Shown here: in pieces, positions 1 to 64,000 of the stretch | Numbering within the stretch: the first letter of the stretch is position 1 | How the letters are laid out: each line of letters opens with the position of its first letter | NCBI RefSeq assembly: GCF_900156745.1 | Contig: NZ_LT707065.1 | Location: 1,798,001 to 1,862,000 of the forward strand | From: Achromobacter sp. MFA1 R4 | GTDB taxonomy: Bacteria > Pseudomonadota > Gammaproteobacteria > Burkholderiales > Burkholderiaceae_B | Length of the DNA: 64,000 bases | Direction: 5' to 3' | Notes under the pieces: model-generated | Told to the model about the DNA's origin: nothing | The model's input: the letters and a program-made list of their open reading frames with translations, nothing else | The model's database searches: none | Translations under genes and position numbers: made by a program

Positions 1-72
1 CACGCTGAAGACCGACAGACCGTTGAAGCCCTGCATCAGCAGGATGGCCCCGAGATCGGAAAAGGATTCCAT
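1..72 (-). CDS. urtB: Urea ABC transporter permease UrtB, N-terminus only
   Basis: The first 24 codons of a gene that leaves the window on the left. The translation begins MESFSDLGAILLMQGFNGLS, which matches the start of branched-chain-type permease UrtB. UrtB forms one half of the inner-membrane channel that imports urea, with UrtC as the other half and UrtD/E as ATPases. It lies 54 bases downstream of urtA in the same direction, the usual urtABCDE order, so co-transcription is likely. Identity rests on a short stretch plus context. Confidence 0.8.
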   Translation of the reverse strand, partial: MESFSDLGAILLMQGFNGLSVFSV

Positions 73-126
73 GGATGGCTCCCGGCAGTGGAAAGGGCGC
101 CGCGCGCGGCGCCCGGATCGAGGTGA

Positions 127-1389
127 TTACTGATAGCCCTTGGGGAAGGGATCGGGCTTGATCAGCTCCGGGGTTTCGAAGATCACGTCGAACTGGCCGT
201 CCTTGCGGATCTGGGCGATGCGCGTCTTGCTCCACAGGTGGTGGTTGGGGTCGATCTTGACGTAGCCTTCGGGCGCTTCCTTGAATTCCAGGCCGGCCGA
301 GGCGGCGACCACTTTGTCGACATCGAAGCTGCCGGCCTTTTCCACCGCCATCTTCCACAGCCAGGGGCCCAGATAGGCCGCCTGCGTCACGTCGCCGACC
401 ACCGCATTGGCGCCGTACTTGGCCTTGAACGCTTCGACGAACTTCTTGTTGTTGGCGTTGTCCAGGCTCTGGAAGTACTTCATGCACGACCAGAAGCCCT
501 CGGCGTTTTCACCGCCGATGCCCAGCAATTCGTCTTCGGTCACCGAGATGGTCAGGAGCTTCTGCTTGCCGCTGGTGACGCCAGCCGCCTTGAGCTGCTT
601 GTAGAAAGACACATTGCTGCCGCCCACCACCACGGCGAACACGACATCGGGCTTTTTCAGCTTGATCTTGTTGATCAGCGAGCCGAATTGCGTGTGGCCC
701 AGCGGGTAGTATTCCTCGCCGACCACTTCGCCCTTGAGCACGTTCTCGATGTGCTTCCTGGCGATCTTGTTCGACGTGCGCGGCCAGATGTAGTCGGAGC
801 CGATCAGGTAGAAAGAGCGCGCCTTCTGCTCGCGCGACAGCCAGTCCAGGCTGGACAGGATCTGCTGCGTGGCCTCCTGGCCGGTATAGAAGACGTTCTT
901 GGATTGCTCCAGGCCTTCATAAAAGGTCGGGTAGTACAGCAGGCCGTTTTCTTTCTCGAACACCGGCAGGACCGCCTTGCGCGAGGCCGACGTCCAGCAG
1001 CCGAACACGGTGGCGACCTTGTCGCTGACCAGCAGCTTGCGGGCCTTTTCGGCGAAGGTCGGCCAGTCGGAGGCGCCGTCTTCCTGGATGATCTTGATCT
1101 TGCGGCCCAGAATGCCGCCCATGGCATTGATCTGCTCGATGGCCAGGCGCTCCGATTGGATCGACCCCGTTTCGCTGATGGCCATGGTGCCGGTCGCCGA
1201 GTGCAACTGGCCTACCGTGACTTCCGTGTCGGTAATGGCCAGGCCGGTGGTGTTGATGGCCGAAGTGGCCGGGGCGGCCGCACGCGACAGCGCCGGTATG
1301 CCCAACAGCGGCAGCGAGGCAAAAGCCAGGGCCAGGCGCCGGCGCGAGGGCAGTTCCGGAGCATTATCAAAAGGGGTTTTGCCAGACAT
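127..1389 (-). CDS. urtA: Urea ABC transporter substrate-binding protein UrtA
   Basis: A 420-residue periplasmic binding protein that captures urea and delivers it to the UrtBC permease. The N-terminus has a twin-arginine-like stretch (SRRRLALAF, about residues 15-23) and a hydrophobic segment ending near AAA, so export is expected, possibly through Tat. The mature part follows the UrtA pattern: VGQLHSATGTMAISE near residue 60, then a Venus-flytrap fold of the Leu/Ile/Val-binding type. Length is normal for the family. A GAGGAG ribosome site precedes the ATG by six bases. It heads the urt operon and faces away from a sensor-kinase gene, suggesting nitrogen- or urea-responsive control from the shared 5' region. 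Confidence 0.93.
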   Translation of the reverse strand: MSGKTPFDNAPELPSRRRLALAFASLPLLGIPALSRAAAPATSAINTTGLAITDTEVTVGQLHSATGTMAISETGSIQSERLAIEQINAMGGILGRKIKIIQEDGASDWPTFAEKARKLLVSDKVATVFGCWTSASRKAVLPVFEKENGLLYYPTFYEGLEQSKNVFYTGQEATQQILSSLDWLSREQKARSFYLIGSDYIWPRTSNKIARKHIENVLKGEVVGEEYYPLGHTQFGSLINKIKLKKPDVVFAVVVGGSNVSFYKQLKAAGVTSGKQKLLTISVTEDELLGIGGENAEGFWSCMKYFQSLDNANNKKFVEAFKAKYGANAVVGDVTQAAYLGPWLWKMAVEKAGSFDVDKVVAASAGLEFKEAPEGYVKIDPNHHLWSKTRIAQIRKDGQFDVIFETPELIKPDPFPKGYQ

Positions 1390-1493
1390 CGATGACTCCT
1401 CAATGGATCACGACCAGGGAAACCGAGCATGCGCGGCACATGCCGCAGCCCGGACGGTGAGGGCATACTAGGAGCCTATGCCGCAGTGCAACA

Positions 1494-1561
1494 TACGTTG
1501 ATTGACGTACAGGCAGCCCCGCCTCCCGGGCGTTACAACGGCAACTACGTTCAATGACGTA
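1494..1561. promoter_or_regulatory. Two near-identical palindromic boxes between urtA and the kinase gene
   Basis: Two 16-bp boxes, TACGTTGATTGACGTA (1494-1509) and TACGTTCAATGACGTA (1546-1561), each have TACGT/ACGTA arms around a six-base centre. They lie 52 bp apart in the divergent control region. Spaced palindromes of this kind are typical sites for NarL/LuxR-type response regulators, and one is encoded two genes downstream, so autoregulation or urt control is plausible. Binding is inferred; the symmetry is seen directly. Confidence 0.5.
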
Positions 1562-1585
1562 TCCCCCACTCCCTCGGAGCCCGAC

Positions 1586-4500
1586 TTGTCTGCCAGCGCG
1601 CCCCAACGCATCGTCAAGATCCGCCGCGACTACAACACCTGGGTCGCCAATGAAACGCTGGAAGACTATGCGCTGCGTTTCACGCCCGTGTCGTTTCGCA
1701 AATGGTCGGAGTTCCGCGTCGCCAATACCGCCCTGGGCGCCGTCTCCTTTCTGGCGCTGGAAGCCATCGGCGGCGCGCTGGCGCTGAACTACGGCTTCAT
1801 CAATGCGTTCTGGGCCATCGTTGCCGTGGCCCTGGTCACCTTCCTGACCGGCCTGCCGATCGCCTATTACGCGGCGCGCCATGGCCTGGACATGGATCTG
1901 CTGACGCGAGGCGCCGGCTTTGGCTATATCGGCTCGACCATCACGTCGCTGATCTACGCCTCCTTCACCTTCATCTTTTTTGCGCTGGAAGCGGCCATCA
2001 TGGCGCTGGCCATCGAACTGGCCACCGGCTTGCCGCTGTCCATCGGCTATCTCCTGTGCGCCGTGGTCATCCTGCCCATGGTGGCCTATGGCATCACCTT
2101 CATCAGCCGGCTGCAGTCATGGACGCAGCCGATATGGCTGCTGCTGCTGCTCTTGCCCTATGCCTTCATCGCCTTTCGCGATCCCGGGGCGTTGCAGGCG
2201 TTCCTGCAGTTTCCGGGCTATGACGGCCGGGGCGGCAGTTTCAATCTGCTGATGTTCGGCTCAGCGGTGGCGGTCGCCGCCTCGCTGGTGACGCAGATCG
2301 GCGAACAGGTCGACTTCCTGCGCTTTCTGCCGGAACGCACGGCGGCCAACCGCCGACGCTGGTGGCTCGCGCTGATCTGCGCGGGTCCGGGCTGGATCCT
2401 GCCCGGCGCGGCCAAGATCCTGGGCGGCGCCTTTCTGGCCTGGCTGGCCCTGTCCCTGGGCGCGCCCGCTGACAAAGCGGGGGACCCCACCCACATGTAT
2501 CTGGCGGCCTACACCTATGTCGTCAGCGATCCCGGCCTGGCACTGGTGCTGGTGACGGCCTTTGTGGTGGTCTCGCAGGTCAAGATCAACGTGACCAATG
2601 CGTATGCCGGCTCGCTGGCCTGGTCCAACTTCTTTGCCCGCATCACGCACAGCCATCCGGGCCGGGTGGTATGGCTGGTGTTCAACGTGCTGATCGCCGT
2701 GGTCCTCATGGAGATGGGCGTGTTTGGCGCGCTGGAGCATGTGCTGGCGGTGTTCTCGCACGTGGCCCTGGCCTGGATCGGGGCGCTGGTGGCGGATCTG
2801 GTGATCAACAAGCCGCTGGGCCTGTCGCCGAAACGCATCGAGTTTCGCCGCGCCTATCTGTATGACATCAACCCGGTCGGCGTGGGCAGCATGCTGATCG
2901 CCATGACGCTGGGCCTGCTGGCCTTTGCCGGCGTGTTTCCCGGCACCGCGGGCGCGCTGGCGCAGGCCTTGTCGCCCTTCGTGGCCTTGCTGGCGGCCTT
3001 TGTCTGCGCACCCGTCATCGCCTGGCGCACGCGCGGGCGCTACAACCTGGCGCGCACGCCCGTCGATGTCGCCGGATCCGACCATGTCTGCGTGATCTGC
3101 GCCAACCGCTTCGAACAGCCCGACATGGCGCATTGCCCGGCCTATAACGGCGCCATCTGTTCCTTGTGCTGCACGCTGGATGCCCGCTGCCAGGATCGCT
3201 GCAAACAGCAGGGACGCCTGAAGGATCAGGTGCAGGCCGTGTTGGGCCGGCTGCTGCCGGCGCGGGTCACGCCGCTCTTGCATAGCCGCCTGGGCCACTA
3301 CCTCCTGATCGTGGCGGGCATGGGCGCGCTGCTGGCCGGCATTCTGGGCCTGATCTACTACCAGGAGGTCGCCAGCCACACGCGGGCCGGCCTGGACCCC
3401 TCGGGTCTGCGGCCGACCTTCCTGAAGCTGTACGCCGCCCTGTTGCTGATCGGCGGCGTGGCGGCGTGGTGGCTGGTCCTGGCCCATGAAAGCCGGCGCG
3501 TGGCGCAAGAGGAATCGGATCGCCAGACCCATTTGCTGCTGCGCGAAATCGAGGCGCACAAACAGACCGACGCGCAACTGCAGCAGGCCAAGGAAGCCGC
3601 CGAAAGCGCCAATCTGGCCAAGAGCCGCTTCATGGGCGGCATGAGCCACGAATTGCGCGCGCCCTTGAACAGCATTCTGGGCTACGCGCAGATCCTGCTG
3701 CGCGACCCGGGCCTGCCGCCGGCGCGGCGCGAGGCCATCGACGTGATTCATCGCAGCGGCAAGCACCTGATCGGCCTGATCGATGGCTTGCTGGACATCG
3801 CGCGCATCGAGGCGGGCAGGCTCAGGCTGGAGAACAGCGAACTGCGCCTGCCGGAGTTCCTGGAGCAGATCGTGCAGATGTTCCGGCCGCAGAGCACGCT
3901 CAAAGGGCTGACCTTCTGCTATGAAGCGGCGGAACTGCCGTCCATCGTGCATGTCGACGAAAAGCGGCTGCGGCAGATCCTGATCAACCTGTTGAGCAAT
4001 GCGCTGAAATTCACCACGGAGGGGCAGGTGTCGATGCGCGTGAAGTCCGCGGCGGACATGGTGCTGTTCGAAGTGGAGGATAGCGGCCGGGGCATACCGG
4101 CCGAGGACCTGGAACGCATCTTCCTGCCCTTTGAGCGCAGCTGGGCGGCGGTCGAGCAGGCCGATTCCGGCACGGGCCTGGGCCTGACCATCTGCCGCAT
4201 GCTGACCGGCATCATGGGCGGCGAATTGACGGTGCGCAGCGCCGTCGGCCGCGGCAGCGTGTTCACGCTCAAGCTGTTCCTGCCAGAGGTGCGCTCGCCG
4301 CGCAGCGATGCCCGGCCGTCGGGGCTGGTGGTGGGCTATCGCGGCGAGCGGCTGCGGATCCTGACGGTGGACGACCAGCCTTCGCAGCGGCGCCTGGTTC
4401 GCGACCTGCTGGAGCCGCTGGGCTTTGAGGTGCACGAGGCGCCGCATGGCGCCGCCTGCCTGGCCTGCGTGCATACGCTGCGGCCGGCCCTGATCTTGAT

Positions 4501-4978
4501 GGACGTCTCGATGCCGGATATGACCGGATGGGAAGTCCTGCGGCGCCTGCGCGATGCAGGCGTGGCCGTGCCCATTGTGATGCTGTCGGCCAACATCCTG
4601 GGGCTGGATCCGAAAGACCCGGCGCAACGCGGGCATGACGCATTCATTGCCAAGCCGGTGCTGTATGAGGATCTGCTAAGTCATCTCGGCCGTCTGCTCA
4701 AGCTGGACTGGCAGGTGGCGCAGGTGGAACCGGCGCTGCCGGCGGGCGACCTGCATCGGGTGGCGCTGGAGCGCGAGGATGCCGAGGCGCTGCTGGAACT
4801 GGGGGCCATGGGCTACATCAAGGGCATCCAGGCCAAGCTGGAAGAAATACAGGGCCGCCGGGCCGAAGCGCGCGAACTGACGACGCATCTGCGGGCGCTG
4901 GCTGGCGAGTTTCAACTGAGCGAATTCAATCAGCTGCTTAAACATCATGTACAGCGTCACCATGCCCACGCCCGATAA
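1586..4978 (+). CDS. NCS1-permease/hybrid sensor histidine kinase
   Basis: A chimeric membrane sensor of about 1130 residues. The N-terminal ~470 residues are a multi-pass permease of the cytosine/purine (NCS1) type. Next comes a Cys-rich patch (starting CVIC, then CSLCC and CQDRC, about residues 500-545) that could bind metal. Two further membrane segments follow, then a HisKA domain with the phospho-accepting His in MSHELRAP (about 688), an ATPase domain, and a receiver with Asp in LILMDVSMPD (about 973). An open frame begins at TTG 1502, but TTG 1586 has a GGAG site six bases upstream and leaves both palindromic boxes outside the coding region, so it is preferred. It overlaps the next response regulator. 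Urea or another nitrogen compound as ligand is inferred from the urt neighbours. Confidence 0.85.
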   Translation: MSASAPQRIVKIRRDYNTWVANETLEDYALRFTPVSFRKWSEFRVANTALGAVSFLALEAIGGALALNYGFINAFWAIVAVALVTFLTGLPIAYYAARHGLDMDLLTRGAGFGYIGSTITSLIYASFTFIFFALEAAIMALAIELATGLPLSIGYLLCAVVILPMVAYGITFISRLQSWTQPIWLLLLLLPYAFIAFRDPGALQAFLQFPGYDGRGGSFNLLMFGSAVAVAASLVTQIGEQVDFLRFLPERTAANRRRWWLALICAGPGWILPGAAKILGGAFLAWLALSLGAPADKAGDPTHMYLAAYTYVVSDPGLALVLVTAFVVVSQVKINVTNAYAGSLAWSNFFARITHSHPGRVVWLVFNVLIAVVLMEMGVFGALEHVLAVFSHVALAWIGALVADLVINKPLGLSPKRIEFRRAYLYDINPVGVGSMLIAMTLGLLAFAGVFPGTAGALAQALSPFVALLAAFVCAPVIAWRTRGRYNLARTPVDVAGSDHVCVICANRFEQPDMAHCPAYNGAICSLCCTLDARCQDRCKQQGRLKDQVQAVLGRLLPARVTPLLHSRLGHYLLIVAGMGALLAGILGLIYYQEVASHTRAGLDPSGLRPTFLKLYAALLLIGGVAAWWLVLAHESRRVAQEESDRQTHLLLREIEAHKQTDAQLQQAKEAAESANLAKSRFMGGMSHELRAPLNSILGYAQILLRDPGLPPARREAIDVIHRSGKHLIGLIDGLLDIARIEAGRLRLENSELRLPEFLEQIVQMFRPQSTLKGLTFCYEAAELPSIVHVDEKRLRQILINLLSNALKFTTEGQVSMRVKSAADMVLFEVEDSGRGIPAEDLERIFLPFERSWAAVEQADSGTGLGLTICRMLTGIMGGELTVRSAVGRGSVFTLKLFLPEVRSPRSDARPSGLVVGYRGERLRILTVDDQPSQRRLVRDLLEPLGFEVHEAPHGAACLACVHTLRPALILMDVSMPDMTGWEVLRRLRDAGVAVPIVMLSANILGLDPKDPAQRGHDAFIAKPVLYEDLLSHLGRLLKLDWQVAQVEPALPAGDLHRVALEREDAEALLELGAMGYIKGIQAKLEEIQGRRAEARELTTHLRALAGEFQLSEFNQLLKHHVQRHHAHAR

Positions 4979-5855
4979 AAACCTCGTCATGCTGGTCGAT
5001 GATGCGCCAGACAATCTGAAAATGCTCTCCACCGCATTGGATGCGGCGGGCTATCAGGTGCTGGTGGCAATCGATGGCCAGTCGGCGATAGAACGGGTGG
5101 ACTTCGTGGTGCCGGACATCGTGCTCCTCGATGCGGTCATGCCGGGCATGGACGGCTTCGAGACCTGCGCGCGCCTCAAAGCGCATCCGGCGGCGGCCGA
5201 TGTGCCGGTGGTGTTCATGACGGGCCTGACCGATCCCGAGCACGTGCTGAAAGGGTTTCAAGTGGGCGGCGTGGATTACGTGACCAAGCCGCTGGACCCG
5301 GATGTGGTGGTGGCCAGGCTGCGCACGCATTTGCGCAACGCGCGCAGCCTGTCGGCGGCCTTCGACGCGATCGATGCGGCGGCGCGCGCCGTGGTGGCGC
5401 TGGATGCGCGCGGGCTGCCGATCTGGAAGACAGGCAAGGCCCGGATCTGGCTGGCGGCGTATTTTGGCTGCGCCGAGGACGCGACGGAGCTGCCGGCGCC
5501 CTTGGCGGATTGGGTGGCGCGCAACCTGGCGGCCGGCCCTGCGGCCGAACCCTTGGTGATCGTCAGCGCGCGCGGCCGCCTGACCTTGAGCCTGTCGGCA
5601 TCACGGCGCAGCGGCGAGACGTTGCTGCTGTTGCAGGAGACCGCGCCGCTGGCGCCGGCCTACGGCCTGACGCCACGCGAAGCCGATGTGCTGCGCTGGT
5701 TGGCCAAGGGAAAGACCAATCGGGACATCGCCGAGATCCTGGGCATGGCGCCACGCACGGTGAACAAGCACCTGGAACACATCTACGTCAAACTGGGCGT
5801 GGAAACCCGCGCGGCGGCGGCGGCACTGGCGGTGCGGCAGGGGGAGAGCTTTTGA
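4947..5855 (+). CDS. LuxR-family response regulator
   Basis: A 302-residue two-component regulator that overlaps the kinase gene by 32 bases and is surely its partner. The N-terminal receiver has the acidic pair in LVDDAPD and phospho-Asp in IVLLDAVMPGMDGFE, with the conserved Lys in YVTKPLDPD. A spacer of about 100 residues leads to a C-terminal helix-turn-helix (TPREADVLRWLAKGKTNRDI) of the NarL/LuxR class. A second in-frame ATG at 4962 (MPTPDKN) may be the true start; neither has a clear ribosome site. Likely targets are its own operon and the divergent urt genes, through the TACGT boxes. Confidence 0.88.
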   Translation: MYSVTMPTPDKNLVMLVDDAPDNLKMLSTALDAAGYQVLVAIDGQSAIERVDFVVPDIVLLDAVMPGMDGFETCARLKAHPAAADVPVVFMTGLTDPEHVLKGFQVGGVDYVTKPLDPDVVVARLRTHLRNARSLSAAFDAIDAAARAVVALDARGLPIWKTGKARIWLAAYFGCAEDATELPAPLADWVARNLAAGPAAEPLVIVSARGRLTLSLSASRRSGETLLLLQETAPLAPAYGLTPREADVLRWLAKGKTNRDIAEILGMAPRTVNKHLEHIYVKLGVETRAAAAALAVRQGESF

Positions 5856-5877
5856 CGGGGAAAGCCAAGGCTGCACG

Positions 5878-6208
5878 CCCCGGTAACTCACACCACGTGC
5901 GACACCCGCCTGGCGGGATCGCCCTTTAGCAACTCCGCCAACCGGGTCAACCCCTGCGTCAGCCGATCTCGATCCATGGCGCCCCCCAATGACACACGCA
6001 GCGCCAAGGGGCTGAAGGACCCCGCGGAAAATGACGCCGAGTCCGTGACGCTCAGTCCTTGTTGCAGCGCCGTCTGGGTAAGCCGGTAGAAGTCGATATG
6101 ACGCGGCAACTGCAGCCAGAGGTGCAGCCCATTCGGGTCGGCCTGAATGTTGCCCGGAAGGATCGACGCCGCAATAGCTTGTCGATGCCGCAGCTCACTT
6201 TTGACCTG
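5878..6208. repeat. Left 331-bp direct repeat bounding the island
   Basis: This stretch matches 19298-19628 in the same orientation with no gaps and about 14 mismatches by eye (roughly 96% identity). Both copies hold the last ~107 codons of a MocR-type gene plus about ten bases beyond its stop. Identity ends abruptly at 6208/19628 on one side and 5878/19298 on the other, so these are the edges of an insertion. Confidence 0.93.
5888..6208 (-). pseudogene. Displaced 3' fragment of a MocR-type regulator gene
   Basis: This encodes the C-terminal part of the aminotransferase-like domain (from QVKSELRHRQ to ARRVSHVV) and is nearly identical to the end of the intact regulator at 19308-20717. No start codon, DNA-binding domain or PLP-lysine region is present. 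Sequence upstream of the junction at 6208 belongs to mcrC in another frame, so the longer open frame here is an artefact of fusion. Three residue differences from the intact copy are visible: N for D, A for T and P for L. It is a scar of island insertion and is not expected to be functional. Confidence 0.9.
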
Positions 6209-7499
6209 GGCGCCCCACAACCAAGGAACAAACAGAGGCCAAGCGAGCCTTAATATCGTCGTCTCGCGACACGTCGATAGAGAAGAGCTCCAAACGATCC
6301 CGGCTGGATTTGATTGCATAGTCGGCGATCAAGCCCTCGTCGCTCCCGGACTGCGCATGATGCGGATAGAGCAGGGTCAACTTGTCGCATTGGTAGACGC
6401 GACTATAGGCCATCATCTGATACACATCCGTCTGCGACACCCCCCGCTTCGGATCGTCTATCCCCGGGACGATTCGCTTCCACTTGGTATCGATCACCTG
6501 CAACACGGCATCGCCACGCTTAATCAAAATGTCTGGCCGCGTCTGAAAGAGCTGTTGTCTATCTGCAGTCTCAAGACAATAAAGCCGGCCGCCTTGGGTG
6601 ACGACATGCAGATCGGTATCGATCAACGCTCGCCTAAGAGTGCGCGCGACATACTCTTCAAACAAGGCACTCATCTCAAACAACAGCGAGAAACCGTCGA
6701 TGCCGCCTGCCGATGTGGTTTGGAAGCGCTCACCCAATAGCAGGCGTGCGAGATTAAGCAACTCGCGCCAGCGTGCGTTGGTGCGATCCAAAACCACATC
6801 GTTCCATCGCAGCGCGGAGCGTGGCACGGCGGCAATGTCCGCATAGGCGAATGCGAGTTCACTCAACCGCCGCTGATTGTCAGTCGTGCGTGCGCTACGC
6901 GAGAGCCGCGTGACCGCCGCCTTCATGATGCGGTTGAGTGCGATATCGTGAGTCAGCGCGTCATAGCTACAAGCCAGCCGAGACGGCTCGATAGCAAGCG
7001 CCGTAAACTGGCGCTTCACGTCCAGCCGTCCACGCAATGCAGGCAGATCGTCGGCCCGTTCGACGTAGCGACGCGGCATGCCCTGACGCAGGGCATCAGC
7101 CAGCTTCTCCGAGAACAGGCGAATCAGGATCTCGAGCATCGTCTCACGTTGCCAGTCAAGCGCCGTGACTTGCCCTGCATCAATTTTTAGATTGAGCGCG
7201 ACGCCTAGCATATGGACAAGCCGACGGCGGATGCTTCCGGTAGCCCGATCCCCATCCTCGCCAGGAATATCAATCTTGGGCAGGATTTCCAGCACGCTGC
7301 CTGGAGCGGCGATCACTCCGACGACGCCACGCGCGTGAAGCGCTTTGCGGCCGTGCTCAAGGATTCCACCGCCCTCTCTACCGGCCAACGGCGATGCCGC
7401 CGCGACCGCAGCGATCCGGTCTGCGGCGTGCGCCGGGATCTCGTCCGCCGCGTCGCCGTAGCGAATCGTCTCCCACTCCAGTATCGTACGGTGGATCAC
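6195..7499 (-). CDS. mcrC: McrC, nuclease subunit of McrBC-type restriction system
   Basis: A 434-residue partner of McrB that cleaves DNA carrying modified cytosines once McrB translocates. The C-terminal half carries a PD-(D/E)xK nuclease core: RPDILIKRGDAVLQVIDTKW at about residues 320-340, with Asp of RPD and D-x-K of IDTKWK as metal ligands. The N-terminal part fits the McrC family (PGSVLEILPKI, near residue 70). The start overlaps mcrB by four bases, so the two are translationally coupled. The last four codons and stop lie inside the left direct repeat, read in a different frame from the MocR sequence, so the natural C-terminus may have been replaced at the insertion junction. Confidence 0.9.
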   Translation of the reverse strand: MIHRTILEWETIRYGDAADEIPAHAADRIAAVAAASPLAGREGGGILEHGRKALHARGVVGVIAAPGSVLEILPKIDIPGEDGDRATGSIRRRLVHMLGVALNLKIDAGQVTALDWQRETMLEILIRLFSEKLADALRQGMPRRYVERADDLPALRGRLDVKRQFTALAIEPSRLACSYDALTHDIALNRIMKAAVTRLSRSARTTDNQRRLSELAFAYADIAAVPRSALRWNDVVLDRTNARWRELLNLARLLLGERFQTTSAGGIDGFSLLFEMSALFEEYVARTLRRALIDTDLHVVTQGGRLYCLETADRQQLFQTRPDILIKRGDAVLQVIDTKWKRIVPGIDDPKRGVSQTDVYQMMAYSRVYQCDKLTLLYPHHAQSGSDEGLIADYAIKSSRDRLELFSIDVSRDDDIKARLASVCSLVVGRPGQK

Positions 7500-10231
7500 T
7501 GCGAGGTGAAACCGTTATAGGAAAAAGTGTCGCGTACGCTCCAACGATAGCGAGGGGCTGAATCCTCGCCATTGCCCAACCCCTTGGGAGCTTTCAGTCG
7601 CCGACGCTCAATAAAGCTGCCCTTATGTTCGCCGTCTCGATCATCGCCATCACCCAGCACAGCGGCTACCTTTCCCCAATCTTCGTAGAAATACTCAGCC
7701 AGCAACGGGATCACCTTATGCCGCATGACCTCGTCTATGTCGCGCCGTGTTTCGCAGCGAATGAAATAAGCGTGGCCGATCTGATGTTCACGGTCGAATA
7801 GATACTCGATCCGCTCATTAATTGTGGCGAGAAGCGCGGCGAGATCGATGCCGCTTACCGTCCCAAGCAGCGAAACATCCGGCATCAACTCCCGGAACTC
7901 GAACCTGCGCCGGAGCGCAGTGTCGAGCAATGCAATCGACCGGTCTGCGGTGTTCATGGTGCCGATGAAGTGAAGATTGGCCGGGACGCCGAAGCGCGCG
8001 TTGCTATAAGGCAAGGTAAGCCGCATGCCCTCGTCCATGCCGACGCGCTTGTCGGGCTCGATCAGGGTGATAAGCTCGCCGAACACCCTGGAGATATTGG
8101 CGCGGTTGATCTCGTCGATGATGAGGACGTGCTCCTCGGCGCTGGCCTCGGCTGCCTCTGCCATCTGCCGTAGTACGCCAGGTTGCGCCTTCAGGGTAAA
8201 GCCTACGCCATCGGTGAGCGGGTGCGGTCGTAAACCCTCCACGAAATCCTCGTACGCGTAGTTCTGATGGAAGGTGACGAAGCCAATCTGACCTTGGCCC
8301 TTCAACTCCTCATAGGCCTGCCGCAACTCCTGACGCCGTGCGGCATCATGCAACAGCGGATCACTGTCCGGAAGCCCTCGGCACAGCCGTACCGCCTCGG
8401 CCATGGTGCGGTATGTCTTGCCCGTGCCAGGGGGCCCATACAGGATAAGGTTCTGCGGCGAGCGCTTCACCGGATCCAGCGGAGGTGGTTCGTCTGAGGG
8501 AAGCCCACCCCAGTTAGCCAAGTTCTGTAGGAACCAGGCATGATCCTGATTTTCGCCATGGAATGCAAAGCGGATCAGGCGCTGCGCCATCTGGTTGGTG
8601 TTATGAACTTCCCAGATCGTGGGCTGATATGTGTAGTGATACCACTCTCGAGGGACAAGAACGGGCTCCCAGTCAACCGACACCCGCTCACCGTCCCCTT
8701 CATTTGCCCTGACTGTGCCGACCGCTTTAATGGACATAACGGATACCGAGCGGCCGCGGTTGTCGAACGGCAGGCCGTTCTTGCGAACGTATGTTGCCTT
8801 GATCGCGATGGGATCGCCGGGCTGCATCCGCAGCACCTGCTCTCGGTGCCGATCGCTGGGGCTATCGATTTCCCAGATCCCCTCGGCGATGAAGCGATCG
8901 AACTGATCGTTAGTCCGGCCGTAAGATGCGCCAACGAACCAATAAGGACCGTCATGTAGGATTCCGGTCGTAGGTTCCTCGACAAATCGTGCCTCTTCCT
9001 CATGCTCCCGCTTGTCATCCAGCGCCGCCCAGACGAAGCCCTGCACGTCAAATAGATCGACGGGATTCCACCCGAGTTCACCATCGAACAAGGCGAACAG
9101 CGCGCGCACGATCTGCAGGAATTCATCAACATCGGAGGGTGTGAAATCGTTGTGGTCAAACAATTTCCGGCCGAACAGGCGCTTCCCCATCGCCTCGATA
9201 CGGCTGATATCGAACCAGCACGCGGCTTCTGGATGCACGGTTCCGACGATGCTGACCGCTATCGCCAGAACTTCCGCCCGATGAAGTCCGGGGAGGCCGC
9301 CGTCCTTCAACTGCTCGAGAGTTTTCGCACCCTCTGTGATAGTGGCAAGTGGATCGTCTTCATTCCGTGCAATCTGGGCAATCGCTTCATAAAAGCGATC
9401 CCGTGGTTCCGACTGGGCCATTTCGACCTCGTTCAGAACTCGCTGCGACAAAGGCAGACCTTCGCCATCGACACAGAGCGCACGATAGATCTGCTCGCCA
9501 GCGCTGCGGTCATCCGCAGGCGATGCGGTAATTGCCTGGACTTGCTGAATCGCACGGTCTTTTGGACGACGCTCGTTGGCCCAATAGTCACCGTTCTGCT
9601 GACGAAAATCTTTAAACCCCGACATACGCGAAAGGAAGGTTTCGCGCAGTTCCTTGAAGGCTTTCCAGTCAATGACCACGAAGCCGAGAGCATCCAGCGC
9701 AGTTTTGCACTGGCCGCCTCCCGGTAGCTCTTCGCTGCCGATATGGCCCAACGCATCACGCACAATCGCCTTGCTCGGATAGCGCTTTCCCCGATGCAAC
9801 AGCCAAAACTTCATTGGATTTCCCAGACCCTCGTGGCTAGCGATGAAGTCCGTGACCGACTTCGCCGCATCGCACCGATCGATCGCCTGAAGGATGTCTT
9901 GCGGCGTCAGGCCGAACGTGCCGACACCGCGAGGGAGGGCCTCTGTATCGAGAAAGCGCCGGTAGAAATTAAGCGTCGCCCGGAAATGCGCAAGGCCATC
10001 ATATAGATTGCCGTCAATCTCAAAACGCGACGGGTTTGGCCGACCAGCCCGCTCATCCGCTTTCGAGTACTGCATCGTTTCTCGAATTGCCGCCAGCGTT
10101 AAACCGTCTGGCAAGTTATCGAGATCGCCATATGCCCTTTCGATGCGCCGCACGTCCGTCATTTGCGTGTTAACCGTCGTCTTCGAATAGCCCTCGGCTT
10201 GCATCCACGCTTTGAATTCGTTCTCTTTCAT
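7496..10231 (-). CDS. mcrB: McrB, AAA+ GTPase with EVE-like DNA-reading domain
   Basis: A motor subunit of about 911 residues. A SAM-like helical region at the N-terminus is followed by a long middle part. Then comes a PUA/EVE-like module (PYWFVGASYGRT to WEVHN, about residues 427-543) of the type that reads modified bases. The AAA+ domain has Walker A GPPGTGKT (about 600), Walker B LIIDEINRANISRVFGELI (about 700) and the McrB signature GTMNTADRSIALLDTALRRR (about 755). The frame is open back to TTG 10285, but ATG 10231 has an AAGGA site close upstream and is preferred. It pairs with mcrC (four-base overlap). It is much longer than E. coli McrB because of the extended N-terminal half. Confidence 0.88.
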   Translation of the reverse strand: MKENEFKAWMQAEGYSKTTVNTQMTDVRRIERAYGDLDNLPDGLTLAAIRETMQYSKADERAGRPNPSRFEIDGNLYDGLAHFRATLNFYRRFLDTEALPRGVGTFGLTPQDILQAIDRCDAAKSVTDFIASHEGLGNPMKFWLLHRGKRYPSKAIVRDALGHIGSEELPGGGQCKTALDALGFVVIDWKAFKELRETFLSRMSGFKDFRQQNGDYWANERRPKDRAIQQVQAITASPADDRSAGEQIYRALCVDGEGLPLSQRVLNEVEMAQSEPRDRFYEAIAQIARNEDDPLATITEGAKTLEQLKDGGLPGLHRAEVLAIAVSIVGTVHPEAACWFDISRIEAMGKRLFGRKLFDHNDFTPSDVDEFLQIVRALFALFDGELGWNPVDLFDVQGFVWAALDDKREHEEEARFVEEPTTGILHDGPYWFVGASYGRTNDQFDRFIAEGIWEIDSPSDRHREQVLRMQPGDPIAIKATYVRKNGLPFDNRGRSVSVMSIKAVGTVRANEGDGERVSVDWEPVLVPREWYHYTYQPTIWEVHNTNQMAQRLIRFAFHGENQDHAWFLQNLANWGGLPSDEPPPLDPVKRSPQNLILYGPPGTGKTYRTMAEAVRLCRGLPDSDPLLHDAARRQELRQAYEELKGQGQIGFVTFHQNYAYEDFVEGLRPHPLTDGVGFTLKAQPGVLRQMAEAAEASAEEHVLIIDEINRANISRVFGELITLIEPDKRVGMDEGMRLTLPYSNARFGVPANLHFIGTMNTADRSIALLDTALRRRFEFRELMPDVSLLGTVSGIDLAALLATINERIEYLFDREHQIGHAYFIRCETRRDIDEVMRHKVIPLLAEYFYEDWGKVAAVLGDGDDRDGEHKGSFIERRRLKAPKGLGNGEDSAPRYRWSVRDTFSYNGFTSQ

Positions 10232-10285
10232 GTATTCCTTGAGTCGCCTGCTTTCTGGGGAAGCTTTTTTCACGTATACATTCAA

Positions 10286-10737
10286 ACCGCCGAAAGCCGC
10301 GATATCTTAGCGCGTTAGCGGAACTATCGGAGATCGCACAGTGCCACTTGAGATATTCGATGTAACCGCATTGTTGGCATTCAAGCGGATGGAAACGAAA
10401 GAGTTCAGTGACTTAATACCGTGTATAAGTTTTGGAAAATCGAGCAGCATATAAATCAGGCCAGCTCGCGGTTTGGCGATAATGTTTGAGGACGCTTATC
10501 AACTCCTGGTCCGACCCGCATGCGATAAATATGGGTGCGCCATTAAACAAACTGGCTGCTACGTCTGCCCGACAACCACCGCAACCAGAGCAGTGGTCTG
10601 CGCTTCCTGTATCTGCGCAATGCTCGAGGCTTCGGCAGACGCCTGCCTCCAACGATGAATACCGGGAAGTGCTCAACGCACGCCTCACCAGCAATGGTGT
10701 CGAGCGTCAGGTCCCATCCGGTTCGCGCCGAGGGCGC
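10286..10737. other. Intergenic stretch without a convincing gene
   Basis: About 450 bases between mcrB and the NERD-helicase gene. A 37-codon plus-strand frame (see separate entry) starts here. An open minus-strand frame at 10413-10694 has no ribosome site and no recognisable composition. Loss of a gene, or a boundary between two defence modules, is the simplest reading. Confidence 0.4.
10341..10454 (+). other. Short plus-strand frame, possible gene remnant
   Basis: A GTG-started frame of 37 residues (begins VPLEIFDVTALLAFKRMETK), with GGAG about nine bases upstream. It is the only plus-strand candidate inside the island and diverges from mcrB. It ends at TAA after a normal-looking start, so it could be the surviving head of a lost gene or a spurious frame. 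Not recognised. Confidence 0.2.
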
Positions 10738-12369
10738 TCAAAGCCGATCAAGCAACTGCGCCGCAGCTCGCTCAGACATAACCAGCACCAGCTTCATCGC
10801 GGCACGCGTCGCGCCGACGAACAGGCGCCTTACCTCCTCGTCGCCCAGCGTTTCAAAATCGATCTCTGCCACCACTACCGCGGGCGCAGACTGTCCCTTG
10901 AACCGGTGCACGGTGTCCGCCATGATTTCGCCCTGTGAATAACCCGGCCGACCTTCTGCGTCGTAAGTGCCCTGGAACTTTCTTAAAACGTAGGGGCCCA
11001 ACTGATCATACGAAAGTACGCGGGAGCTAGCCCTGCCCCGATAGGTGAGCAACGCAATGTCCGTGGCGGCAAATCCCTCGGACAGACACGCTTGCACGCC
11101 CTCCTTCACCTTCCCGATCAAGTCCGCGGTGCTCTCATACACAAGGAACTCCACGTCATGCCCCGCGACGGGGGACGCAGAAACCACGCTTATCTCGTCC
11201 GGCACTATTGCCTGAAGCAACTGGACGACCGAACGCGGACTTCGGAAATTCCTGTCCGCACGCAGGCGGGTCCATCCGGGAAGCGTTACGGTCGTATGGC
11301 GATAGAGCTTCTGCATCGGGTCTTCAAGCCAGATGATGCGGGCGTCTTCCCGGGCATGCCGGCGTATCAAGTCGAACCATTCAGCCTTGATATCCTGCCC
11401 TTCGTCCACGATGACTGTATCGAAAAGCAGCTCCGGCGGGACTGGTAGATCAGCGCACGCCTGGACGAGCTGGTCAAAGGCCGTTGCCGAATTGAAGTTC
11501 GGCACCGCGCCAGACTGCCGCAGCATCCGTTCGCACAGCATGTGAAACGTGCATGCCATCCCCCCCGATGGCGCGATCATGGCGATGTGATCGGCCAGCG
11601 GCCGGTTGAAGCAGAGATAGAGGGGCCTGAGGCCGGATTCGATCGTCCCGCGATACTCAGCCAATGCCAACTGCGTCTTCCCGGAACCCGCCGTCCCCGT
11701 CACATGCAGACGAAACGGCGTCATGTCGAGCTGTCGCGCCCAATAGGCCAAGCCGCTGGAAACACGCGTGACAAGGGCCTTCGCCTGACCGGCCAAGACG
11801 CTGGCATCGGTTTCCAGCTGAATCACATCACAAAGAAACCGGTCCACTTTCACAAACAGCGGACCCGCGTCGCCCGCAGGCAGAATCTCCTGGATCACGG
11901 AACACAATGCATCGCGGCGACGCGCATCCACGATACGCTCCGGTATCACCCCCGCAGTTTGGGGCGAGTTGCAGACATAGTCCGGGCAAAAAAGCAGGTG
12001 CTCGATCCTGACATACTCGCCATCGAGGGTGCGCGTCAGCTTGTGGCGCATGCTGTTCACGGTGCGCGCCATCTGCACCGGCACCGACTTCAACCTGCCG
12101 CTGTAGTTCTTGGCCAACCCGTTGGGCGTTTCCTCGAGCTCGCCGCATTTCTGCTCGATCAGCATCATGTGGCCTGCGCGGTTAACCACAACGAAATCGA
12201 CTTCGCCGTGGATCGCGTGCGCACCGTCGATATTCGTCCAATGCACGGCGTGATAGACCGTGTAATCGTCCGCCAACCCTTGCGCCAGGACCGCGAGTGT
12301 CTCAACTTCCCGGCGCATAGCGCCGATGGCGCCCATGTCTTGCCAACCGTCCGGCACGATACGCGCCAT
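10738..12369 (-). CDS. NERD nuclease / UvrD-like superfamily 1 helicase fusion
   Basis: A 543-residue protein. The N-terminal ~120 residues resemble a NERD (nuclease-related) domain: GEVDFVVVNRAGHMMLIEQK supplies the D and E-x-K expected of a PD-(D/E)xK fold. The rest is an SF1 helicase: Walker A GTAGSGKTQLA (about 225), Walker B VDEGQDI (about 320), ADRNFRSP, and the motif V/VI region TVHRFKGQSAPAVVV (about 485) and FVGATRA. Such fusions process DNA ends and are frequent in defence islands. It shares direction with the zinc-ribbon, small membrane and WYL genes upstream. The precise system is not recognised. Confidence 0.85.
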   Translation of the reverse strand: MARIVPDGWQDMGAIGAMRREVETLAVLAQGLADDYTVYHAVHWTNIDGAHAIHGEVDFVVVNRAGHMMLIEQKCGELEETPNGLAKNYSGRLKSVPVQMARTVNSMRHKLTRTLDGEYVRIEHLLFCPDYVCNSPQTAGVIPERIVDARRRDALCSVIQEILPAGDAGPLFVKVDRFLCDVIQLETDASVLAGQAKALVTRVSSGLAYWARQLDMTPFRLHVTGTAGSGKTQLALAEYRGTIESGLRPLYLCFNRPLADHIAMIAPSGGMACTFHMLCERMLRQSGAVPNFNSATAFDQLVQACADLPVPPELLFDTVIVDEGQDIKAEWFDLIRRHAREDARIIWLEDPMQKLYRHTTVTLPGWTRLRADRNFRSPRSVVQLLQAIVPDEISVVSASPVAGHDVEFLVYESTADLIGKVKEGVQACLSEGFAATDIALLTYRGRASSRVLSYDQLGPYVLRKFQGTYDAEGRPGYSQGEIMADTVHRFKGQSAPAVVVAEIDFETLGDEEVRRLFVGATRAAMKLVLVMSERAAAQLLDRL

Positions 12370-12558
12370 TTCGCCGACCTCCTCGACTGTGAACTTGATG
12401 GGCTATTCCGTCGCTACTTCAGATCGCATCCGTCCTCCGCGAGGATTTATTTCTCTCAAAACCTTCTCCTTGCTGAAAGTCGGGAACGGGGACGGAACCG
12501 ACGCTCGATGCATTGCGGCGCGTTCAATAATCTGACGCGCATATATACGCCAGGAGCA

Positions 12559-12759
12559 TCAATCCAACAGGCGTTTCAATCGACTCGACAACGACGCAAG
12601 CGCCGAGGGCTCACGGAGTTTTAATTCCTTCGATCCGCAGCGTGGACAGCGTGTCGCAATGTCATGCCCGGCTATCAACGCATCGCCAGCCGGAGCGAAC
12701 GTCCTCGACCAATTGCATTGGGGGCAGACCTGGGTGAACGGTTTGGGACGGACGGGCAT
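12559..12759 (-). CDS. Small zinc-ribbon protein
   Basis: A 66-residue protein with two Cys pairs, VCPQCNW and RCPRCGS, spaced as in a rubredoxin-like zinc ribbon, followed by a short basic tail. The frame can be extended to a TTG at 12810, but ATG 12759 (MPVRPKPFT) gives a compact domain and is preferred. It is same-strand between a tiny membrane protein and the NERD-helicase gene and is probably in one operon with them. The function is unknown; zinc ribbons of this size often act as adaptors for nucleic-acid enzymes. Confidence 0.65.
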   Translation of the reverse strand: MPVRPKPFTQVCPQCNWSRTFAPAGDALIAGHDIATRCPRCGSKELKLREPSALASLSSRLKRLLD

Positions 12760-12806
12760 GCTCGGGATCCAAAAATAGGGGAAACGTCGACACAAACGTC
12801 TTCGGC

Positions 12807-12947
12807 TCAAACGCCAGCGTCTTCCACCGTGTCCCTCTTCACCGCGTCGATATACCTACCGAGGATTGCGGTGCTGGCTACACCTGCCACGAAAGCGATG
12901 GCAAAGGCAACAAGGTGCTCCATGGGGGATGCGGTGTTGTTAAACAT
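12807..12947 (-). CDS. Tiny single-pass membrane protein
   Basis: A 46-residue product beginning MFNNTASPMEHLVAFAIAFV, with one hydrophobic helix (about residues 11-30) and a charged C-terminal tail (RYIDAVKRDTVEDAGV). The ATG lies 99 bases below the WYL gene stop, and the stop is 47 bases above the zinc-ribbon start. It is not a known family to me. The clean helix, the position in the operon and the lack of any other frame here support a real gene; a toxin-like or anchoring role is conceivable. Confidence 0.5.
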   Translation of the reverse strand: MFNNTASPMEHLVAFAIAFVAGVASTAILGRYIDAVKRDTVEDAGV

Positions 12948-13046
12948 TTGGGCTCCGAAAAGAGGGAAATCCTGAGTCCTGCGACTTCAGGCTTGAATGC
13001 AGGTTAGAACCCACTCGGGACAAATCATGTCTCGAGTGCGCCGCGC

Positions 13047-14081
13047 TTATGGCTTTTCCGCGTACATGGCCGCAAGCGCGCGCGCTTCTGCCGCCATCTC
13101 GTCGCGCAGTTCCGCCGGCCCCAGCACCTCGACGTTGGGCCCGAACGCCCGCAGCCACCAGCGCAAGCGCTTGCTGAGGAGGACGGTGCCCCTTATATTC
13201 AGGCCCGTTCCCGCAGGCCACGCCACCTGGTCGTCCGATAGCGGCGATTCGAGCAGATGGTTGCCAGCACCATTAAGAAAATGCAGTTCGACAGGAATGG
13301 GGCCTTCGACCATGAAGTCGAACTGCCGTTGTTCCTTCACAAAATCGGCAAGGCTGAATTCGGGGGGATAGGAGAACACCTCGGGCAGCATGTTTGCGCT
13401 GACGAGCCTGTCCAGCCGGTAAACGGCGGGCTTTTCATAAGCAGCCATTGCGGCAACGAGATAGACTAGGCCGCCAACTTCCACCAGGCCCAAGGGATTC
13501 AGAATCCTCGCAGTTTCCTGATTCGCCCTCGAACGGACGCGATACACGACATCCAGCTTCTGCTCGTAGAACAGGGCTCGGGTAACGACGGAGAACAAAG
13601 TGGAATCGATGGACGGATGTTGCAGAGCAAATCCGCCGCTTTCCACTTCAACCTTGTCGACCCATTTACGATATCGGCGCTCGCTGTCATTGTGCGAGAC
13701 GCCCAGGCGCTTTTCGGCGGTGTCGAACAATGAAGACAGCGACTCCGCAACCAGCGAGGGAATCTGCCGCGACGAAAACCGCTTCAAGGTCTGGAGCGCG
13801 AGCGCCTGCTCGTGCGTCATGAGGCTGGCCGACCTGGCGGCCACGCCACCTGCGCCGGCCCGTTTGCGCCAGACGAGTGCCGTGCCCCGCTTCTCTGATT
13901 CCACCAACTGCTCGTCCTGCAGCCTCTGCAGCGTGCGCTGTACTGTCTTCACGACTGGGGGATGGGGTAGGGACTGGCACAGCTCCCGGTGCACTTCGGG
14001 GGTGCTCATGAAGCGACCGCCTTTCTCGGCGTCCTTCAAAACATGAAAAATTTTGGCGACCAGCGGGGGCATATTGAACAT
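13047..14081 (-). CDS. WYL-domain transcriptional regulator
   Basis: A 344-residue regulator. An N-terminal winged helix (VVKTVQRTLQRLQDEQLV, about residues 45-60) is followed by a linker and a WYL domain (LNPLGLVEVGGLVYLVAAMA, where the family has W-Y-L-x-A). A C-terminal extension (WLRAFGPNVEVLGP) is typical. Proteins with this layout (BrxR/CapW type) repress or induce adjacent anti-phage genes in response to a nucleotide or DNA ligand. The preferred start is ATG 14081, one codon inside the open frame. It is same-strand in the middle of the island and is the likely switch for the genes downstream, perhaps also for the Leo genes upstream. Confidence 0.82.
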   Translation of the reverse strand: MFNMPPLVAKIFHVLKDAEKGGRFMSTPEVHRELCQSLPHPPVVKTVQRTLQRLQDEQLVESEKRGTALVWRKRAGAGGVAARSASLMTHEQALALQTLKRFSSRQIPSLVAESLSSLFDTAEKRLGVSHNDSERRYRKWVDKVEVESGGFALQHPSIDSTLFSVVTRALFYEQKLDVVYRVRSRANQETARILNPLGLVEVGGLVYLVAAMAAYEKPAVYRLDRLVSANMLPEVFSYPPEFSLADFVKEQRQFDFMVEGPIPVELHFLNGAGNHLLESPLSDDQVAWPAGTGLNIRGTVLLSKRLRWWLRAFGPNVEVLGPAELRDEMAAEARALAAMYAEKP

Positions 14082-14152
14082 CACTCGCTTCGTTTACGCG
14101 TTAACGGCATGAATTTGGGATGCCTAAATGGACAAAACCGATCGAGCGCCGG

Positions 14153-14449
14153 CTATTCAAATCCCAACAGCGCCTCGACGCGCATTGCGCCGTCCAGCGT
14201 CGGGAGCGAGGCGGCCAAGGTATGCAGATCCTGCAAGCCAGCCTCGCCAATCGTGCGCCGCAATTGCTTCTCTGACGCGCCCGCCACAGCAAGCGCGGCC
14301 GGCGGCATCAGCGATGCTGAGAGCGCGTTGCGCAATACTGTCGAATACTGCAACGAGGTCTGGTCGGTGCCGGCCACGGCCAGAAGAATGCGATGGGCGA
14401 ACTTTCGCGTCTCGCGCCAGACATGCAGCGTCTTGTAGCCATCCTCCAT
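14153..14449 (-). CDS. Small helical hypothetical protein
   Basis: A 98-residue product beginning MEDGYKTLHVWRETRKFAHR, predicted mostly helical with Ala/Leu-rich stretches. The ATG at 14449 has GGAG seven bases upstream, which decides the start inside a longer open frame. It lies between leoA and the WYL gene, same strand. The first residues recall four-helix-bundle proteins with an L-x-V-W start, but the match is weak. It could be an accessory of either neighbour. Confidence 0.45.
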   Translation of the reverse strand: MEDGYKTLHVWRETRKFAHRILLAVAGTDQTSLQYSTVLRNALSASLMPPAALAVAGASEKQLRRTIGEAGLQDLHTLAASLPTLDGAMRVEALLGFE

Positions 14450-14674
14450 ACGTCCACTCCAGGAGTGACTACCCGCGCACCAAGCTTTGCATTGCCGCCC
14501 TTGGCGCATGGCCTCCAGCGGGCCAGGGTGTTCCAAATCAACTGTCCGGAGGGCGACGCGAGTCGCCGACCGGTACCCTCGGATGCCATCACCGACATTG
14601 CTCGTTCGAGCGGCATGGTCGGCATCCTCTACAGTTGATAATCGGTAAGCCCTGTGGCGTCCTTCAATGATCTT

Positions 14675-16408
14675 TCACTCCGCCATCGCAACTCGCGCAG
14701 GCTGAGGCATCAGCCCATTCAACTTAGTTTTAACGCTCTGGAGCTTGGCTTGGCTCGTGTTGATGAAAGTCGAGCGCTCTTCCACGGATTCAATGATCTT
14801 CTCGAACGCTTTAAGCTGCGGGGCAAAGAAGTCAAGCAGCTTCTCGTCGTCGCCGATGATGTCGTAGATGTCTTTGAAGGCGCTCTTGATCAGCTCACCG
14901 ATTGACTCCTTGGCGCTCTTCAATTCCTGTTCCAGCTCGTGAGCCTTGTATGCGCTCAGGAGGTCCGACGTAAGAGTGAAGGCTGCGCCTGCAGGTCCTG
15001 CCCATTTGGAAATGGCTCCGGCGATCTTGGTCGCCTGCCAGGGCTTGAACTTGATCGCTACACCCGTCACCGCGCTGAGCGCATCGCGAGCGGCAAATAC
15101 CGCACCTTTGATGATGTCGGGGTTCAGGTTGGCTATCCCCTTGGCGGCCCCGCTCATCGATTTCAGTGCTGTTCCGCCCAAAGCATCGAGAAAGCTCTCG
15201 CTAGAGTTCAGCTGGCGACCGATATCCTGGGAGATGCGACTGGTGACTTTGGATGACTGATCGAATGACCGATCGATCGCGGTCTTAATCCTGAGGTTCA
15301 GCTTGAAACCTACTCCCTCCTCAGCGTATCCGAGCTCGTCCTCAAGGAATTCACGTATGTTCTCCAGGGAAAGGGGACGCAGTTTTCCCAGCAAGCCCCT
15401 CTCAAGGTTTTGCAGTTCCTCGAACAGTTCACCGGCCAATCGTTTGACTTCGCGGCGGCCTTTTGCAATGTCCTGGCCGATGCGTGCGGATTCCTCGGCA
15501 TTCTGCGCGGCAAACGCTTCGAGTTGCTCCAGTTGCTCCTCCGCGCATAAAACATGTTGGCCAACGACGTCGCGCACTACATCCAGGCCAGTCTTGGCAA
15601 TCAACACTGCGGGCACGTTGTGTCGAAGCACCCGAGCTGTCGCGACCTTCAGATCGTTGATCCGTGAACGGCTTTCATACTGTTCTGGCCTGCCGAACCA
15701 AAACTCCAGGCCGCGACCATTCGGGTTGGAGGCCACGCAAACGATATTCAATTGGGACACTTCCTCCGCGTCGAGATTTGCCGTGCGTTGCAGCTTGGCC
15801 TTGAGGTTGTCCTTCTTGATTGTTGCCTGGGCATCAAACAGCACTTGTTCGGAAAGATCCGTTACCTCGTCCATTTTGTTGATCACAAAAACGGTAGAGG
15901 AGAGCTTGTTCAGGTCTCGAAGGACCCACTTGACAATGTCGGCGTGACTTTCCTTGAGAGGATTTGTGGCATCCACCACATACAGAATCAGATGTGCTTC
16001 GGAAATATAGCGTTTGGTCAAGTCTTCATACATCACCTGCGCGCCGTCGACTTCTTTCTCCTTATCACCGAACAGACCGGGAGTGTCGACGATCTCGCAC
16101 TTCTCGGGCAACCCCTCAGGGGAATAGATTGCCAAGCGATCTGAGGACTCATCCATGTCGATGTTCATGTCCGACATGACCTTGCCAAGCCAAGCCGCGA
16201 TGACGCTGGTTTTGCCGTCGGAGAATGCGCCCAGCAAGGCTATGCGCAAAACGTCGGATTCGACCGCCTGCACTGCCGAATCGATCTTTTGCAGCCCGAC
16301 GCCGACGTCCGCGCCCATCTCACCCAGTTCATTGAGTACTGCACGCAGTTGCTCCAGCCGCTGCAGGGCCGTTTGCTTGTCAACATTAAACTGCTTGAAT
16401 GGTTCCAT
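14675..16408 (-). CDS. leoA: LeoA-like bacterial dynamin GTPase
   Basis: A 577-residue large GTPase. Complete G motifs are visible: G1 GAFSDGKT (60-67), G3 DTPG (108-111) and G4 NKMD (177-180). Helical stalk regions and an Ala/Gly-rich amphipathic patch (about residues 440-520) follow and could contact membrane. The layout and the two partner genes match the LeoABC dynamins of enterotoxigenic E. coli and the Eleos defence system. The start ATG overlaps the preceding dynamin-like gene by 23 bases, so translation is coupled. It probably assembles on membranes with its partners during phage attack; that role is inferred from the Eleos family. Confidence 0.82.
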   Translation of the reverse strand: MEPFKQFNVDKQTALQRLEQLRAVLNELGEMGADVGVGLQKIDSAVQAVESDVLRIALLGAFSDGKTSVIAAWLGKVMSDMNIDMDESSDRLAIYSPEGLPEKCEIVDTPGLFGDKEKEVDGAQVMYEDLTKRYISEAHLILYVVDATNPLKESHADIVKWVLRDLNKLSSTVFVINKMDEVTDLSEQVLFDAQATIKKDNLKAKLQRTANLDAEEVSQLNIVCVASNPNGRGLEFWFGRPEQYESRSRINDLKVATARVLRHNVPAVLIAKTGLDVVRDVVGQHVLCAEEQLEQLEAFAAQNAEESARIGQDIAKGRREVKRLAGELFEELQNLERGLLGKLRPLSLENIREFLEDELGYAEEGVGFKLNLRIKTAIDRSFDQSSKVTSRISQDIGRQLNSSESFLDALGGTALKSMSGAAKGIANLNPDIIKGAVFAARDALSAVTGVAIKFKPWQATKIAGAISKWAGPAGAAFTLTSDLLSAYKAHELEQELKSAKESIGELIKSAFKDIYDIIGDDEKLLDFFAPQLKAFEKIIESVEERSTFINTSQAKLQSVKTKLNGLMPQPARVAMAE

Positions 16409-18119
16409 AAGGCATCTTCTCCAACTGTTCTTTGGTACGGTCCATTTGCGCCATCTGCTGTTTGATGATCGTCAAGGGGCGCTCGAGTGATTCGTTGAGT
16501 TGCTGCACGCGAGAGAGGACGGCTTCGTCAATCTGGTTCCGCACAGGGACGAACAGCGTCTTTAGCTCCTCCTGCAGCGCTTTACGGGTTTCGGCCCAGG
16601 CGTCGTCAATCTTCTCCTGCACTTGTCCTTGTGCCTTCCGAATGCGCTTTTCTTTGCCGGTAAGAAAACTCAGCACGTTGACCAGAACGCCCACTAAAAC
16701 GCCTACAGCAGCGCCAATCAGGTTGCCGATCACGGGAAACGCTGAACCAATACCGGCCCCCGCTAAGGCGTAGGATCCGATGTTGAAAGCCATCCAACCA
16801 TAGTCTCCGAGTTCTAGGCCCAAGCCCAATTCCGGAGTCTTGTAACGAATGCTCGGGATTTCCGCATCGCGAAGCAGTTGTTCGAACTCGACGCGCGCAA
16901 CGTCCTCCAACAGCCGTCGCATTGCCTGCTGCAGATCCTGATGCAGATCGGCGAGGTACGTTTCAAACTGCGCCTGCAAATCGTCTTTGACCGACTCGTG
17001 GCGGGTCCTGAACGCGCTATTGATCTCGCGGGCTATCGTGTCGTTATCGCCGAAGAATCTCTCGACAATCTCGTCGGCATCTTCCTTAAGGCTGTTGAAG
17101 AACTTGTCCCAAAGGTTTTTCCGCCCGGCAACAATCAGTCGCTCGAAACGTTCTCGAGCCTCTTTGATCGCTTCGTGGCACTTCTCGAATTCCGGCTTGG
17201 TCCTCGCGACAAACGCTTCGTGCGTTGTGTGCAGCGCTTGCAACGTTTCAAGATTCTCCGACAGCAGTTCGCGCACCTTGGTCTTGTTGCTCTCGATCAT
17301 GTCCTCACGAAAGGTCGAAAGCTTTTCGTGCAGCACATTGGCGACAGACTTGATTTGGCTGAAGTCGTACATCGCCTTTTGTGAGGCGAAGTGCTTCTGG
17401 TAATTGCGCTGTTGGATGACCAGATCTCTATCACGGGATGGATCAATCGTGGTGCGCCCGGTTTGCGGATCGCATGCGAGGGCTGAGAACGCTAGCAATC
17501 CCTGCACGCAATGACCGGGTTGCATGACCTTGCTGCCCAATACCGCGTGCAGTACTTCCTCTGTCTGCTGCAAGGCGTTGGTAACGCCGCCGTGGCCCGT
17601 CAGCGTCTCGCGGTCTTCCTCGAACTCGTAGGCATCGGCATTGCCACGCACGTTGATCAAGGGACAGACGCGTGTGCCCAGGCGAAGGTAGCCGCGGATT
17701 TTCTGCGCGGTCGCCTTTTCCGGCTTTTTATTGGTGCCATTCACATAGAAGACCAAGTGCGCCTTGGCCACCGCTTCGCGGACCATGTGAGCGTACTTGC
17801 TTTCGTCGCCCTCGATACCAGGCACATCGATCAGCTGAAAGCGTTTACCTTTGTAGTTCAGGGGATAGAGCGTATTTCCCTTGGTGAAGTCGGCTTCGCC
17901 AGTACCGATGATCAGGCCATCTACCCGGTGTACTTGACTCTTCTTGCGTTCATAGGCAAGCAGCTTCTCGAGCAGTATTGTGAGTTGGCGATTGAGCAAT
18001 GCCTCGAGTGCGGGGGATCGCGTATCAATGCGCTGGAGGGCTGGCGCACAAATGGAAGCAACCGTTGAGGACGTCGAGGTGGTCGCACCGAACAGCTCAT
18101 CAAATTCGAAGCGGTCCAA
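16386..18119 (-). CDS. Dynamin-like protein lacking a P-loop (LeoB-like half)
   Basis: A 577-residue protein with the later half of a GTPase domain only. G2-like TKGNT and G3 DVPGIEGDE (98-106) are present, but no GxxxxGKS motif exists in the first 97 residues and the G4 position (INVRGNAD) is degenerate. Long coiled-coil segments fill residues 260-430. A strongly hydrophobic Gly-rich region (about 440-487) looks like a membrane hairpin. The start is TTG, one base after the stop of the upstream gene, with AGGAGG overlapping that gene's last codons. The missing P-loop is found in that upstream protein, so the two probably form one split GTPase. Confidence 0.78.
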   Translation of the reverse strand: MDRFEFDELFGATTSTSSTVASICAPALQRIDTRSPALEALLNRQLTILLEKLLAYERKKSQVHRVDGLIIGTGEADFTKGNTLYPLNYKGKRFQLIDVPGIEGDESKYAHMVREAVAKAHLVFYVNGTNKKPEKATAQKIRGYLRLGTRVCPLINVRGNADAYEFEEDRETLTGHGGVTNALQQTEEVLHAVLGSKVMQPGHCVQGLLAFSALACDPQTGRTTIDPSRDRDLVIQQRNYQKHFASQKAMYDFSQIKSVANVLHEKLSTFREDMIESNKTKVRELLSENLETLQALHTTHEAFVARTKPEFEKCHEAIKEARERFERLIVAGRKNLWDKFFNSLKEDADEIVERFFGDNDTIAREINSAFRTRHESVKDDLQAQFETYLADLHQDLQQAMRRLLEDVARVEFEQLLRDAEIPSIRYKTPELGLGLELGDYGWMAFNIGSYALAGAGIGSAFPVIGNLIGAAVGVLVGVLVNVLSFLTGKEKRIRKAQGQVQEKIDDAWAETRKALQEELKTLFVPVRNQIDEAVLSRVQQLNESLERPLTIIKQQMAQMDRTKEQLEKMPYGTIQAV

Positions 18120-18120
18120 T

Positions 18121-18816
18121 TCAGCCTCCTACCAAATTCAGCAGAACCGCTCCCGCCGTGGCGCCGATTAGGATCCCACCGGCGCCGACTAGAAACAGAC
18201 GCACCCTGCCACGAGATACCGCGTGCGCTTGCACGATTTGCAGGCGTTTCGAGGCTTCATTCTGCTCCGCGTCAAGACGCGCACGAGCTTCATCATCGGC
18301 AAGCCTGACCCTGGCATCAGCTTCAGCCTGAGCGATTGCATTTCGCTCCTGGGCTTCGCGCTGAACTATTTGTGCCAATCGGTTGGCGCTTTGACTGATG
18401 GTGGCCAGTTCATTCGTGTATTCGCTGTACAGGGCGTGCAAGCCTTCGCGAACGCAATCGAGGTGGGCAGTTAAGGCTTGCGAGAACTGTTCCAGATCAT
18501 CGGCGTGCTGCTGCAGGAGTGCTTGGCGAGATTCCTCCTTGAACAGGATGCGTAGAGAGTCGATGATTGTGCTCTTGCCCGCGTTGGTCTCGCCGAAAAA
18601 CGCCAGCGTGAACGTGTCCCACTCAGCATGCGCTTTCAACTGGTGCAGCTCGCTATCGAAGCGGGCCTGGATTTCACGAAGCTTGTGGATAATATTGCCA
18701 ATTTCGCGCTTGCCGTCTTTATGTTCGACATTAAGCGAGAGAATGTCTGCAGTGGCACTGCCGATACTGTCTGATACGTGGACATACAGCCGGTTGAAGT
18801 CTTCCGGAGCGTTCAT
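18121..18816 (-). CDS. P-loop half of a split dynamin-like GTPase (LeoC-like), membrane-anchored
   Basis: A 231-residue protein. An N-terminal helical region leads to a canonical P-loop, FFGETNAGKSTII (75-83 core), but no G2, G3 or G4 motif follows. Instead there is a long charged coiled coil (about 95-200) and one C-terminal membrane helix (about 208-229) rich in Gly and Ala. The next gene begins one base after its stop and supplies DVPG, so the pair together make up a complete G domain. It heads the island's minus-strand gene series on the right. The counterpart in Eleos systems is a single LeoBC protein. Confidence 0.75.
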   Translation of the reverse strand: MNAPEDFNRLYVHVSDSIGSATADILSLNVEHKDGKREIGNIIHKLREIQARFDSELHQLKAHAEWDTFTLAFFGETNAGKSTIIDSLRILFKEESRQALLQQHADDLEQFSQALTAHLDCVREGLHALYSEYTNELATISQSANRLAQIVQREAQERNAIAQAEADARVRLADDEARARLDAEQNEASKRLQIVQAHAVSRGRVRLFLVGAGGILIGATAGAVLLNLVGG

Positions 18817-19297
18817 ATCGCGTCTTTTTGAGGAAATGCATTTAGGCGGCGGCCTATTAGGGGCCTGCAGCTGAAGTTGGCAGAGCCAATATGCGCAAAA
18901 TATTCACAGCGCGACCTAGCGGCTGGCGACAAACAACGCAGCGCCAGATGAAGCCGTAAATCGACGGCGTGTTTGCAGGCTTAACTGTAACAGTTAGTAT
19001 ATCAGGCATATTGATGCCTGTAAGGAGATGGTTCGCGGAAAGCATCTTCCGAATGCGCAGGTGGAATCCACAAGCGCCATGCGGCAATCCACCACATTCG
19101 GAATATCGAGCACGAAGACCCCGGCTGACCCCGTAACTGTTAGTAAAGATCCGACAATCGTGTCTACCAAACTGAAGTTGCGAAATAAAGTCCGTCAACG
19201 TCCGAACATGATTTCCGAAACTCGGCAGCCCCGCCCCAGCCGTCCTGCAGTATGAAGACATCGTTGACTGACCGAAGCCAAGCGCTTAAACCGACCT
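18817..19297. other. Right end of the island: non-coding stretch with two palindromes
   Basis: About 480 bases upstream of the dynamin operon and before the right repeat. There is no convincing gene. Two inverted repeats sit close together: TAACTGTAACAGTTA (18982-18996) and CAGGCATATTGATGCCTG (19003-19020). A related half, TAACTGTTAGTA, recurs at 19134-19145. The stretch presumably holds the promoter of the Leo genes; the palindromes could be operators or recombination-related sites. Confidence 0.45.
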
Positions 19298-19628
19298 CCC
19301 CGGTAACTCACACCACGTGCGACACCCGCCTGGCAAGATCGCCCTTGAGCAACTCCGCCAACCGGGTCAGCCCCTGCGTCAGCCGATCTCGATCCATGGC
19401 GCCCCCCAATGACACACGCAGCGCCAAGGGGCTGAACGACCCCGTGGAAAACGACGCCGAGTCCGTGACGCTCAACCCTTGTTGCAGCGCCGTCTGGGTA
19501 AGCCGGTAGAAGTCGATATGACGCGGCAACTGCAGCCAGAGGTGCAGCCCATTCGGGTCAGCCTGCATATCGCCCGGAAGGATCGACGCCGCAATGGCTT
19601 GTCGATGCCGCAGCTCACTTTTGACCTG
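19298..19628. repeat. Right 331-bp direct repeat bounding the island
   Basis: Counterpart of 5878-6208, offset by 13,420 bases, with about 14 mismatches by eye. Here the sequence is the intact 3' end of the MocR gene, so this copy is continuous with a full-length gene while the left copy is a fragment. Confidence 0.93.
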
Positions 19629-20717
19629 TGCCAGCCATTGAACGGCAGCGCCCGACGCGATCCACGTCGTCGCCATCTCAGTCATCCAGGGCGTGGGCAT
19701 CTGCGCCAGCGAACGCAGGGCATCGAGCACGGGACTTAAGGGCTCACCGGCAGGCACGACCAGGTAGGCGGTTCGAAGTCCTGGCGCGATGCATTTGGAT
19801 AGCGTCGACACGTAGTAGACCGGCGTCGACGACGTATGGGCAGCCAAAGAGAACATCGTGCTTGGCGCACGCTCGGCCAACAGCCAGTAAGGATCGTCTT
19901 CAATGACGGGCAGCGCGTACTTCTCCGCCACACGCAGCAACGCCATTCGTCGCTCGGTGGAGAGCGTCAGCGCAGTCGGGTTCTGAATCGTCGGATTCAA
20001 ATACAGCAGCGCGGGACGATGTTGTTCGCACACGCGGTCAAGGTCGACAGGATCCATGCCGAATTCATCCGACTTCACCCCTACGGCCGAGCGTTGGAGC
20101 AAGCGGGCCGCAGCCAAAAAGCCTGGGTAAGTCAACGCATCGCAAGCAATGGCATCGCCGGACTGGCTTTTGGCCAGAAGCAGTGCCGCAATAGCGGTTT
20201 GCGCGCCGGGGCACACCACGATCCGCTCAGTGTCCAGGCTGCCCGTCATCGGCTGCAGCCATTTCGCGGCGGCTGCGCGATGCCGATGGGCCCCTGCGCC
20301 CACGTGATAGCTCATCAGATCCATCGAGCTTGCCGCAGCCTGCGTGGCGCTGCTGCCTTGCGCAAGCATGTGCGCAAACGCCGCACTGCCGAGCAAGGGC
20401 GGGATGTTCATTCCCAGATCGATCGTCCCGCCTGTTTCCAACCCCGAATAGGCAACATAGGTCCCCCCCGCCCCCTGCGCTTCCAGAATCCCTTTCTGGC
20501 GCACTTCCGTGTACGCACGCGTGACCGTCGTCAGATCAACGCCCAATGTCTGAGCCAGTTCACGCTGCGGGGGCAGGCGGTCGCCCGGCCGAAGCACACC
20601 GTCCTCGACCGCGGTAACGATCTGCGTGGCGATCTGCTGGTAACGCGCGCCTGCGCCTGCGGTAAGCGGTCGCACCCAAGACATGTTTGCTTTTTTCAGG
20701 CGAGGGGAGAGAGACAT
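19308..20717 (-). CDS. MocR/PdxR-type GntR-aminotransferase regulator
   Basis: A 469-residue transcription factor. The N-terminal winged helix is of GntR type (RPGDRLPPQRELAQTLGVD, about residues 43-61, then TTVTRAYTEV). The C-terminal domain is a fold-type I aminotransferase with the PLP lysine in YYVSTLSKCIAPGLR (about 313) and IEDDPYW upstream. Such proteins sense PLP, GABA or amino acids and act at direct or inverted repeats. A second Met (20684) is a possible start. It diverges from a small membrane protein, and a perfect 14-bp inverted repeat lies between them. Its 3' end was the site of island insertion. Confidence 0.9.
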   Translation of the reverse strand: MSLSPRLKKANMSWVRPLTAGAGARYQQIATQIVTAVEDGVLRPGDRLPPQRELAQTLGVDLTTVTRAYTEVRQKGILEAQGAGGTYVAYSGLETGGTIDLGMNIPPLLGSAAFAHMLAQGSSATQAAASSMDLMSYHVGAGAHRHRAAAAKWLQPMTGSLDTERIVVCPGAQTAIAALLLAKSQSGDAIACDALTYPGFLAAARLLQRSAVGVKSDEFGMDPVDLDRVCEQHRPALLYLNPTIQNPTALTLSTERRMALLRVAEKYALPVIEDDPYWLLAERAPSTMFSLAAHTSSTPVYYVSTLSKCIAPGLRTAYLVVPAGEPLSPVLDALRSLAQMPTPWMTEMATTWIASGAAVQWLAQVKSELRHRQAIAASILPGDMQADPNGLHLWLQLPRHIDFYRLTQTALQQGLSVTDSASFSTGSFSPLALRVSLGGAMDRDRLTQGLTRLAELLKGDLARRVSHVV

Positions 20718-20761
20718 GTCTTAGCGAGAGGTATGGGGGTTGGGCCGCTTCTAGAGGGATG

Positions 20762-20834
20762 AAAATCCATACAAAGCTAACCATTCAACTGTTTGTATGG
20801 ATTTTGTCGGTAAAATTCGGAAATCTTGTATGGA
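20762..20834. promoter_or_regulatory. Putative MocR operator: inverted repeat plus third half-site
   Basis: Perfect 14-bp arms AAAATCCATACAAA (20762-20775) and TTTGTATGGATTTT (20792-20805) are separated by 16 bases. A further TTGTATGGA recurs at 20826-20834, 33 bases after the matching core of the second arm. This is three half-sites in inverted and direct order, as expected for a dimeric MocR regulator, in the region shared by the regulator and the divergent small gene. Confidence 0.6.
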
Positions 20835-20941
20835 GTATAACGCTCGCTCTGGCCGAGCCAGCCCTCCCGGCTACCGTTCGATTGTCTTTGCCTGGCCCAT
20901 GCGTCGTACACGAAGCTGCCGAGCAGCGTTTTGAGGAAATG

Positions 20942-21079
20942 ATGAATTTTTGGATCCCTGTAGTCCTCGGTACGTTCAAGGTCCTCGTCCTGGGCACGTT
21001 CATGTTTCTCGCCATCAAGTCCCACTACGATGGGGCAAAGAAAGAGAAAGAGAAGAAAAAGGAGATGGAAGGACGGTAA
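20942..21079 (+). CDS. Small single-pass membrane protein
   Basis: A 45-residue product beginning MNFWIPVVLGTFKVLVLGTF, with one membrane helix and a very basic and acidic tail (DGAKKEKEKKKEMEGR). The start was chosen at 20942 because GAGG lies five bases upstream; a longer frame reaches back through the operator and is unlikely. It diverges from the MocR regulator and is probably its target. Small proteins of this type occur in related genomes without known function. Confidence 0.6.
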   Translation: MNFWIPVVLGTFKVLVLGTFMFLAIKSHYDGAKKEKEKKKEMEGR

Positions 21080-21138
21080 TGCGAACCTCGTTGCTGTTGG
21101 CTATATGCGCCCAGCACGCAATTGGTGTTTGGGGAACA

Positions 21139-21165
21139 GAAAAAAAGTCCCGGCAAAGCCGGGAC
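21139..21165 (-). terminator. Rho-independent terminator after the first SDR gene
   Basis: An eight-base perfect stem, GTCCCGGC/GCCGGGAC (21147-21154 and 21158-21165), with an AAA loop is followed on the minus strand by seven T residues. It lies just beyond the stop of the SDR gene at 21180. Confidence 0.85.
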
Positions 21166-21179
21166 ATGCGCACAATCAA

Positions 21180-22028
21180 TCAGTCTGCGAAGTCGGTGGC
21201 CTCGGACGATCCCCGCCAGGTTCCGATATCCGTTGCGACGGCGCTCGCCTTTGCCGCCGCAAGCTCATTGGCGATCTTGCCCGCGAACAGGTGCAGCGGA
21301 GGTGATGCAACGGTCGCGGCCTGGATGATGAGCAGGGCAAGCTTATCCGGGTCGCCCGCCTGATGACCATGCAGCGTATCAAGATGCAGATCCAGCGAAG
21401 CCTTGGCCTCCGCGTAGTCGTCGATCTGCCGCTTGGCCACCGCGAGGGCACCGTTCGACAGGAAATCCGTGCGGACAGGACCTGGATACACGACCGTCGC
21501 ACGGATCCCCAATTCCGCAACTTCCGCGGCAAGTGATTCCGTCAGACCAGACAGCGCAAACTTGCTCGCGACGTAGCTGCCCCAGCCCGCATACCCGCCC
21601 TGATAGCCAACGATGGACGAGATGTTGATGATGTGCCCACTGCGCTGGCGACGAAGCTGCGGCAATGCATGACGCAGCACAGCCATTGGCGCGAAGAAGT
21701 TGACCTCGAAATTACTGCGAAGCTCGTCGTCCGACAAGGCTTCGACGGTACCTTGCTGCGCGTAGCCGGCATTGTTCACGACGACATCGACCACGCCGAA
21801 CCATTGCACGGTCTGCTCAATCGCCTCCTGCACGCTGCGATCATTGGTCAGATCGACCTCCAAAGGCAGGAAGCGGTCGGACTTCCCGCCGAATACCTTT
21901 GTCAGCGAAGCGGCCGTGCGCGAAGTTGCCGCGACCCGATGCCCTTGCTCCAGCAAATGTTTAACGAGCTTCTGACCGACGCCCTTGGATGCGCCAGTGA
22001 TGAACCATGTACGGGATGCCTGTTTCAT
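21180..22028 (-). CDS. Short-chain dehydrogenase/reductase
   Basis: A 282-residue oxidoreductase of the classical SDR type. The cofactor loop is TGASKGVG (about residues 11-18), followed by NNAG (about 85) and catalytic Ser in ISSIVG with YVASK (about 150). A basic residue after the second strand (SRT) suggests NADPH preference. The start at ATG 22028 has AAGGA eight bases upstream; the open frame reaches TTG 22049. It is the last of three consecutive SDR genes, and a strong terminator follows. The substrate is unknown; the setting with an AraC regulator suggests carbonyl or aldehyde reduction. Confidence 0.85.
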   Translation of the reverse strand: MKQASRTWFITGASKGVGQKLVKHLLEQGHRVAATSRTAASLTKVFGGKSDRFLPLEVDLTNDRSVQEAIEQTVQWFGVVDVVVNNAGYAQQGTVEALSDDELRSNFEVNFFAPMAVLRHALPQLRRQRSGHIINISSIVGYQGGYAGWGSYVASKFALSGLTESLAAEVAELGIRATVVYPGPVRTDFLSNGALAVAKRQIDDYAEAKASLDLHLDTLHGHQAGDPDKLALLIIQAATVASPPLHLFAGKIANELAAAKASAVATDIGTWRGSSEATDFAD

Positions 22029-22076
22029 GATGAGAATTCCTTTGATCAATAAAAATACGTTCTGAACTGCTCGTCT

Positions 22077-22838
<762 letters not shown>

Positions 22839-22888
22839 GATGTTCTCCTGATGGGTTAAGTACGAATTGCTTGATCGTCAAGGCGGGG

Positions 22889-23629
22889 TCAGAACGGGCT
22901 GGCGGTGGGCCGTACGACAATCTCGCTGACGTCGACCTCAGCAGGCTGCTCCACTGCGTATGCAATGGCCCTGGCGATGGCGTCGGGCGTAATGGCGATG
23001 CGACGGAACGCCTGCATGGCACTACGCGCCGTGTCGTCAGAGATCGAGTCCGCCAGTTCAGACTCCACGACGCCAGGGCAGATCACCGTCACGCGGATCT
23101 TGTCGGTTTCCTGACGCAGCCCATCGGAGATGGCACGCACAGCGAACTTGGTGGCGCAGTAGACGGCGGCAGTCGGGGACACGGAGAGGCCGCCAATCGA
23201 GGAAATGTTGATGATCTGCCCCAGCCCCTGCGCTTCCATCGTCGGCAGCACGGCGGCAATGCCATGCAGGACCCCGCGAATATTCACGTCGATCATCCGG
23301 TTCCACTCGCCGACCTTCAGGGCGTTGAGCGGAGACAGCGGCATCACGCCTGCGTTATTGACCAGCACGTCGATGCGACCAAACGCATCCAGTGCGAACC
23401 GTGCGAATGCAGCCACGTCTTCGGCGGAGGTCACATCAAGTTCGCGGTAACGGACGATGCCTCCGGACGCTTCAATCGATGCCGACAACTCGGCAAGCCT
23501 GTCCGTTCGGCGTGCGCCGATCACAAGACGGTGTCCTTGCGCTGCGAGCAAGCGCGCGGCACCCTCGCCGATGCCACTGCTTGCGCCGGTGATCAGAATG
23601 ACTTTCGATTCGTTGGTTACGTTTGCCAT
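22889..23629 (-). CDS. Short-chain dehydrogenase/reductase
   Basis: A 246-residue classical SDR. TGASSGIG (about 13-20), NNAGVMPLSP (about 88) and catalytic ISSIGG with YCATK (about 155) are all present, and the VRPTASPF tail is common in NADP-dependent members. The start at ATG 23629 has AGGAG eight bases upstream and removes about 25 unsupported residues from the open frame. It is the first gene of the three-SDR run and diverges from an AraC-family activator, its probable regulator. Confidence 0.87.
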   Translation of the reverse strand: MANVTNESKVILITGASSGIGEGAARLLAAQGHRLVIGARRTDRLAELSASIEASGGIVRYRELDVTSAEDVAAFARFALDAFGRIDVLVNNAGVMPLSPLNALKVGEWNRMIDVNIRGVLHGIAAVLPTMEAQGLGQIINISSIGGLSVSPTAAVYCATKFAVRAISDGLRQETDKIRVTVICPGVVESELADSISDDTARSAMQAFRRIAITPDAIARAIAYAVEQPAEVDVSEIVVRPTASPF

Positions 23630-23847
23630 ATTGCATACTCCTATCGTCGGTATTTTTCTGGCCGCTGAGACCCCCGCTGGCGGAGGAATGCATGGCCGTT
23701 GCACTTCGGCCTTTTATTGAGCGAAATTGTTCATCAGCCGATGAGTGAATGATAAGAATGACCTGCTTGTCGGCGAATACACGGACCGATGCCGTTATTG
23801 CCTATTCCTATCGTCGCGGCTAGCCTAGCGTGGAGGACGCGGCTAGA

Positions 23848-24807
23848 ATGGCGCCTGTAGAGAAACCACAGGAGACTCCGGTGTCGAAGGACCGCCCCCC
23901 TGCTTCGATCAAGATGGTCCGCCTGATCGAAAAGCTGGCGCCCAGCGAGGGCTACACGCAGTCAACGCTAGACAGCGTTCGCCTGATGCGTTCGGACCGG
24001 CCCCTTGGGCGAACACCGGTGCTGTACGAGCCGAGCATCGTGATCGTGTGTCAGGGCCGCAAGCTGGGCTTTTTGGGCAATGACGTCTATGTCTACGACG
24101 CAAACCACTATCTGGTGCTGTCCGTGCCGCTGCCGTTTTCTACAGAAACCCAGGCCTCGCCAGAAGAACCGATGCTCGCGGTTTCTATCCGGCTGGACCT
24201 TGTCGAGCTCAGCGAGCTGATCACACGGATCGGTGCGAATGGGTACCTGCCCGACGAGCCCCCAAACGGCATGGTTTCTACGCGGCTAGACGAGCAATTG
24301 ACCGATGCAACAGTCAGGCTGCTGGAAGCACTGACCGTGCCAATGGATGCTCAGATTCTCGGACCGAGCCTTGTATGGGAAATCTGCTACCGCGTGTTGA
24401 CGGGCGCGCAGGGTGGCGCAATGCGTGCTGCCCTGTCGCACCACGGACGCTTCGGCCGCATCGCGAAAGCACTGAAGCGCATCCACAGTGACTTTGCTGC
24501 GCCACTGAACGTGACGCTCCTGGCTGAAGAAGCCCGCATGAGCGTGCCCGCGTTTCACGCCAACTTCCGCGCGGTGACCCAGACGTCGCCAATCCAGTAC
24601 ATCAAGTCCACTCGCCTTCACCAGGCGCGCCTGATGATGATTCGCGACGGCGCCACTGCGGCGGCGGCGGCAGGACGCGTCGGTTACGAAAGCACTTCAC
24701 AGTTCAGCCGCGAATTCAAGCGGCTTTTTGGGCGAACGCCAATTGAGGAGGCACGCGACATGCGCGAGTCTTTCACCCTTTCGCCGGCAGTTCGCTTTGG
24801 TACCTAG
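23848..24807 (+). CDS. AraC-family transcriptional regulator
   Basis: About 319 residues. The N-terminal half is an AraC_N-type sensor domain (PSIVIVCQGRKLGFLGNDVY). The C-terminal pair of helix-turn-helices includes MSVPAFHANFRAVTQTSPIQ and the signature YESTSQFSREFKRLFGRTP. The overall pattern resembles E. coli YqhC, an aldehyde-responsive activator of reductase genes. It diverges from the three SDR genes, which are likely targets. ATG 23848 is taken as the start; a GTG at 23830 is possible. Confidence 0.87.
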   Translation: MAPVEKPQETPVSKDRPPASIKMVRLIEKLAPSEGYTQSTLDSVRLMRSDRPLGRTPVLYEPSIVIVCQGRKLGFLGNDVYVYDANHYLVLSVPLPFSTETQASPEEPMLAVSIRLDLVELSELITRIGANGYLPDEPPNGMVSTRLDEQLTDATVRLLEALTVPMDAQILGPSLVWEICYRVLTGAQGGAMRAALSHHGRFGRIAKALKRIHSDFAAPLNVTLLAEEARMSVPAFHANFRAVTQTSPIQYIKSTRLHQARLMMIRDGATAAAAAGRVGYESTSQFSREFKRLFGRTPIEEARDMRESFTLSPAVRFGT

Positions 24808-24814
24808 GCGCCTT

Positions 24815-25741
24815 CTACTGAGCCACGTCCACGACGATCTTGCCTCTCACGTGGCCACGCTTGCTGTGGTCGAGCGCCAGGCCAACGTCCGACAGTGCAA
24901 ACACCGCATCGATATGGGTGCGCAACCCGCCCGACGCATGCAGCATGGCCAGCTTCTCAAGCTGCGCCCCGTCGCTACGCGCGGCGAAGCGCCTGCCGAT
25001 AGCCTGCGCTGATTTGGCGCGGGCCGCATCAGGGCTCGCGACGGTGGAGACCAGCGTGCCACCCGGCCTTAGCACCGACCATGACTTCTCCTGGGTTTCG
25101 CCGCCGATCAGGTCCACCACCAGGTCCAGCGCCGCGACACGATGGGTGAAATCTTCCGTGCGGTAGTCAATGAAGGCATCGGCGCCCAGATCTTTCACAT
25201 ATTCGCGATTTGGGGCCGAGCCGGTCCCGATCACGTGGGCACCGGCCAGCTTGGCAAGCTGTACGGCAGCACTGCCTACGCCGCCTGCCGCACCGTGGAT
25301 CAAAACGGATTGGCCGGCTTGCAGGCCCCCGTGCTCGTGGAGCGCCTGCCATGCCGTCAACGACGCTGCGGGAACCGCGGCAGCCTCTGCAAAACGAAGG
25401 GATGCGGGCTTGCGTACCAACCGGGTTGCATCCACGACTGCGCGCGTGGCAAAGGCGCCGACAATGCCGATGAATCCCATGACCTCGTCACCCGGCTTCA
25501 GTGTCTCGACGTTGCGCCCCACGGCGATGACAGTTCCTGCTGCGTCCACCCCCGGCGTGAACGGTAACGGCAGTGGAATGAACCTCTGCATGGCGCCGCT
25601 GACGATTTTCCAGTCGATGGGGTTAACCGATGCCGCGGCAACGTCGATCAATACTTCAGTGTCGCCGGGTACGGGATCGTCCACCACGGCCAATGTCATG
25701 TTTTGCGGGCTGCCGTAGGCGGTCACTTGGATGGCTTTCAT
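24815..25741 (-). CDS. Zinc-independent quinone oxidoreductase-type MDR enzyme
   Basis: A 308-residue medium-chain reductase starting MKAIQVTAYGSPQNMTL. It has GroES-like N-terminal (FTPGVDAAGTVIAVG) and Rossmann (IHGAAGGVGSAAVQLAK, about residues 145-160) domains, and lacks the zinc-ligand cysteines of alcohol dehydrogenases. It is probably an NADPH-dependent quinone or enone reductase. The start overlaps the stop of the upstream NTF2-like gene by one base (TGATG), so the two are co-translated. The open frame extends far upstream, but only in antisense-like sequence. Confidence 0.88.
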   Translation of the reverse strand: MKAIQVTAYGSPQNMTLAVVDDPVPGDTEVLIDVAAASVNPIDWKIVSGAMQRFIPLPLPFTPGVDAAGTVIAVGRNVETLKPGDEVMGFIGIVGAFATRAVVDATRLVRKPASLRFAEAAAVPAASLTAWQALHEHGGLQAGQSVLIHGAAGGVGSAAVQLAKLAGAHVIGTGSAPNREYVKDLGADAFIDYRTEDFTHRVAALDLVVDLIGGETQEKSWSVLRPGGTLVSTVASPDAARAKSAQAIGRRFAARSDGAQLEKLAMLHASGGLRTHIDAVFALSDVGLALDHSKRGHVRGKIVVDVAQ

Positions 25742-26169
25742 CAGATGCTCCGGGAAGAGACGCCCACAACGGGGGCATCGAGGGCAAGGGCTGCCTGAAC
25801 AGGGTCGAAATACTCTCGAAGATGCACGATGCGGCCGTCCTTGGCGGTCAGAAAGACGACGTACTCCTGACGATAGGGGCGGCCAGTCGCGGTTATCAGG
25901 CCTTCGCCACGGACCCGCGCGATTGCATGCTGGGGGTCCTCGGTCGCTGTCACGATGGTGTCGAAGAAACGGAAGTTCCTGACCGCTCCCGCGAACCAGT
26001 TCGCGTGCCGCAGTACGGATTTGCGACCTTCGAGTTTCATCGGATGTCCGAGGCTTGGGGCGTAAGGCAAATCCCAAACGATGTTCTCGGCAATCAGCCC
26101 CTGCCATTTCTGCGGCTCGTCCACCAGCCATTCAAGGTGGTTCTTTAAAAGCGTTGTCGCGCTGCTCAT
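25741..26169 (-). CDS. SnoaL/NTF2-like small protein
   Basis: A 142-residue protein with the compact alpha+beta cone pattern of SnoaL-type proteins: an N-terminal helix (LLKNHLEWLVDEPQKW), ENIVWDLPYAP, and strands ending RPYRQEYVVFLTAKDGRIVH then LREYFDPV. The family includes cyclases, isomerases and many stress-associated proteins of unknown activity. It is coupled to the MDR gene downstream and 21 bases below the DoxX gene. It probably modifies or binds the same small molecule as the MDR enzyme. Confidence 0.75.
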   Translation of the reverse strand: MSSATTLLKNHLEWLVDEPQKWQGLIAENIVWDLPYAPSLGHPMKLEGRKSVLRHANWFAGAVRNFRFFDTIVTATEDPQHAIARVRGEGLITATGRPYRQEYVVFLTAKDGRIVHLREYFDPVQAALALDAPVVGVSSRSI

Positions 26170-26190
26170 AATGTCTTCCCCTGTGATAGG

Positions 26191-26622
26191 TCAAGCGGCC
26201 GCGCGCTGGGCCAGCAAGCGGCGATTGTCAAGGCTGAAGGTCCCCGGGCCAAATGCGATAACTTGGAACAGGCCACCGGCCATCGCCAGGTTCTTCAGGA
26301 AATGGAACATCTGATCCTGGTTGGCGAGCTGGTGGTGAAAGATGAGCGCGGTCACGATGGCGTAGACAGCCAGCAAAAGAGCGACCCAGCGCGTTTTGTA
26401 GCCAATAGCCAGAAGCATGGCGCCCGCCAGTTCCAGCACCAATGCGCCCATCATTCCGAGTGCTGGGGCAGGGAGACCCAGCGATCCGATATAGGCCATC
26501 GTTGCATGCGGGGCCATTAGCTTGCCCACGCCGCTAATGAAGAAAATTGCTGCGATGAGTGCGCGACCCATGGCGGCGATCGGAGCGTTTGCGTTCAGCG
26601 AAGCGTTCAGGTTTGAGTTCAT
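26191..26622 (-). CDS. DoxX-family membrane protein
   Basis: A 143-residue protein with four hydrophobic segments (AALIAAIFFISGVGKLM-like start, GALVLELAGAMLLAIGY, LLLAVYAIVTALIFHH, LAMAGGLFQVIAFG) typical of DoxX. The family is linked to thiol/redox stress and quinone partners. ATG 26622 has AAGGA eight bases upstream. It is the first gene of the DoxX-SnoaL-MDR operon and diverges from a LysR regulator. Confidence 0.85.
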   Translation of the reverse strand: MNSNLNASLNANAPIAAMGRALIAAIFFISGVGKLMAPHATMAYIGSLGLPAPALGMMGALVLELAGAMLLAIGYKTRWVALLLAVYAIVTALIFHHQLANQDQMFHFLKNLAMAGGLFQVIAFGPGTFSLDNRRLLAQRAAA

Positions 26623-26695
26623 TGTGATCATCCTTAAAAGAGTGTGGATGACCGAAGATTAGAGACTTGACACGTATCTAAGAAGCCTATATTTC

Positions 26696-26712
26696 TAGAT
26701 GCAATCCATCTA
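26696..26712. promoter_or_regulatory. Putative LysR operator
   Basis: TAGATGCAATCCATCTA is a perfect six-base inverted repeat around five bases, lying between DoxX and the divergent LysR gene. Another ATCTA sits at 26676-26680, 20 bases upstream. This fits the dyad-plus-activation-site arrangement of LysR regulators. Confidence 0.5.
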
Positions 26713-26724
26713 CTCCATGAATGC

Positions 26725-27624
26725 ATGCTCGACGCCCTTTCGCTGGATCAGCTTCGCACCTTCATTGCCGCCGCAGACGAGGGCAGTTTTTCCGCCGCCG
26801 GACGGAAACTGCGTCGAGCGCAGTCCGTGGTCAGCCATACGCTGGCGAACCTGGAGAGTCAGATTGGCGTAAAGCTCTTCGATCGCGCCGGACGATATCC
26901 CCGGCTGACGGACGAAGGGGCGGCGTTGCTTGCGCAGGCGCGGCTGGTGGTGGGTGGCATGGATGGGTTCAAAGCCAAGGCACGCGCGATATCGGATGGA
27001 CTAGAGCCCGAACTGTCGGTTGTGGTTGACGTGATGTATCCGATGGCCTCGCTGACCGACGCAGTCGGTGCGTTTCGAAACGAGTTTCCGCACACCCCAT
27101 TGCGGCTGTATGTCGAGGCGCTCGGTGCCGTCCTGCAGCCTGTGATGGCGCACGCATGCCGGCTTGGCATTAGCGGCTCGATGCCCTCGGTCCCGGAAAT
27201 TCTCGATGCAGAGAAGCTGCTAGACGTGCCAATGATTACAGTCGCCGCACCGTCCCACCCCTTGGCGTCAAACAAAGGGATCATCCGGCCTGCGGACCTT
27301 GAAAAACACGTCCAATTGGTGCTGACAGACCGCACGACCCTCACAGAAGGCAAAACTTTCGGCGTCTTCTCGCCCCAGATATGGCGTCTCGCCGATCTGG
27401 GCGCGAAACATGCGTTCTTGCGCGCCGGCTTTGGCTGGGGCCATATGCCGGTGGCGATGGTTCAAGATGACCTGGATGCCGGGAAGCTGGTCCCCCTGGC
27501 GCTTGAGGCTTTCCTGCCGCATACACCGCCCATCGCGATGTTCGCCGTCTTTCGGAAAGACACACCGCCCGGTCCTGCTGGCCGCTGGTTCCTCGAGCGG
27601 CTCAGAAATGCGACAGCCAACTAG
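26725..27624 (+). CDS. LysR-family transcriptional regulator
   Basis: A 299-residue regulator with an N-terminal winged helix (LRTFIAAADEGSFSAAGRKL, about residues 10-29, then SVVSHTLANLE) and a periplasmic-binding-like effector domain. It faces away from the DoxX-SnoaL-MDR operon, with a clear dyad in the 93-base gap, and most likely controls that operon and itself. The ATG at 26725 begins MLDALSLDQL, normal for the family. Confidence 0.9.
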   Translation: MLDALSLDQLRTFIAAADEGSFSAAGRKLRRAQSVVSHTLANLESQIGVKLFDRAGRYPRLTDEGAALLAQARLVVGGMDGFKAKARAISDGLEPELSVVVDVMYPMASLTDAVGAFRNEFPHTPLRLYVEALGAVLQPVMAHACRLGISGSMPSVPEILDAEKLLDVPMITVAAPSHPLASNKGIIRPADLEKHVQLVLTDRTTLTEGKTFGVFSPQIWRLADLGAKHAFLRAGFGWGHMPVAMVQDDLDAGKLVPLALEAFLPHTPPIAMFAVFRKDTPPGPAGRWFLERLRNATAN

Positions 27625-27771
27625 CTAGCGCAGCGCGATGGCCTTTGCCGGTTAGATGCCCCGCAGGATTGGTTGGAAGGCATACGGAAACAGACTCCAG
27701 CCCATTCACTTCTCGGATAGGTGCAGACCGGGAGAGCCATTCGCGGCAACCAACATCCGCCTTCGCCGCCA

Positions 27772-28341
27772 TCACGCCTCAAGAACACAGCGCGAGAGAC
27801 TGCGCATCGCATCGATGGCGTGATCGGTGGATTCACCCATCTGCGCGTGCACGATCGCGCCGTCAATGGCGACCGTAAGAGGGCCGCCCAAGGTATGGCC
27901 AGTGCTCTCGAAAATCTCGTCCAGGCATCGCGCGACGTCGTTCTTGTGATCGCGCACGATCTTCAATATCTCGGGATGCGTGGAGCCGAACTCGGCCGCG
28001 GCATTCAAGAACGCGCACCCGCGGAATTCCTCGCTGTCGAACCATTCGCGCAGCGTGAGCGCCAGCGCGTCGATCTGCGAGGCGCCGGCGGCCAAGTTGG
28101 ACGCAAGACTCTCTCGAAACCACCGCATCCAGCGTTCGTGGCGGAACTCCAGATAAGCCATCACCAGCACTTCCTTGCTGGGATAGTGCCGATAGAACGT
28201 CACCTTGGTGACAGCGGCGGCTTCGATGATCTTGTCGACCCCGGTGGCGCGGATGCCCTGACCGTAAAACAAGGCATGGGCCGCATGCAGGATGCGTTCA
28301 CGAGGCGAGAGCGTGTCGACGGGGGGAGTGTTGCGTGTCAT
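27772..28341 (-). CDS. TetR-family transcriptional repressor
   Basis: A 189-residue regulator. The N-terminal TetR helix-turn-helix is plain: RILHAAHALFYGQGIRATGV followed by TKVTFYRHYPSKEVLV (about residues 14-55). The C-terminal ligand domain has WFDSEEFRGCAFLNA, as in the LmrA/YxaF-type group. The start was set at ATG 28341, directly beside three operator copies; the longer open frame would run through those operators. It diverges from an NTF2-like gene, which it probably represses together with itself. Confidence 0.88.
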   Translation of the reverse strand: MTRNTPPVDTLSPRERILHAAHALFYGQGIRATGVDKIIEAAAVTKVTFYRHYPSKEVLVMAYLEFRHERWMRWFRESLASNLAAGASQIDALALTLREWFDSEEFRGCAFLNAAAEFGSTHPEILKIVRDHKNDVARCLDEIFESTGHTLGGPLTVAIDGAIVHAQMGESTDHAIDAMRSLSRCVLEA

Positions 28342-28349
28342 GGCGCATT

Positions 28350-28436
28350 GTAGACAGATCGGTCCACCCCTCGCAATTTGAAGTAGACAGATCGTTCCAC
28401 CTCGATTAATCTGCGCATGTAGACAGATCGTTCTAC
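28350..28436. promoter_or_regulatory. Three tandem TetR operators
   Basis: Three 18-bp copies of GTAGACAGATCGkTCyAC occur at 28350-28367, 28383-28400 and 28419-28436, spaced 33 and 36 bases apart. The third copy, GTAGACAGATCGTTCTAC, is a near-perfect palindrome (GTAGA..GATC..TCTAC). They fill the divergent region between the tetR gene and the NTF2-like gene, so they are almost certainly its binding sites. Confidence 0.8.
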
Positions 28437-28458
28437 TTTCTTTTGCCCAGGAGCAATC

Positions 28459-28926
28459 ATGGAAACTCGCCCCCCGCTGCCGCCGTTCACCAAGGAAACC
28501 GCCATTCAGAAGGTTCGGCTCGCCGAAGATGGCTGGAACACGCGCGACGCCGCGAAAGTCGCGCTGGCCTATACGCTGGATACCAAATGGCGCAATCGCG
28601 CCGAGTTCGCCAACAACCGTGCGGAAGCCCAGGCCTTCCTGGATCGGAAGTGGAAGAAGGAACTGGACTACCGGCTCATCAAGGAACTCTGGGCGCACGA
28701 CGGCAACCGGATCGCCGTGCGTTACGCCTACGAGTGGCACGACGACGCGGGCAACTGGTTCCGTTCTTATGGCAACGAGAACTGGGAATTCCTGCCCGAT
28801 GGACTGATGCATCGCCGCTACGCGTGCATCAATGACATGCCGATCAAGGAATCGGAGCGCAAATTTCATTGGCCTCTCGGCCGCCGGCCCGACGATCATC
28901 CGGGCTTGTCGGAACTTGGGCTCTGA
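28459..28926 (+). CDS. DUF1348 NTF2-like protein
   Basis: A 155-residue product starting [20 protein letters not shown], with AGGAG five bases before the ATG. It matches the DUF1348 (nuclear transport factor 2-like) pattern: [44 protein letters not shown] and [12 protein letters not shown]. Members are common stress-inducible proteins without an established reaction. Three TetR operators lie directly upstream, so expression should rise when the divergent repressor binds its ligand. Confidence 0.87.
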
Positions 28927-29046
28927 AAGATCGCAAGCATGGGGATGCGGAAGGTCAGGCCTGTGTGGGCTTGGCCTTAGCTTGCTTCATCCGCTATCTG
29001 AAGAAGCCTATGATTGCGCAACGGTAAACCCACAGAGCGCGCAGCC

Positions 29047-29979
29047 ATGCCACGTCCCGATCTCAATCTCCTGCTGGCGCTGGATGCGCTGCTCGACGAA
29101 GGCAGCGTCATCGGCGCTGCGCGCCGCATGCACCTGAGCGCGCCGGCGATGAGCCGCACCTTGAGCCGCATCCGGGAGGCATTGGGCGATCCGGTGTTTG
29201 TCCAGGTCGGCCGCAAACTCATACCTACACCCAAGGCTTTGGCACTGCGCGAACAGGTGCGGGTGGCGGTAGAACAGGCCTCGCAGGTGTTCGCTTCCGA
29301 TGCCCGGATCGACCTGAAATCGCTGGATCGGCGCTTCAACGTCCGCGCCACCGATGAGTTCGTAAGTATCCATCTGGGCCATCTGCTGGATGCGATGGCG
29401 CGGGAGATGCCGCGGGCGATGCTGCGCTTTTCGCCGGAGGAAGACGACCTCGACGAAGAGGCGCTGCGCAGCGGCCGCATCGACCTGTTCATCAGCGCCT
29501 CGCGCAAGCTGGGGCCGGAGATTCGCGTGCAGTCCCTGTTCACCACGACGTTCGTGGGGGTCGCGCGCGCCAACCATCCGATCTTCGCCGAAGAAATAAC
29601 GCCCGAACGCCTCACGCGCTGGGAGCACATCAATGTGTCGCGGCGCGGCAAGGCCGCCGGGCCCGTCGACGCCGCGCTGGAGGCGCAGGGGCTGCGCCGG
29701 CACGTCGCCCTGGTGCTGCCCAATCCGTACACGGCGCTGTTCGCATTGCAGGATTCGGATCTGCTGTTGCCCTTGCCCCGGCATCTGGCCAGCACCGCGC
29801 TGTCCGCGGGCCTGCGCATTCGCGTGTTCGACCTGCCCACCCCGCTGGAAACGGTGCTGCTGACCCAGGCCTGGCACCCGCGCATGGAGCGAGACCCGGC
29901 CCATCAATGGCTGCGGCAGACCATCCATACGCTCTGCAGCGAGAGCCAGGCGCAGGCGGCCAAGCGCGCCAAGCCGTAG
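29047..29979 (+). CDS. LysR-family transcriptional regulator
   Basis: A 310-residue regulator that begins MPRPDLNLLLALDALLDEGS, with helix-turn-helix residues GAARRMHLSAPAMSRTLSRI and the NodD/LinR-like linker GDPVFVQVGRKLIPTPKA. The open frame starts at 29014, but 29047 is the standard start for the family. It lies 120 bases upstream of a FUSC-type efflux operon in the same direction and is its likely regulator. Confidence 0.88.
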   Translation: MPRPDLNLLLALDALLDEGSVIGAARRMHLSAPAMSRTLSRIREALGDPVFVQVGRKLIPTPKALALREQVRVAVEQASQVFASDARIDLKSLDRRFNVRATDEFVSIHLGHLLDAMAREMPRAMLRFSPEEDDLDEEALRSGRIDLFISASRKLGPEIRVQSLFTTTFVGVARANHPIFAEEITPERLTRWEHINVSRRGKAAGPVDAALEAQGLRRHVALVLPNPYTALFALQDSDLLLPLPRHLASTALSAGLRIRVFDLPTPLETVLLTQAWHPRMERDPAHQWLRQTIHTLCSESQAQAAKRAKP

Positions 29980-30099
29980 CGGCACGCGCACGCCAATGCG
30001 TGCGTAATACGCAATTGTCCGAGTGCAATAAATGCACTTTTCGGAATGATTGCGCGTGCCTACAGTGATGCGTGTTGATCACTGCAGAAGGGCTGCACC

Positions 30100-32235
30100 G
30101 TGCATTCCGCGAACGTGCCTGCCGCGCATCCAGGCGTCTCTCCCCGGCCGTCCCGGTTTTGGGAAGGGTTGGCGCGTGGACTTCCTTATCTCGATCTGAC
30201 GACGCCCCGCGCGACCTATGTGATGCGTTCGATCCTGGCCGCTTGCCTGGCCTTGGCGGTGGCCTATCTGCTGGACCTGCACGCGCCCTACGCGGCGGCT
30301 TCCAGCGTGCTGCTCGTCATCAACCCTGTTCAGGGCGGCGTGATCGGCAAGGGGGTGTGGCGGGTGCTGGGCACGCTGGTCGGCATGCTGGCGGCCTGCG
30401 TGCTGATGAGCGCCTTTGGCCAGATGCCCTGGCTGTTCTTGCTTGGCTTTGGCGCGTGGCTGGGGGTGTGCGTGGTGGGGATGACCCTGCTGCGCCATTT
30501 CCGGGCATATGGCGCCGCGCTGGCGGGCTATACCGTGGGCCTGGCTGCCTACGGCGCCATGCAGCATCCGGAACGCACCTTCGACCAGGTGATGGGGCGC
30601 GGCGCGTCCGTCCTGCTCGGCGTGGTCAGCCTGGCGCTGGTATCGGCCCTGTTCAGCAGCCGCAGCGTGCACAGCCGCCTGGCCTCGCTGCTCGACCGCC
30701 TGGCGACCGCCACGGCGGGCGTGCTGGCGACGCATCACCAGGCCATTCAAGGCAGCGCCGAACCGGGCGCCAAGCCCCTGGATGCCGGACGGCGCTCGCT
30801 CATCGCCGAGGTGTATGGCGTGGACGATCTGCTGGCGCTGGGCAAGGCCGAGTCCGCCGACCTGGCCCATCGTGCCGGCACGGTGCGGCACACGATGGTG
30901 TCGCTGTTTTCCGCCCTGGTGGGCGGCACGCCGCCCTTGCGCGGACACAGCGCCGGCTTGGCTGCGCTGCGCGCGTTGCAGCCGGACTGGGAGCAGGCAT
31001 GGCGGGAAGTCGGCCAGACGCTTGAGCAGGAACCCGGCCCGCCCGGAAGGGCGCGCGCCAGCGGGCTTCTGACCGACCTGCGCGCCCGGCTGGTGGACGC
31101 GCTCACCGCTACCTCGCTGGACGACGCCTCCGAGCAGGCCGCGCTGATGATCGCAGGCGATCGCTTGATCGAGCAGCTTGACGATTACCTGCACGCGCTC
31201 GAAGGCATCGAACGTTTCCACCAACCCAGGCCGACGGCGGCACGCGTGTCCGTGCCGTTCCACCGCGACACGATGGCGGCCCTTCAGAATGGCGTGCGCG
31301 CCCTGTTGACCGTGGTGATGGGCGGCGCCTTCTGGATCGCCACCGGCTGGACGGAAGGCAACATGATGCTGGCGGGGCTGGCGGCCGCATGCGCGCTGCT
31401 GTCCACGGCGCCCAATCCCACGATGGGTGCGGTCGAATTCATCAAGGGCACGGCCGCGGCCGTTGCGATGGCCTTCCTGTGCACCTTCATCGTGCTGCCG
31501 CACATCTCGGGCCTGCCGCTGCTGCTGGTGACCTTGAGCCTGTTCTGGCTGCCCGGTGTGTATGCCACCACGATGCCGCGCTATGCCTTGGCCGGCGTGG
31601 CCTATCTGGTGGCGTTCACGTCACTGGCGGCGGCGGACAACCCCATGCGCTACGACTTTGCCCTGTTCCTCAATGGCGCCGTGGCCTGGATCCTGGCGAC
31701 ATGCTTCACGCTGCTGGGCTTCAGGATCGTGCTGCCGCGCAACGGGGCGCGTGACGTTACGCGCTTGCGCCAGCGCATCCGCGACGAGGCGCTGGGCACC
31801 TTGCGCGGCGAGCCGGCCGATGCGCCGGCCTGGCAATGGCGCCAGCAACACCGCATCGCGCAACTGGGCGCCTTGCTCAGGACGCAGCCGCAGGCGATGG
31901 ATCGCGCCATCGCGCAGGCGCTGACCAGCCTGCATCTGGGCCGGGAAGTCCTGCGCTTGCGACGCTGGCTGCGCCAGGCGCCCCAGGACGTCGCGTGGCC
32001 GCGCGTGGTGGCGCGTCCGTTGCGCTTTATGGGCCAGCGGGCCGGCGACCCCGCACGGGCCGCACGCCATGCCCGCCGCGCGGCGGCCTCGTTGGCGCGC
32101 TTGCCGGCGCGGTGTAGCGCCGCGACGGATGACGTGCGGCGCGTGACGGTCGTGCTGCTCGACATCGCCGCGCTGCTGGAACGCCATGCGAACGACGTCC
32201 CGCACCCCTTTGGAGGCCACGCCCATGCTCAGTGA
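30100..32235 (+). CDS. FUSC-family (AaeB-like) inner-membrane efflux protein
   Basis: A 711-residue transporter with two hydrophobic blocks, about residues 40-190 and 395-545, separated by a long soluble region, as in AaeB/YccS and fusaric-acid resistance proteins. GTG 30100 is used; PYLDLTTPRATYVMRSILAA begins the first membrane block. Together with the next three genes it forms a complete tripartite pump for aromatic or carboxylic acids. It overlaps the DUF1656 gene by 11 bases, so the operon is tightly coupled. Confidence 0.87.
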   Translation: MHSANVPAAHPGVSPRPSRFWEGLARGLPYLDLTTPRATYVMRSILAACLALAVAYLLDLHAPYAAASSVLLVINPVQGGVIGKGVWRVLGTLVGMLAACVLMSAFGQMPWLFLLGFGAWLGVCVVGMTLLRHFRAYGAALAGYTVGLAAYGAMQHPERTFDQVMGRGASVLLGVVSLALVSALFSSRSVHSRLASLLDRLATATAGVLATHHQAIQGSAEPGAKPLDAGRRSLIAEVYGVDDLLALGKAESADLAHRAGTVRHTMVSLFSALVGGTPPLRGHSAGLAALRALQPDWEQAWREVGQTLEQEPGPPGRARASGLLTDLRARLVDALTATSLDDASEQAALMIAGDRLIEQLDDYLHALEGIERFHQPRPTAARVSVPFHRDTMAALQNGVRALLTVVMGGAFWIATGWTEGNMMLAGLAAACALLSTAPNPTMGAVEFIKGTAAAVAMAFLCTFIVLPHISGLPLLLVTLSLFWLPGVYATTMPRYALAGVAYLVAFTSLAAADNPMRYDFALFLNGAVAWILATCFTLLGFRIVLPRNGARDVTRLRQRIRDEALGTLRGEPADAPAWQWRQQHRIAQLGALLRTQPQAMDRAIAQALTSLHLGREVLRLRRWLRQAPQDVAWPRVVARPLRFMGQRAGDPARAARHARRAAASLARLPARCSAATDDVRRVTVVLLDIAALLERHANDVPHPFGGHAHAQ

Positions 32236-32419
32236 GTTCTCGTTGGCCGGCATCTACCTGCCGCCGTTCTTTGTCTACGCCTGCGTGACCCTGCCGATCT
32301 ATCTGGGCCTTCGCTTCATGCTGGTGCGCAGCGGCGTGCTGCGCTGGGTATGGCATCCGGGCCTGTTCGAGTTCGCCATTTCTCTTTGCCTTGTTTCCCT
32401 GTTGGTGCTTTATGTCTGA
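32225..32419 (+). CDS. DUF1656 small membrane protein (AaeX-like)
   Basis: A 64-residue protein starting MLSEFSLAGIYLPPFFVYAC, with two membrane helices. It always accompanies FUSC/HlyD efflux operons, where E. coli AaeX is the counterpart; its task is not known. It overlaps the preceding gene by 11 bases and the following one by 8. The start at 32225 removes residues that belong to the upstream frame. Confidence 0.88.
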   Translation: MLSEFSLAGIYLPPFFVYACVTLPIYLGLRFMLVRSGVLRWVWHPGLFEFAISLCLVSLLVLYV

Positions 32420-33341
32420 ACGTTCAATTTCCGCCAAGCGCCTGCTGCGGGCAGGACTTACCCTCGCGGTGGTCGTCGCCGCCGGGTTTCTGGTCAGCGC
32501 GTTGTGGCGCGCCTATGTCATCGCACCCTGGACCCGCGATGGACGTGTCAGCGCGCAGATCGTGCGCATCGCGCCCGAGGTGTCAGGCACCGTCGCCGAG
32601 GTCTCGGTCGCGGACGATCAATACGTCAAACAGGGCGACGTGCTCTATCGCATCGACGACGCCAGCTTTGCGCTGGCATTGGACCAGGCCGAGGCGCAGT
32701 TGGCGGCGGCCGAGGTCTCCTTGCGTCAGAAGACCGAGGAGGCGCGGCGGCGCCGCGGCATGGAAAGCCTGGTGCCCGCCGAGGACATCCAGCGGGCGAC
32801 TCAGGCCGAGGCCATCGCGCGGGCCGAGCTGCGCGGCGCCCGGGTCGCCGTGGACAGGGCGAAGCTGGATCTGGCGCGTACGGAACTTCGCGCGCCGACC
32901 GATGGCTACGTCACGCGCCTGCGGTTGAACAAGGGCGACTACGCCGTGGCGGGCCAGCCCAACCTCGCCCTGATCGATGCCCACAGTTTTTGGATCACCG
33001 GGTATTTCGAGGAAACCAAGCTGCGCGGCATCCAGCCCGGCGCCGCGGCGCGGATCCGCCTGATGGGATTCGACCAGGACCTGCCGGGGCGAGTGGCCAG
33101 CATCGGGCGGGGCATCACCGACAGCAACCAGCAGGCCGACGCGCAGGGCCTGCCAAGCGTGGAACCCAGCTTCAGTTGGGTCCGGCTGGCGCAGCGCATT
33201 CCCGTGCGCGTGGAGTTCGAGCATGTACCGCATGATGTCGTGCTGGCCGCCGGCATGACGGGCAGCATCGAGGTCACGCCCTCGGCGGGCACGCCGGCGC
33301 CCCAGGGCCGGCTGATCTCGCTGCTGCACCGCTGGATGTGA
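32412..33341 (+). CDS. HlyD/EmrA-type membrane fusion protein (AaeA-like)
   Basis: A 309-residue periplasmic adaptor starting MSERSISAKRLL. One N-terminal membrane helix is followed by the lipoyl half-motif VRIAPEVSGTVAEVSVADDQ, an alpha-hairpin (about residues 90-145) and RAPTDGYVTRLRLNKGDYA. It joins the inner-membrane FUSC protein to the NodT outer-membrane channel. The start overlaps the DUF1656 stop (ATGTCTGA). Confidence 0.9.
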   Translation: MSERSISAKRLLRAGLTLAVVVAAGFLVSALWRAYVIAPWTRDGRVSAQIVRIAPEVSGTVAEVSVADDQYVKQGDVLYRIDDASFALALDQAEAQLAAAEVSLRQKTEEARRRRGMESLVPAEDIQRATQAEAIARAELRGARVAVDRAKLDLARTELRAPTDGYVTRLRLNKGDYAVAGQPNLALIDAHSFWITGYFEETKLRGIQPGAAARIRLMGFDQDLPGRVASIGRGITDSNQQADAQGLPSVEPSFSWVRLAQRIPVRVEFEHVPHDVVLAAGMTGSIEVTPSAGTPAPQGRLISLLHRWM

Positions 33342-33351
33342 GGACAAGGCC

Positions 33352-34836
33352 ATGCACGCACCCATCCCCCGCACGCGGCCACGCCTCCGCCGGGCACTGC
33401 TGGCCTCGCTGCTGGCCGTCCTGACCGGCTGCACCACCGTGGGCCCGGACTACCACGCGCCGACGCTGGACGTGCCCACGCACTGGATCGAGGCCGACGC
33501 CGCCCTATCCGATGGCGACCACGATGGCCTGCGCACCTGGTGGCGCGCCTTCCAGGATCCCTTGCTCGACCGCCTGGTCGATCAGACCCTGGCGCACAAC
33601 CTGGACCTGGCCATCGCGTTGGCGCGACTGCGCCAGGCACGCGCCGAGCGCGTGCAGATCGCCTCGGCCGCCATGCCCGAGGTCTCGGCCGGCGCAGCCG
33701 GCGAGGCCGTACGTGGCAGCAAGGCACTCAGCTCCCAGCCCGGCGGACAGGCGCGAACCTGGCATCTTGGGTTCGATGCCAGTTGGGAGCTGGACCTGTT
33801 CGGCGGCACGCGCCGCGCGGTCGAGGCTGCCGACGCCGGCATCCAGGCGCTGGCCGACGACCATCGCGCGCTGCAAGTGAGTCTGGTGGCCGGACTGGTA
33901 TCCGATTACGCCGGACTGCGCGCCGCGCAACTGCGCCTGGCCATCACGCAGGACAACATTCGCTCGCTGACCGAAGCCGAGCGCCTGGCGGAACAGGCGC
34001 ACCGCAGCGGCCTGGGCACGCTGGCCGATGTCACCCAAGCCCGCGCCGAGCGCCAAATGGCCCAGGCGCAACCGCCCTTGCTGGAAGCGGACATCGCCCG
34101 GTTCAGCCATGCCATCGGCGTGCTGGCGGGCGGGTTTCCGGGCGACTGGCACACCGCCCTCGCAACGCCCGCACCGGCTTTGCCCATGCCGGTCGACTTG
34201 CCGCTGTCACTGCCTTCGGACGTCATTCGCCAACGCCCCGACCTGCGCGCGGACGAACGACGCCTGGCCGCCGCCACGGCGCAGATCGGCGTCGCCCAGG
34301 CCGAACGCTTCCCGACGTTCCGCATCCCCTTGGGGCTCGGCACCACCGCCAGCATCATCCACGACCTGTTCTCGGATGCCAGCCTGGCGTGGTCGGCAGC
34401 CATGCAGGGCAGCCAGTCCCTCTACGACGGCGGCCGCGCGCAGGCGGGCGTGACCGCGGCACAGGCCAACGCCAACGCCGTGCGGCGCGTCTACGAACGG
34501 GACGTGCGATCGGCGCTGCGCGACGTGGAAGACGCCTTGACGGCGTGGACCAGCGAACGCCAACGGCAAGCCGCGCTACAGAACGCCGTGGCCGACAGCC
34601 AACAGGCCTTGCAACAGGCCACCCAACTCTACGCGCGAGGGCTGAGCGCCTACCTGCCGGTGCTGGTGGCGCAGCGCAGCCTGAACCAGGCACGCGATGC
34701 GCTGGCCCTCAGCCAACTGGCGCAGCTGGAAGGAGGCATTGCCTTGTACAAGGCGGTAGGGGCGGGATGGTTGGACACGGGATTGGCATCAGAATCCGAC
34801 CCATCGGCCGCCGGAGAAACAGCGGCGACGCAATGA
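33352..34836 (+). CDS. NodT-family outer-membrane efflux lipoprotein
   Basis: A 494-residue TolC-like channel. The signal peptide ends in a lipobox (LLAVLTGCTTVGPDY, Cys about residue 25), so the protein should be lipid-anchored in the outer membrane. Two OEP repeats follow, with the family pattern LVDQTLAHNLDLAIALARLR and DVIRQRPDLRADERRLAAAT. It is the last gene of the LysR-FUSC-DUF1656-HlyD-NodT set and completes the tripartite pump. Confidence 0.92.
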   Translation: MHAPIPRTRPRLRRALLASLLAVLTGCTTVGPDYHAPTLDVPTHWIEADAALSDGDHDGLRTWWRAFQDPLLDRLVDQTLAHNLDLAIALARLRQARAERVQIASAAMPEVSAGAAGEAVRGSKALSSQPGGQARTWHLGFDASWELDLFGGTRRAVEAADAGIQALADDHRALQVSLVAGLVSDYAGLRAAQLRLAITQDNIRSLTEAERLAEQAHRSGLGTLADVTQARAERQMAQAQPPLLEADIARFSHAIGVLAGGFPGDWHTALATPAPALPMPVDLPLSLPSDVIRQRPDLRADERRLAAATAQIGVAQAERFPTFRIPLGLGTTASIIHDLFSDASLAWSAAMQGSQSLYDGGRAQAGVTAAQANANAVRRVYERDVRSALRDVEDALTAWTSERQRQAALQNAVADSQQALQQATQLYARGLSAYLPVLVAQRSLNQARDALALSQLAQLEGGIALYKAVGAGWLDTGLASESDPSAAGETAATQ

Positions 34837-34944
34837 CGCTTTGAGGCAGCGCATCAGGACGCGACTGCATCCCTGGAGAGTTGGCCTGACTTCCCTCATT
34901 TGGTACAAGCAAAGTTGGTCAGAATCCGAGACTCGATAGCTGCC

Positions 34945-35079
34945 ATGTCCGAACCCTATCCGGCCTTACTCAAACTCCAGACCTCCCGCGAGGATCTTGC
35001 CAGATGGCGCGCCACCGACGGGCAGTGGTATCTCTCCGAAGGCGTATTCCTGGCGTCCGATAAGCTCGACCATTTTTGA
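34945..35079 (+). other. 44-codon frame in phase with the downstream Rap1a-like gene
   Basis: An ATG-started frame beginning MSEPYPALLKLQTSREDLAR and ending ...LDHF at a TGA. The reading frame continues without another stop through about 26 sensible codons (YQAGILQAQQNAHDKATRRT) into the ATG of the Rap1a-like gene at 35158. Composition looks protein-like. It could be a small gene, or the head of a longer gene cut by one nonsense codon. No family recognised and no clear ribosome site. Confidence 0.3.
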
Positions 35080-35157
35080 TACCAGGCCGGCATCCTGCAG
35101 GCACAACAGAACGCACACGACAAAGCCACCAGGCGGACCAAAGGGATAACGTTGCCA

Positions 35158-35517
35158 ATGAGACGACTCGCACTGCTCAGCATGCTGTCCGCCTGCGCGG
35201 TGTGCCAGGCGCAAGCAGACAGGACCTGGCACTTCACCGGCGCCGAGCTTGCCGCGGCCCTTGAAGGCCGGATGCCATCGGAACTTCGCGATGCATCGCT
35301 TCGCCAGCAATTCTCTTCCTCCTACGCGCAGGCTTACATCGCAGGCATTGCCGACCAGACACAAGGCACGGTCTGGTGCACCTCGACCGGCGTCCTTCCC
35401 CACGAATTGAAGGACAGGGTGTACAGCTACTTGTCCACGCTGCCAGCCAACCGTCTCGAGGAAAATGCCGGCCCGCTGGTCAGCGAGGCCCTTCATCAGT
35501 CTTTCGCTTGCCGATAG
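35158..35517 (+). CDS. Rap1a/Tai-family secreted protein, putative type VI immunity
   Basis: A 119-residue exported protein: the signal peptide starts MRRLALLSMLSACAVCQAQA, then a mature domain with TGAELAAALEG, YIAGIAD, a conserved Cys in VWCTSTGVLP, LKDRVYSYLSTLPANRLEEN and a final Cys (SFACR). This is the Rap1a/Tai pattern, whose founding members neutralise type VI amidase effectors in the periplasm. No effector is seen nearby, so it may be an orphan immunity or a housekeeping member of the family. It lies seven bases before the S41-like gene. Confidence 0.7.
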   Translation: MRRLALLSMLSACAVCQAQADRTWHFTGAELAAALEGRMPSELRDASLRQQFSSSYAQAYIAGIADQTQGTVWCTSTGVLPHELKDRVYSYLSTLPANRLEENAGPLVSEALHQSFACR

Positions 35518-35524
35518 GATCATC

Positions 35525-36940
35525 TTGACCAACCCAAAACAGACCTGGCGCCACCGCGTGTTGCAACGGTCGTTGTGCGCCCTGCTGTTGGCAGGCATCG
35601 TCATGCACGCGTCCGCCGCCGCAGCCACGACGCGCCAGGACATCGAAGCCACGCTCGCGGCTGCCATGACCCAGGTCGCAGACCAGTACGTCGATCCCCT
35701 GGATTCACGCACATTGGTGGTCCACGGCCTGCGCGCGCTCAAGACATTGCCCGGCGCCGACGCGCCATCGCACAAGGCCGCAATTGATAAGGCCGTCCTG
35801 GCCGGGCATCTGACCGAAGGCATGACACCGCAGATCCGCATCCTGGCCGGCGAGATCCTGCGTTTTGCCGACGGCACGCCGCGCGAGACGGCGTTGGACG
35901 CTGTCTTGCGCGGCATGATGGCGAGCCTGGACGCGCACAGCCGCGTCGTAACGCCCGCCGAACTGGCGCCGCCGCCCGCGTCGGTGGGCCTGGAGCTGTC
36001 GATCCGGGACGGCGCCCTGACCGTCGTGCGGCCCCTGCCCGGCAGCCCTGGCGAACGCGCCGGCATCCAGGCCGGCGACATCGTGAACCAGGTGGATGGC
36101 CGTGCCACCGCGGGCCTGCCTTTGCCTGACGCCGTCGCATTGCTGCGCGGCACGGCCGGCACCCGCCCCACGCTCACGCTGCGGCGGCCGGGCACGGCCG
36201 GCACGATCACCGTGCAGCCGGTGCGCGGGCCGCTGCCGGCCCCGCCCACGGTGCATTGGGACCTGGACGGCGCGGTCGCGGTGATCCGGATCTCTGCTTT
36301 CGACAGCCGGACCGGAGTGCAGTTAAAAGACGCGCTCGACGCCGCGTCCGTGCGCGCCGACGCGCCGCTGGCGGGCCTGGTGTTGGACTTGCGCGGCAAC
36401 GTTGGCGGGCTGCTCGACGTGGCCGAACAAGTCGCCGGCATTGTGTTGCCCGAAGGGTCCGAGGTCGGCAGCCTGCGCGGCCGCACGCCGGCCAATGTGC
36501 GCACGCTGCGCGCCCGCGGCCCCGCCGTGCCACCGCGCATGCCGATGGCCGTGCTCGTCGATCACCGCACAGGCGCCGGCGCGGAGATCGTGGCCGCCGC
36601 CCTGCAGGACCACGGCCGCGCCTTGCTGATCGGCGCGACAACCATGGGCGCGGGCACGGTACAGACCGTGCTGCCGCTGCCCGGCAACCAGGGCGCGCTG
36701 CTGATTACCACCGCCCGCGTCCACCGCGCCAATGGCACCCGGCTGGACGGGGTAGGGGTTGCGCCGCACTTGCAGCTCGATGAGGCCGGGCGGCAGATCA
36801 CGGTGCGCACCGACCTGGCGGCCGATTTCAACAGCACGTTGGCGCAACGGGTGCGCACGGCGGTGGCAACGTCGCCCGCCCGTGCCGACACGGCCATGCT
36901 GGCGGCGCTGACCGCCCTGGCGGCCGCTAACGGCGATTAG
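35525..36940 (+). CDS. S41-family (C-terminal processing protease-like) protein with missing catalytic residues
   Basis: About 471 residues with a signal peptide (ALLLAGIVMHASAAAA), an N-terminal helical region, a PDZ domain (PLPGSPGERAGIQAGDIVNQ, about 180-200) and an S41 core (LAGLVLDLRGNVGGLLDVAE). Where active enzymes have SASASE and later FGKGTVQ, this protein reads TGAGAE and MGAGTVQ, so the Ser and Lys of the dyad are replaced by Ala. It is probably an inactive scaffold or chaperone-like relative. TTG 35525 has AGGA five bases upstream and gives a clean signal peptide; a longer frame exists. Confidence 0.8.
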   Translation: MTNPKQTWRHRVLQRSLCALLLAGIVMHASAAAATTRQDIEATLAAAMTQVADQYVDPLDSRTLVVHGLRALKTLPGADAPSHKAAIDKAVLAGHLTEGMTPQIRILAGEILRFADGTPRETALDAVLRGMMASLDAHSRVVTPAELAPPPASVGLELSIRDGALTVVRPLPGSPGERAGIQAGDIVNQVDGRATAGLPLPDAVALLRGTAGTRPTLTLRRPGTAGTITVQPVRGPLPAPPTVHWDLDGAVAVIRISAFDSRTGVQLKDALDAASVRADAPLAGLVLDLRGNVGGLLDVAEQVAGIVLPEGSEVGSLRGRTPANVRTLRARGPAVPPRMPMAVLVDHRTGAGAEIVAAALQDHGRALLIGATTMGAGTVQTVLPLPGNQGALLITTARVHRANGTRLDGVGVAPHLQLDEAGRQITVRTDLAADFNSTLAQRVRTAVATSPARADTAMLAALTALAAANGD

Positions 36941-37055
36941 GGCTGGCGCCGCCTGACACTTGGCTCACGCAGCCTTCGCGCAAGGCGCAGCAGCCTGCAT
37001 TCATGGATGCCGGATGGAACACGAAGCATTGGGCTGGGCTGGTCCCCCGGCTGCG

Positions 37056-38153
37056 CTACAGTCGGTCGTCCAAAGTGTGAGTGGTATCTAGCCGAGGCGT
37101 ATCAAGCAGGCGTGCCTTGACATCGAGCAGCTCTTCGTCAGATACATCGAAGCGCTCAACCCATGCTTCGCCCTTTAGTCCGGTCAGTCGCGGTTCGCCG
37201 GCGGCACTGGCTGCCAGGTGTAAACCGAACACAGCACTGCGCAGCGGTTTGAGCGCTGCGTTAGGTAGCGCGTACTGCGGAGGCTTGGGGTCGATAGCCG
37301 TCGCCGCCAGGTCGGGTTCATTGCCAGCCTGAATGACGATGCCAGCGCCATAGTCATAGAAGGCAAACCAGTCTGGAGGCAATTCCGAGCGCAACGTGTG
37401 CAAGCCGCCTGCCTGCGTCACCATGTCACGATTGATTGCGGTCAGCCAGGACACCGTCTTGAACGTGTCGGGCTTGAGCACCATGGCGGAGAATACTGGC
37501 GCCCCCACATCAACGCCGCGGGCCTGCTCCGACGCGAAGGCTTCGGTGGACTGATTACTGTTCCATTCCGACGGGGACAGCACAAAACCAAAACCGCCAT
37601 GGCCATGCAATGCTTGCAGCCGCCCAGCGAATTCGACGAACAAGGTTTGAAAGGCTTTGGGTTGCTCGACAATATCAACAAAGGGCAACGCAAACCGCAA
37701 CACATCCAGACGGCCTGTTTTTTTGGTGGCCCAAGCCGGTGCGGCATTGACATAAAAGGAATAAGGGGCGGCGTCCTCGCGCTTGGTGCCGCTTGTGTAC
37801 TGCAGGTCAAGCTTCTCGTCTTCGTCGAGCGTTTTGAAAAAATCGCGGATTTTCGGAGCCTTGACATAGGGCATGCACGGCGGGCCTGACGGGGGCTCGC
37901 CACGCCACAGCCAAGTAAGGGCATCGCCCGTCTGCGCCAGGTAATCGTCAAAACACTGTGCGATTGCCTCCCGCTTAAGCTGCGTGTAGCCGCCTTCGAA
38001 ATATAAGGTACCTGTGATGGCGATGACCGCGCCCACATAGTCGTGGCGGCTCTTGGGCATGAGCATCGCCCCGGGGAACTGCTGCGCCTGCGCGTTTTCG
38101 CGAAGTGCTGCGGCAAACGCCTCGCGGCTCATGTCGGGATGAAAGTCTGTCAT
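37056..38153 (-). CDS. DUF3396 type VI immunity-family protein
   Basis: A 365-residue protein that matches the DUF3396 immunity family: REAIAQCFDDYLAQTGDALT, LTWLWRGEPP, FALPFVDIVE, GFGFVLSPSEW, GVDVGAPVFSAMVLKPDTFK and LPPDWFAFYDYGAGIVIQAG. The family protects against type VI effectors, though the biochemical target varies. No effector or VgrG gene adjoins it. The start was set at MTDFHPDMSR (38153) rather than the extended frame. It is convergent with the S41-like gene. Confidence 0.8.
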   Translation of the reverse strand: MTDFHPDMSREAFAAALRENAQAQQFPGAMLMPKSRHDYVGAVIAITGTLYFEGGYTQLKREAIAQCFDDYLAQTGDALTWLWRGEPPSGPPCMPYVKAPKIRDFFKTLDEDEKLDLQYTSGTKREDAAPYSFYVNAAPAWATKKTGRLDVLRFALPFVDIVEQPKAFQTLFVEFAGRLQALHGHGGFGFVLSPSEWNSNQSTEAFASEQARGVDVGAPVFSAMVLKPDTFKTVSWLTAINRDMVTQAGGLHTLRSELPPDWFAFYDYGAGIVIQAGNEPDLAATAIDPKPPQYALPNAALKPLRSAVFGLHLAASAAGEPRLTGLKGEAWVERFDVSDEELLDVKARLLDTPRLDTTHTLDDRL

Positions 38154-38500
38154 AGGTCGTCTCAGCGTACGGCGGGGACGGGCGCAGGGATTCCACCGGG
38201 CAAGGGGGGGCAAGCGACCGCGCAGATGCATCCGCAGCAAAGTGTAAAGCGCCTGGCTCGCCGGCACGGCGTACTTCCTCCGGCCCGTGGAAGGAGGCGC
38301 ACGTTTTTGAATTGCTACGTTGACCGCGCGATGTGCGGATCATCGTTGTGCAGCGACATAAGTGCCACTGTCGAGCCTACTTGGCATAATGCCCGGGCTC
38401 CAGTCTCAGCCCAGGGCTATAGGGACACTTTCGGCCAGAAGCGTCTTCTCGAAACGCTATTTAATATGCTTGGATTGCATAACCGAAGGGGAGCATGCAA
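38154..38500. other. Intergenic stretch without a recognised gene
   Basis: About 350 bases upstream of both the DUF3396 gene (minus) and the GNAT gene (plus); it should hold their divergent promoters. An open plus-strand frame ends here but mostly mirrors the DUF3396 gene. AT-rich sequence (CTATTTAATATGCTTGG, about 38458-38474) precedes the GNAT gene and may be promoter sequence. Confidence 0.35.
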
Positions 38501-38947
38501 ATGCTAATTCGAGAGCTTGGATCGCCTGACCTTAAAGAATTGCTTGTTCTTTACGCTCATCTGCACGAAGTCGACGAGCCTACGCCGCCTTTGGCAATCG
38601 TTGAGTCCGTCTGGAGCGAACTTCTCTCAAGCCCACGTTTTCGATACTTCCGAGTCATCCTGGATGGACAACTCGTCGCGAGTTGCAACCTCACTATCAT
38701 TCCAAACCTCACCCGGGCCTGCAGACCGTACGGCCTCATAGAGAACGTCGTCACTCATAGGGCGTATCGAAACAGAGGTTTTGGCAAGGCGGTACTAGCC
38801 AGGGCTGTTGAGGTTGCATGGGAGCAGGATTGCTACAAGGTCATGCTGATGACCGGACGCAAGGACGAGGCGACGCTGCGCTTCTATCAGTCTGCGGGGT
38901 TCGATCCCAAAGGCAAACAGGCGTTCGTTGCAAAGCCCTTAGCTTAA
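38501..38947 (+). CDS. GNAT-family N-acetyltransferase
   Basis: A 148-residue acetyl-CoA-dependent transferase. The acetyl-CoA loop is HRAYRNRGFGKAVLARAVE (about 90-108), with the R-x-x-G-x-G/A core as RNRGFGKA. The C-terminal LRFYQSAGFDPKGKQAF fits the strand pair of the fold. ATG 38501 has GGGGAG seven bases upstream; the ATG six bases earlier is too close to that site. The substrate is unknown. Confidence 0.87.
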   Translation: MLIRELGSPDLKELLVLYAHLHEVDEPTPPLAIVESVWSELLSSPRFRYFRVILDGQLVASCNLTIIPNLTRACRPYGLIENVVTHRAYRNRGFGKAVLARAVEVAWEQDCYKVMLMTGRKDEATLRFYQSAGFDPKGKQAFVAKPLA

Positions 38948-39142
38948 ACTTTGTCGTGGTCGTCCGATCCGCCCATACCGTCAGCTCTCGGAAGGCCCCC
39001 GTTTGTGCATGCGCAGCCCTCGGTCGTTGGCAGCTACCAGTCGGATAGCGCCCCTCCGCAGGAGCACACTGAATCTCCCTTTACTCAAATGGAGATTGTC
39101 ATGGAATTCGCGAATGCCGCCGTTGACCGTCGTGTGCCATGA

Positions 39143-39726
39143 AACAAGGGAAAGCTCACCGGGCAGAAGCCGCCCCTAAAGCTCCGAGAAATTTGGGCAA
39201 TTCGAATGAGACTTCAGATGGCTTCGAACACTCGGGAACTCGCGATGTTCAATCTCGCAATTGAAAGAAAGCTTCGAGCGTGCGATCTCACGCAATTGCA
39301 GGAACAGGATATCCGTCACGGAAGCCACGTAGCCGGAAGAGCTACCGTCATGCAACAGAAGACCCAGCGTCCGGTCCAATTCGAGATTACGGAGCAAACC
39401 CGTGAGAGCCTTGAAGCGTGGACGAAGCGCGAGAGCTAAAGGCGGCGGATTTTCTGTTCCCGAGCCGTTTGCATACCTCGCCGCATTTGTCGACGCGGCA
39501 GTACGCCCGGATTGTGCATCGCTGGGTCGCATTGATTGGCCTCGACGATACCGCATATGAAACTTACACTATGCGCCGTACAAAAGCCTCGCTGATCTAT
39601 CGCCGGGCGAAGAATCTTCGAGCGGTACAACTGCTGCTCGGGCATACGAAGCTGGAAAGCACGGTTCGCTATCTCGGCATCGAGGTCGACCATGCTCTTG
39701 AGATGGCCGAGCAAACTGAGGTTTGA
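39143..39726 (+). pseudogene. Frameshifted tyrosine recombinase (integrase) remnant
   Basis: The translation from 39143 (NKGKLTGQKPPLKLREIWAI) through FNLAIERKLRACDLTQLQEQ to ESLEAWTKRES is the first part of a small integrase. After a one-base frameshift near 39432, the second frame continues LKAADFLFPSRLHTSPHLST to LLGHTKLESTVRYLGIEVDH. The N-terminal start is lost behind a TGA. In the active site, YETYTMRRTKAS replaces the usual GTHSMRRTKA, so the catalytic His is Tyr. It is inactive, a trace of past mobile-element activity. Confidence 0.85.
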
Positions 39727-39826
39727 CACATCCTGGCCGGCGTGCGGTCGCTTGCCGGCCAGGAGCCGACATTCGGAGCCACTGCAGAATTCGAATACAT
39801 TCATTCTTTAGAACTTGGAGAGTCTG

Positions 39827-40333
39827 GTGAGTGACATTCAATACAAGCGCGCCCTTTCCCTCCTGGAGGAGCCCGAGAGCTACCCTCTGCTCCCCCAAAG
39901 AAATTTCATTAGGCTGCTTAGGGTGTGGGTCTACCCGGCCTTTGAGCCTTACGTCGCATGGTCTCTAGCGCGAACTGGCGGACAGTTCTACATTCGCCGG
40001 GTAGTGTGGGATCAGGTTTATACCGTCGACTTGGAACCAATCACATTCGGTACTGAATTGCCTGTTCCCGAAGAGACCTTTCGCGAGTTGTTGGCCGAAC
40101 TTCGTGCGATGCAGCTAACCCCATTTACCTCGACATCAACCATCGGGATCGACGGCACATCCTACGGCGTGGAAGTCGGCACGTTCACCCCATCAGGTCG
40201 TCTCAGTTGGTGGGGTGAGCCACCGGAAGCGTGGACTCCACTCCAAGCCTGGCACTCATGCGCGACAGAACTCTTCGAGTCTTTGCTCCCACCAAGTACG
40301 CCCAACCTTCGTCGTTTAGGGGCTTCTTCCTAG
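39827..40333 (+). CDS. Hypothetical protein
   Basis: A 168-residue soluble protein beginning MSDIQYKRALSLLEEPESYP (start GTG at 39827, GGAG six bases upstream). Features are an N-terminal helix, several aromatic-rich strands (FYIRRVVWDQVYTVD, YGVEVGTFTPSGRLSWWGEP) and a final helix (WHSCATELFESLL). It is not a family I recognise, and there are no signal or membrane segments. It lies 100 bases downstream of the broken integrase, so horizontal origin is plausible; a cytosolic immunity protein would also fit the shape. Confidence 0.6.
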   Translation: MSDIQYKRALSLLEEPESYPLLPQRNFIRLLRVWVYPAFEPYVAWSLARTGGQFYIRRVVWDQVYTVDLEPITFGTELPVPEETFRELLAELRAMQLTPFTSTSTIGIDGTSYGVEVGTFTPSGRLSWWGEPPEAWTPLQAWHSCATELFESLLPPSTPNLRRLGASS

Positions 40334-40496
40334 AGGCCGACGCCTGTTGTCATGTCTGGGCTCCATTGGCTGCGACTGGCGGAAGCGAGTCGAAGGCGGC
40401 CAGTCGTCGATGACCGCTAGCCCGTCGTTCACTCAGACGCCCAATCCCTAACACCGCCGGGACCGTGCATGGTGCGCACCGAGCTAATCATGCGCA

Positions 40497-40527
40497 CAAA
40501 AATAGAGGGCCGCTCTGCGGCCCCCTC
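40497..40527 (-). terminator. Hairpin with T-tract on the minus strand
   Basis: Stem GGGCCGC/GCGGCCC (40507-40513 and 40517-40523) around TCT. On the minus strand it is followed by TCTATTTTTG. It is the second of two hairpins beyond glmS and is probably its efficient terminator. Confidence 0.65.
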
Positions 40528-40610
40528 CCACGCCCAAACAACCAATGAGCCCACCTTAGCCACAATCGGTGACGATGTAGTGCGTTCGACTCGCGACCGA
40601 CTCTATTTCC

Positions 40611-40640
40611 AGTTTTCAAAGCGGGCCAAAGCCCGCCCCG
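40611..40640 (-). terminator. GC hairpin directly after glmS
   Basis: Stem GCGGGC/GCCCGC (40621-40626 and 40631-40636) with loop CAAA, beginning about six bases beyond the glmS stop. The following minus-strand sequence TTTGAAAA is only a weak T-tract, so it may act together with the stronger hairpin further on. Confidence 0.5.
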
Positions 40641-40642
40641 CC

Positions 40643-42475
40643 TCACTCCACCGTCACACTCTTCGCCAGATTCCGCGGCTTATCCACATCCGTTCCGCGC
40701 GCGCACGCCGTGTGATACGACAGCAACTGCAGCGGCACCGTATGCAGAATCGGCGACAGCTTTCCGTAGTGTTCCGGCATGCGGATCACATGCATCCCTT
40801 CGGCGCTCTGGATCTTGCTGTCCGCATCGGCAAACACATACAGCTCACCACCCCGCGCGCGCACTTCCTGCATGTTGGACTTCAGCTTTTCCAGCAACTC
40901 GTCCTTGGGCGCGATGGTGACGACCGGCATGTGCTCGGTGACCAGCGCGAGCGGGCCGTGCTTGAGTTCGCCGGCCGGGTAGGCTTCGGCGTGGATGTAG
41001 CTGATTTCCTTGAGCTTGAGCGCGCCTTCCAGCGCGATCGGGTAGTGCATGCCGCGGCCCAGGAACAGGGCGTTTTCCTTGGACGCGAAGCGGTCGGCCC
41101 AGGCCATGATCTGGGGTTCCAGCGCCAGCACGGAGCCGATGGCCGAAGGCAGGTGACGCAGGGCCTTCAGGTGCTCGGCTTCCTGCTCTTCCGTGAGCTT
41201 GCCGCGGGTCTGCGCCAGCGTCAGCGTCAAGAGGAACAGCGCCGTGAGCTGGGTGGTGAAGGCCTTGGTGGACGCCACGCCGATTTCGACGCCGGCGCGC
41301 GTGATGTAGGACAGCTTGCACTCGCGCACCATGGCGCTGGTGGACACGTTGCAGATGGTCAGCGTGTGTTCCATGCCCAGCGAACGCGCGTGCTTGAGCG
41401 CGGCCAGCGTGTCGGCGGTTTCGCCGGACTGCGAGATGGTGACGACCAGCGAACGCGGGTTGGGCACGCTGTCGCGGTAGCGGTACTCGCTGGCGATTTC
41501 GACGTTAACCGGGATCTTGGCGATGGATTCGATCCAGTACTTGGCGGTGAGGCCCGCGTAGTAGCTGGTGCCGCAGGCGAGGATCAGCAGGGAGTCGATT
41601 TCCTTGAAGACCTTGTAGGCCTGGTCGCCGAAGAGTTCGGGCGTGATGGACTCGATGTCCTGCAGGGTGTCGCCGACCGCGCGCGGCTGCTCGAAGATTT
41701 CCTTCTGCATGTAGTGGCGGTAGGGGCCCAGCTCGGCGGCGCCGGTGTGCACGTGCACGGTGTGCACCTCGCGGTCGACGCTCTTGCCGGCGGCGTCGAC
41801 GATCCAGACGCGCGAGAGCTGCAGGTCGACGACGTCGCCGTCTTCCAGGTAGATGATCTGGTCGGTGGTGCCGGCCAGGGCCAGCGCGTCGGAAGCCAGG
41901 AAGTTTTCGTTCTGGCCCACGCCCACCACCAGGGGCGAGCCCTGGCGCGCGCCGACGACGCGATGCGGTTCGTCGCGGCAGAACACGGCGATGGCGTAGG
42001 CGCCATGCAGGCGGCGCACGGCGTTCTGCACGGCTTCGAAGAGGTCGCCGGCGTAAAGGTGGTTCACCAGGTGCGCGATGACTTCGGTATCGGTCTGGCT
42101 TTCGAAGACGTAGCCGACGGCTTGCAGCTCGGCGCGCAGTTCGTCGTGGTTCTCGATGATGCCATTGTGGACGAGCGCGATGCGCGGCTCGTCGTTGCCC
42201 AGGTGCGAGAAGTGCGGGTGAGCGTTGTGGGTGGCGGGAACGCCGTGCGTGGCCCAGCGGGTGTGGGCGATGCCGGTGAAGCCCTGGATCTTGTCCTGCG
42301 CGACCTGGTCGGCCAGCTCGGCCACGCGCTGCGTGCTGCGCGTGCGGCGCAGGTGGCCATCGGCGTAGACGGCGACGCCGCAGGAGTCATAGCCGCGATA
42401 TTCCAGGCGCTTGAGGCCTTCGACGAGGATCGGGGTGATGTCGCGCTGGGCGACGGCGCCAACAATGCCGCACAT
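40643..42475 (-). CDS. glmS: Glutamine-fructose-6-phosphate aminotransferase
   Basis: A 610-residue enzyme that makes glucosamine-6-phosphate from fructose-6-phosphate and glutamine, the first step to UDP-GlcNAc. The amidotransferase nucleophile is Cys2 (MCGIVGAV), followed by [11 protein letters not shown] and HTRWATHG. Two SIS domains include [10 protein letters not shown] and [15 protein letters not shown]. The C-terminus LAKSVTVE carries the conserved Lys. Length and start are standard. glmU, which makes UDP-GlcNAc later in the same pathway, is in this window at 48.2 kb. Confidence 0.97.
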
Positions 42476-42625
42476 AGGAGTGACTCCGGTAGGTTCGTGT
42501 ACCGACGCATTGTGCGCGACCCCTAAAGAAATTTGATTTCTTTATATTGATGAATTTGGCAGTTAATTCCCTTACACAAATGTGATTAAATAATCTTTCA
42601 TTGAATTCACATAGCTGAATTAATC

Positions 42626-43114
42626 ATGCAAAACATGCCGATTTCGCTACCCGAACTGGATGATCTGGACCGGCGCATTCTTGAACAGTTACAAGAAGAC
42701 AGTTCGCTGACCAACCAGGATCTCGCCGCAAAGGTGCATGCGTCGCCGCCGACCTGCCTGCGGCGGGTGCGGCGACTGGTGGAAGAAGGGGTGATCGACA
42801 GGCAGGTGGCGATTCTGGCGGCCGAGAAACTGGGCAGCACGCTGACGGCGATCGTGGAGATCACGCTGGATGTGCAGGCGGCGGAAAGCCTGGATGCGTT
42901 CGAGCAAAGCATGCTGACGGAGCACGCCGTGCTGCAGTGCTATCGGGTGTCGCCGGGTCCGGACTTCGTGGTGATCGCGCAGGTGAAGGACATGCCGGCT
43001 TATCACGCGCTGGTGCATCGCGCCTTCACGGCGCAGGCCAATGTGCGCAACGTGCGCACGTTTTTCTCGGTGCATCGCGCCAAGTTCGAGACGCGGATCG
43101 ATGTGCGGGGGTAA
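42626..43114 (+). CDS. Lrp/AsnC-family transcriptional regulator
   Basis: A 162-residue regulator. The N-terminal helix-turn-helix (LDDLDRRILEQLQEDSSLTN, then SPPTCLRRVRRLVEEGVI) is followed by a RAM effector domain (TAIVEITLDV, CYRVSPGPDFVVIAQVKD). It diverges from glmS across a 150-base AT-rich gap and may influence glmS or only itself. It could be an amino-acid-responsive local regulator; the global Lrp is usually longer in similarity to E. coli. Confidence 0.92.
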   Translation: MQNMPISLPELDDLDRRILEQLQEDSSLTNQDLAAKVHASPPTCLRRVRRLVEEGVIDRQVAILAAEKLGSTLTAIVEITLDVQAAESLDAFEQSMLTEHAVLQCYRVSPGPDFVVIAQVKDMPAYHALVHRAFTAQANVRNVRTFFSVHRAKFETRIDVRG

Positions 43115-43218
43115 GGCGGGCGCACAATTTCAGCATGCGCCAAGCCTGCCGCCGCCAGACGGGGGATAATGCACCAAAGACGCGCGAAAGGCCCTCACCG
43201 TCCCGACAGGAGTTGCCC

Positions 43219-43533
43219 TTGCCACCGCCATCGACCCCGTACCTCGAGATGATTGCAACACACCTCAATGCTCCGTATGGACAGGTGGTGAGTGCAGTTG
43301 ATGTCGCCACTGCGTTGCGCGCTGGCAATCTCTCCTTGGCTGCAAGCGATCCGCTTGCACAAGAGCTGCTGGCGCACATGTTCCTTGAACTGGAACCTGA
43401 ATTCATTGGTAGAGCCAGCTTTGAAGCGGGCGTGCGACTAGAAGAAGCTGAGGCGCTCTATCAAAACGCCCGAAAGCACTTTGACCTGCCAAGGGCAGTC
43501 CGGTGGGAGGAAGCGCTCGAGGGGGTACTTTGA
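43219..43533 (+). CDS. Putative antitoxin partner of AbiEii-like toxin
   Basis: A 104-residue protein from TTG 43219 (AGGAG six bases upstream), beginning MPPPSTPYLEMIATHLNAPY. It is helical and acidic, without recognisable DNA-binding signature. The stop overlaps the start of the nucleotidyltransferase gene by one base (TGATG), which is the arrangement of type IV toxin-antitoxin pairs. It lacks the winged-helix AbiEi signature, so this may be a different antitoxin family; the role is inferred from position. Confidence 0.55.
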   Translation: MPPPSTPYLEMIATHLNAPYGQVVSAVDVATALRAGNLSLAASDPLAQELLAHMFLELEPEFIGRASFEAGVRLEEAEALYQNARKHFDLPRAVRWEEALEGVL

Positions 43534-44228
43534 TGCGCACTTCCAGGGAAGACATCCTGCTCCACCGGTCAACCGGCCCATGGAGGCGTTTGGAATCGCA
43601 CGCGCGGCTTCTGGTGGAGAACGCCCGCCTTCACGGCGGCAATTCCTTCCAGCCAGTGTTAGGGGGTGGTACGCGCTTGATGCTCGCCCTCAATCACCGG
43701 ATCAGCGACGATGTTGACCTGTTCGTTGATTCGCCGGGATGGCTCCCGTACGTTTCGCCGCGACTGAATGACATGTTCGAGAATGAGTTGGCGGGCTACA
43801 ACGAAGATAACGCGCATGTGAAACTGCGCTTCGCCGAGGGCGAAATCGATTTCGTCGTCGCGGCGCCGTTGCTTCCGCAAGTATCTGGTATGTGGAATCC
43901 CCCCGCGCCGGAAACCCGCTTTCCTTTGGAGCCGCCGGCCGAAGTGCTGGCGAAAAAGCTGTTTTTCCGTGGATGGGCGTTGACCGCCCGGGATCTATTT
44001 GACTGGGCCATCCTGCACGCGGAGGCGCCCGCCGGCGCAATTCCAGAAAATGCGCTGGCGTCACTTCTTAAGGCGAAGCTCGACGGTTTGGAGGCAGCCC
44101 TGACGCACATGGCGCAACGGCCATCCCAGCGCGTCGCTTGGGATCGGATCAGAACGGATCGCCTTCCCGATCTGGACACGACCGTGGCGTGGGGCAAGGC
44201 CAAGATTGCGGAATGGGCGGATAGCTAG
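43533..44228 (+). CDS. AbiEii/AbiGii-type nucleotidyltransferase toxin
   Basis: A 231-residue protein of the DUF1814 family. The nucleotidyltransferase signature appears as LGGGTRLMLAL then HRISDDVDLFVD (about residues 41-68), with the G-G/T and D-x-D metal residues, and a later Asp in EIDFVVAAP. The family includes the phage-abortive AbiEii toxins that modify tRNA with nucleotides. It is coupled to the small gene upstream. Length is a little short of AbiEii (about 300 residues), so it is a compact family member. Confidence 0.78.
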   Translation: MRTSREDILLHRSTGPWRRLESHARLLVENARLHGGNSFQPVLGGGTRLMLALNHRISDDVDLFVDSPGWLPYVSPRLNDMFENELAGYNEDNAHVKLRFAEGEIDFVVAAPLLPQVSGMWNPPAPETRFPLEPPAEVLAKKLFFRGWALTARDLFDWAILHAEAPAGAIPENALASLLKAKLDGLEAALTHMAQRPSQRVAWDRIRTDRLPDLDTTVAWGKAKIAEWADS

Positions 44229-44292
44229 ACGCCCCATAGTTAGGCGCCCAACAGCCAGCGCGCGGCGCTTCCAACGCTCAGCGCGCGCCGAC

Positions 44293-45353
44293 TCAGCGCG
44301 GCTTCCGCCCCACCAGCCGCTCAAACTGCGCCAGATACCGATTCCCCATCTTCTGCACGTCGTGCTCGTTGCGCACGTACTCATAGGCGCGTTCGGTGAC
44401 TTCCTGGCGAAAGGCCGCGTCGTCCAGGCAGCGCGCCATGCCGGCCGCCATGGCCTGATGGTCGCCCACGGCGCACAGCACGCCGCGGCCGTCGGCCAGG
44501 CTTTCCTTCAGGCCGCCGGCGTCGGTGGAGACGACGGGTACGCGCTGCAGGAAGGCGTCGAGCACGCTGCTGCCCAGCGCTTCTTCTTCGGAGCTCATGA
44601 CGAACACGTCGAGGATGCTGTAGAAGTCCTCGACGCCCTTGCGAAAGCCCGCGAAGCGGTAGACGTCTTCGATGCCGAGCTTGCGGGCTTCGTCCTTGGC
44701 CTGCTGCTCGCGGTCGCCGCCGGCGCCGAAGTGCAGGAAGACGAAGTCGCGGCGCGTCTTGGCCAGTTCGCCGACGGCACGCACCAGGGTGACGGGGTCC
44801 TTGTCGCGGATGAGCGCGGCGGACGTCGCCATGACCTTTTTGCCTTCCAGGTCGAATTCGCGCACCAGATTGGCGACGTTGTCGGCGTTGATCTGGTGGG
44901 GCTCGACCGCGCTGCGGATGATGACGGGTTCGATGCCGAGGCGGCGCGGTTCGCCCGCGGCCATCTCGCTGATGGCCACGAAGAGGTCCGCGTGGCACCA
45001 TTTGAAGCCGGTCTTCCATTCGTCGCCCGGCTTGACCACGAACGAGGTGCGGCGCGAGAACGCGACCGGGCGGCGATGCAGCCACTTGGTCAGCACGGCC
45101 CAGGTGATGGTGTTGGCCGTCTGCGCGTGGATGATGTCGTAGCGGCCGGCGCCCGCCAGGAAGGCGAGCTGGCCGGGCACGTTGCGCACGGCGTGGGCGA
45201 CGAAGCCTTCCTGGCGCGCGCGCTCGGCCAGCGGGGCGCCTTCGCGGCACATCACTTCGACGTCATGGCCGGCCTTGCGGAAGGCGCGCATGCAGTACAG
45301 CGTCTGGCGTTCGCCGCCGCGCCAGCCTTTCTCGAAGTTCAGTTGCAGGATCT

Positions 45354-45357
<4 letters not shown>
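44293..45357 (-). CDS. Group 4 glycosyltransferase (GT-B)
   Basis: A 354-residue transferase beginning [20 protein letters not shown]. It follows the GT4 pattern: G-G-E-R near the N-terminus, LREGAPL-like acceptor region, [20 protein letters not shown] at the donor domain and [12 protein letters not shown] as the E-x7-E motif. It probably builds lipopolysaccharide or another surface glycan. The start overlaps the ugd stop by four bases, so the two are co-translated. The open frame extends upstream but in unrelated sequence. Confidence 0.88.
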
Positions 45358-46676
<1,319 letters not shown>

Positions 46677-46739
46677 GCCTGAACGCCTTCAAAATAGGGA
46701 ATCTTCGCGCCCGGCCAAGGAAACCGGGCGCCGGCCGCC

Positions 46740-46745
46740 ATTATA
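46740..46745 (-). promoter_or_regulatory. Candidate -10 box for ugd
   Basis: TATAAT on the minus strand, 64 bases before the ugd ATG. No good -35 is visible. A GC-rich hairpin (46707-46714 with 46724-46731) lies in the presumed leader between this box and the gene. Confidence 0.35.
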
Positions 46746-46777
46746 GAAGCGGCCCGCGCCCGAGGTCCTGCGGCGCG

Positions 46778-48190
46778 CTAGGTCCGAAGCTTGTTGAACC
46801 GGACCGTATTGACCACCACGGCCAGGGCCGCGCACACCGTGCCCAGCACCAGCGCCAGGCCGGGCCCGTGCGCCGCGCTGACGCTGAAGGCGATCGCCAC
46901 CAGCGCCGTGCCAAAGCTCTGGCCGAACACCCGGGTGGTGGCCTGCAGCCCGCCCGCCGCCCCGCTGCGCAACCGGGGCGCGGCGGACAGCAGGGCGCGG
47001 TTGTTCGGCGTCTGGAAAAAGCCGAAGCCGACGCCGGCCACGAACATGCCGGCGATGATCGGCCCGTTCGACACCGTGGAAGGAAGCAGCGCCAGCGAAA
47101 GCATGCCGACGACCATGGTGGCCGCCCCCACGCCGCTCAGGGTGGCGGCCGAATAGCGGTCCGACAGACGACCCGCCAGCGGCGCAATGATGGCCGTACC
47201 CACGGGCCAGGCGCCCATCAGCATGCCCACTTCCAGATAAGGCCGACCCAGCACCTGCTGGAAATAAAACGGCAGCGACACGTACGAGGCCATCTGCGCG
47301 GCGAAGGTGCAGGCCGACGCGCCTACCGCGAAGGCCAGCGGCCGGATGCGCAGCAGGTCCACCGGCACGAGCGGCGCGGTCTGCTGGCTGGCCCGGCGCA
47401 CCAGCACCATGCCCGCGACCGCCGAAATGGCGACCAGGCCGATGCCGCGCAGCAGGTCTTCGCCTATCATGTCCACGCCGGAAATGAACACGCCCAGCGT
47501 CGCCATGCAGAGCAGGGCGCTGATCCAGTCCAGTTTCACGTCGTTGCGCGGGACTTCGGGCAGATGGCGCAGGCCCAGCATGGCGAGCGCGCAGATGGGC
47601 AGGTTGACGGCGAAGATCCACGGCCACGGCGCCACCGACAGGATGGCCGAACCGATCGTGGGCCCCAGCACCGACATCACCGCCACCGTGGTGGCGTTGA
47701 TGCTGATGCCTCGCCCCAGCATCTTGAGCGGATAGATGTTGCGCACCAGTCCGCCGAACATGCACATCAGCGTGGCCGCCCCCAGGCCCTGGAACACGCG
47801 CGCCGCGGTCAACTGCCACAGCGTGCCCGCCAGCGCGCAGCCCAGCGAAGCCAGCGTGAACAGGACCAGGCCGAAGGTGAACATGCGCCGAAAGCCGATG
47901 CGCTCGGCCAAGGCCGACAACGGCAGCAGGGCCATTACGACGGCGAGGTTGTAGGCGTTGACGATCCAGACCGCCTGGGCCGGCAAGGCATTGAGGTCCT
48001 TGGCGATCGTCGGCAGCGCCACATTGGCGATGGTGGTGTCCAGCACCGACAGGCTGATGCCCGTCATCACGGTGGCCGCCGCCCAGTACCGGCGCGGCGC
48101 TGGCAGGCCGTCGGGCGGAGCAGACTTGGCGGCGCCTTCCGGCGCCGCGTCGTGCCCCGGCGTCACGACTTCTTTACCGGGCGCTGCCAT
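46778..48190 (-). CDS. MFS drug:H+ antiporter, DHA2 (14-helix) type
   Basis: A 470-residue transporter with about 14 hydrophobic segments. The motif [17 protein letters not shown] near residue 50 is the DHA2 signature. ATG 48190 overlaps glmU by 28 bases; a GTG at 48166 overlapping the glmU stop by four bases (GTGA) is an equally good start. The substrate cannot be told from sequence. Co-transcription with glmU looks likely from the overlap. Confidence 0.87.
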
Positions 48191-49536
48191 CCCTCGACGG
48201 TGAGCTGCTTGGGGCGCGACACCGTCAGCTTGTCAGCCGGCGCATCGCGCGTGAGGGTGGTGCCGGCGCCCAGCGTTGCGCCGCGGCCCACGCGCACGGG
48301 CGCGACGAGCTGCGTGTCCGAGCCGATGAAGGCGTCGTCCTCAATGACGGTGCGATGCTTGTTCACGCCGTCGTAGTTGCAGGTGATGGTGCCCGCGCCC
48401 ACGTTCACGCGCGCGCCGATGTCGGCGTCGCCGATGTAGGCCAGGTGATTGGCCTTGCTGTCCGCGCCCAGCACGCTCTTTTTGATCTCGACGAAGTTGC
48501 CGACGTGGCTGCGGTCGCCCAGCTCGGCGCCGGGACGCAGGCGGGCGTAGGGGCCCACGCGCGCATCGCGGCCCACCTCGGCCTGCTGCAGGTGGCTGAA
48601 GGCTTCGATGTGCGTGCCCGAGCCGACGCTGACGTCGCGCAGCACGCAATGCGGACCCACGCGCACGCCGTCGGCCAGCGAGACCTGGCCTTCGAACACG
48701 CACCCCACGTCGATGAACACGTCGCGGCCGCAGGTGAGCGTGCCGCGCACGTCAAAGCGCGCCGGATCGGCCAGGGTGACGCCGGCTTCGAGCTGGCGGC
48801 GGGCCTGTTCGGCCTGCCAGCGGCGCTCGAGTTCGGCCTGCTGCACGCGGCTGTTCACGCCCAGCGTTTCCCAGCCGGCGCCGGGCTGGGCCGCGCCCAC
48901 GGGCACCTCGTCGACTACGGCCAGGCCGACGACGTCGGTCAGGTAGTACTCGCCCTGGGCATTGTTGTTGTCGATGCGGGTCAGCCAGTTCTTCAGCTTT
49001 GCGGTGGGCGCGCTGAGGATGCCGGTGTTCACTTCCTTGATCTCGCGCTCGGCGTCCGAGGCGTCCTTGTGCTCGACGATGCGGCACACGCTGCCCTTGG
49101 CATCGCGCACGATGCGGCCGTAACCAGTGGAATCGGCCAGCACTTCGGTCAGCACGGCGGCGCCCTGGCCGCGCGCATCCAGCAGGCGCTGCAGGGTCTC
49201 GGGCTGGACCAGCGGCACGTCGCCGTACAGCACCAGCGTCACGTCGTCCTTGCCGTCGCCTTCCAGCAGCAGCGGCACGGCTTGCTGCACAGCATGGCCC
49301 GTGCCGTGCTGAGGCTGCTGCAGCACGAAGTGCAGGTCCGGCTGACCATCGAAAGTCTGCTTGACGCGATCCGCGCCGTGGCCGACCACCACGATGATGC
49401 GCGCCGGCTGCAATTGGCGCGCGCTGTCCAGCACATGGGCCAGCATGGGTTTGCCGGCCAGCGTGTGCAGCACTTTGGGAAGGTCGGACTGCATGCGTTT
49501 ACCCAGTCCGGCGGCAAGAATCACTACATTAAGCAT
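48163..49536 (-). CDS. glmU: Bifunctional GlcNAc-1-P uridyltransferase / GlcN-1-P acetyltransferase
   Basis: A 457-residue enzyme for the last two steps to UDP-GlcNAc. The N-terminal pyrophosphorylase domain begins [20 protein letters not shown], with [14 protein letters not shown] and LYGDVPL. The C-terminal left-handed beta helix has hexapeptide repeats, with [21 protein letters not shown] and [20 protein letters not shown]. Both active sites look complete. It shares a pathway with glmS about 6 kb away. Confidence 0.96.
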
Positions 49537-49605
49537 AAGTTCCAGTAGGTGTGGAGACGGTCGGGCGGGCTTGCGGCCTGTCCGCGTGTCGATTGAAGGA
49601 TGGGG

Positions 49606-50433
49606 TCAGGGCTTGCCGTCGGCAGGCCCGGTTTTCTTGGCGGTCTTTGCCGCCCGCTTGGTGGCGGCGGGGTTGCGCGCGGCAGCCGGCTTGGCGGCCT
49701 TGCCTGGCGGCTTGGCCGATGCCTTGGGCGGGGCGGCGGGGTCGGGCTTGGCGCCCGTGTCCGCGGCCGGCGCGCTTGCCGGCATGGACGCCGCGGTGGC
49801 GGCGGCGATCTGGTTGAACTGCTGTTGCAGCAGATCCCACCAGGCTTTGGACGCCGACTGCGCCGCGGCGCCCATCTGTTCGCTCATGGCGGCGGCCGAT
49901 TCGGCGCCGCCGGTGGCGGACGCGCCCGCCGCGCTGCCCGATGCGGCATCGGACGGTGCGCTGGCGTCTTCCTTGGCCTGGGCGGACGCGGCGCTGTCCG
50001 GCTGCGCGGAACTTCCGTGGCCAGCCCCCGCCGACTTCGGCGCGGGCTTCAGGCCCAGCGCGACCTCGAGCGGCGAAGGCGCGCCGCCCTCCGGCGCCGC
50101 GCCCAGGTCCATGCGCGAGGCGCTGTCCACGAAGGCGCGCAGGGTGCTGATGGTGGAGCGCTGCACCTCCATGCCCTGGATGGTGCTGGAAAGCATGCTG
50201 AGATTCATGCGCAGCCAATTTTCCACCGACCGCAGTTCGGCGATGCGGCGGTCCAGGTCTTCGAGGTTCATGGGCGGCGCCATGGGCAGGCTGCTCGCCA
50301 GACCGCCCGGGCCGGTCAGGCCGGCCCAGGCCTGGCGCATCATTTCCATGCTGGCCAGTAGCGGATTGCCCGACAGGTCGGAGTTCTGGCCCATGCCGGG
50401 CAGGACGAACGGGTTGGTGTATTGATCGCTCAT
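49606..50433 (-). CDS. phaM: PhaM-like polyhydroxyalkanoate granule protein
   Basis: A 275-residue protein starting MSDQYTNPFVLPGMGQNSDL. The conserved N-terminal PhaM domain (MNLEDLDRRIAELRSVENWL, then MLSSTIQGMEVQRSTI) is followed by a long Ala/Ser/Pro region and a Lys/Ala-rich tail (KPPGKAAKPAAARN). PhaM activates PHA synthase and ties granules to the nucleoid through its basic tail. The start was chosen at 50433; the open frame extends into unrelated residues. Confidence 0.88.
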   Translation of the reverse strand: MSDQYTNPFVLPGMGQNSDLSGNPLLASMEMMRQAWAGLTGPGGLASSLPMAPPMNLEDLDRRIAELRSVENWLRMNLSMLSSTIQGMEVQRSTISTLRAFVDSASRMDLGAAPEGGAPSPLEVALGLKPAPKSAGAGHGSSAQPDSAASAQAKEDASAPSDAASGSAAGASATGGAESAAAMSEQMGAAAQSASKAWWDLLQQQFNQIAAATAASMPASAPAADTGAKPDPAAPPKASAKPPGKAAKPAAARNPAATKRAAKTAKKTGPADGKP

Positions 50434-50476
50434 TCCAGGTCTCTCCAAGGTCGGATGCTTGCCGCCGGCGGTCGGG

Positions 50477-51148
50477 TCAACCCGGCAGAAGCTGATTGTT
50501 CTCCACGCGCACATGGTCGCCGGAGGCAAACGAGAACGGCTGCGCGCTGCGGAACTGGCGCGTGCTGCCGTCGCTCATGCGCACCGTGAGCTCATAGTGC
50601 GTCACTGTTTGTTGCTGTCTGATATTACGCTCAACTTCACGGCCTGCCAAAGCACCGCCGACCGCGCCCAGCACCGTCAGGGCCGTCTTTCCGCTGCCTC
50701 CGCCAAACTGATTACCCACGACGCCGCCGGCTACGCCGCCCGCGATGGTGCCGACCAGATGGTCGCTGTTGTCCTTGGCGGGAACCTGCACCTGGCGGAT
50801 GGTCTCGACCACGCCGCACGAGGCGCAGGCTTGCGGCGCCGGGGCGGGACGCGCGGCAGGCGCGGTTGGCCGCGAGGGCGATGCGGGCTGCGACGCCTGG
50901 GCCTGGTGCATCTGGCCCGCGGGCCGGCCCGCGCCGGGCGGCGCGGCGTCGGGTGCGGGCGCCAGGTTGGCGTCTTCAGGGCCGGCTTCGGCGACGGCTT
51001 CTTCCGCGTGCGGATTGGCCGACGGGGTGGGCAGCCAGCCGAGCACCGCGGCCACGCCCACCGAACACATGACGATGACGGCGATCGCGGCGGCGGCCAG
51101 CAGCGGATGCAGGCCGCGGCGCGGCGCTGGTTGGGTCGAAGTATTCAT
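50477..51148 (-). CDS. Glycine-zipper 2TM domain protein
   Basis: A 223-residue envelope protein. One N-terminal membrane helix (LLAAAAIAVIVMCSVGVAAV) is followed by a Pro/Ala-rich linker and a glycine zipper (VGTIAGGVAGGVVGNQFGGG, then VLGAVGGALAGREVE). The C-terminal YELTVRMSDGSTRQF fits the Rick_17kDa/SlyB type. It lacks a lipobox and is anchored by the helix instead. The role is probably in outer-membrane or envelope stability. Confidence 0.82.
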   Translation of the reverse strand: MNTSTQPAPRRGLHPLLAAAAIAVIVMCSVGVAAVLGWLPTPSANPHAEEAVAEAGPEDANLAPAPDAAPPGAGRPAGQMHQAQASQPASPSRPTAPAARPAPAPQACASCGVVETIRQVQVPAKDNSDHLVGTIAGGVAGGVVGNQFGGGSGKTALTVLGAVGGALAGREVERNIRQQQTVTHYELTVRMSDGSTRQFRSAQPFSFASGDHVRVENNQLLPG

Positions 51149-51280
51149 GACGATGCTCCATCGTAACTAACCGGCAGTGGTATAGCACCCGGGCGCGGTT
51201 TCGGCATGTTGCGATGGTGACCCTTCTTTGCAGGGCGGATGGAGGGTGGACAGGCAGGGACATTCGTGGACAATAGGCGC

Positions 51281-51499
51281 ATGGATCCCATCACCCTGCC
51301 CCAGCTTGAACAGGCAATCAACTACTGGCGCAACACGTCGCCATCGGTTGGCGAAGAGTCGCGCCTGTGCCCCGAGGCAGCCGCGCTGGCCACCCCTTAT
51401 GCGTTGATGATCATTGCCCATCGGCGCGAGATTCCCGCCGCCGAACTCACCGACAAGGCGCGCGCCGCGCTGGCCGCGTGGGCGGCGGCGAAAGCGTGA
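51281..51499 (+). CDS. DUF3717 small protein
   Basis: A 72-residue product beginning MDPITLPQLEQAINYWRNTS and continuing LCPEAAALATPYALMIIAHR, the DUF3717 pattern common in Burkholderiales. It has no membrane helix. The start at ATG 51281 removes 14 unsupported codons. The function is unknown. It lies alone between the glycine-zipper gene and sco on the opposite strand. Confidence 0.8.
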   Translation: MDPITLPQLEQAINYWRNTSPSVGEESRLCPEAAALATPYALMIIAHRREIPAAELTDKARAALAAWAAAKA

Positions 51500-51535
51500 T
51501 CCGCCGTCTGGCCGGGCCTTGCGGCCCCGCCCGCC

Positions 51536-52141
51536 TCAGCCCTTGAGCAGTGCCTGGATGTCGTGCGTCAGGCCGTCGGCGCCGACGTTGTTGTTGGCCA
51601 GCACGCGCGATTCGCCCTTGCCGTCGAACAGGTAGAACGCCGCCGTGTGGTCCATCGTGTAGCTGCCGTCCTTGGTGGGCGCCTTGGCGTAATAGGCCTT
51701 GAACGAGGCGGCCGCCTTCTTGATCTGGTCGGGCGTGCCGGTCAGCCCCAAAAAGCGCGGGTCGAACGCCGTGACGTACTGCTTGAGCACCTCGGGCGTG
51801 TCGCGTTCGGGATCCACCGTGATCAGCAGCACCTGGACACGGTCGGCGTCCGGGCCCAGCTTTTTCATCACTTCGGTCAGTTCGGCCAGCGCCGTGGGGC
51901 ACACGTCTGGACACTGCGTGAAACCGAAGAACACGACCACGACCTTGCCCGAAAAGTCCGAGAGCTGTCGCATCTTGCCGTTGTGATCGGACAATTCCAT
52001 GGCCCGGCCCAACTGCGTGCCGCTGATGTCGCTGCCCTTGAAAACGGGCTTGCTCTCGCCGCAGGCAGCCAGGGCGGCAGCGACGGCGGCGGCAGCGCCC
52101 AGTCGCAGGGCCAGCCGGCGGCTGGCGGAAAACACGGACAT
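51536..52141 (-). CDS. SCO-family copper chaperone for cytochrome oxidase
   Basis: A 201-residue lipoprotein: signal ending LAACGESKP. It has a thioredoxin-like fold with copper ligands CPDVC (about residues 80-84) and the downstream His in YTMDHTAAFYLF. It delivers copper to the CuA centre of subunit II. It is the last gene of the oxidase assembly group (surf1, thioredoxin-like, ctaA, ctaB, sco), 17 bases after ctaB. Confidence 0.92.
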   Translation of the reverse strand: MSVFSASRRLALRLGAAAAVAAALAACGESKPVFKGSDISGTQLGRAMELSDHNGKMRQLSDFSGKVVVVFFGFTQCPDVCPTALAELTEVMKKLGPDADRVQVLLITVDPERDTPEVLKQYVTAFDPRFLGLTGTPDQIKKAAASFKAYYAKAPTKDGSYTMDHTAAFYLFDGKGESRVLANNNVGADGLTHDIQALLKG

Positions 52142-52158
52142 CGACAACCTCCGGGGGG

Positions 52159-53052
52159 TCAGCGCAAGAGGCCGACCCAGTGGTCGACCAGCAGGGCGCC
52201 AAAGAGCAGCGCCAGGTAAAGAATGGAAAAGCGGAACATGCTGCGCGCCAGCTCGTCGCTGTACTGGCGGTACAGGCGCCAGGCATACGACACGAACATG
52301 CCGCCCAGCACCAGCGCCGACAGCAGATACAGTTCGCCGCTCATGCGGATGGCGTAGGGCAACAGCGTGGTCGCCATCAGCGCCAGGCTGTACAGCAGAA
52401 TGTGCAGGCGCGTGAACTGGTTGCCGTGCGTCACCGGCAGCATGGGCAGGCCGGCCTTGGCGTAGTCGTGGTTGCGATACAGCGCCAGCGCCCAGAAGTG
52501 CGGCGGCGTCCAGATGAAGATGATGAGGACCAGCACCCAGGCCTCGGCCGGCACGGAATCCGCGACCGCCGCCCAGCCCAGCGCCGGCGGCATCGCGCCG
52601 GACAGGCCGCCGATGACGATGTTCTGCGGCGTGCGCGGCTTGAGGATGATGGTGTAGATGATGGCGTAGCCCACGAACGTGGCGAACGTCAGCCACATGG
52701 TGAGCGGGTTGACCATGTTGTAGAGCACGAACATGCCCGCGCCGCCCAGCAGCCCGGACAGGCTGAGCACCTGGAAGGCCGAGATCGTGCCGCGCGCCGT
52801 GGCCCGGCGCGCGGTGCGCAGCATGCGGGCGTCCACTTCCTGTTCGATCAGGCAGTTGATGGCGAAGGCGGCGGCGGCCAGCAGCCAGATGCCGATGGTG
52901 CCGAACAGCACGCGGCGCATGTCCGGGATGCCCGGCGCGGCCAGGAACATGCCGATCACGGCGCAAAACACGGCCAACTGCGTCACGCGCGGCTTGGTGA
53001 GGACGAGGTACTGGCGGAGCAATCCGGATTGAGGAGCGGCAAGACTGGTCAT
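52159..53052 (-). CDS. ctaB: Protoheme IX farnesyltransferase (heme o synthase)
   Basis: A 297-residue membrane enzyme of the UbiA family that adds a farnesyl tail to heme b. The Asp-rich motif is [18 protein letters not shown] (about residues 70-87), with a second in [16 protein letters not shown]. Nine hydrophobic segments are expected. The start [12 protein letters not shown] (53052) is preferred over the upstream frame. It lies 13 bases after ctaA. Confidence 0.95.
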
Positions 53053-53065
53053 AGTGGACCTCATT

Positions 53066-54115
53066 TTAAACGCGCACCAAATTGGGGTCGTACCGCCTCG
53101 CCGGCTCATGGCCGGCCGACGCCAGACGCACCATCAAGACCACCGCCGACAAGGTCAGGCCTGCCGCGCCCCCATTGTGCAGCACGGCGATCAACAGCGG
53201 CCACTGGAAGAAGATCGTCGTCAGGCCCGTGAGCAGTTGCGCGCCCAGCAGCGCCAGCATCAGCGTGGCCGGGCCGCGCAGGCCGGGCTCGGCGGCGCGC
53301 AGCCGCCATGCCAGGATGCCCAGGTAGACGAACACCACGAAGGCGAAATTGCGGTGGACCCAGTGGATGGCCGTGAGCGCGGGCTGCGAGATCATTTCGC
53401 CGGAAGGCAGTTCGCCCAGCCCGCGGATGATCGAATACCCGCCGTGAAAGTCCATGTCCGGCACCCACTGCCCGTGGCAGGTGGGAAAGTCCATGCAGGC
53501 AAGCGCCGCGTAGTTGGTGCTGACCCAGCCGCCCAGCGTCACCTGAACCAGCAGCAGCACGAATCCGACCGCCACCCAGGGCTTCCAGCGCACGGCCGCG
53601 GCGCTCACCGGCAGGTGCGGACGCTCGCGCGACGACAGCCAGGTCATCAAGGCCAGCACCGACAGGCCGAACACCAGGTGCGCGGTCACGACGGCGGGCA
53701 TGAGCTTGTGGGTCACGGTCCAGGCGCCGAACGCGCCCTGCACGCACACGGCCACCAGGGTCGTGATGGCCAGCGCGGGCGAGCGTCCCAGTTCGCGGCG
53801 GTAGCGCCAGGCCATGTAGACGATGCCGATGATGAGCATGCCCAGGATGGCGCCGACATAGCGGTGGATCATCTCGATCCAGGCCTTGGACAGGGTCACC
53901 GGTCCGAAGGGCATGGCCTGCGAGGCCTCGTGGATGTCGCCCATCGCGCCGATCGGCGTGACGCTGCCGTAGCAGCCGGGCCAGTCCGGACAGCCCAGGC
54001 CCGAATCCGTGAGGCGCACGAAGGCGCCGAACATGATCAGGTCCAGCGTCAGGAACCAGGTAAAGAATACGAGCCTGCGGTAGCGCGCCTTGATGCGTTC
54101 CATATCAACCAACAT
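53066..54115 (-). CDS. ctaA: Heme a synthase (COX15/CtaA)
   Basis: A 349-residue eight-helix protein that oxidises heme o to heme a. Conserved histidines are visible in [22 protein letters not shown] and [12 protein letters not shown], and a Cys pair lies in [14 protein letters not shown]. The start at ATG 54115 is taken; [10 protein letters not shown] (54103) is also possible. It is in the same operon as ctaB and the thioredoxin-like gene. Confidence 0.94.
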
Positions 54116-54168
54116 AAATGCCCTCACGCCGGACGGCTTTTGCCTTGCGGCGCCCCGGCGGTAAAAAT

Positions 54169-54825
54169 TCAACCAATGCGCGAGTTATAGACCAGCTTGC
54201 TGATGTCCTTGCGCACCCGCACGCCATCCGCCTCGGCGGGATACTGCATCATCAGGTTGCCCAGGGGGTCGATCACCCAGATCGGATCCTGCAGGCCGGG
54301 CTGGCCCGCGGCGCTGCCGCGCGCCAGCAGGAACCGCGCCAACTGGTCGGGGTCCACGCGCACCATCACCGTGCCCTTGTAGGCCTCCAGCACCTTGTCC
54401 GGCACCACCGCGTCGTCGGTGATGAACCAGACGCGCGCCAGGCGATCCACGTTCTTGCCCTGGCTGGCGTGGCTGTTGCGCGTGATGAAGAGCTTGCGCG
54501 CGCAGCTTTCGGGGCACGCCGCCCCGTCGGCGGCCACCAGCAGCCACTTGCCCTTCAGGCTTTGCAGATCGAAGGGCTTGCCGTCCAGCGTGGTCAGGCG
54601 CAGTTCGGATGCCTGGGGCATCGGGCGCTGCGGCGTCACGAGGGTGCCGTAGTTGCTGGATTCGCTGGGCCACCATTGCGGATTCATGTAGACCACGAAC
54701 GCCGCGACGATGGGCGCCAGCGAGCACAGGAACACCAGCACCATGGGCATCAGCGAACGCTTGCCTGCGGGCTTGTTGGAGGAGTTGTCGCGAGCCACTT
54801 TGTATCCTGGAATAGCGTTGTTCAT
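54169..54825 (-). CDS. Membrane-anchored thioredoxin-like oxidase assembly protein
   Basis: A 218-residue protein with one N-terminal membrane helix (MVLVFLCSLAPIVAAFVVYM) and a periplasmic SCO/thioredoxin-like domain (LKGKWLLVAADGAACPESCA, then DPIWVIDPLGNLMMQYP). A CPESC motif gives two cysteines that could carry copper or electrons. It is found between surf1 and ctaA in many betaproteobacteria and is presumed to aid oxidase maturation. The start overlaps the surf1 stop by four bases. Confidence 0.82.
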   Translation of the reverse strand: MNNAIPGYKVARDNSSNKPAGKRSLMPMVLVFLCSLAPIVAAFVVYMNPQWWPSESSNYGTLVTPQRPMPQASELRLTTLDGKPFDLQSLKGKWLLVAADGAACPESCARKLFITRNSHASQGKNVDRLARVWFITDDAVVPDKVLEAYKGTVMVRVDPDQLARFLLARGSAAGQPGLQDPIWVIDPLGNLMMQYPAEADGVRVRKDISKLVYNSRIG

Positions 54826-55634
54826 CGACGCGCGCGGATCCGGGCCTGGGCCCGCGTGTCCCCGCGCTGGCGCATGCGGCGGATGGCGCCTCCCAGCACC
54901 ACCAGCCACGCAATGGCGGCAATCGCCCCGAAAGCGAACCACTGTACCGCGTACGAGGTGTTCTGCTGGAAATCCACCGACGGCTGGGGCCAGTCACGCA
55001 CCAGGCCATCGTCGCCCGGCCCGCCCTGGCTGAGCACCGTGGGCAGCAGATCCAGCCCGGTCGCGCGGGCGTAGGCGTCCAGCGGCAGGTTCTGCACTTG
55101 CGGCACCTTCCCGTCCGCCGCGGGCAGCGTCGCGGGCAAGGTCGAGGTTTGCGATCCGCCCAGCGACCAGAGTTCGAACAGGCGCGGCACGCGCTCGGAC
55201 AGCTCGCCTTGCACGGTCTGCACGCCCTCGGGCGCGGCCGGCAGGTCGGGCTCGCCCTGGCCCTGGATGACGCGCGGCAACCAGCCGCGCAGCACCAGCA
55301 CCGCGCGCCGCGCCGACGCGTCCAGCAGCAGCGGCGTGGCCAGCCAGTACCCGGGCCTGCCGTCCTGGTTGCGATTGTCCAGCAGTACACTGAATTCGGG
55401 CAGCCACGTGCCGCTGGCCTGCGCCACGCGCCAGGCCGTCATGTCCGCGGGCGGCGTGGCGGGCGTCAACACCAGCGGCGCTTGCTTGCGGCCCGCTTCG
55501 ATCGCGGCCAGAATGGCGCGTCGCTCATCGCTGCGACGCAACTGCCATTGCCCCAGCGACACCAGGATCACCACGGCGATGCCAAGCAGCAGTAAGGCGG
55601 CTACCGTGTAGCGGGTGGAATGCGGTCGGGACAT
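54822..55634 (-). CDS. SURF1-family oxidase assembly protein
   Basis: A 270-residue protein with a membrane helix at each end, ALLLLGIAVVILVSLGQWQL and WFAFGAIAAIAWLVVLGGAI. SURF1 residues in between include GQWQLRRSDER, NRNQDGRPGYWLATPL and VLRGWLPR. SURF1 aids heme a insertion into subunit I. It is the first gene of the assembly sub-operon and diverges from a DUF2909 gene. Confidence 0.92.
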   Translation of the reverse strand: MSRPHSTRYTVAALLLLGIAVVILVSLGQWQLRRSDERRAILAAIEAGRKQAPLVLTPATPPADMTAWRVAQASGTWLPEFSVLLDNRNQDGRPGYWLATPLLLDASARRAVLVLRGWLPRVIQGQGEPDLPAAPEGVQTVQGELSERVPRLFELWSLGGSQTSTLPATLPAADGKVPQVQNLPLDAYARATGLDLLPTVLSQGGPGDDGLVRDWPQPSVDFQQNTSYAVQWFAFGAIAAIAWLVVLGGAIRRMRQRGDTRAQARIRARR

Positions 55635-55670
55635 CTGTCGTTGCTAAATCTGATTTGTCGGGAGACCACA

Positions 55671-55871
55671 ATGCGCGTTTTCGTCGTTCTGGCCTTCATC
55701 GGGATACTGGCCAGTCTGGCATCCGCCCTGGTCTACCTGATGCGGGACAAAGGTACCACCAACCGCACGGTCAACGCACTGACAGTCCGTATCGGCCTGT
55801 CGGTCGCCCTGTTCGTGTTCGTGCTGTTCGCCCATCACATGGGCTGGATCGAGAGCACGGGCTTTAGATAG
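55671..55871 (+). CDS. DUF2909 twin-transmembrane protein
   Basis: A 66-residue protein starting MRVFVVLAFIGILASLASAL, with two membrane helices joined by YLMRDKGTTNRTVNALTVR. This is the DUF2909 pattern seen beside oxidase genes in betaproteobacteria. GGGAG lies a few bases before the ATG. The function is unknown, but the conserved location suggests an oxidase-related role. It is the only plus-strand gene within the oxidase cluster. Confidence 0.85.
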   Translation: MRVFVVLAFIGILASLASALVYLMRDKGTTNRTVNALTVRIGLSVALFVFVLFAHHMGWIESTGFR

Positions 55872-56048
55872 GCTGCACGGCGTCCGGTTCCCCGGATTTG
55901 GCGCCGCAACCGCCGGGCGCGTCCCCGCAAATGGCCTGAAAGCGCGGCGGAAGCCGGCTTGCCGCCCGCCCCCTTCGCGCTTTCCCGTGCCGCAACGGCC
56001 GCCGGCTGCGCCGGCCGCCGTCAGAACCCCGCGATCAGCACCGCGCGG

Positions 56049-56924
56049 TCAGAACCAATAGACAAACAGGTACAGGCCCAGCCACACCACGTCTACGAAG
56101 TGCCAGTACCACGCCGCGCCCTCGAAACCGAAGTGATGGTCCGCCGTGAAGTGGCCGCGCATCAGGCGGATCAGGATGACCGTGAGCATCGTGGCGCCCA
56201 GGATCACGTGGAATCCGTGGAAGCCGGTCAGCATGTAGAACAGCGAGCCATAGGCGCCCGAATTGAACTTGAGGTTCAGGTCGCGGTAGGCATGGATGTA
56301 TTCAAAGGCCTGACAGCCCACGAAGACAAAGCCCAGGATGACGGTGGCCGCCAGCCAGAACTTGGCCTTGCCGCGGTGGTTTTCACGCAGCGCATGGTGC
56401 GCGATGGTGAGCGTGACGCCGGAACTGAGCAACAGCGCCGTGTTGATCGTGGGCAGCCAGAAGGGACCCACGGTCTGGAAGGATTCCACCACGCCGGCCG
56501 GGCCGAAGTTGGGCCAGGTCGCCTGGAAGTCCGGCCACAGCATCAGGCGGTGGTCGATGTCGCCCAGCCACGGCGTCGTGACGGTGCGCGTGTACCAGAG
56601 CGCGCCGAAGAACGCGGCAAAGAACATGACCTCGGAGAAGATGAACCAGCTCATGCTCCAGCGGTAGGAATCGTCGATGCGCTTGCTGTTCAGGCCGGTT
56701 TCCGATTCATGGATGGCATCGCCGAACCAGTAGTACAGCACGATGACCACGCCGATGAATCCCACCAGCACGGACCACTTGCCCCAATCCGCGCCGTTGA
56801 CCCAGGCCGCGGCGCCCAGGCCCATGAAGAGCAGCGCAACGGCCATGCGCACGGGATGGCCCGAGTCGGCGGGGACAAAGTAGTACGGTGCCTCTTTACC
56901 TTGAACCGAGTGGCTTGCACTCAT
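56049..56924 (-). CDS. ctaE: Cytochrome c oxidase subunit III
   Basis: A 291-residue integral protein with seven expected helices. Conserved subunit III stretches: SMSWFIFSEVMFFAAFFGAL, TINTALLLSSGVTLTIAHHA, GFHVILGATML and FEGAAWYWHFVDVVWLGLYL. It stabilises subunit I and its proton channel. It is part of the coxBAC cluster, with DUF2970 and a small assembly gene between it and ctaD. Confidence 0.96.
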   Translation of the reverse strand: MSASHSVQGKEAPYYFVPADSGHPVRMAVALLFMGLGAAAWVNGADWGKWSVLVGFIGVVIVLYYWFGDAIHESETGLNSKRIDDSYRWSMSWFIFSEVMFFAAFFGALWYTRTVTTPWLGDIDHRLMLWPDFQATWPNFGPAGVVESFQTVGPFWLPTINTALLLSSGVTLTIAHHALRENHRGKAKFWLAATVILGFVFVGCQAFEYIHAYRDLNLKFNSGAYGSLFYMLTGFHGFHVILGATMLTVILIRLMRGHFTADHHFGFEGAAWYWHFVDVVWLGLYLFVYWF

Positions 56925-56960
56925 GGCTTTCTCCCTGGTACAGATTTAGATTTAGGTAAT

Positions 56961-57185
56961 TCAAGTCAGGCTGGAAACGGCCCAACGAACAATTAAAACC
57001 AGCACAGTCACAAAGATTGCCGCTGCCAGCAGTCCGGCCACGATGACGTGGACCGGATTGAGCCTGGCGATGTCCTCACGGTAGCCCGAGCCCTTGCGCA
57101 CCCCAAAAAATCCCCACGCCACCGCCTTCATCGTCTGAAGAAAGCTCAGCTTGCGCTGGGAGGTTTCGCGAAGGTCGTCGCTCAT
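56961..57185 (-). CDS. DUF2970 small membrane protein
   Basis: A 74-residue protein starting MSDDLRETSQRKLSFLQTMK. The KAVAWGFFGVRKGSGY motif identifies DUF2970, followed by one C-terminal membrane helix (VIVAGLLAAAIFVTVLVLIV). It is commonly found between ctaG and ctaE in betaproteobacteria; here it follows the small assembly gene directly, with nine bases between. Confidence 0.86.
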   Translation of the reverse strand: MSDDLRETSQRKLSFLQTMKAVAWGFFGVRKGSGYREDIARLNPVHVIVAGLLAAAIFVTVLVLIVRWAVSSLT

Positions 57186-57194
57186 GGTTGTGGC

Positions 57195-57320
57195 CTAGCC
57201 GACCGCCTTGCCGGTCAGCAACGCGGAACCGCGGATCACGGTCCAGGCGAACACGGCAATGACGAAAACCAGCAGGACCAGTCCTGCGATCTTGTTGCGG
57301 CGGCGCTGCTCGGGTGTCAT
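57195..57320 (-). CDS. Cytochrome oxidase small assembly protein
   Basis: A 41-residue product beginning MTPEQRRRNKIAGLVLLVFV, with one membrane helix. It is of the small assembly-protein type that sits directly after ctaD in betaproteobacteria. The ATG at 57320 lies 31 bases after the ctaD stop. In many relatives ctaG (cox11) follows; here DUF2970 follows at once. Confidence 0.75.
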   Translation of the reverse strand: MTPEQRRRNKIAGLVLLVFVIAVFAWTVIRGSALLTGKAVG

Positions 57321-57351
57321 TGCTGTGCGACCTGGAATATGGATGGGGCGT

Positions 57352-58959
57352 TTACTTCACTTCGGGCGGCGTTTCGAAGGTGTGGAACGGGGCGGGCGAC
57401 GGCACCGTCCATTCCAGTCCTTCGGCGCCTTCCCACGGCTTGGCGGCGGCGGGTTCGCCCTTGCCCCGGTAGCAACGCACGATGGCCCACAGGAAAATGA
57501 GCTGCGACAGGCCGAACCAGAACGCGCCGATGGTGGCGAGCTGATGGAAGGTCGTGAACTGCGCGGCGTAGTCGGCGTAGCGGCGCGGCATGCCGGCCAG
57601 ACCCAGGAAGTGCATCGGGAAGAAGGTCACGTTGAACGAGATCAGCGTGGACCAGAAGTGCAGCTTGCCCAGCTTTTCGCTGTACATGCGGCCCGTCCAC
57701 TTGGGCACCCAGTAGTACGCGCCGGCAAACAGCGCAAAGAGGGAACCGGCCACCAGCACGTAGTGGAAGTGCGCCACCACGTAATAGGTGTCGTGGACCT
57801 GGATGTCGATGGGCGCCACCGACAGGATCAGGCCGGTGAACCCGCCCATCGTGAACACGAAGATGAAGCCGATGGAGAACAGCATCGGGGTTTCGAACGT
57901 CATGGACCCGCGCCACATCGTGGCGACCCAGTTGAACACCTTCACCCCGGTCGGGATGGAGATGAGCATGGTGGCGTACATGAAGTAGAGCTGGCCGGTC
58001 ACCGGCATGCCGGTCGTGAACATGTGGTGCGCCCACACGATGAACGACAGCACCGCGATGGAGGCGGTGGCGTACACCATGGAGGCGTAGCCGAACAGCT
58101 TCTTGCGGGCGAACGCGGGCACGATGGCCGACACGATGCCGAACGCCGGCAAGATCATGATGTAGACCTCGGGGTGCCCGAAGAACCAGAACACGTGCTG
58201 GTACAGGACCGGATCACCGCCCGCGGCGGCATTGAAGAAGCCCGTGCCAAAGTGGCGGTCGGTCAGCACCATGGTGATGGCGGCGGCCAGCACGGGCATC
58301 ACGGCCAGCAGCAGGAACGCGGTGATCAGCCAGGTCCAGCAGAACAGCGGCATCTTCATCAGCGTCAGGCCGGGCGCACGCATGTTCAGGATGGTGACGA
58401 TGATGTTGATGGCGCCCATGATGGACGAGGCGCCCATGATGTGGATGGCGAAGATGGCCAGGTCCATGCCCGGGCCCATCTGCAGCGACAGCGGCGCGTA
58501 CAGCGTCCAGCCGGCGGCGGTGGCGCCGCCCGGCACGAAGAACGACGCGGTCAGCATGATCGCGGCCACCGGCAGCAGCCAGAAGCTGAAGTTGTTCATG
58601 CGGGCGAACGCCATGTCGGACGCGCCGATCTGCATCGGGATCATCCAGTTCGCAAAGCCCACGAACGCCGGCATGATGGCGCCGAACACCATGATCAGGC
58701 CGTGCATCGTGGTGAACTGGTTAAAGAGCTCGGGGCGGAAGAACTGCAGGCCCGGCTCGAAGAGCTCGGTGCGCAGCAGCAGCGCCAGCGTGCCGCCCTC
58801 CAGAAGCATGACGAACGAGAAGATGAGATACATCGTCCCGATGTCTTTGTGGTTCGTTGCAAAAAGCCACCGGCGCCAGCCCGTGGGGACACCGTGGTGG
58901 TGGTCATCGTGACCGTGGCCGTGGCCCGGCGACACGTGGTCTACAGTGACGCTGCTCAT
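57352..58959 (-). CDS. ctaD: Cytochrome c oxidase subunit I
   Basis: A 535-residue catalytic subunit with 12 expected helices. It carries heme a and the a3-CuB centre. Conserved stretches: the CuB His-Tyr region [20 protein letters not shown], the His pair in [14 protein letters not shown], and [19 protein letters not shown]-like residues ([15 protein letters not shown]). The N-terminal His-rich run ([12 protein letters not shown], about 12-23) is unusual and may bind metal. It is encoded after ctaC. Confidence 0.97.
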
Positions 58960-59062
58960 GATGGACTCCTTCCTGCTGAGTGCCGGCCCCGTTCGACGGG
59001 GCGGCAGGGTATCTCTGACTAAAGGGAACCGGTTCTACGGTGGAGGAACGGGGCGCGCGCGA

Positions 59063-60220
59063 TCAGCGCGCAGCCGCCACGTCCTTCGGTGGAACCGTCG
59101 GGTCCTGCCCCTTGCCGGCATTGCTCCAGGCATGGCGCGTATAGCTGATGACCGCTGCGATCTCGACGTCGTTGAGCTGCCCGCCGAACGCCGCCATGGC
59201 GGTGCCGGGCTTGCCCTTCAGCACGGTGTCGATCTGCGGCCCCTTGGGGCCCAGAACGACCTTGTCTCCGTCAAGCGGCGGGAAGGAACCGGGAATGCCC
59301 TTGCCGTTGGCCTGGTGACAGGCCACGCAATTCGCCGCGAAAACCTTTTCGCCGCGGGCAACCAGTTCGGCTTCCGTCCACTCTTTGTTGGGATCGTCGG
59401 CGTTTGCCGCCATCTTTTTCTTTTGGTCTTCAACCCACTTATCGTAGTCCGGTTGCGCCAGGACTTCCACGACGATGGGCATGAATGCGTGGTCCTTGCC
59501 GCAGAGTTCCGCGCACTGGCCGCGATAGATGCCAGGCTTTTCGGCGTTGAACCAGGTGTCGCGCAGGAAGCCCGGGATGGCGTCCTGCTTCACGCCGAAG
59601 TCCGGAATCATCCAGGAGTGGATGACGTCGGAGGCGGTGAGGACGATGCGGATCTTCTTGTTCGCGGGGACGACCAGGTGGTTGTCCACTTCCATCAGGT
59701 AGAACTGGCCCTTGGGCTCGCGGTTCTCGATCTGGGCGCGCGGCGTGGACAGCGTGGAGAGGAACTTGATGCCGGCGGCCGAGCCGTCGAGATACTCGTA
59801 GCCCCATTTCCATTGATAGCCGGTGACCTTGACGGTGAGGTCGGCGCTGGAAGTGTCCTTCATGGCGACGACCGTCTTGGTGGCCGGCAGCGCCATGGCG
59901 ATGACGATGATGAAGGGGATGACGGTCCAGGCGACTTCGACGCCGAGATGTTCGTGGAAGGTCGCCGCCTTGTGGCCGCGGGACTTCCGGTGCGCCCAGA
60001 TGGAGTAGAACATCACTCCGAAGACGCCGATGAAGATCACGATACAGATGGTGAGCAGCAACCAATGCAGCCACATGATGTCGCGCGAGATCGCGGTGAC
60101 GCCTTCATGCAGATTGAGCTGATTGACCTTCGGACCGCCGGGCATGTTTTGCACCTGGGCACCGGCCACGCTGCCAACCAGCATCGCACAAGCCCCCAGT
60201 ATCCCTCTCCACTTCTTCAT
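59063..60220 (-). CDS. ctaC: Cytochrome c oxidase subunit II with fused cytochrome c domain
   Basis: A 385-residue subunit. The signal peptide ends VGSVAGAQ, followed by two membrane helices and a CuA domain with ligands in DVIHSWMIPDFGVK and CAELCGKDHAFM. A C-terminal class I cytochrome c domain has heme motif CVACH (about residue 311) and a later Met (GTAMAAFG). The fusion makes it a caa3-type subunit II. The start at ATG 60220 is preferred over the longer frame. Confidence 0.95.
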   Translation of the reverse strand: MKKWRGILGACAMLVGSVAGAQVQNMPGGPKVNQLNLHEGVTAISRDIMWLHWLLLTICIVIFIGVFGVMFYSIWAHRKSRGHKAATFHEHLGVEVAWTVIPFIIVIAMALPATKTVVAMKDTSSADLTVKVTGYQWKWGYEYLDGSAAGIKFLSTLSTPRAQIENREPKGQFYLMEVDNHLVVPANKKIRIVLTASDVIHSWMIPDFGVKQDAIPGFLRDTWFNAEKPGIYRGQCAELCGKDHAFMPIVVEVLAQPDYDKWVEDQKKKMAANADDPNKEWTEAELVARGEKVFAANCVACHQANGKGIPGSFPPLDGDKVVLGPKGPQIDTVLKGKPGTAMAAFGGQLNDVEIAAVISYTRHAWSNAGKGQDPTVPPKDVAAAR

Positions 60221-60521
60221 GCTTACCTCGAAATACGGCGCGAAGGCCCATTTGCTGGTGGCGGAAGTCACCGGAATACGGGCAACGCGCAATTATTAGA
60301 TGGCAGGGCGATGCAGGGAGATAGAGCGGCCCTGTCGTTCCCTCTCGAAATCACAAAGAAACTGGCGGATTATAGCGGACGCGCAAACAGATGTAAGTTT
60401 GTACTCTTGAATTCATGGAGCCCGCCCCCATGTGGCCGCGCCCCTTGACTGCGGCCCTTGACTGCGGCCCGTAAACCGGGTGGCTTAAAATCGCCTGCAT
60501 CCTCATCACCATGACGCCACG
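60221..60521. other. Divergent control region of ctaC and the NUDIX gene
   Basis: About 300 bases without a convincing gene. It must hold the promoters of the oxidase cluster (minus) and the NUDIX gene (plus). No clear operator or terminator is visible by eye; the sequence around 60350-60420 is less GC-rich than its flanks. Confidence 0.4.
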
Positions 60522-61334
60522 ATGCCAAAGCCGTTGTCCGATTTGTATGCCGCCCTGTGCGCCCGCGCGCAGGAGCCAGCCCCGGAAGGCGCGCGCGCTT
60601 TATATATAGCGGGGCGCCGTTGCGGCTGGGCCACGCATGCGGCCTGCGACGCGCTGCGCGACGCGCCGCAAACGCATGCGGACGACACGGCGCTGCGCAT
60701 CGGCGACGGCCTCGTTCCGGGCAATGCGCTGGATGCGGTGCTGGAACAGGCCGCGCAACTGTTGCGCCAAGCCAACTGCCTGCGCGGCTGGCGCGACGAA
60801 TTGCTGGACGTCTTGGATGGCGAGCAGCCGCTCGGCGTGATCGAACGCGCGGCGGTGCGGCCGCTGGGCCTGCTGACCAAGGCCGTGCACCTGAACGCCT
60901 GGACGCCCGACGGCAGGCTGTGGGTGGCGCGGCGTTCGCTCAGCAAGTCGACGGATCCCGGTATGTGGGACACGCTGGTGGGAGGGCTGGCCGGCAGCCG
61001 CGAAGACCTGGAACTGGCGCTGGTGCGCGAATGCGGCGAAGAAGCCGGGCTGGACGAACCGGACCTGGCGCGCCGCACGCCGCTGCGCACGATCCTGCGC
61101 ATCCATCGCCGGCTGCCCGAGGGCTATCAGGTCGAAGACGTGCTGACCAGCACCTGCCTCCTGGCGCCCGACGCGCGCCCCGCCAACCGCGACGGCGAGG
61201 TCATGGAGATCGCCACCCTCGATGTGGCCACGGCGCTGGACCGCATCCGCGAGGGCGAGTTCACGCTGGAAGCCGCCCTGGTGCTGGTCGAGGACATCAT
61301 GCGGCGCCAGGCCGCGGGTGAGATCACGGTCTAG
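60522..61334 (+). CDS. NUDIX hydrolase with N-terminal DUF4743 domain
   Basis: A 270-residue hydrolase. The N-terminal ~110 residues are of the DUF4743 type. The Nudix box GGLAGSREDLELALVRECGE then EAGL (about residues 155-178) has all the metal-binding Glu residues. LSKSTDPGMWDTLVGG is typical of the thiamine-pyrophosphate-like or isopentenyl-type group. The substrate is a nucleoside or thiamine diphosphate derivative, but the exact one is uncertain. Confidence 0.87.
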   Translation: MPKPLSDLYAALCARAQEPAPEGARALYIAGRRCGWATHAACDALRDAPQTHADDTALRIGDGLVPGNALDAVLEQAAQLLRQANCLRGWRDELLDVLDGEQPLGVIERAAVRPLGLLTKAVHLNAWTPDGRLWVARRSLSKSTDPGMWDTLVGGLAGSREDLELALVRECGEEAGLDEPDLARRTPLRTILRIHRRLPEGYQVEDVLTSTCLLAPDARPANRDGEVMEIATLDVATALDRIREGEFTLEAALVLVEDIMRRQAAGEITV

Positions 61335-61379
61335 CCGGGCGCCGCGTGGGGCGCGGGGCGGTCACTCCGAAGCGGCGGT

Positions 61380-61444
61380 CCTGACCGGGGCGCCTGACTT
61401 GGGCACCTGACTTGGGCGCCTGACTTGGGCACCTGACCTGGGCG
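61380..61444. repeat. Five tandem copies of a 13-bp unit
   Basis: Five consecutive 13-base units of CCTGACTTGGGCR occur at 61380, 61393, 61406, 61419 and 61432; the first and last carry one or two changes, and R alternates G, A, G, A, G. It lies between the NUDIX and antiporter stop codons, so it is non-coding. It may be a variable-number repeat. Confidence 0.9.
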
Positions 61445-61469
61445 ATTTTCGGAACGATTTTCCGGAGGA

Positions 61470-64000
61470 CTATCGCGGCGACGGTTCCGGCGTCGCCATC
61501 ACCGATCCGCCCAACCCATCGTCGTCGTCGCGCGCGGATTCGCCGCGCAGTTCGCGGGCCGCCTGGACATCCTCGCCTTCGGGCCCACTGGCGGCGCCGG
61601 CCGCTTCCGCGGCTTCGGCCGCCTGCGCCGGACTGGGGGCCGAAGCCGCGGCCGCGGGAGCCGCCGCCGCGGATGCCTGCGAAAACTGCTTCCAGACCTC
61701 GATGGCGCGCAACCGCTGCTTGGCCACGACCTGGATGCGATCACGCAGGTTTTCGTCGCGGGCGAGCAGCGCGTGGAAGTCGCGCGAAGACAGCATCAGC
61801 AGCTTGCTGTAGCCCAGCGACGTCACGTCCGGCGTGAGCTGCGCTTCGCCCAGCAGGCCCAGCTCGCCGAAGAACTCCCCGCTGCCCAGCTCGATCATGG
61901 TGTTGTCGGGCAGGTGGACCGCCACGGCGCCCGACGCCACGAAACACATTTCCTCGCCGTGCCGGCCCTTGGTCAGCACCCGCTGGTCGGGCAGGGCAAG
62001 GCGCGGCTTGAGCAGCTTGCTGATGGCGCGCAGGGAATCGGGCGACAGCCCTTCGAAGAGCGGCACGCGCTTGATGAGTTCGGCCGCGCTCATTTCGATG
62101 TCCAGCGGCGGATGCTTGTCGATGTGCGCCCAGCGGCTCTTCAATTGCTCGGTCAGGTCCGCATAGACTTCGCCGCTGATCAGAAACTGCTCAAGCATGT
62201 CGCGATAGCGGATGCGCTCGAGTTCGCGGGCCACGCGGCCCAGGTAGCTTTCCTGCAGCCACTGGGCGTACGACGGATACTGCAGGTTCAGGGCCTGCAT
62301 GGCGTTCTCGATCAGGTCCAGGCGGCGCTGGTGCAACGACACGATGCGCTGCGTGGCCGCTTCGCCCAGCAATGGCGTGATCTGCTCGCGGGCAAAGGCG
62401 ATCAGGCGCTGCGCGACCGACCGCTTGCTCATCAGGTTGGCAAAGCGCTGGCCGAGTTCGCGCGCCAGCCAGCCCTGGAAGCCGAAGACATAGTGCAGCC
62501 GCAGCGCCAGCCTGAATCCCGTCGAATAGCGCACGTCGGCCACGATGGCACGCTCGAAGCCCTCCACGCCGCCCAGCCGGATGGCGTCTTCCAGGCGCTC
62601 CGCGCGGGCCAGCAATGTTTCGGCCATGCGCCAGTCCACGATCTGGGCCTTGAGAATGTCGAAGAACATTTCTTCTTCGCGCTGGGCGACGATGGTCAGG
62701 CCCACCGCCACGCGCTGCTCGTCGGTCATCTGGCTGACCCGGCCATCGTGCACGCTGGCCAGGCTGGCGTCGAACACGGCGCGGATGCGGTCGCGGACCT
62801 CGGTGCCGATGTGCTCGGCCTTGGCGACTTCTTCGGTCTTGCCCTGCAGGTCCTCCAGCGCCACGGCCATCACCTGGTTGCGGATGGTCCGCTCCACGGG
62901 CGATAGCTGGTTCAACCCCAGCATGCGGATGAGCGGCCGCAGGCTGATGCCGTTGACGAACAGGGTCATCAGGACGAACCCGGTGGTGGCGACAGCGATG
63001 AACTGGCGCGCCTCTTCGGGCACGCCCGTCTGCTCGGTCACCGCCAGCGCCAGCGCCAGCGACACGGCGCCGCGCAAGCCGCCCCACAGCATCACGACCT
63101 TGTAGGGATTGCTGACCTTGGTGCCCAGCCGGGTCAGGCCCAGCAGCGGCAGCAAGCCGAACACCACGATGCCGCGCGCGACCAGGGTCACGACGAACAC
63201 CACGCCGACCAGCACCAGTTCCTGCCAATCGGCGGCCGCCATGAGCTTGGGAATCAGCATGGCGGCAAACAGGAAAATGAGCGAATTGGCCCAGAAGCCG
63301 AACTGCTCCCAGGCGCTGGCCAGATGTTCGAAGGTCGTGGGCGACATGCGCGTGCGGCCGGTCGATCCCACCACCAGCCCCGCGATCACCGTGGCGACCA
63401 CGCCCGAGACGTTCAGGTAATGCTCGGAGATGAAGAAGGACAGGTAGGCCAGCGTCAGGGTCAGCGTGATCTCGGCCGTGGGAAAACCGCGCAACCAGGC
63501 GAACAGGAAGCAGGCCAGCCGCCCCATGGCAAACCCCGCCAGCCCGCCGCCGATGAAGTGCACGAGGAAGTCGTTGAAGATGCCGCTGACGGACAACTCG
63601 CCCCTGCCGCTCAGTACGGCCAGCAGCACGGAGTACAGCGCGATGGAGGCCGCGTCGTTGAAGAGGCTTTCGCCCTCGACCAGGGTGGTCAGCCGCTTGG
63701 GCGCGCCCACTTCGCGGAAAATGCCGACCACGGCCACCGGGTCCGTCGTCGCCACGATGGCGCCCAGCAGCAGGCACACCACCAGCCCGTAGGGCGAGAC
63801 CGCATCGAGCGTCACGCCGACCACCACCGTGCAGACGACCACCGCCACGATGGCCATCATCAAGATGGGACCGATGTCGTCCATCAATCGACGCACGTTC
63901 ATCGCCAGCGCGGTCTCGAAGAGCAGCACGGGCAGAAATACCATCAGGAAGGTCTCGGACGAGATCTCGAAGCTTTCCAGCGAATCGAGGAAGTCGCCGA
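61470..64000 (-). CDS. CPA1-type Na+/H+ antiporter with cyclic-nucleotide-binding domain, N-terminus outside window
   Basis: At least 843 residues; the frame runs open to the right edge, so the start lies beyond it. The membrane half has CPA1 features: LPVLLFETALAMN, the transport motif region TTDPVAVVGIFREVGAPKRL and ESLFNDAASIALYS, with the double-acidic core ND. A long cytosolic region follows, then a cNMP-binding domain (VASGAVAVHLPDNTMIELGS, about 700 residues into the visible part) and an Ala/Pro-rich tail. It probably exchanges Na+ for H+ under control of a nucleotide ligand. Confidence 0.88.
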   Translation of the reverse strand, partial: GDFLDSLESFEISSETFLMVFLPVLLFETALAMNVRRLMDDIGPILMMAIVAVVVCTVVVGVTLDAVSPYGLVVCLLLGAIVATTDPVAVVGIFREVGAPKRLTTLVEGESLFNDAASIALYSVLLAVLSGRGELSVSGIFNDFLVHFIGGGLAGFAMGRLACFLFAWLRGFPTAEITLTLTLAYLSFFISEHYLNVSGVVATVIAGLVVGSTGRTRMSPTTFEHLASAWEQFGFWANSLIFLFAAMLIPKLMAAADWQELVLVGVVFVVTLVARGIVVFGLLPLLGLTRLGTKVSNPYKVVMLWGGLRGAVSLALALAVTEQTGVPEEARQFIAVATTGFVLMTLFVNGISLRPLIRMLGLNQLSPVERTIRNQVMAVALEDLQGKTEEVAKAEHIGTEVRDRIRAVFDASLASVHDGRVSQMTDEQRVAVGLTIVAQREEEMFFDILKAQIVDWRMAETLLARAERLEDAIRLGGVEGFERAIVADVRYSTGFRLALRLHYVFGFQGWLARELGQRFANLMSKRSVAQRLIAFAREQITPLLGEAATQRIVSLHQRRLDLIENAMQALNLQYPSYAQWLQESYLGRVARELERIRYRDMLEQFLISGEVYADLTEQLKSRWAHIDKHPPLDIEMSAAELIKRVPLFEGLSPDSLRAISKLLKPRLALPDQRVLTKGRHGEEMCFVASGAVAVHLPDNTMIELGSGEFFGELGLLGEAQLTPDVTSLGYSKLLMLSSRDFHALLARDENLRDRIQVVAKQRLRAIEVWKQFSQASAAAAPAAAASAPSPAQAAEAAEAAGAASGPEGEDVQAARELRGESARDDDDGLGGSVMATPEPSPR

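Follow-up and report, generated by a model that had tools for sequence, protein, structure and literature searches.

Can the G domain of a dynamin-like protein be divided between two proteins that are made one after the other? This question is raised by a locus of Achromobacter sp. MFA1 R4, which we analyzed within a stretch of 64,000 nucleotides (contig NZ_LT707065.1, positions 1,798,001 to 1,862,000; referred to here as the window). A preliminary description of this DNA proposed a dynamin-like GTPase whose active site is shared by two co-translated proteins. To our knowledge, it is rare for a G domain to be shared by two natural chains with the division lying between the P-loop and switch I. 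Our data indicate that LeoC and LeoB, made successively, very likely assemble as one dynamin-like LeoBC protein, with the chain break within a helical arm and LeoA as a partner.

The leoC-leoB-leoA locus

Eleos is a bacterial defence system for which PADLOC holds models of LeoA, LeoB, LeoC, and LeoBC. According to the open reading frame list, leoC, leoB, and leoA follow one another in this order on the minus strand (Table 1), with leoA and leoB overlapping by 23 nt, and the three proteins match the LeoC, LeoB, and LeoA models too strongly for chance. We found a LeoC-type protein with a P-loop and a C-terminal hydrophobic segment (by PADLOC and hydropathy), a LeoB-type protein, and a LeoA homologue beside them. 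By these profile matches, the locus is a split-type Eleos (LeoABC), i.e., of the LeoC plus LeoB type without a single LeoBC; anti-phage activity is only predicted here. The earlier statement that Eleos systems encode a single LeoBC protein has to be corrected, given that PADLOC has separate models for LeoB, LeoC, and LeoBC. LeoA carries the motifs GAFSDGKT, DTPG, and NKMD and matches NCBIfam NF041922 (6.3e-184) and Pfam DLP_helical (2.4e-94); on this basis LeoA is the dynamin-like partner, and its dynamin assignment is clear.

Table 1. Features of the leo locus and its neighbors, in window coordinates.
Feature	Position	Strand	Remarks
leoC	18121..18816	-	231 aa; PADLOC LeoC 3.5e-77
leoB	16386..18119	-	577 aa, TTG start; PADLOC LeoB 4.6e-221
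leoA	14675..16408	-	577 aa; PADLOC LeoA 3.3e-274
AGGAGG, Shine-Dalgarno-like	18125..18130	-	overlaps the final codons of leoC and precedes the leoB TTG by 5 nt; read from the sequence
G1/P-loop GETNAGKST, LeoC 75-83	18568..18594	-	invariant in 15 of 15 aligned LeoC
LeoC helical arm, about residues 94-206	18199..18537	-	one helix, 94-230, in the LeoC model; indels between relatives
LeoC hydrophobic segment 208-226, predicted tail anchor	18139..18195	-	mean hydropathy 2.10; Lys/Arg before, none after
LeoB N-terminal segment, residues 36-64 or so, putative return strand of the arm	17928..18014	-	aligns with the final part of the L024 insert
G2/switch I TKGNT, LeoB 79-83	17871..17885	-	T79 invariant in 17 of 17 rows
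G3 DVPGIEG, LeoB 98-104	17808..17828	-	invariant in 17 of 17 rows
G4 position NVRG, LeoB 156-159	17643..17654	-	Asn, Arg, and Gly identical in all 17 rows; NKxD aspartate absent
LeoB hydrophobic paddle, about 440-487	16659..16802	-	hydropathy maximum 2.41 at 468; named by analogy
McrC (PF10117, 1.2e-73), 929-aa AAA protein (McrB-like by position), NERD/UvrD-like helicase	6195-12369		same island
WYL-domain regulator	13047-14084		adjoins LeoA, same island

The 3' end of leoC reads GTA GGA GGC TGA on the minus strand, and a single base separates it from the TTG of leoB. Reading frames, lengths, and this junction, with AGGAGG overlapping it, were re-read in the sequence and agree with the preliminary description. 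The AGGAGG putatively serves as the Shine-Dalgarno sequence of leoB. The same gap of 1 nt is present in 8 of 16 split relatives, each with ATG as the start there, which makes the TTG start credible; spacing among relatives ranges from a 16-nt overlap to an 11-nt gap, given the chosen starts. leoC and leoB would thus be translated successively from one message, probably with translational coupling.

This arrangement is not new, and the split was published for ETEC by Michie et al. (2014, PMC4159319). In the accessible part of that article, leoC and leoB are presented as a single dynamin-like gene that is divided into two; the authors confirmed this by re-sequencing and consider the split conserved in other bacteria. 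LeoABC of E. coli ETEC H10407, as described there, resembles the window in the order leoC-leoB-leoA, in the P-loop in LeoC and DxxG in LeoB, and in the C-terminal hydrophobic segment of LeoC. The authors could only speculate about the reason for the split, and neither protein alone, nor the pair, nor a chimera of LeoB and LeoC was obtained in sufficient amounts (PMC4159319, same part).

Two probable halves of one G domain

We compared the window with 17 LeoB relatives from viral contigs (1), E. coli genomes (2), and genome contigs (14). A separate LeoC lies directly upstream of LeoB in 16 of the 17, and the exception (L024) is a single chain. Including the window, all 17 split LeoC contain the P-loop and lack DxPG, all 17 LeoB lack GxxxxGK[ST] (L021 LeoB is partial and covers the first 152 codons only), and no pair was seen in which each chain has a full set of G motifs. 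This motif scan, together with hydropathy, agrees with the earlier account of an upstream protein with a perfect P-loop, no G3, and a membrane helix at its end, followed by a protein with TKGNT and DVPGIEG and no P-loop.

By motif, hydropathy, and profile evidence, LeoC is the N-terminal portion of a composite dynamin-like protein, comprising helices, beta1, the P-loop, alpha1, the arm, and a predicted membrane anchor. Modelled alone, LeoC forms no beta1 and has a pLDDT under 50 at residues 66-92. The arms of the close relatives L008, L013, L014, and L021 differ by repeat-like EADAR / EQ runs (alignment A8, columns 160-240), and therefore arm length changes quickly. A search of split LeoC from residue 91 on found a C-terminal hydrophobic stretch of 19 residues in 17 of 17 proteins (mean hydropathy 1.78-2.69), whose distance to the C-terminus is 2-8 residues in 16 of them and 19 residues in L025; the window segment (Kyte-Doolittle scale; Table 1) ends 5 residues short of the C-terminus. 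Two to four Lys/Arg residues flank the stretch before it and 0-1 after it. Under the positive-inside rule, by which the charge pattern predicts the orientation of membrane segments, the segment would be a tail anchor with the G1 part of LeoC in the cytosol.

LeoB, as judged from its motifs and hydropathy, is the remaining G domain with a helical trunk and a hydrophobic paddle. The motifs were aligned in 17 LeoB-type rows, i.e., the window, 15 split relatives, and L024, with L021 left out; the G4 position reads NVRG, or NIRG in L025. Window LeoB falls under the Pfam cut-offs for DLP_helical (21.2 vs 25.5) and Dynamin_N (21.3 vs 27) and is below cut-off in NCBIfam as well, and the best match of the LeoB profile among solved structures, by sequence, is BDLP (0.0038). 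LeoB probably completes the G domain of LeoC.

Nine natural single chains were compared, namely L024, L011 (Chryseobacterium), L012 (Raoultella), L028 (Enterococcus), and L039-L043 (viral contigs). Because the LeoBC family search was also positive in each of 14 control genomes, we used its strong rows only. Two alignments, A5 and A6, were set aside for misaligned LeoC and LeoB ends; A7, which has trimmed rows, was the one folded. In all nine, the LeoC model lies in front of the LeoB model (PADLOC LeoBC 1.8e-92 to 2.4e-175, LeoC 3.2e-49 to 4.2e-14, LeoB 1.3e-163 to 1e-41), with the best LeoB and LeoC matches in L024. The LeoBC profile is likewise divided in the split relatives L026, L025, and L013, where LeoC covers positions 15-98, 12-98, and 24-111 and LeoB positions 101-579, 100-598, and 99-582, respectively. 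LeoA is annotated near L011, L012, and L028 (not adjacent in L012), was seen after L024, and was found by PADLOC after L039-L043 (5 of 5). In two of the viral chains (L042:2276-5521, 1081 aa; L043:2456-5485, 1009 aa) the G domain is preceded by an alpha/beta-hydrolase-like region at the N-terminus (DUF726, DUF900), a possible enzyme fusion.

The eight distant single chains share with the window the motifs GET[NG]AGKS, then [IV]G[DT]G..D[FY]T, then D[VL]PGIEG; they differ from it in being one chain, with an insert of about 10 residues (L041) to 215 residues without a strong transmembrane segment. A G1-G2 insert of 102-215 residues is present in 8 of the 9 single chains, and the cut of the split form lies inside that insert. 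The P-loop and D[VL]PG are 61 residues apart in the nearly insert-free L041 and 155-268 residues apart in the eight remaining chains; adding window LeoC and LeoB together gives 254, and the distance in window LeoA is 48. A long insert between the P-loop and switch I is thus usual in these single chains and not peculiar to the split form. In L041 the G2 counterpart is DYT; it precedes the G3 aspartate by 19 residues, the same spacing as that of T79 in window LeoB, and we therefore place G2 in LeoB. Michie et al. (PMC4159319) assign the P-loop and switch 1 to LeoC and switch 2 to LeoB, whereas the conserved G2 threonine is in LeoB here; the accessible part of their article makes no mention of the G1-G2 insert of single chains or of a re-fused form.

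L024 is a natural single chain of 726 aa (697 from a likely inner ATG) that carries GETNAGKST, DVPG, and NVRG and has no strong hydrophobic segment in its insert. In the L024 model, beta1 (69-75) and alpha1 (78-91) precede helices at 94-151 and 161-194 and strands that include 224-232, before and into DVPG. In this prediction the strands are those of a single G domain, into which a pair of long helices is inserted between alpha1 and beta2, and the model is similar to bacterial dynamins and mitofusin 1. L024 scores over the Pfam Dynamin_N cut-off (31.4 vs 27), and a sequence search of the chain against solved structures gave nothing below E 0.047.

The order of parts in all nine single chains, the division of the LeoBC profile over LeoC and LeoB, and the strands of the L024 model support the proposal of one G domain over two chains with an arm and anchor between G1 and G2, and we consider this composite G domain well supported; the other part of the proposal, a working GTPase, is doubtful from G4. 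In the composite, LeoC would supply beta1, the P-loop, and alpha1, and LeoB would supply switch I, DVPG, the remaining G domain, the trunk, and the paddle, and the two would assemble into LeoBC. The chain break is within the arm between alpha1 and beta2, outside the catalytic core, and therefore the active site can stay intact. The position of the cut, within a variable arm of helices that separates G1 from G2, gives a testable answer to the question, raised in 2014, of why the gene is split.

A match to heterotrimeric G-alpha shows only a G domain, since Arl1, EF-Tu, and RF3 score the same Z. G-alpha subunits are without a trunk, and the likeness lies in the insert position, an analogy and not kinship. 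Separately made G-alpha domains can reassemble. The accessible accounts of the Cj-DLP1/Cj-DLP2 tethering pair (PDB 5owv; PMC6104087) and of BDLP1 (2j69) make no mention of a split G domain or a G1-G2 arm. Titles on a G1-G2 arm, re-fusion, or a LeoBC structure were absent among the matches listed (bioRxiv was outside the scope). The refinements beyond the published split are the G1-G2 arm, the probable re-fusion in L024, and the placement of G2 in LeoB.

Age of the split

LeoA with GAFSDGKT follows LeoB in 15 of the 17 relatives, including L021, in which LeoB is interrupted; in L014 the contig ends before LeoA, and in L026 one 246-aa reading frame, transposase-like by eye, is present after LeoB in two inverted copies. 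LeoB of L026, an Acinetobacter locus, starts with a GYF_2 domain (4.9e-10); LeoB and the inverted copies occupy L026:3710-5656 and 5688-8321.

Between the window and close relatives, dN/dS was 0.056-0.151 for LeoC (4 pairs), 0.087-0.117 for LeoB (3 of 4 pairs, the fourth being saturated), and 0.047-0.057 for LeoA (3 pairs), values that are rough because dS is high (0.9-2.5). By these ratios, leoC and leoB are under purifying selection and both genes are maintained. LeoC and LeoB distances are correlated (r = 0.953, n = 16, 0 of 2000 permutations as high), which shared ancestry alone could yield.

A tree of 25 LeoB-type sequences (IQ-TREE, midpoint root; L011, L041, and L028 on long branches) places the 16 split sequences and L024 in one group (100/100), with L024 nested within the split clade beside L026 (95/91) and L025 (97/92). 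The split and single labels need two changes on this tree, and one change sufficed in 0 of 200 bootstrap trees. Given its place within the split clade, L024 most plausibly represents a re-fusion. On this tree the simplest history is a single split and a later re-fusion in L024, where the membrane segment was lost; repeated, independent splitting would take more steps. The L024 contig was assembled from a metagenome, which leaves a small chance that its fusion is an assembly fault. Natural forms comprise chains with almost no insert, with an insert, split, and, by the tree, re-fused. L024 is without the LeoC anchor, keeps the paddle, and may be easier to produce than LeoB plus LeoC.

Among 274 genomes of the class, LeoC had matches in 7 (E up to 0.001). 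Only two of these are convincing, namely the genome of the window itself (1.8e-75) and G056 (3.8e-29); the other five range from 5e-5 to 1e-3. LeoB matched only its own genome among 398 genomes of the phylum, as did profile A3 among 399 genomes of the order, and LeoB had no match at 1e-5 among phage records. Nine plasmid records matched LeoB, each under 60% identity; four (H1, H2, H3, H8) were looked into.

These data bear on two explanations in which LeoC and LeoB are not the natural halves of one protein. LeoC might be an independent P-loop ATPase that merely neighbors LeoB, such as an SMC/Rad50- or GajA-like protein in which a coiled coil follows the P-loop, and LeoC does weakly match GajA and AAA models; its AAA/ABC matches are sub-cut-off, and the protein ends in the hydrophobic segment. 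However, it matches the LeoBC profile at 5.2e-19, and a LeoC-type part precedes the LeoB-type part in all nine single chains, so that we regard this explanation as very improbable and, given the single chains, set aside LeoC as an unrelated ATPase. The preliminary description had left open either a natural split or a very recent break, and single-chain LeoBC proteins, from which a frameshift or stop in this genome could have made two frames, do exist. Yet the split is at the same place, with its own start and its own hydrophobic segment, in 16 of 17 relatives. Conservation of the split, purifying selection on both genes, and the tree argue for a natural and old split, which leaves a recent break next to no probability, and the first two contradict it.

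Nucleotide binding, membrane, and defence setting

The dynamin-superfamily G4 consensus is [NT]KxD. The NKxD aspartate is absent in 17 of 17 LeoB-type rows, and NKxD was not found in the eight distant single chains, though the Asn is kept at that position. Because of NVRG/NIRG at G4, we name LeoBC dynamin-like only; on sequence grounds its GTPase activity is doubtful, and its GTP specificity is putative. The P-loop, the G2 threonine, and DVPG are invariant, which suggests that nucleotide binding is under selection. The absent aspartate would allow the composite to be a pseudo-GTPase, or to bind a different nucleotide, with a scaffold or activator role towards LeoA. Such a role is compatible with assembly into one LeoBC; the invariant motifs count against it, and we hold it possible but rather unlikely. 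In a stronger form of the assembly reading, the split itself could act as a switch, in which membrane LeoC waits as the P-loop half and the site is completed when LeoB docks, e.g., upon membrane damage during infection. The predicted anchor on LeoC, the failure of LeoC alone to fold a G domain in the model, and the retention of the split in 16 of 17 relatives speak for a switch, but the gap of only 1 nt suggests that the two chains are made together and assemble at once, L024 is unsplit, and dissociation is an assumption; we consider a switch unlikely.

For the favored reading, in which LeoC and LeoB assemble as LeoBC, the predicted LeoC anchor at the end of the arm would keep the composite G domain at the cytoplasmic membrane, on its inner face, the LeoB paddle would contact the membrane elsewhere, and LeoA would be the partner for heterotypic pairing; topology, membrane action, and anti-phage role of LeoABC are proposed on this basis. 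By fractionation, LeoA was mainly periplasmic (accessible part of PMC4159319), which does not fit easily with the predicted cytosolic G1 part of LeoC. Within the insert, the 14-mer of highest hydrophobicity has a fractional position of 0.51-0.56 in 7 of the 8 single chains that carry one and of 0.30 in L024; in none of the 8 does it exceed 95% of shuffles, as between 262 and 1817 of 2000 score at least as high. A membrane tip on the G1-G2 insert is only a lead from these sequences. A bolder idea, which we hold rather unlikely, is that the arm is a membrane-sensing helical hairpin at the position where G-alpha carries an insert controlling its nucleotide site, that in the split lineage its tip became the tail anchor and the place of the cut, and that the membrane keeps the halves of the resulting GTPase together while the state of the membrane during phage attack completes or opens the site.

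A direct repeat of 300 nt (95% identical; window 5878-6177 and 19298-19597) brackets a 13.4-kb island that contains the leo genes together with the McrC and WYL genes of Table 1. Each copy corresponds to the 3' end of a MocR-type GntR/aminotransferase gene. The site is free of the island in L052, L053, and L054, three of the 7 same-genus loci compared, where the MocR-type gene directly joins the sequence found beyond the island in the window; the other four gave no match to this junction within their short flanks. This defence-island setting supports, without showing, an anti-phage role of LeoABC, as read from gene content. In another genome of the genus, a piece of L055 (1-987) is 89% identical to window 7212-6226, i.e., the McrC gene, and is on the other side of the MocR gene, and the MocR site may therefore be an insertion hotspot. 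WYL-type genes are also present in loci L011, L015 (64% identical), L016, L017, L020, L026, L041, and L043, and the WYL regulator may be a recurrent regulator of Leo systems.
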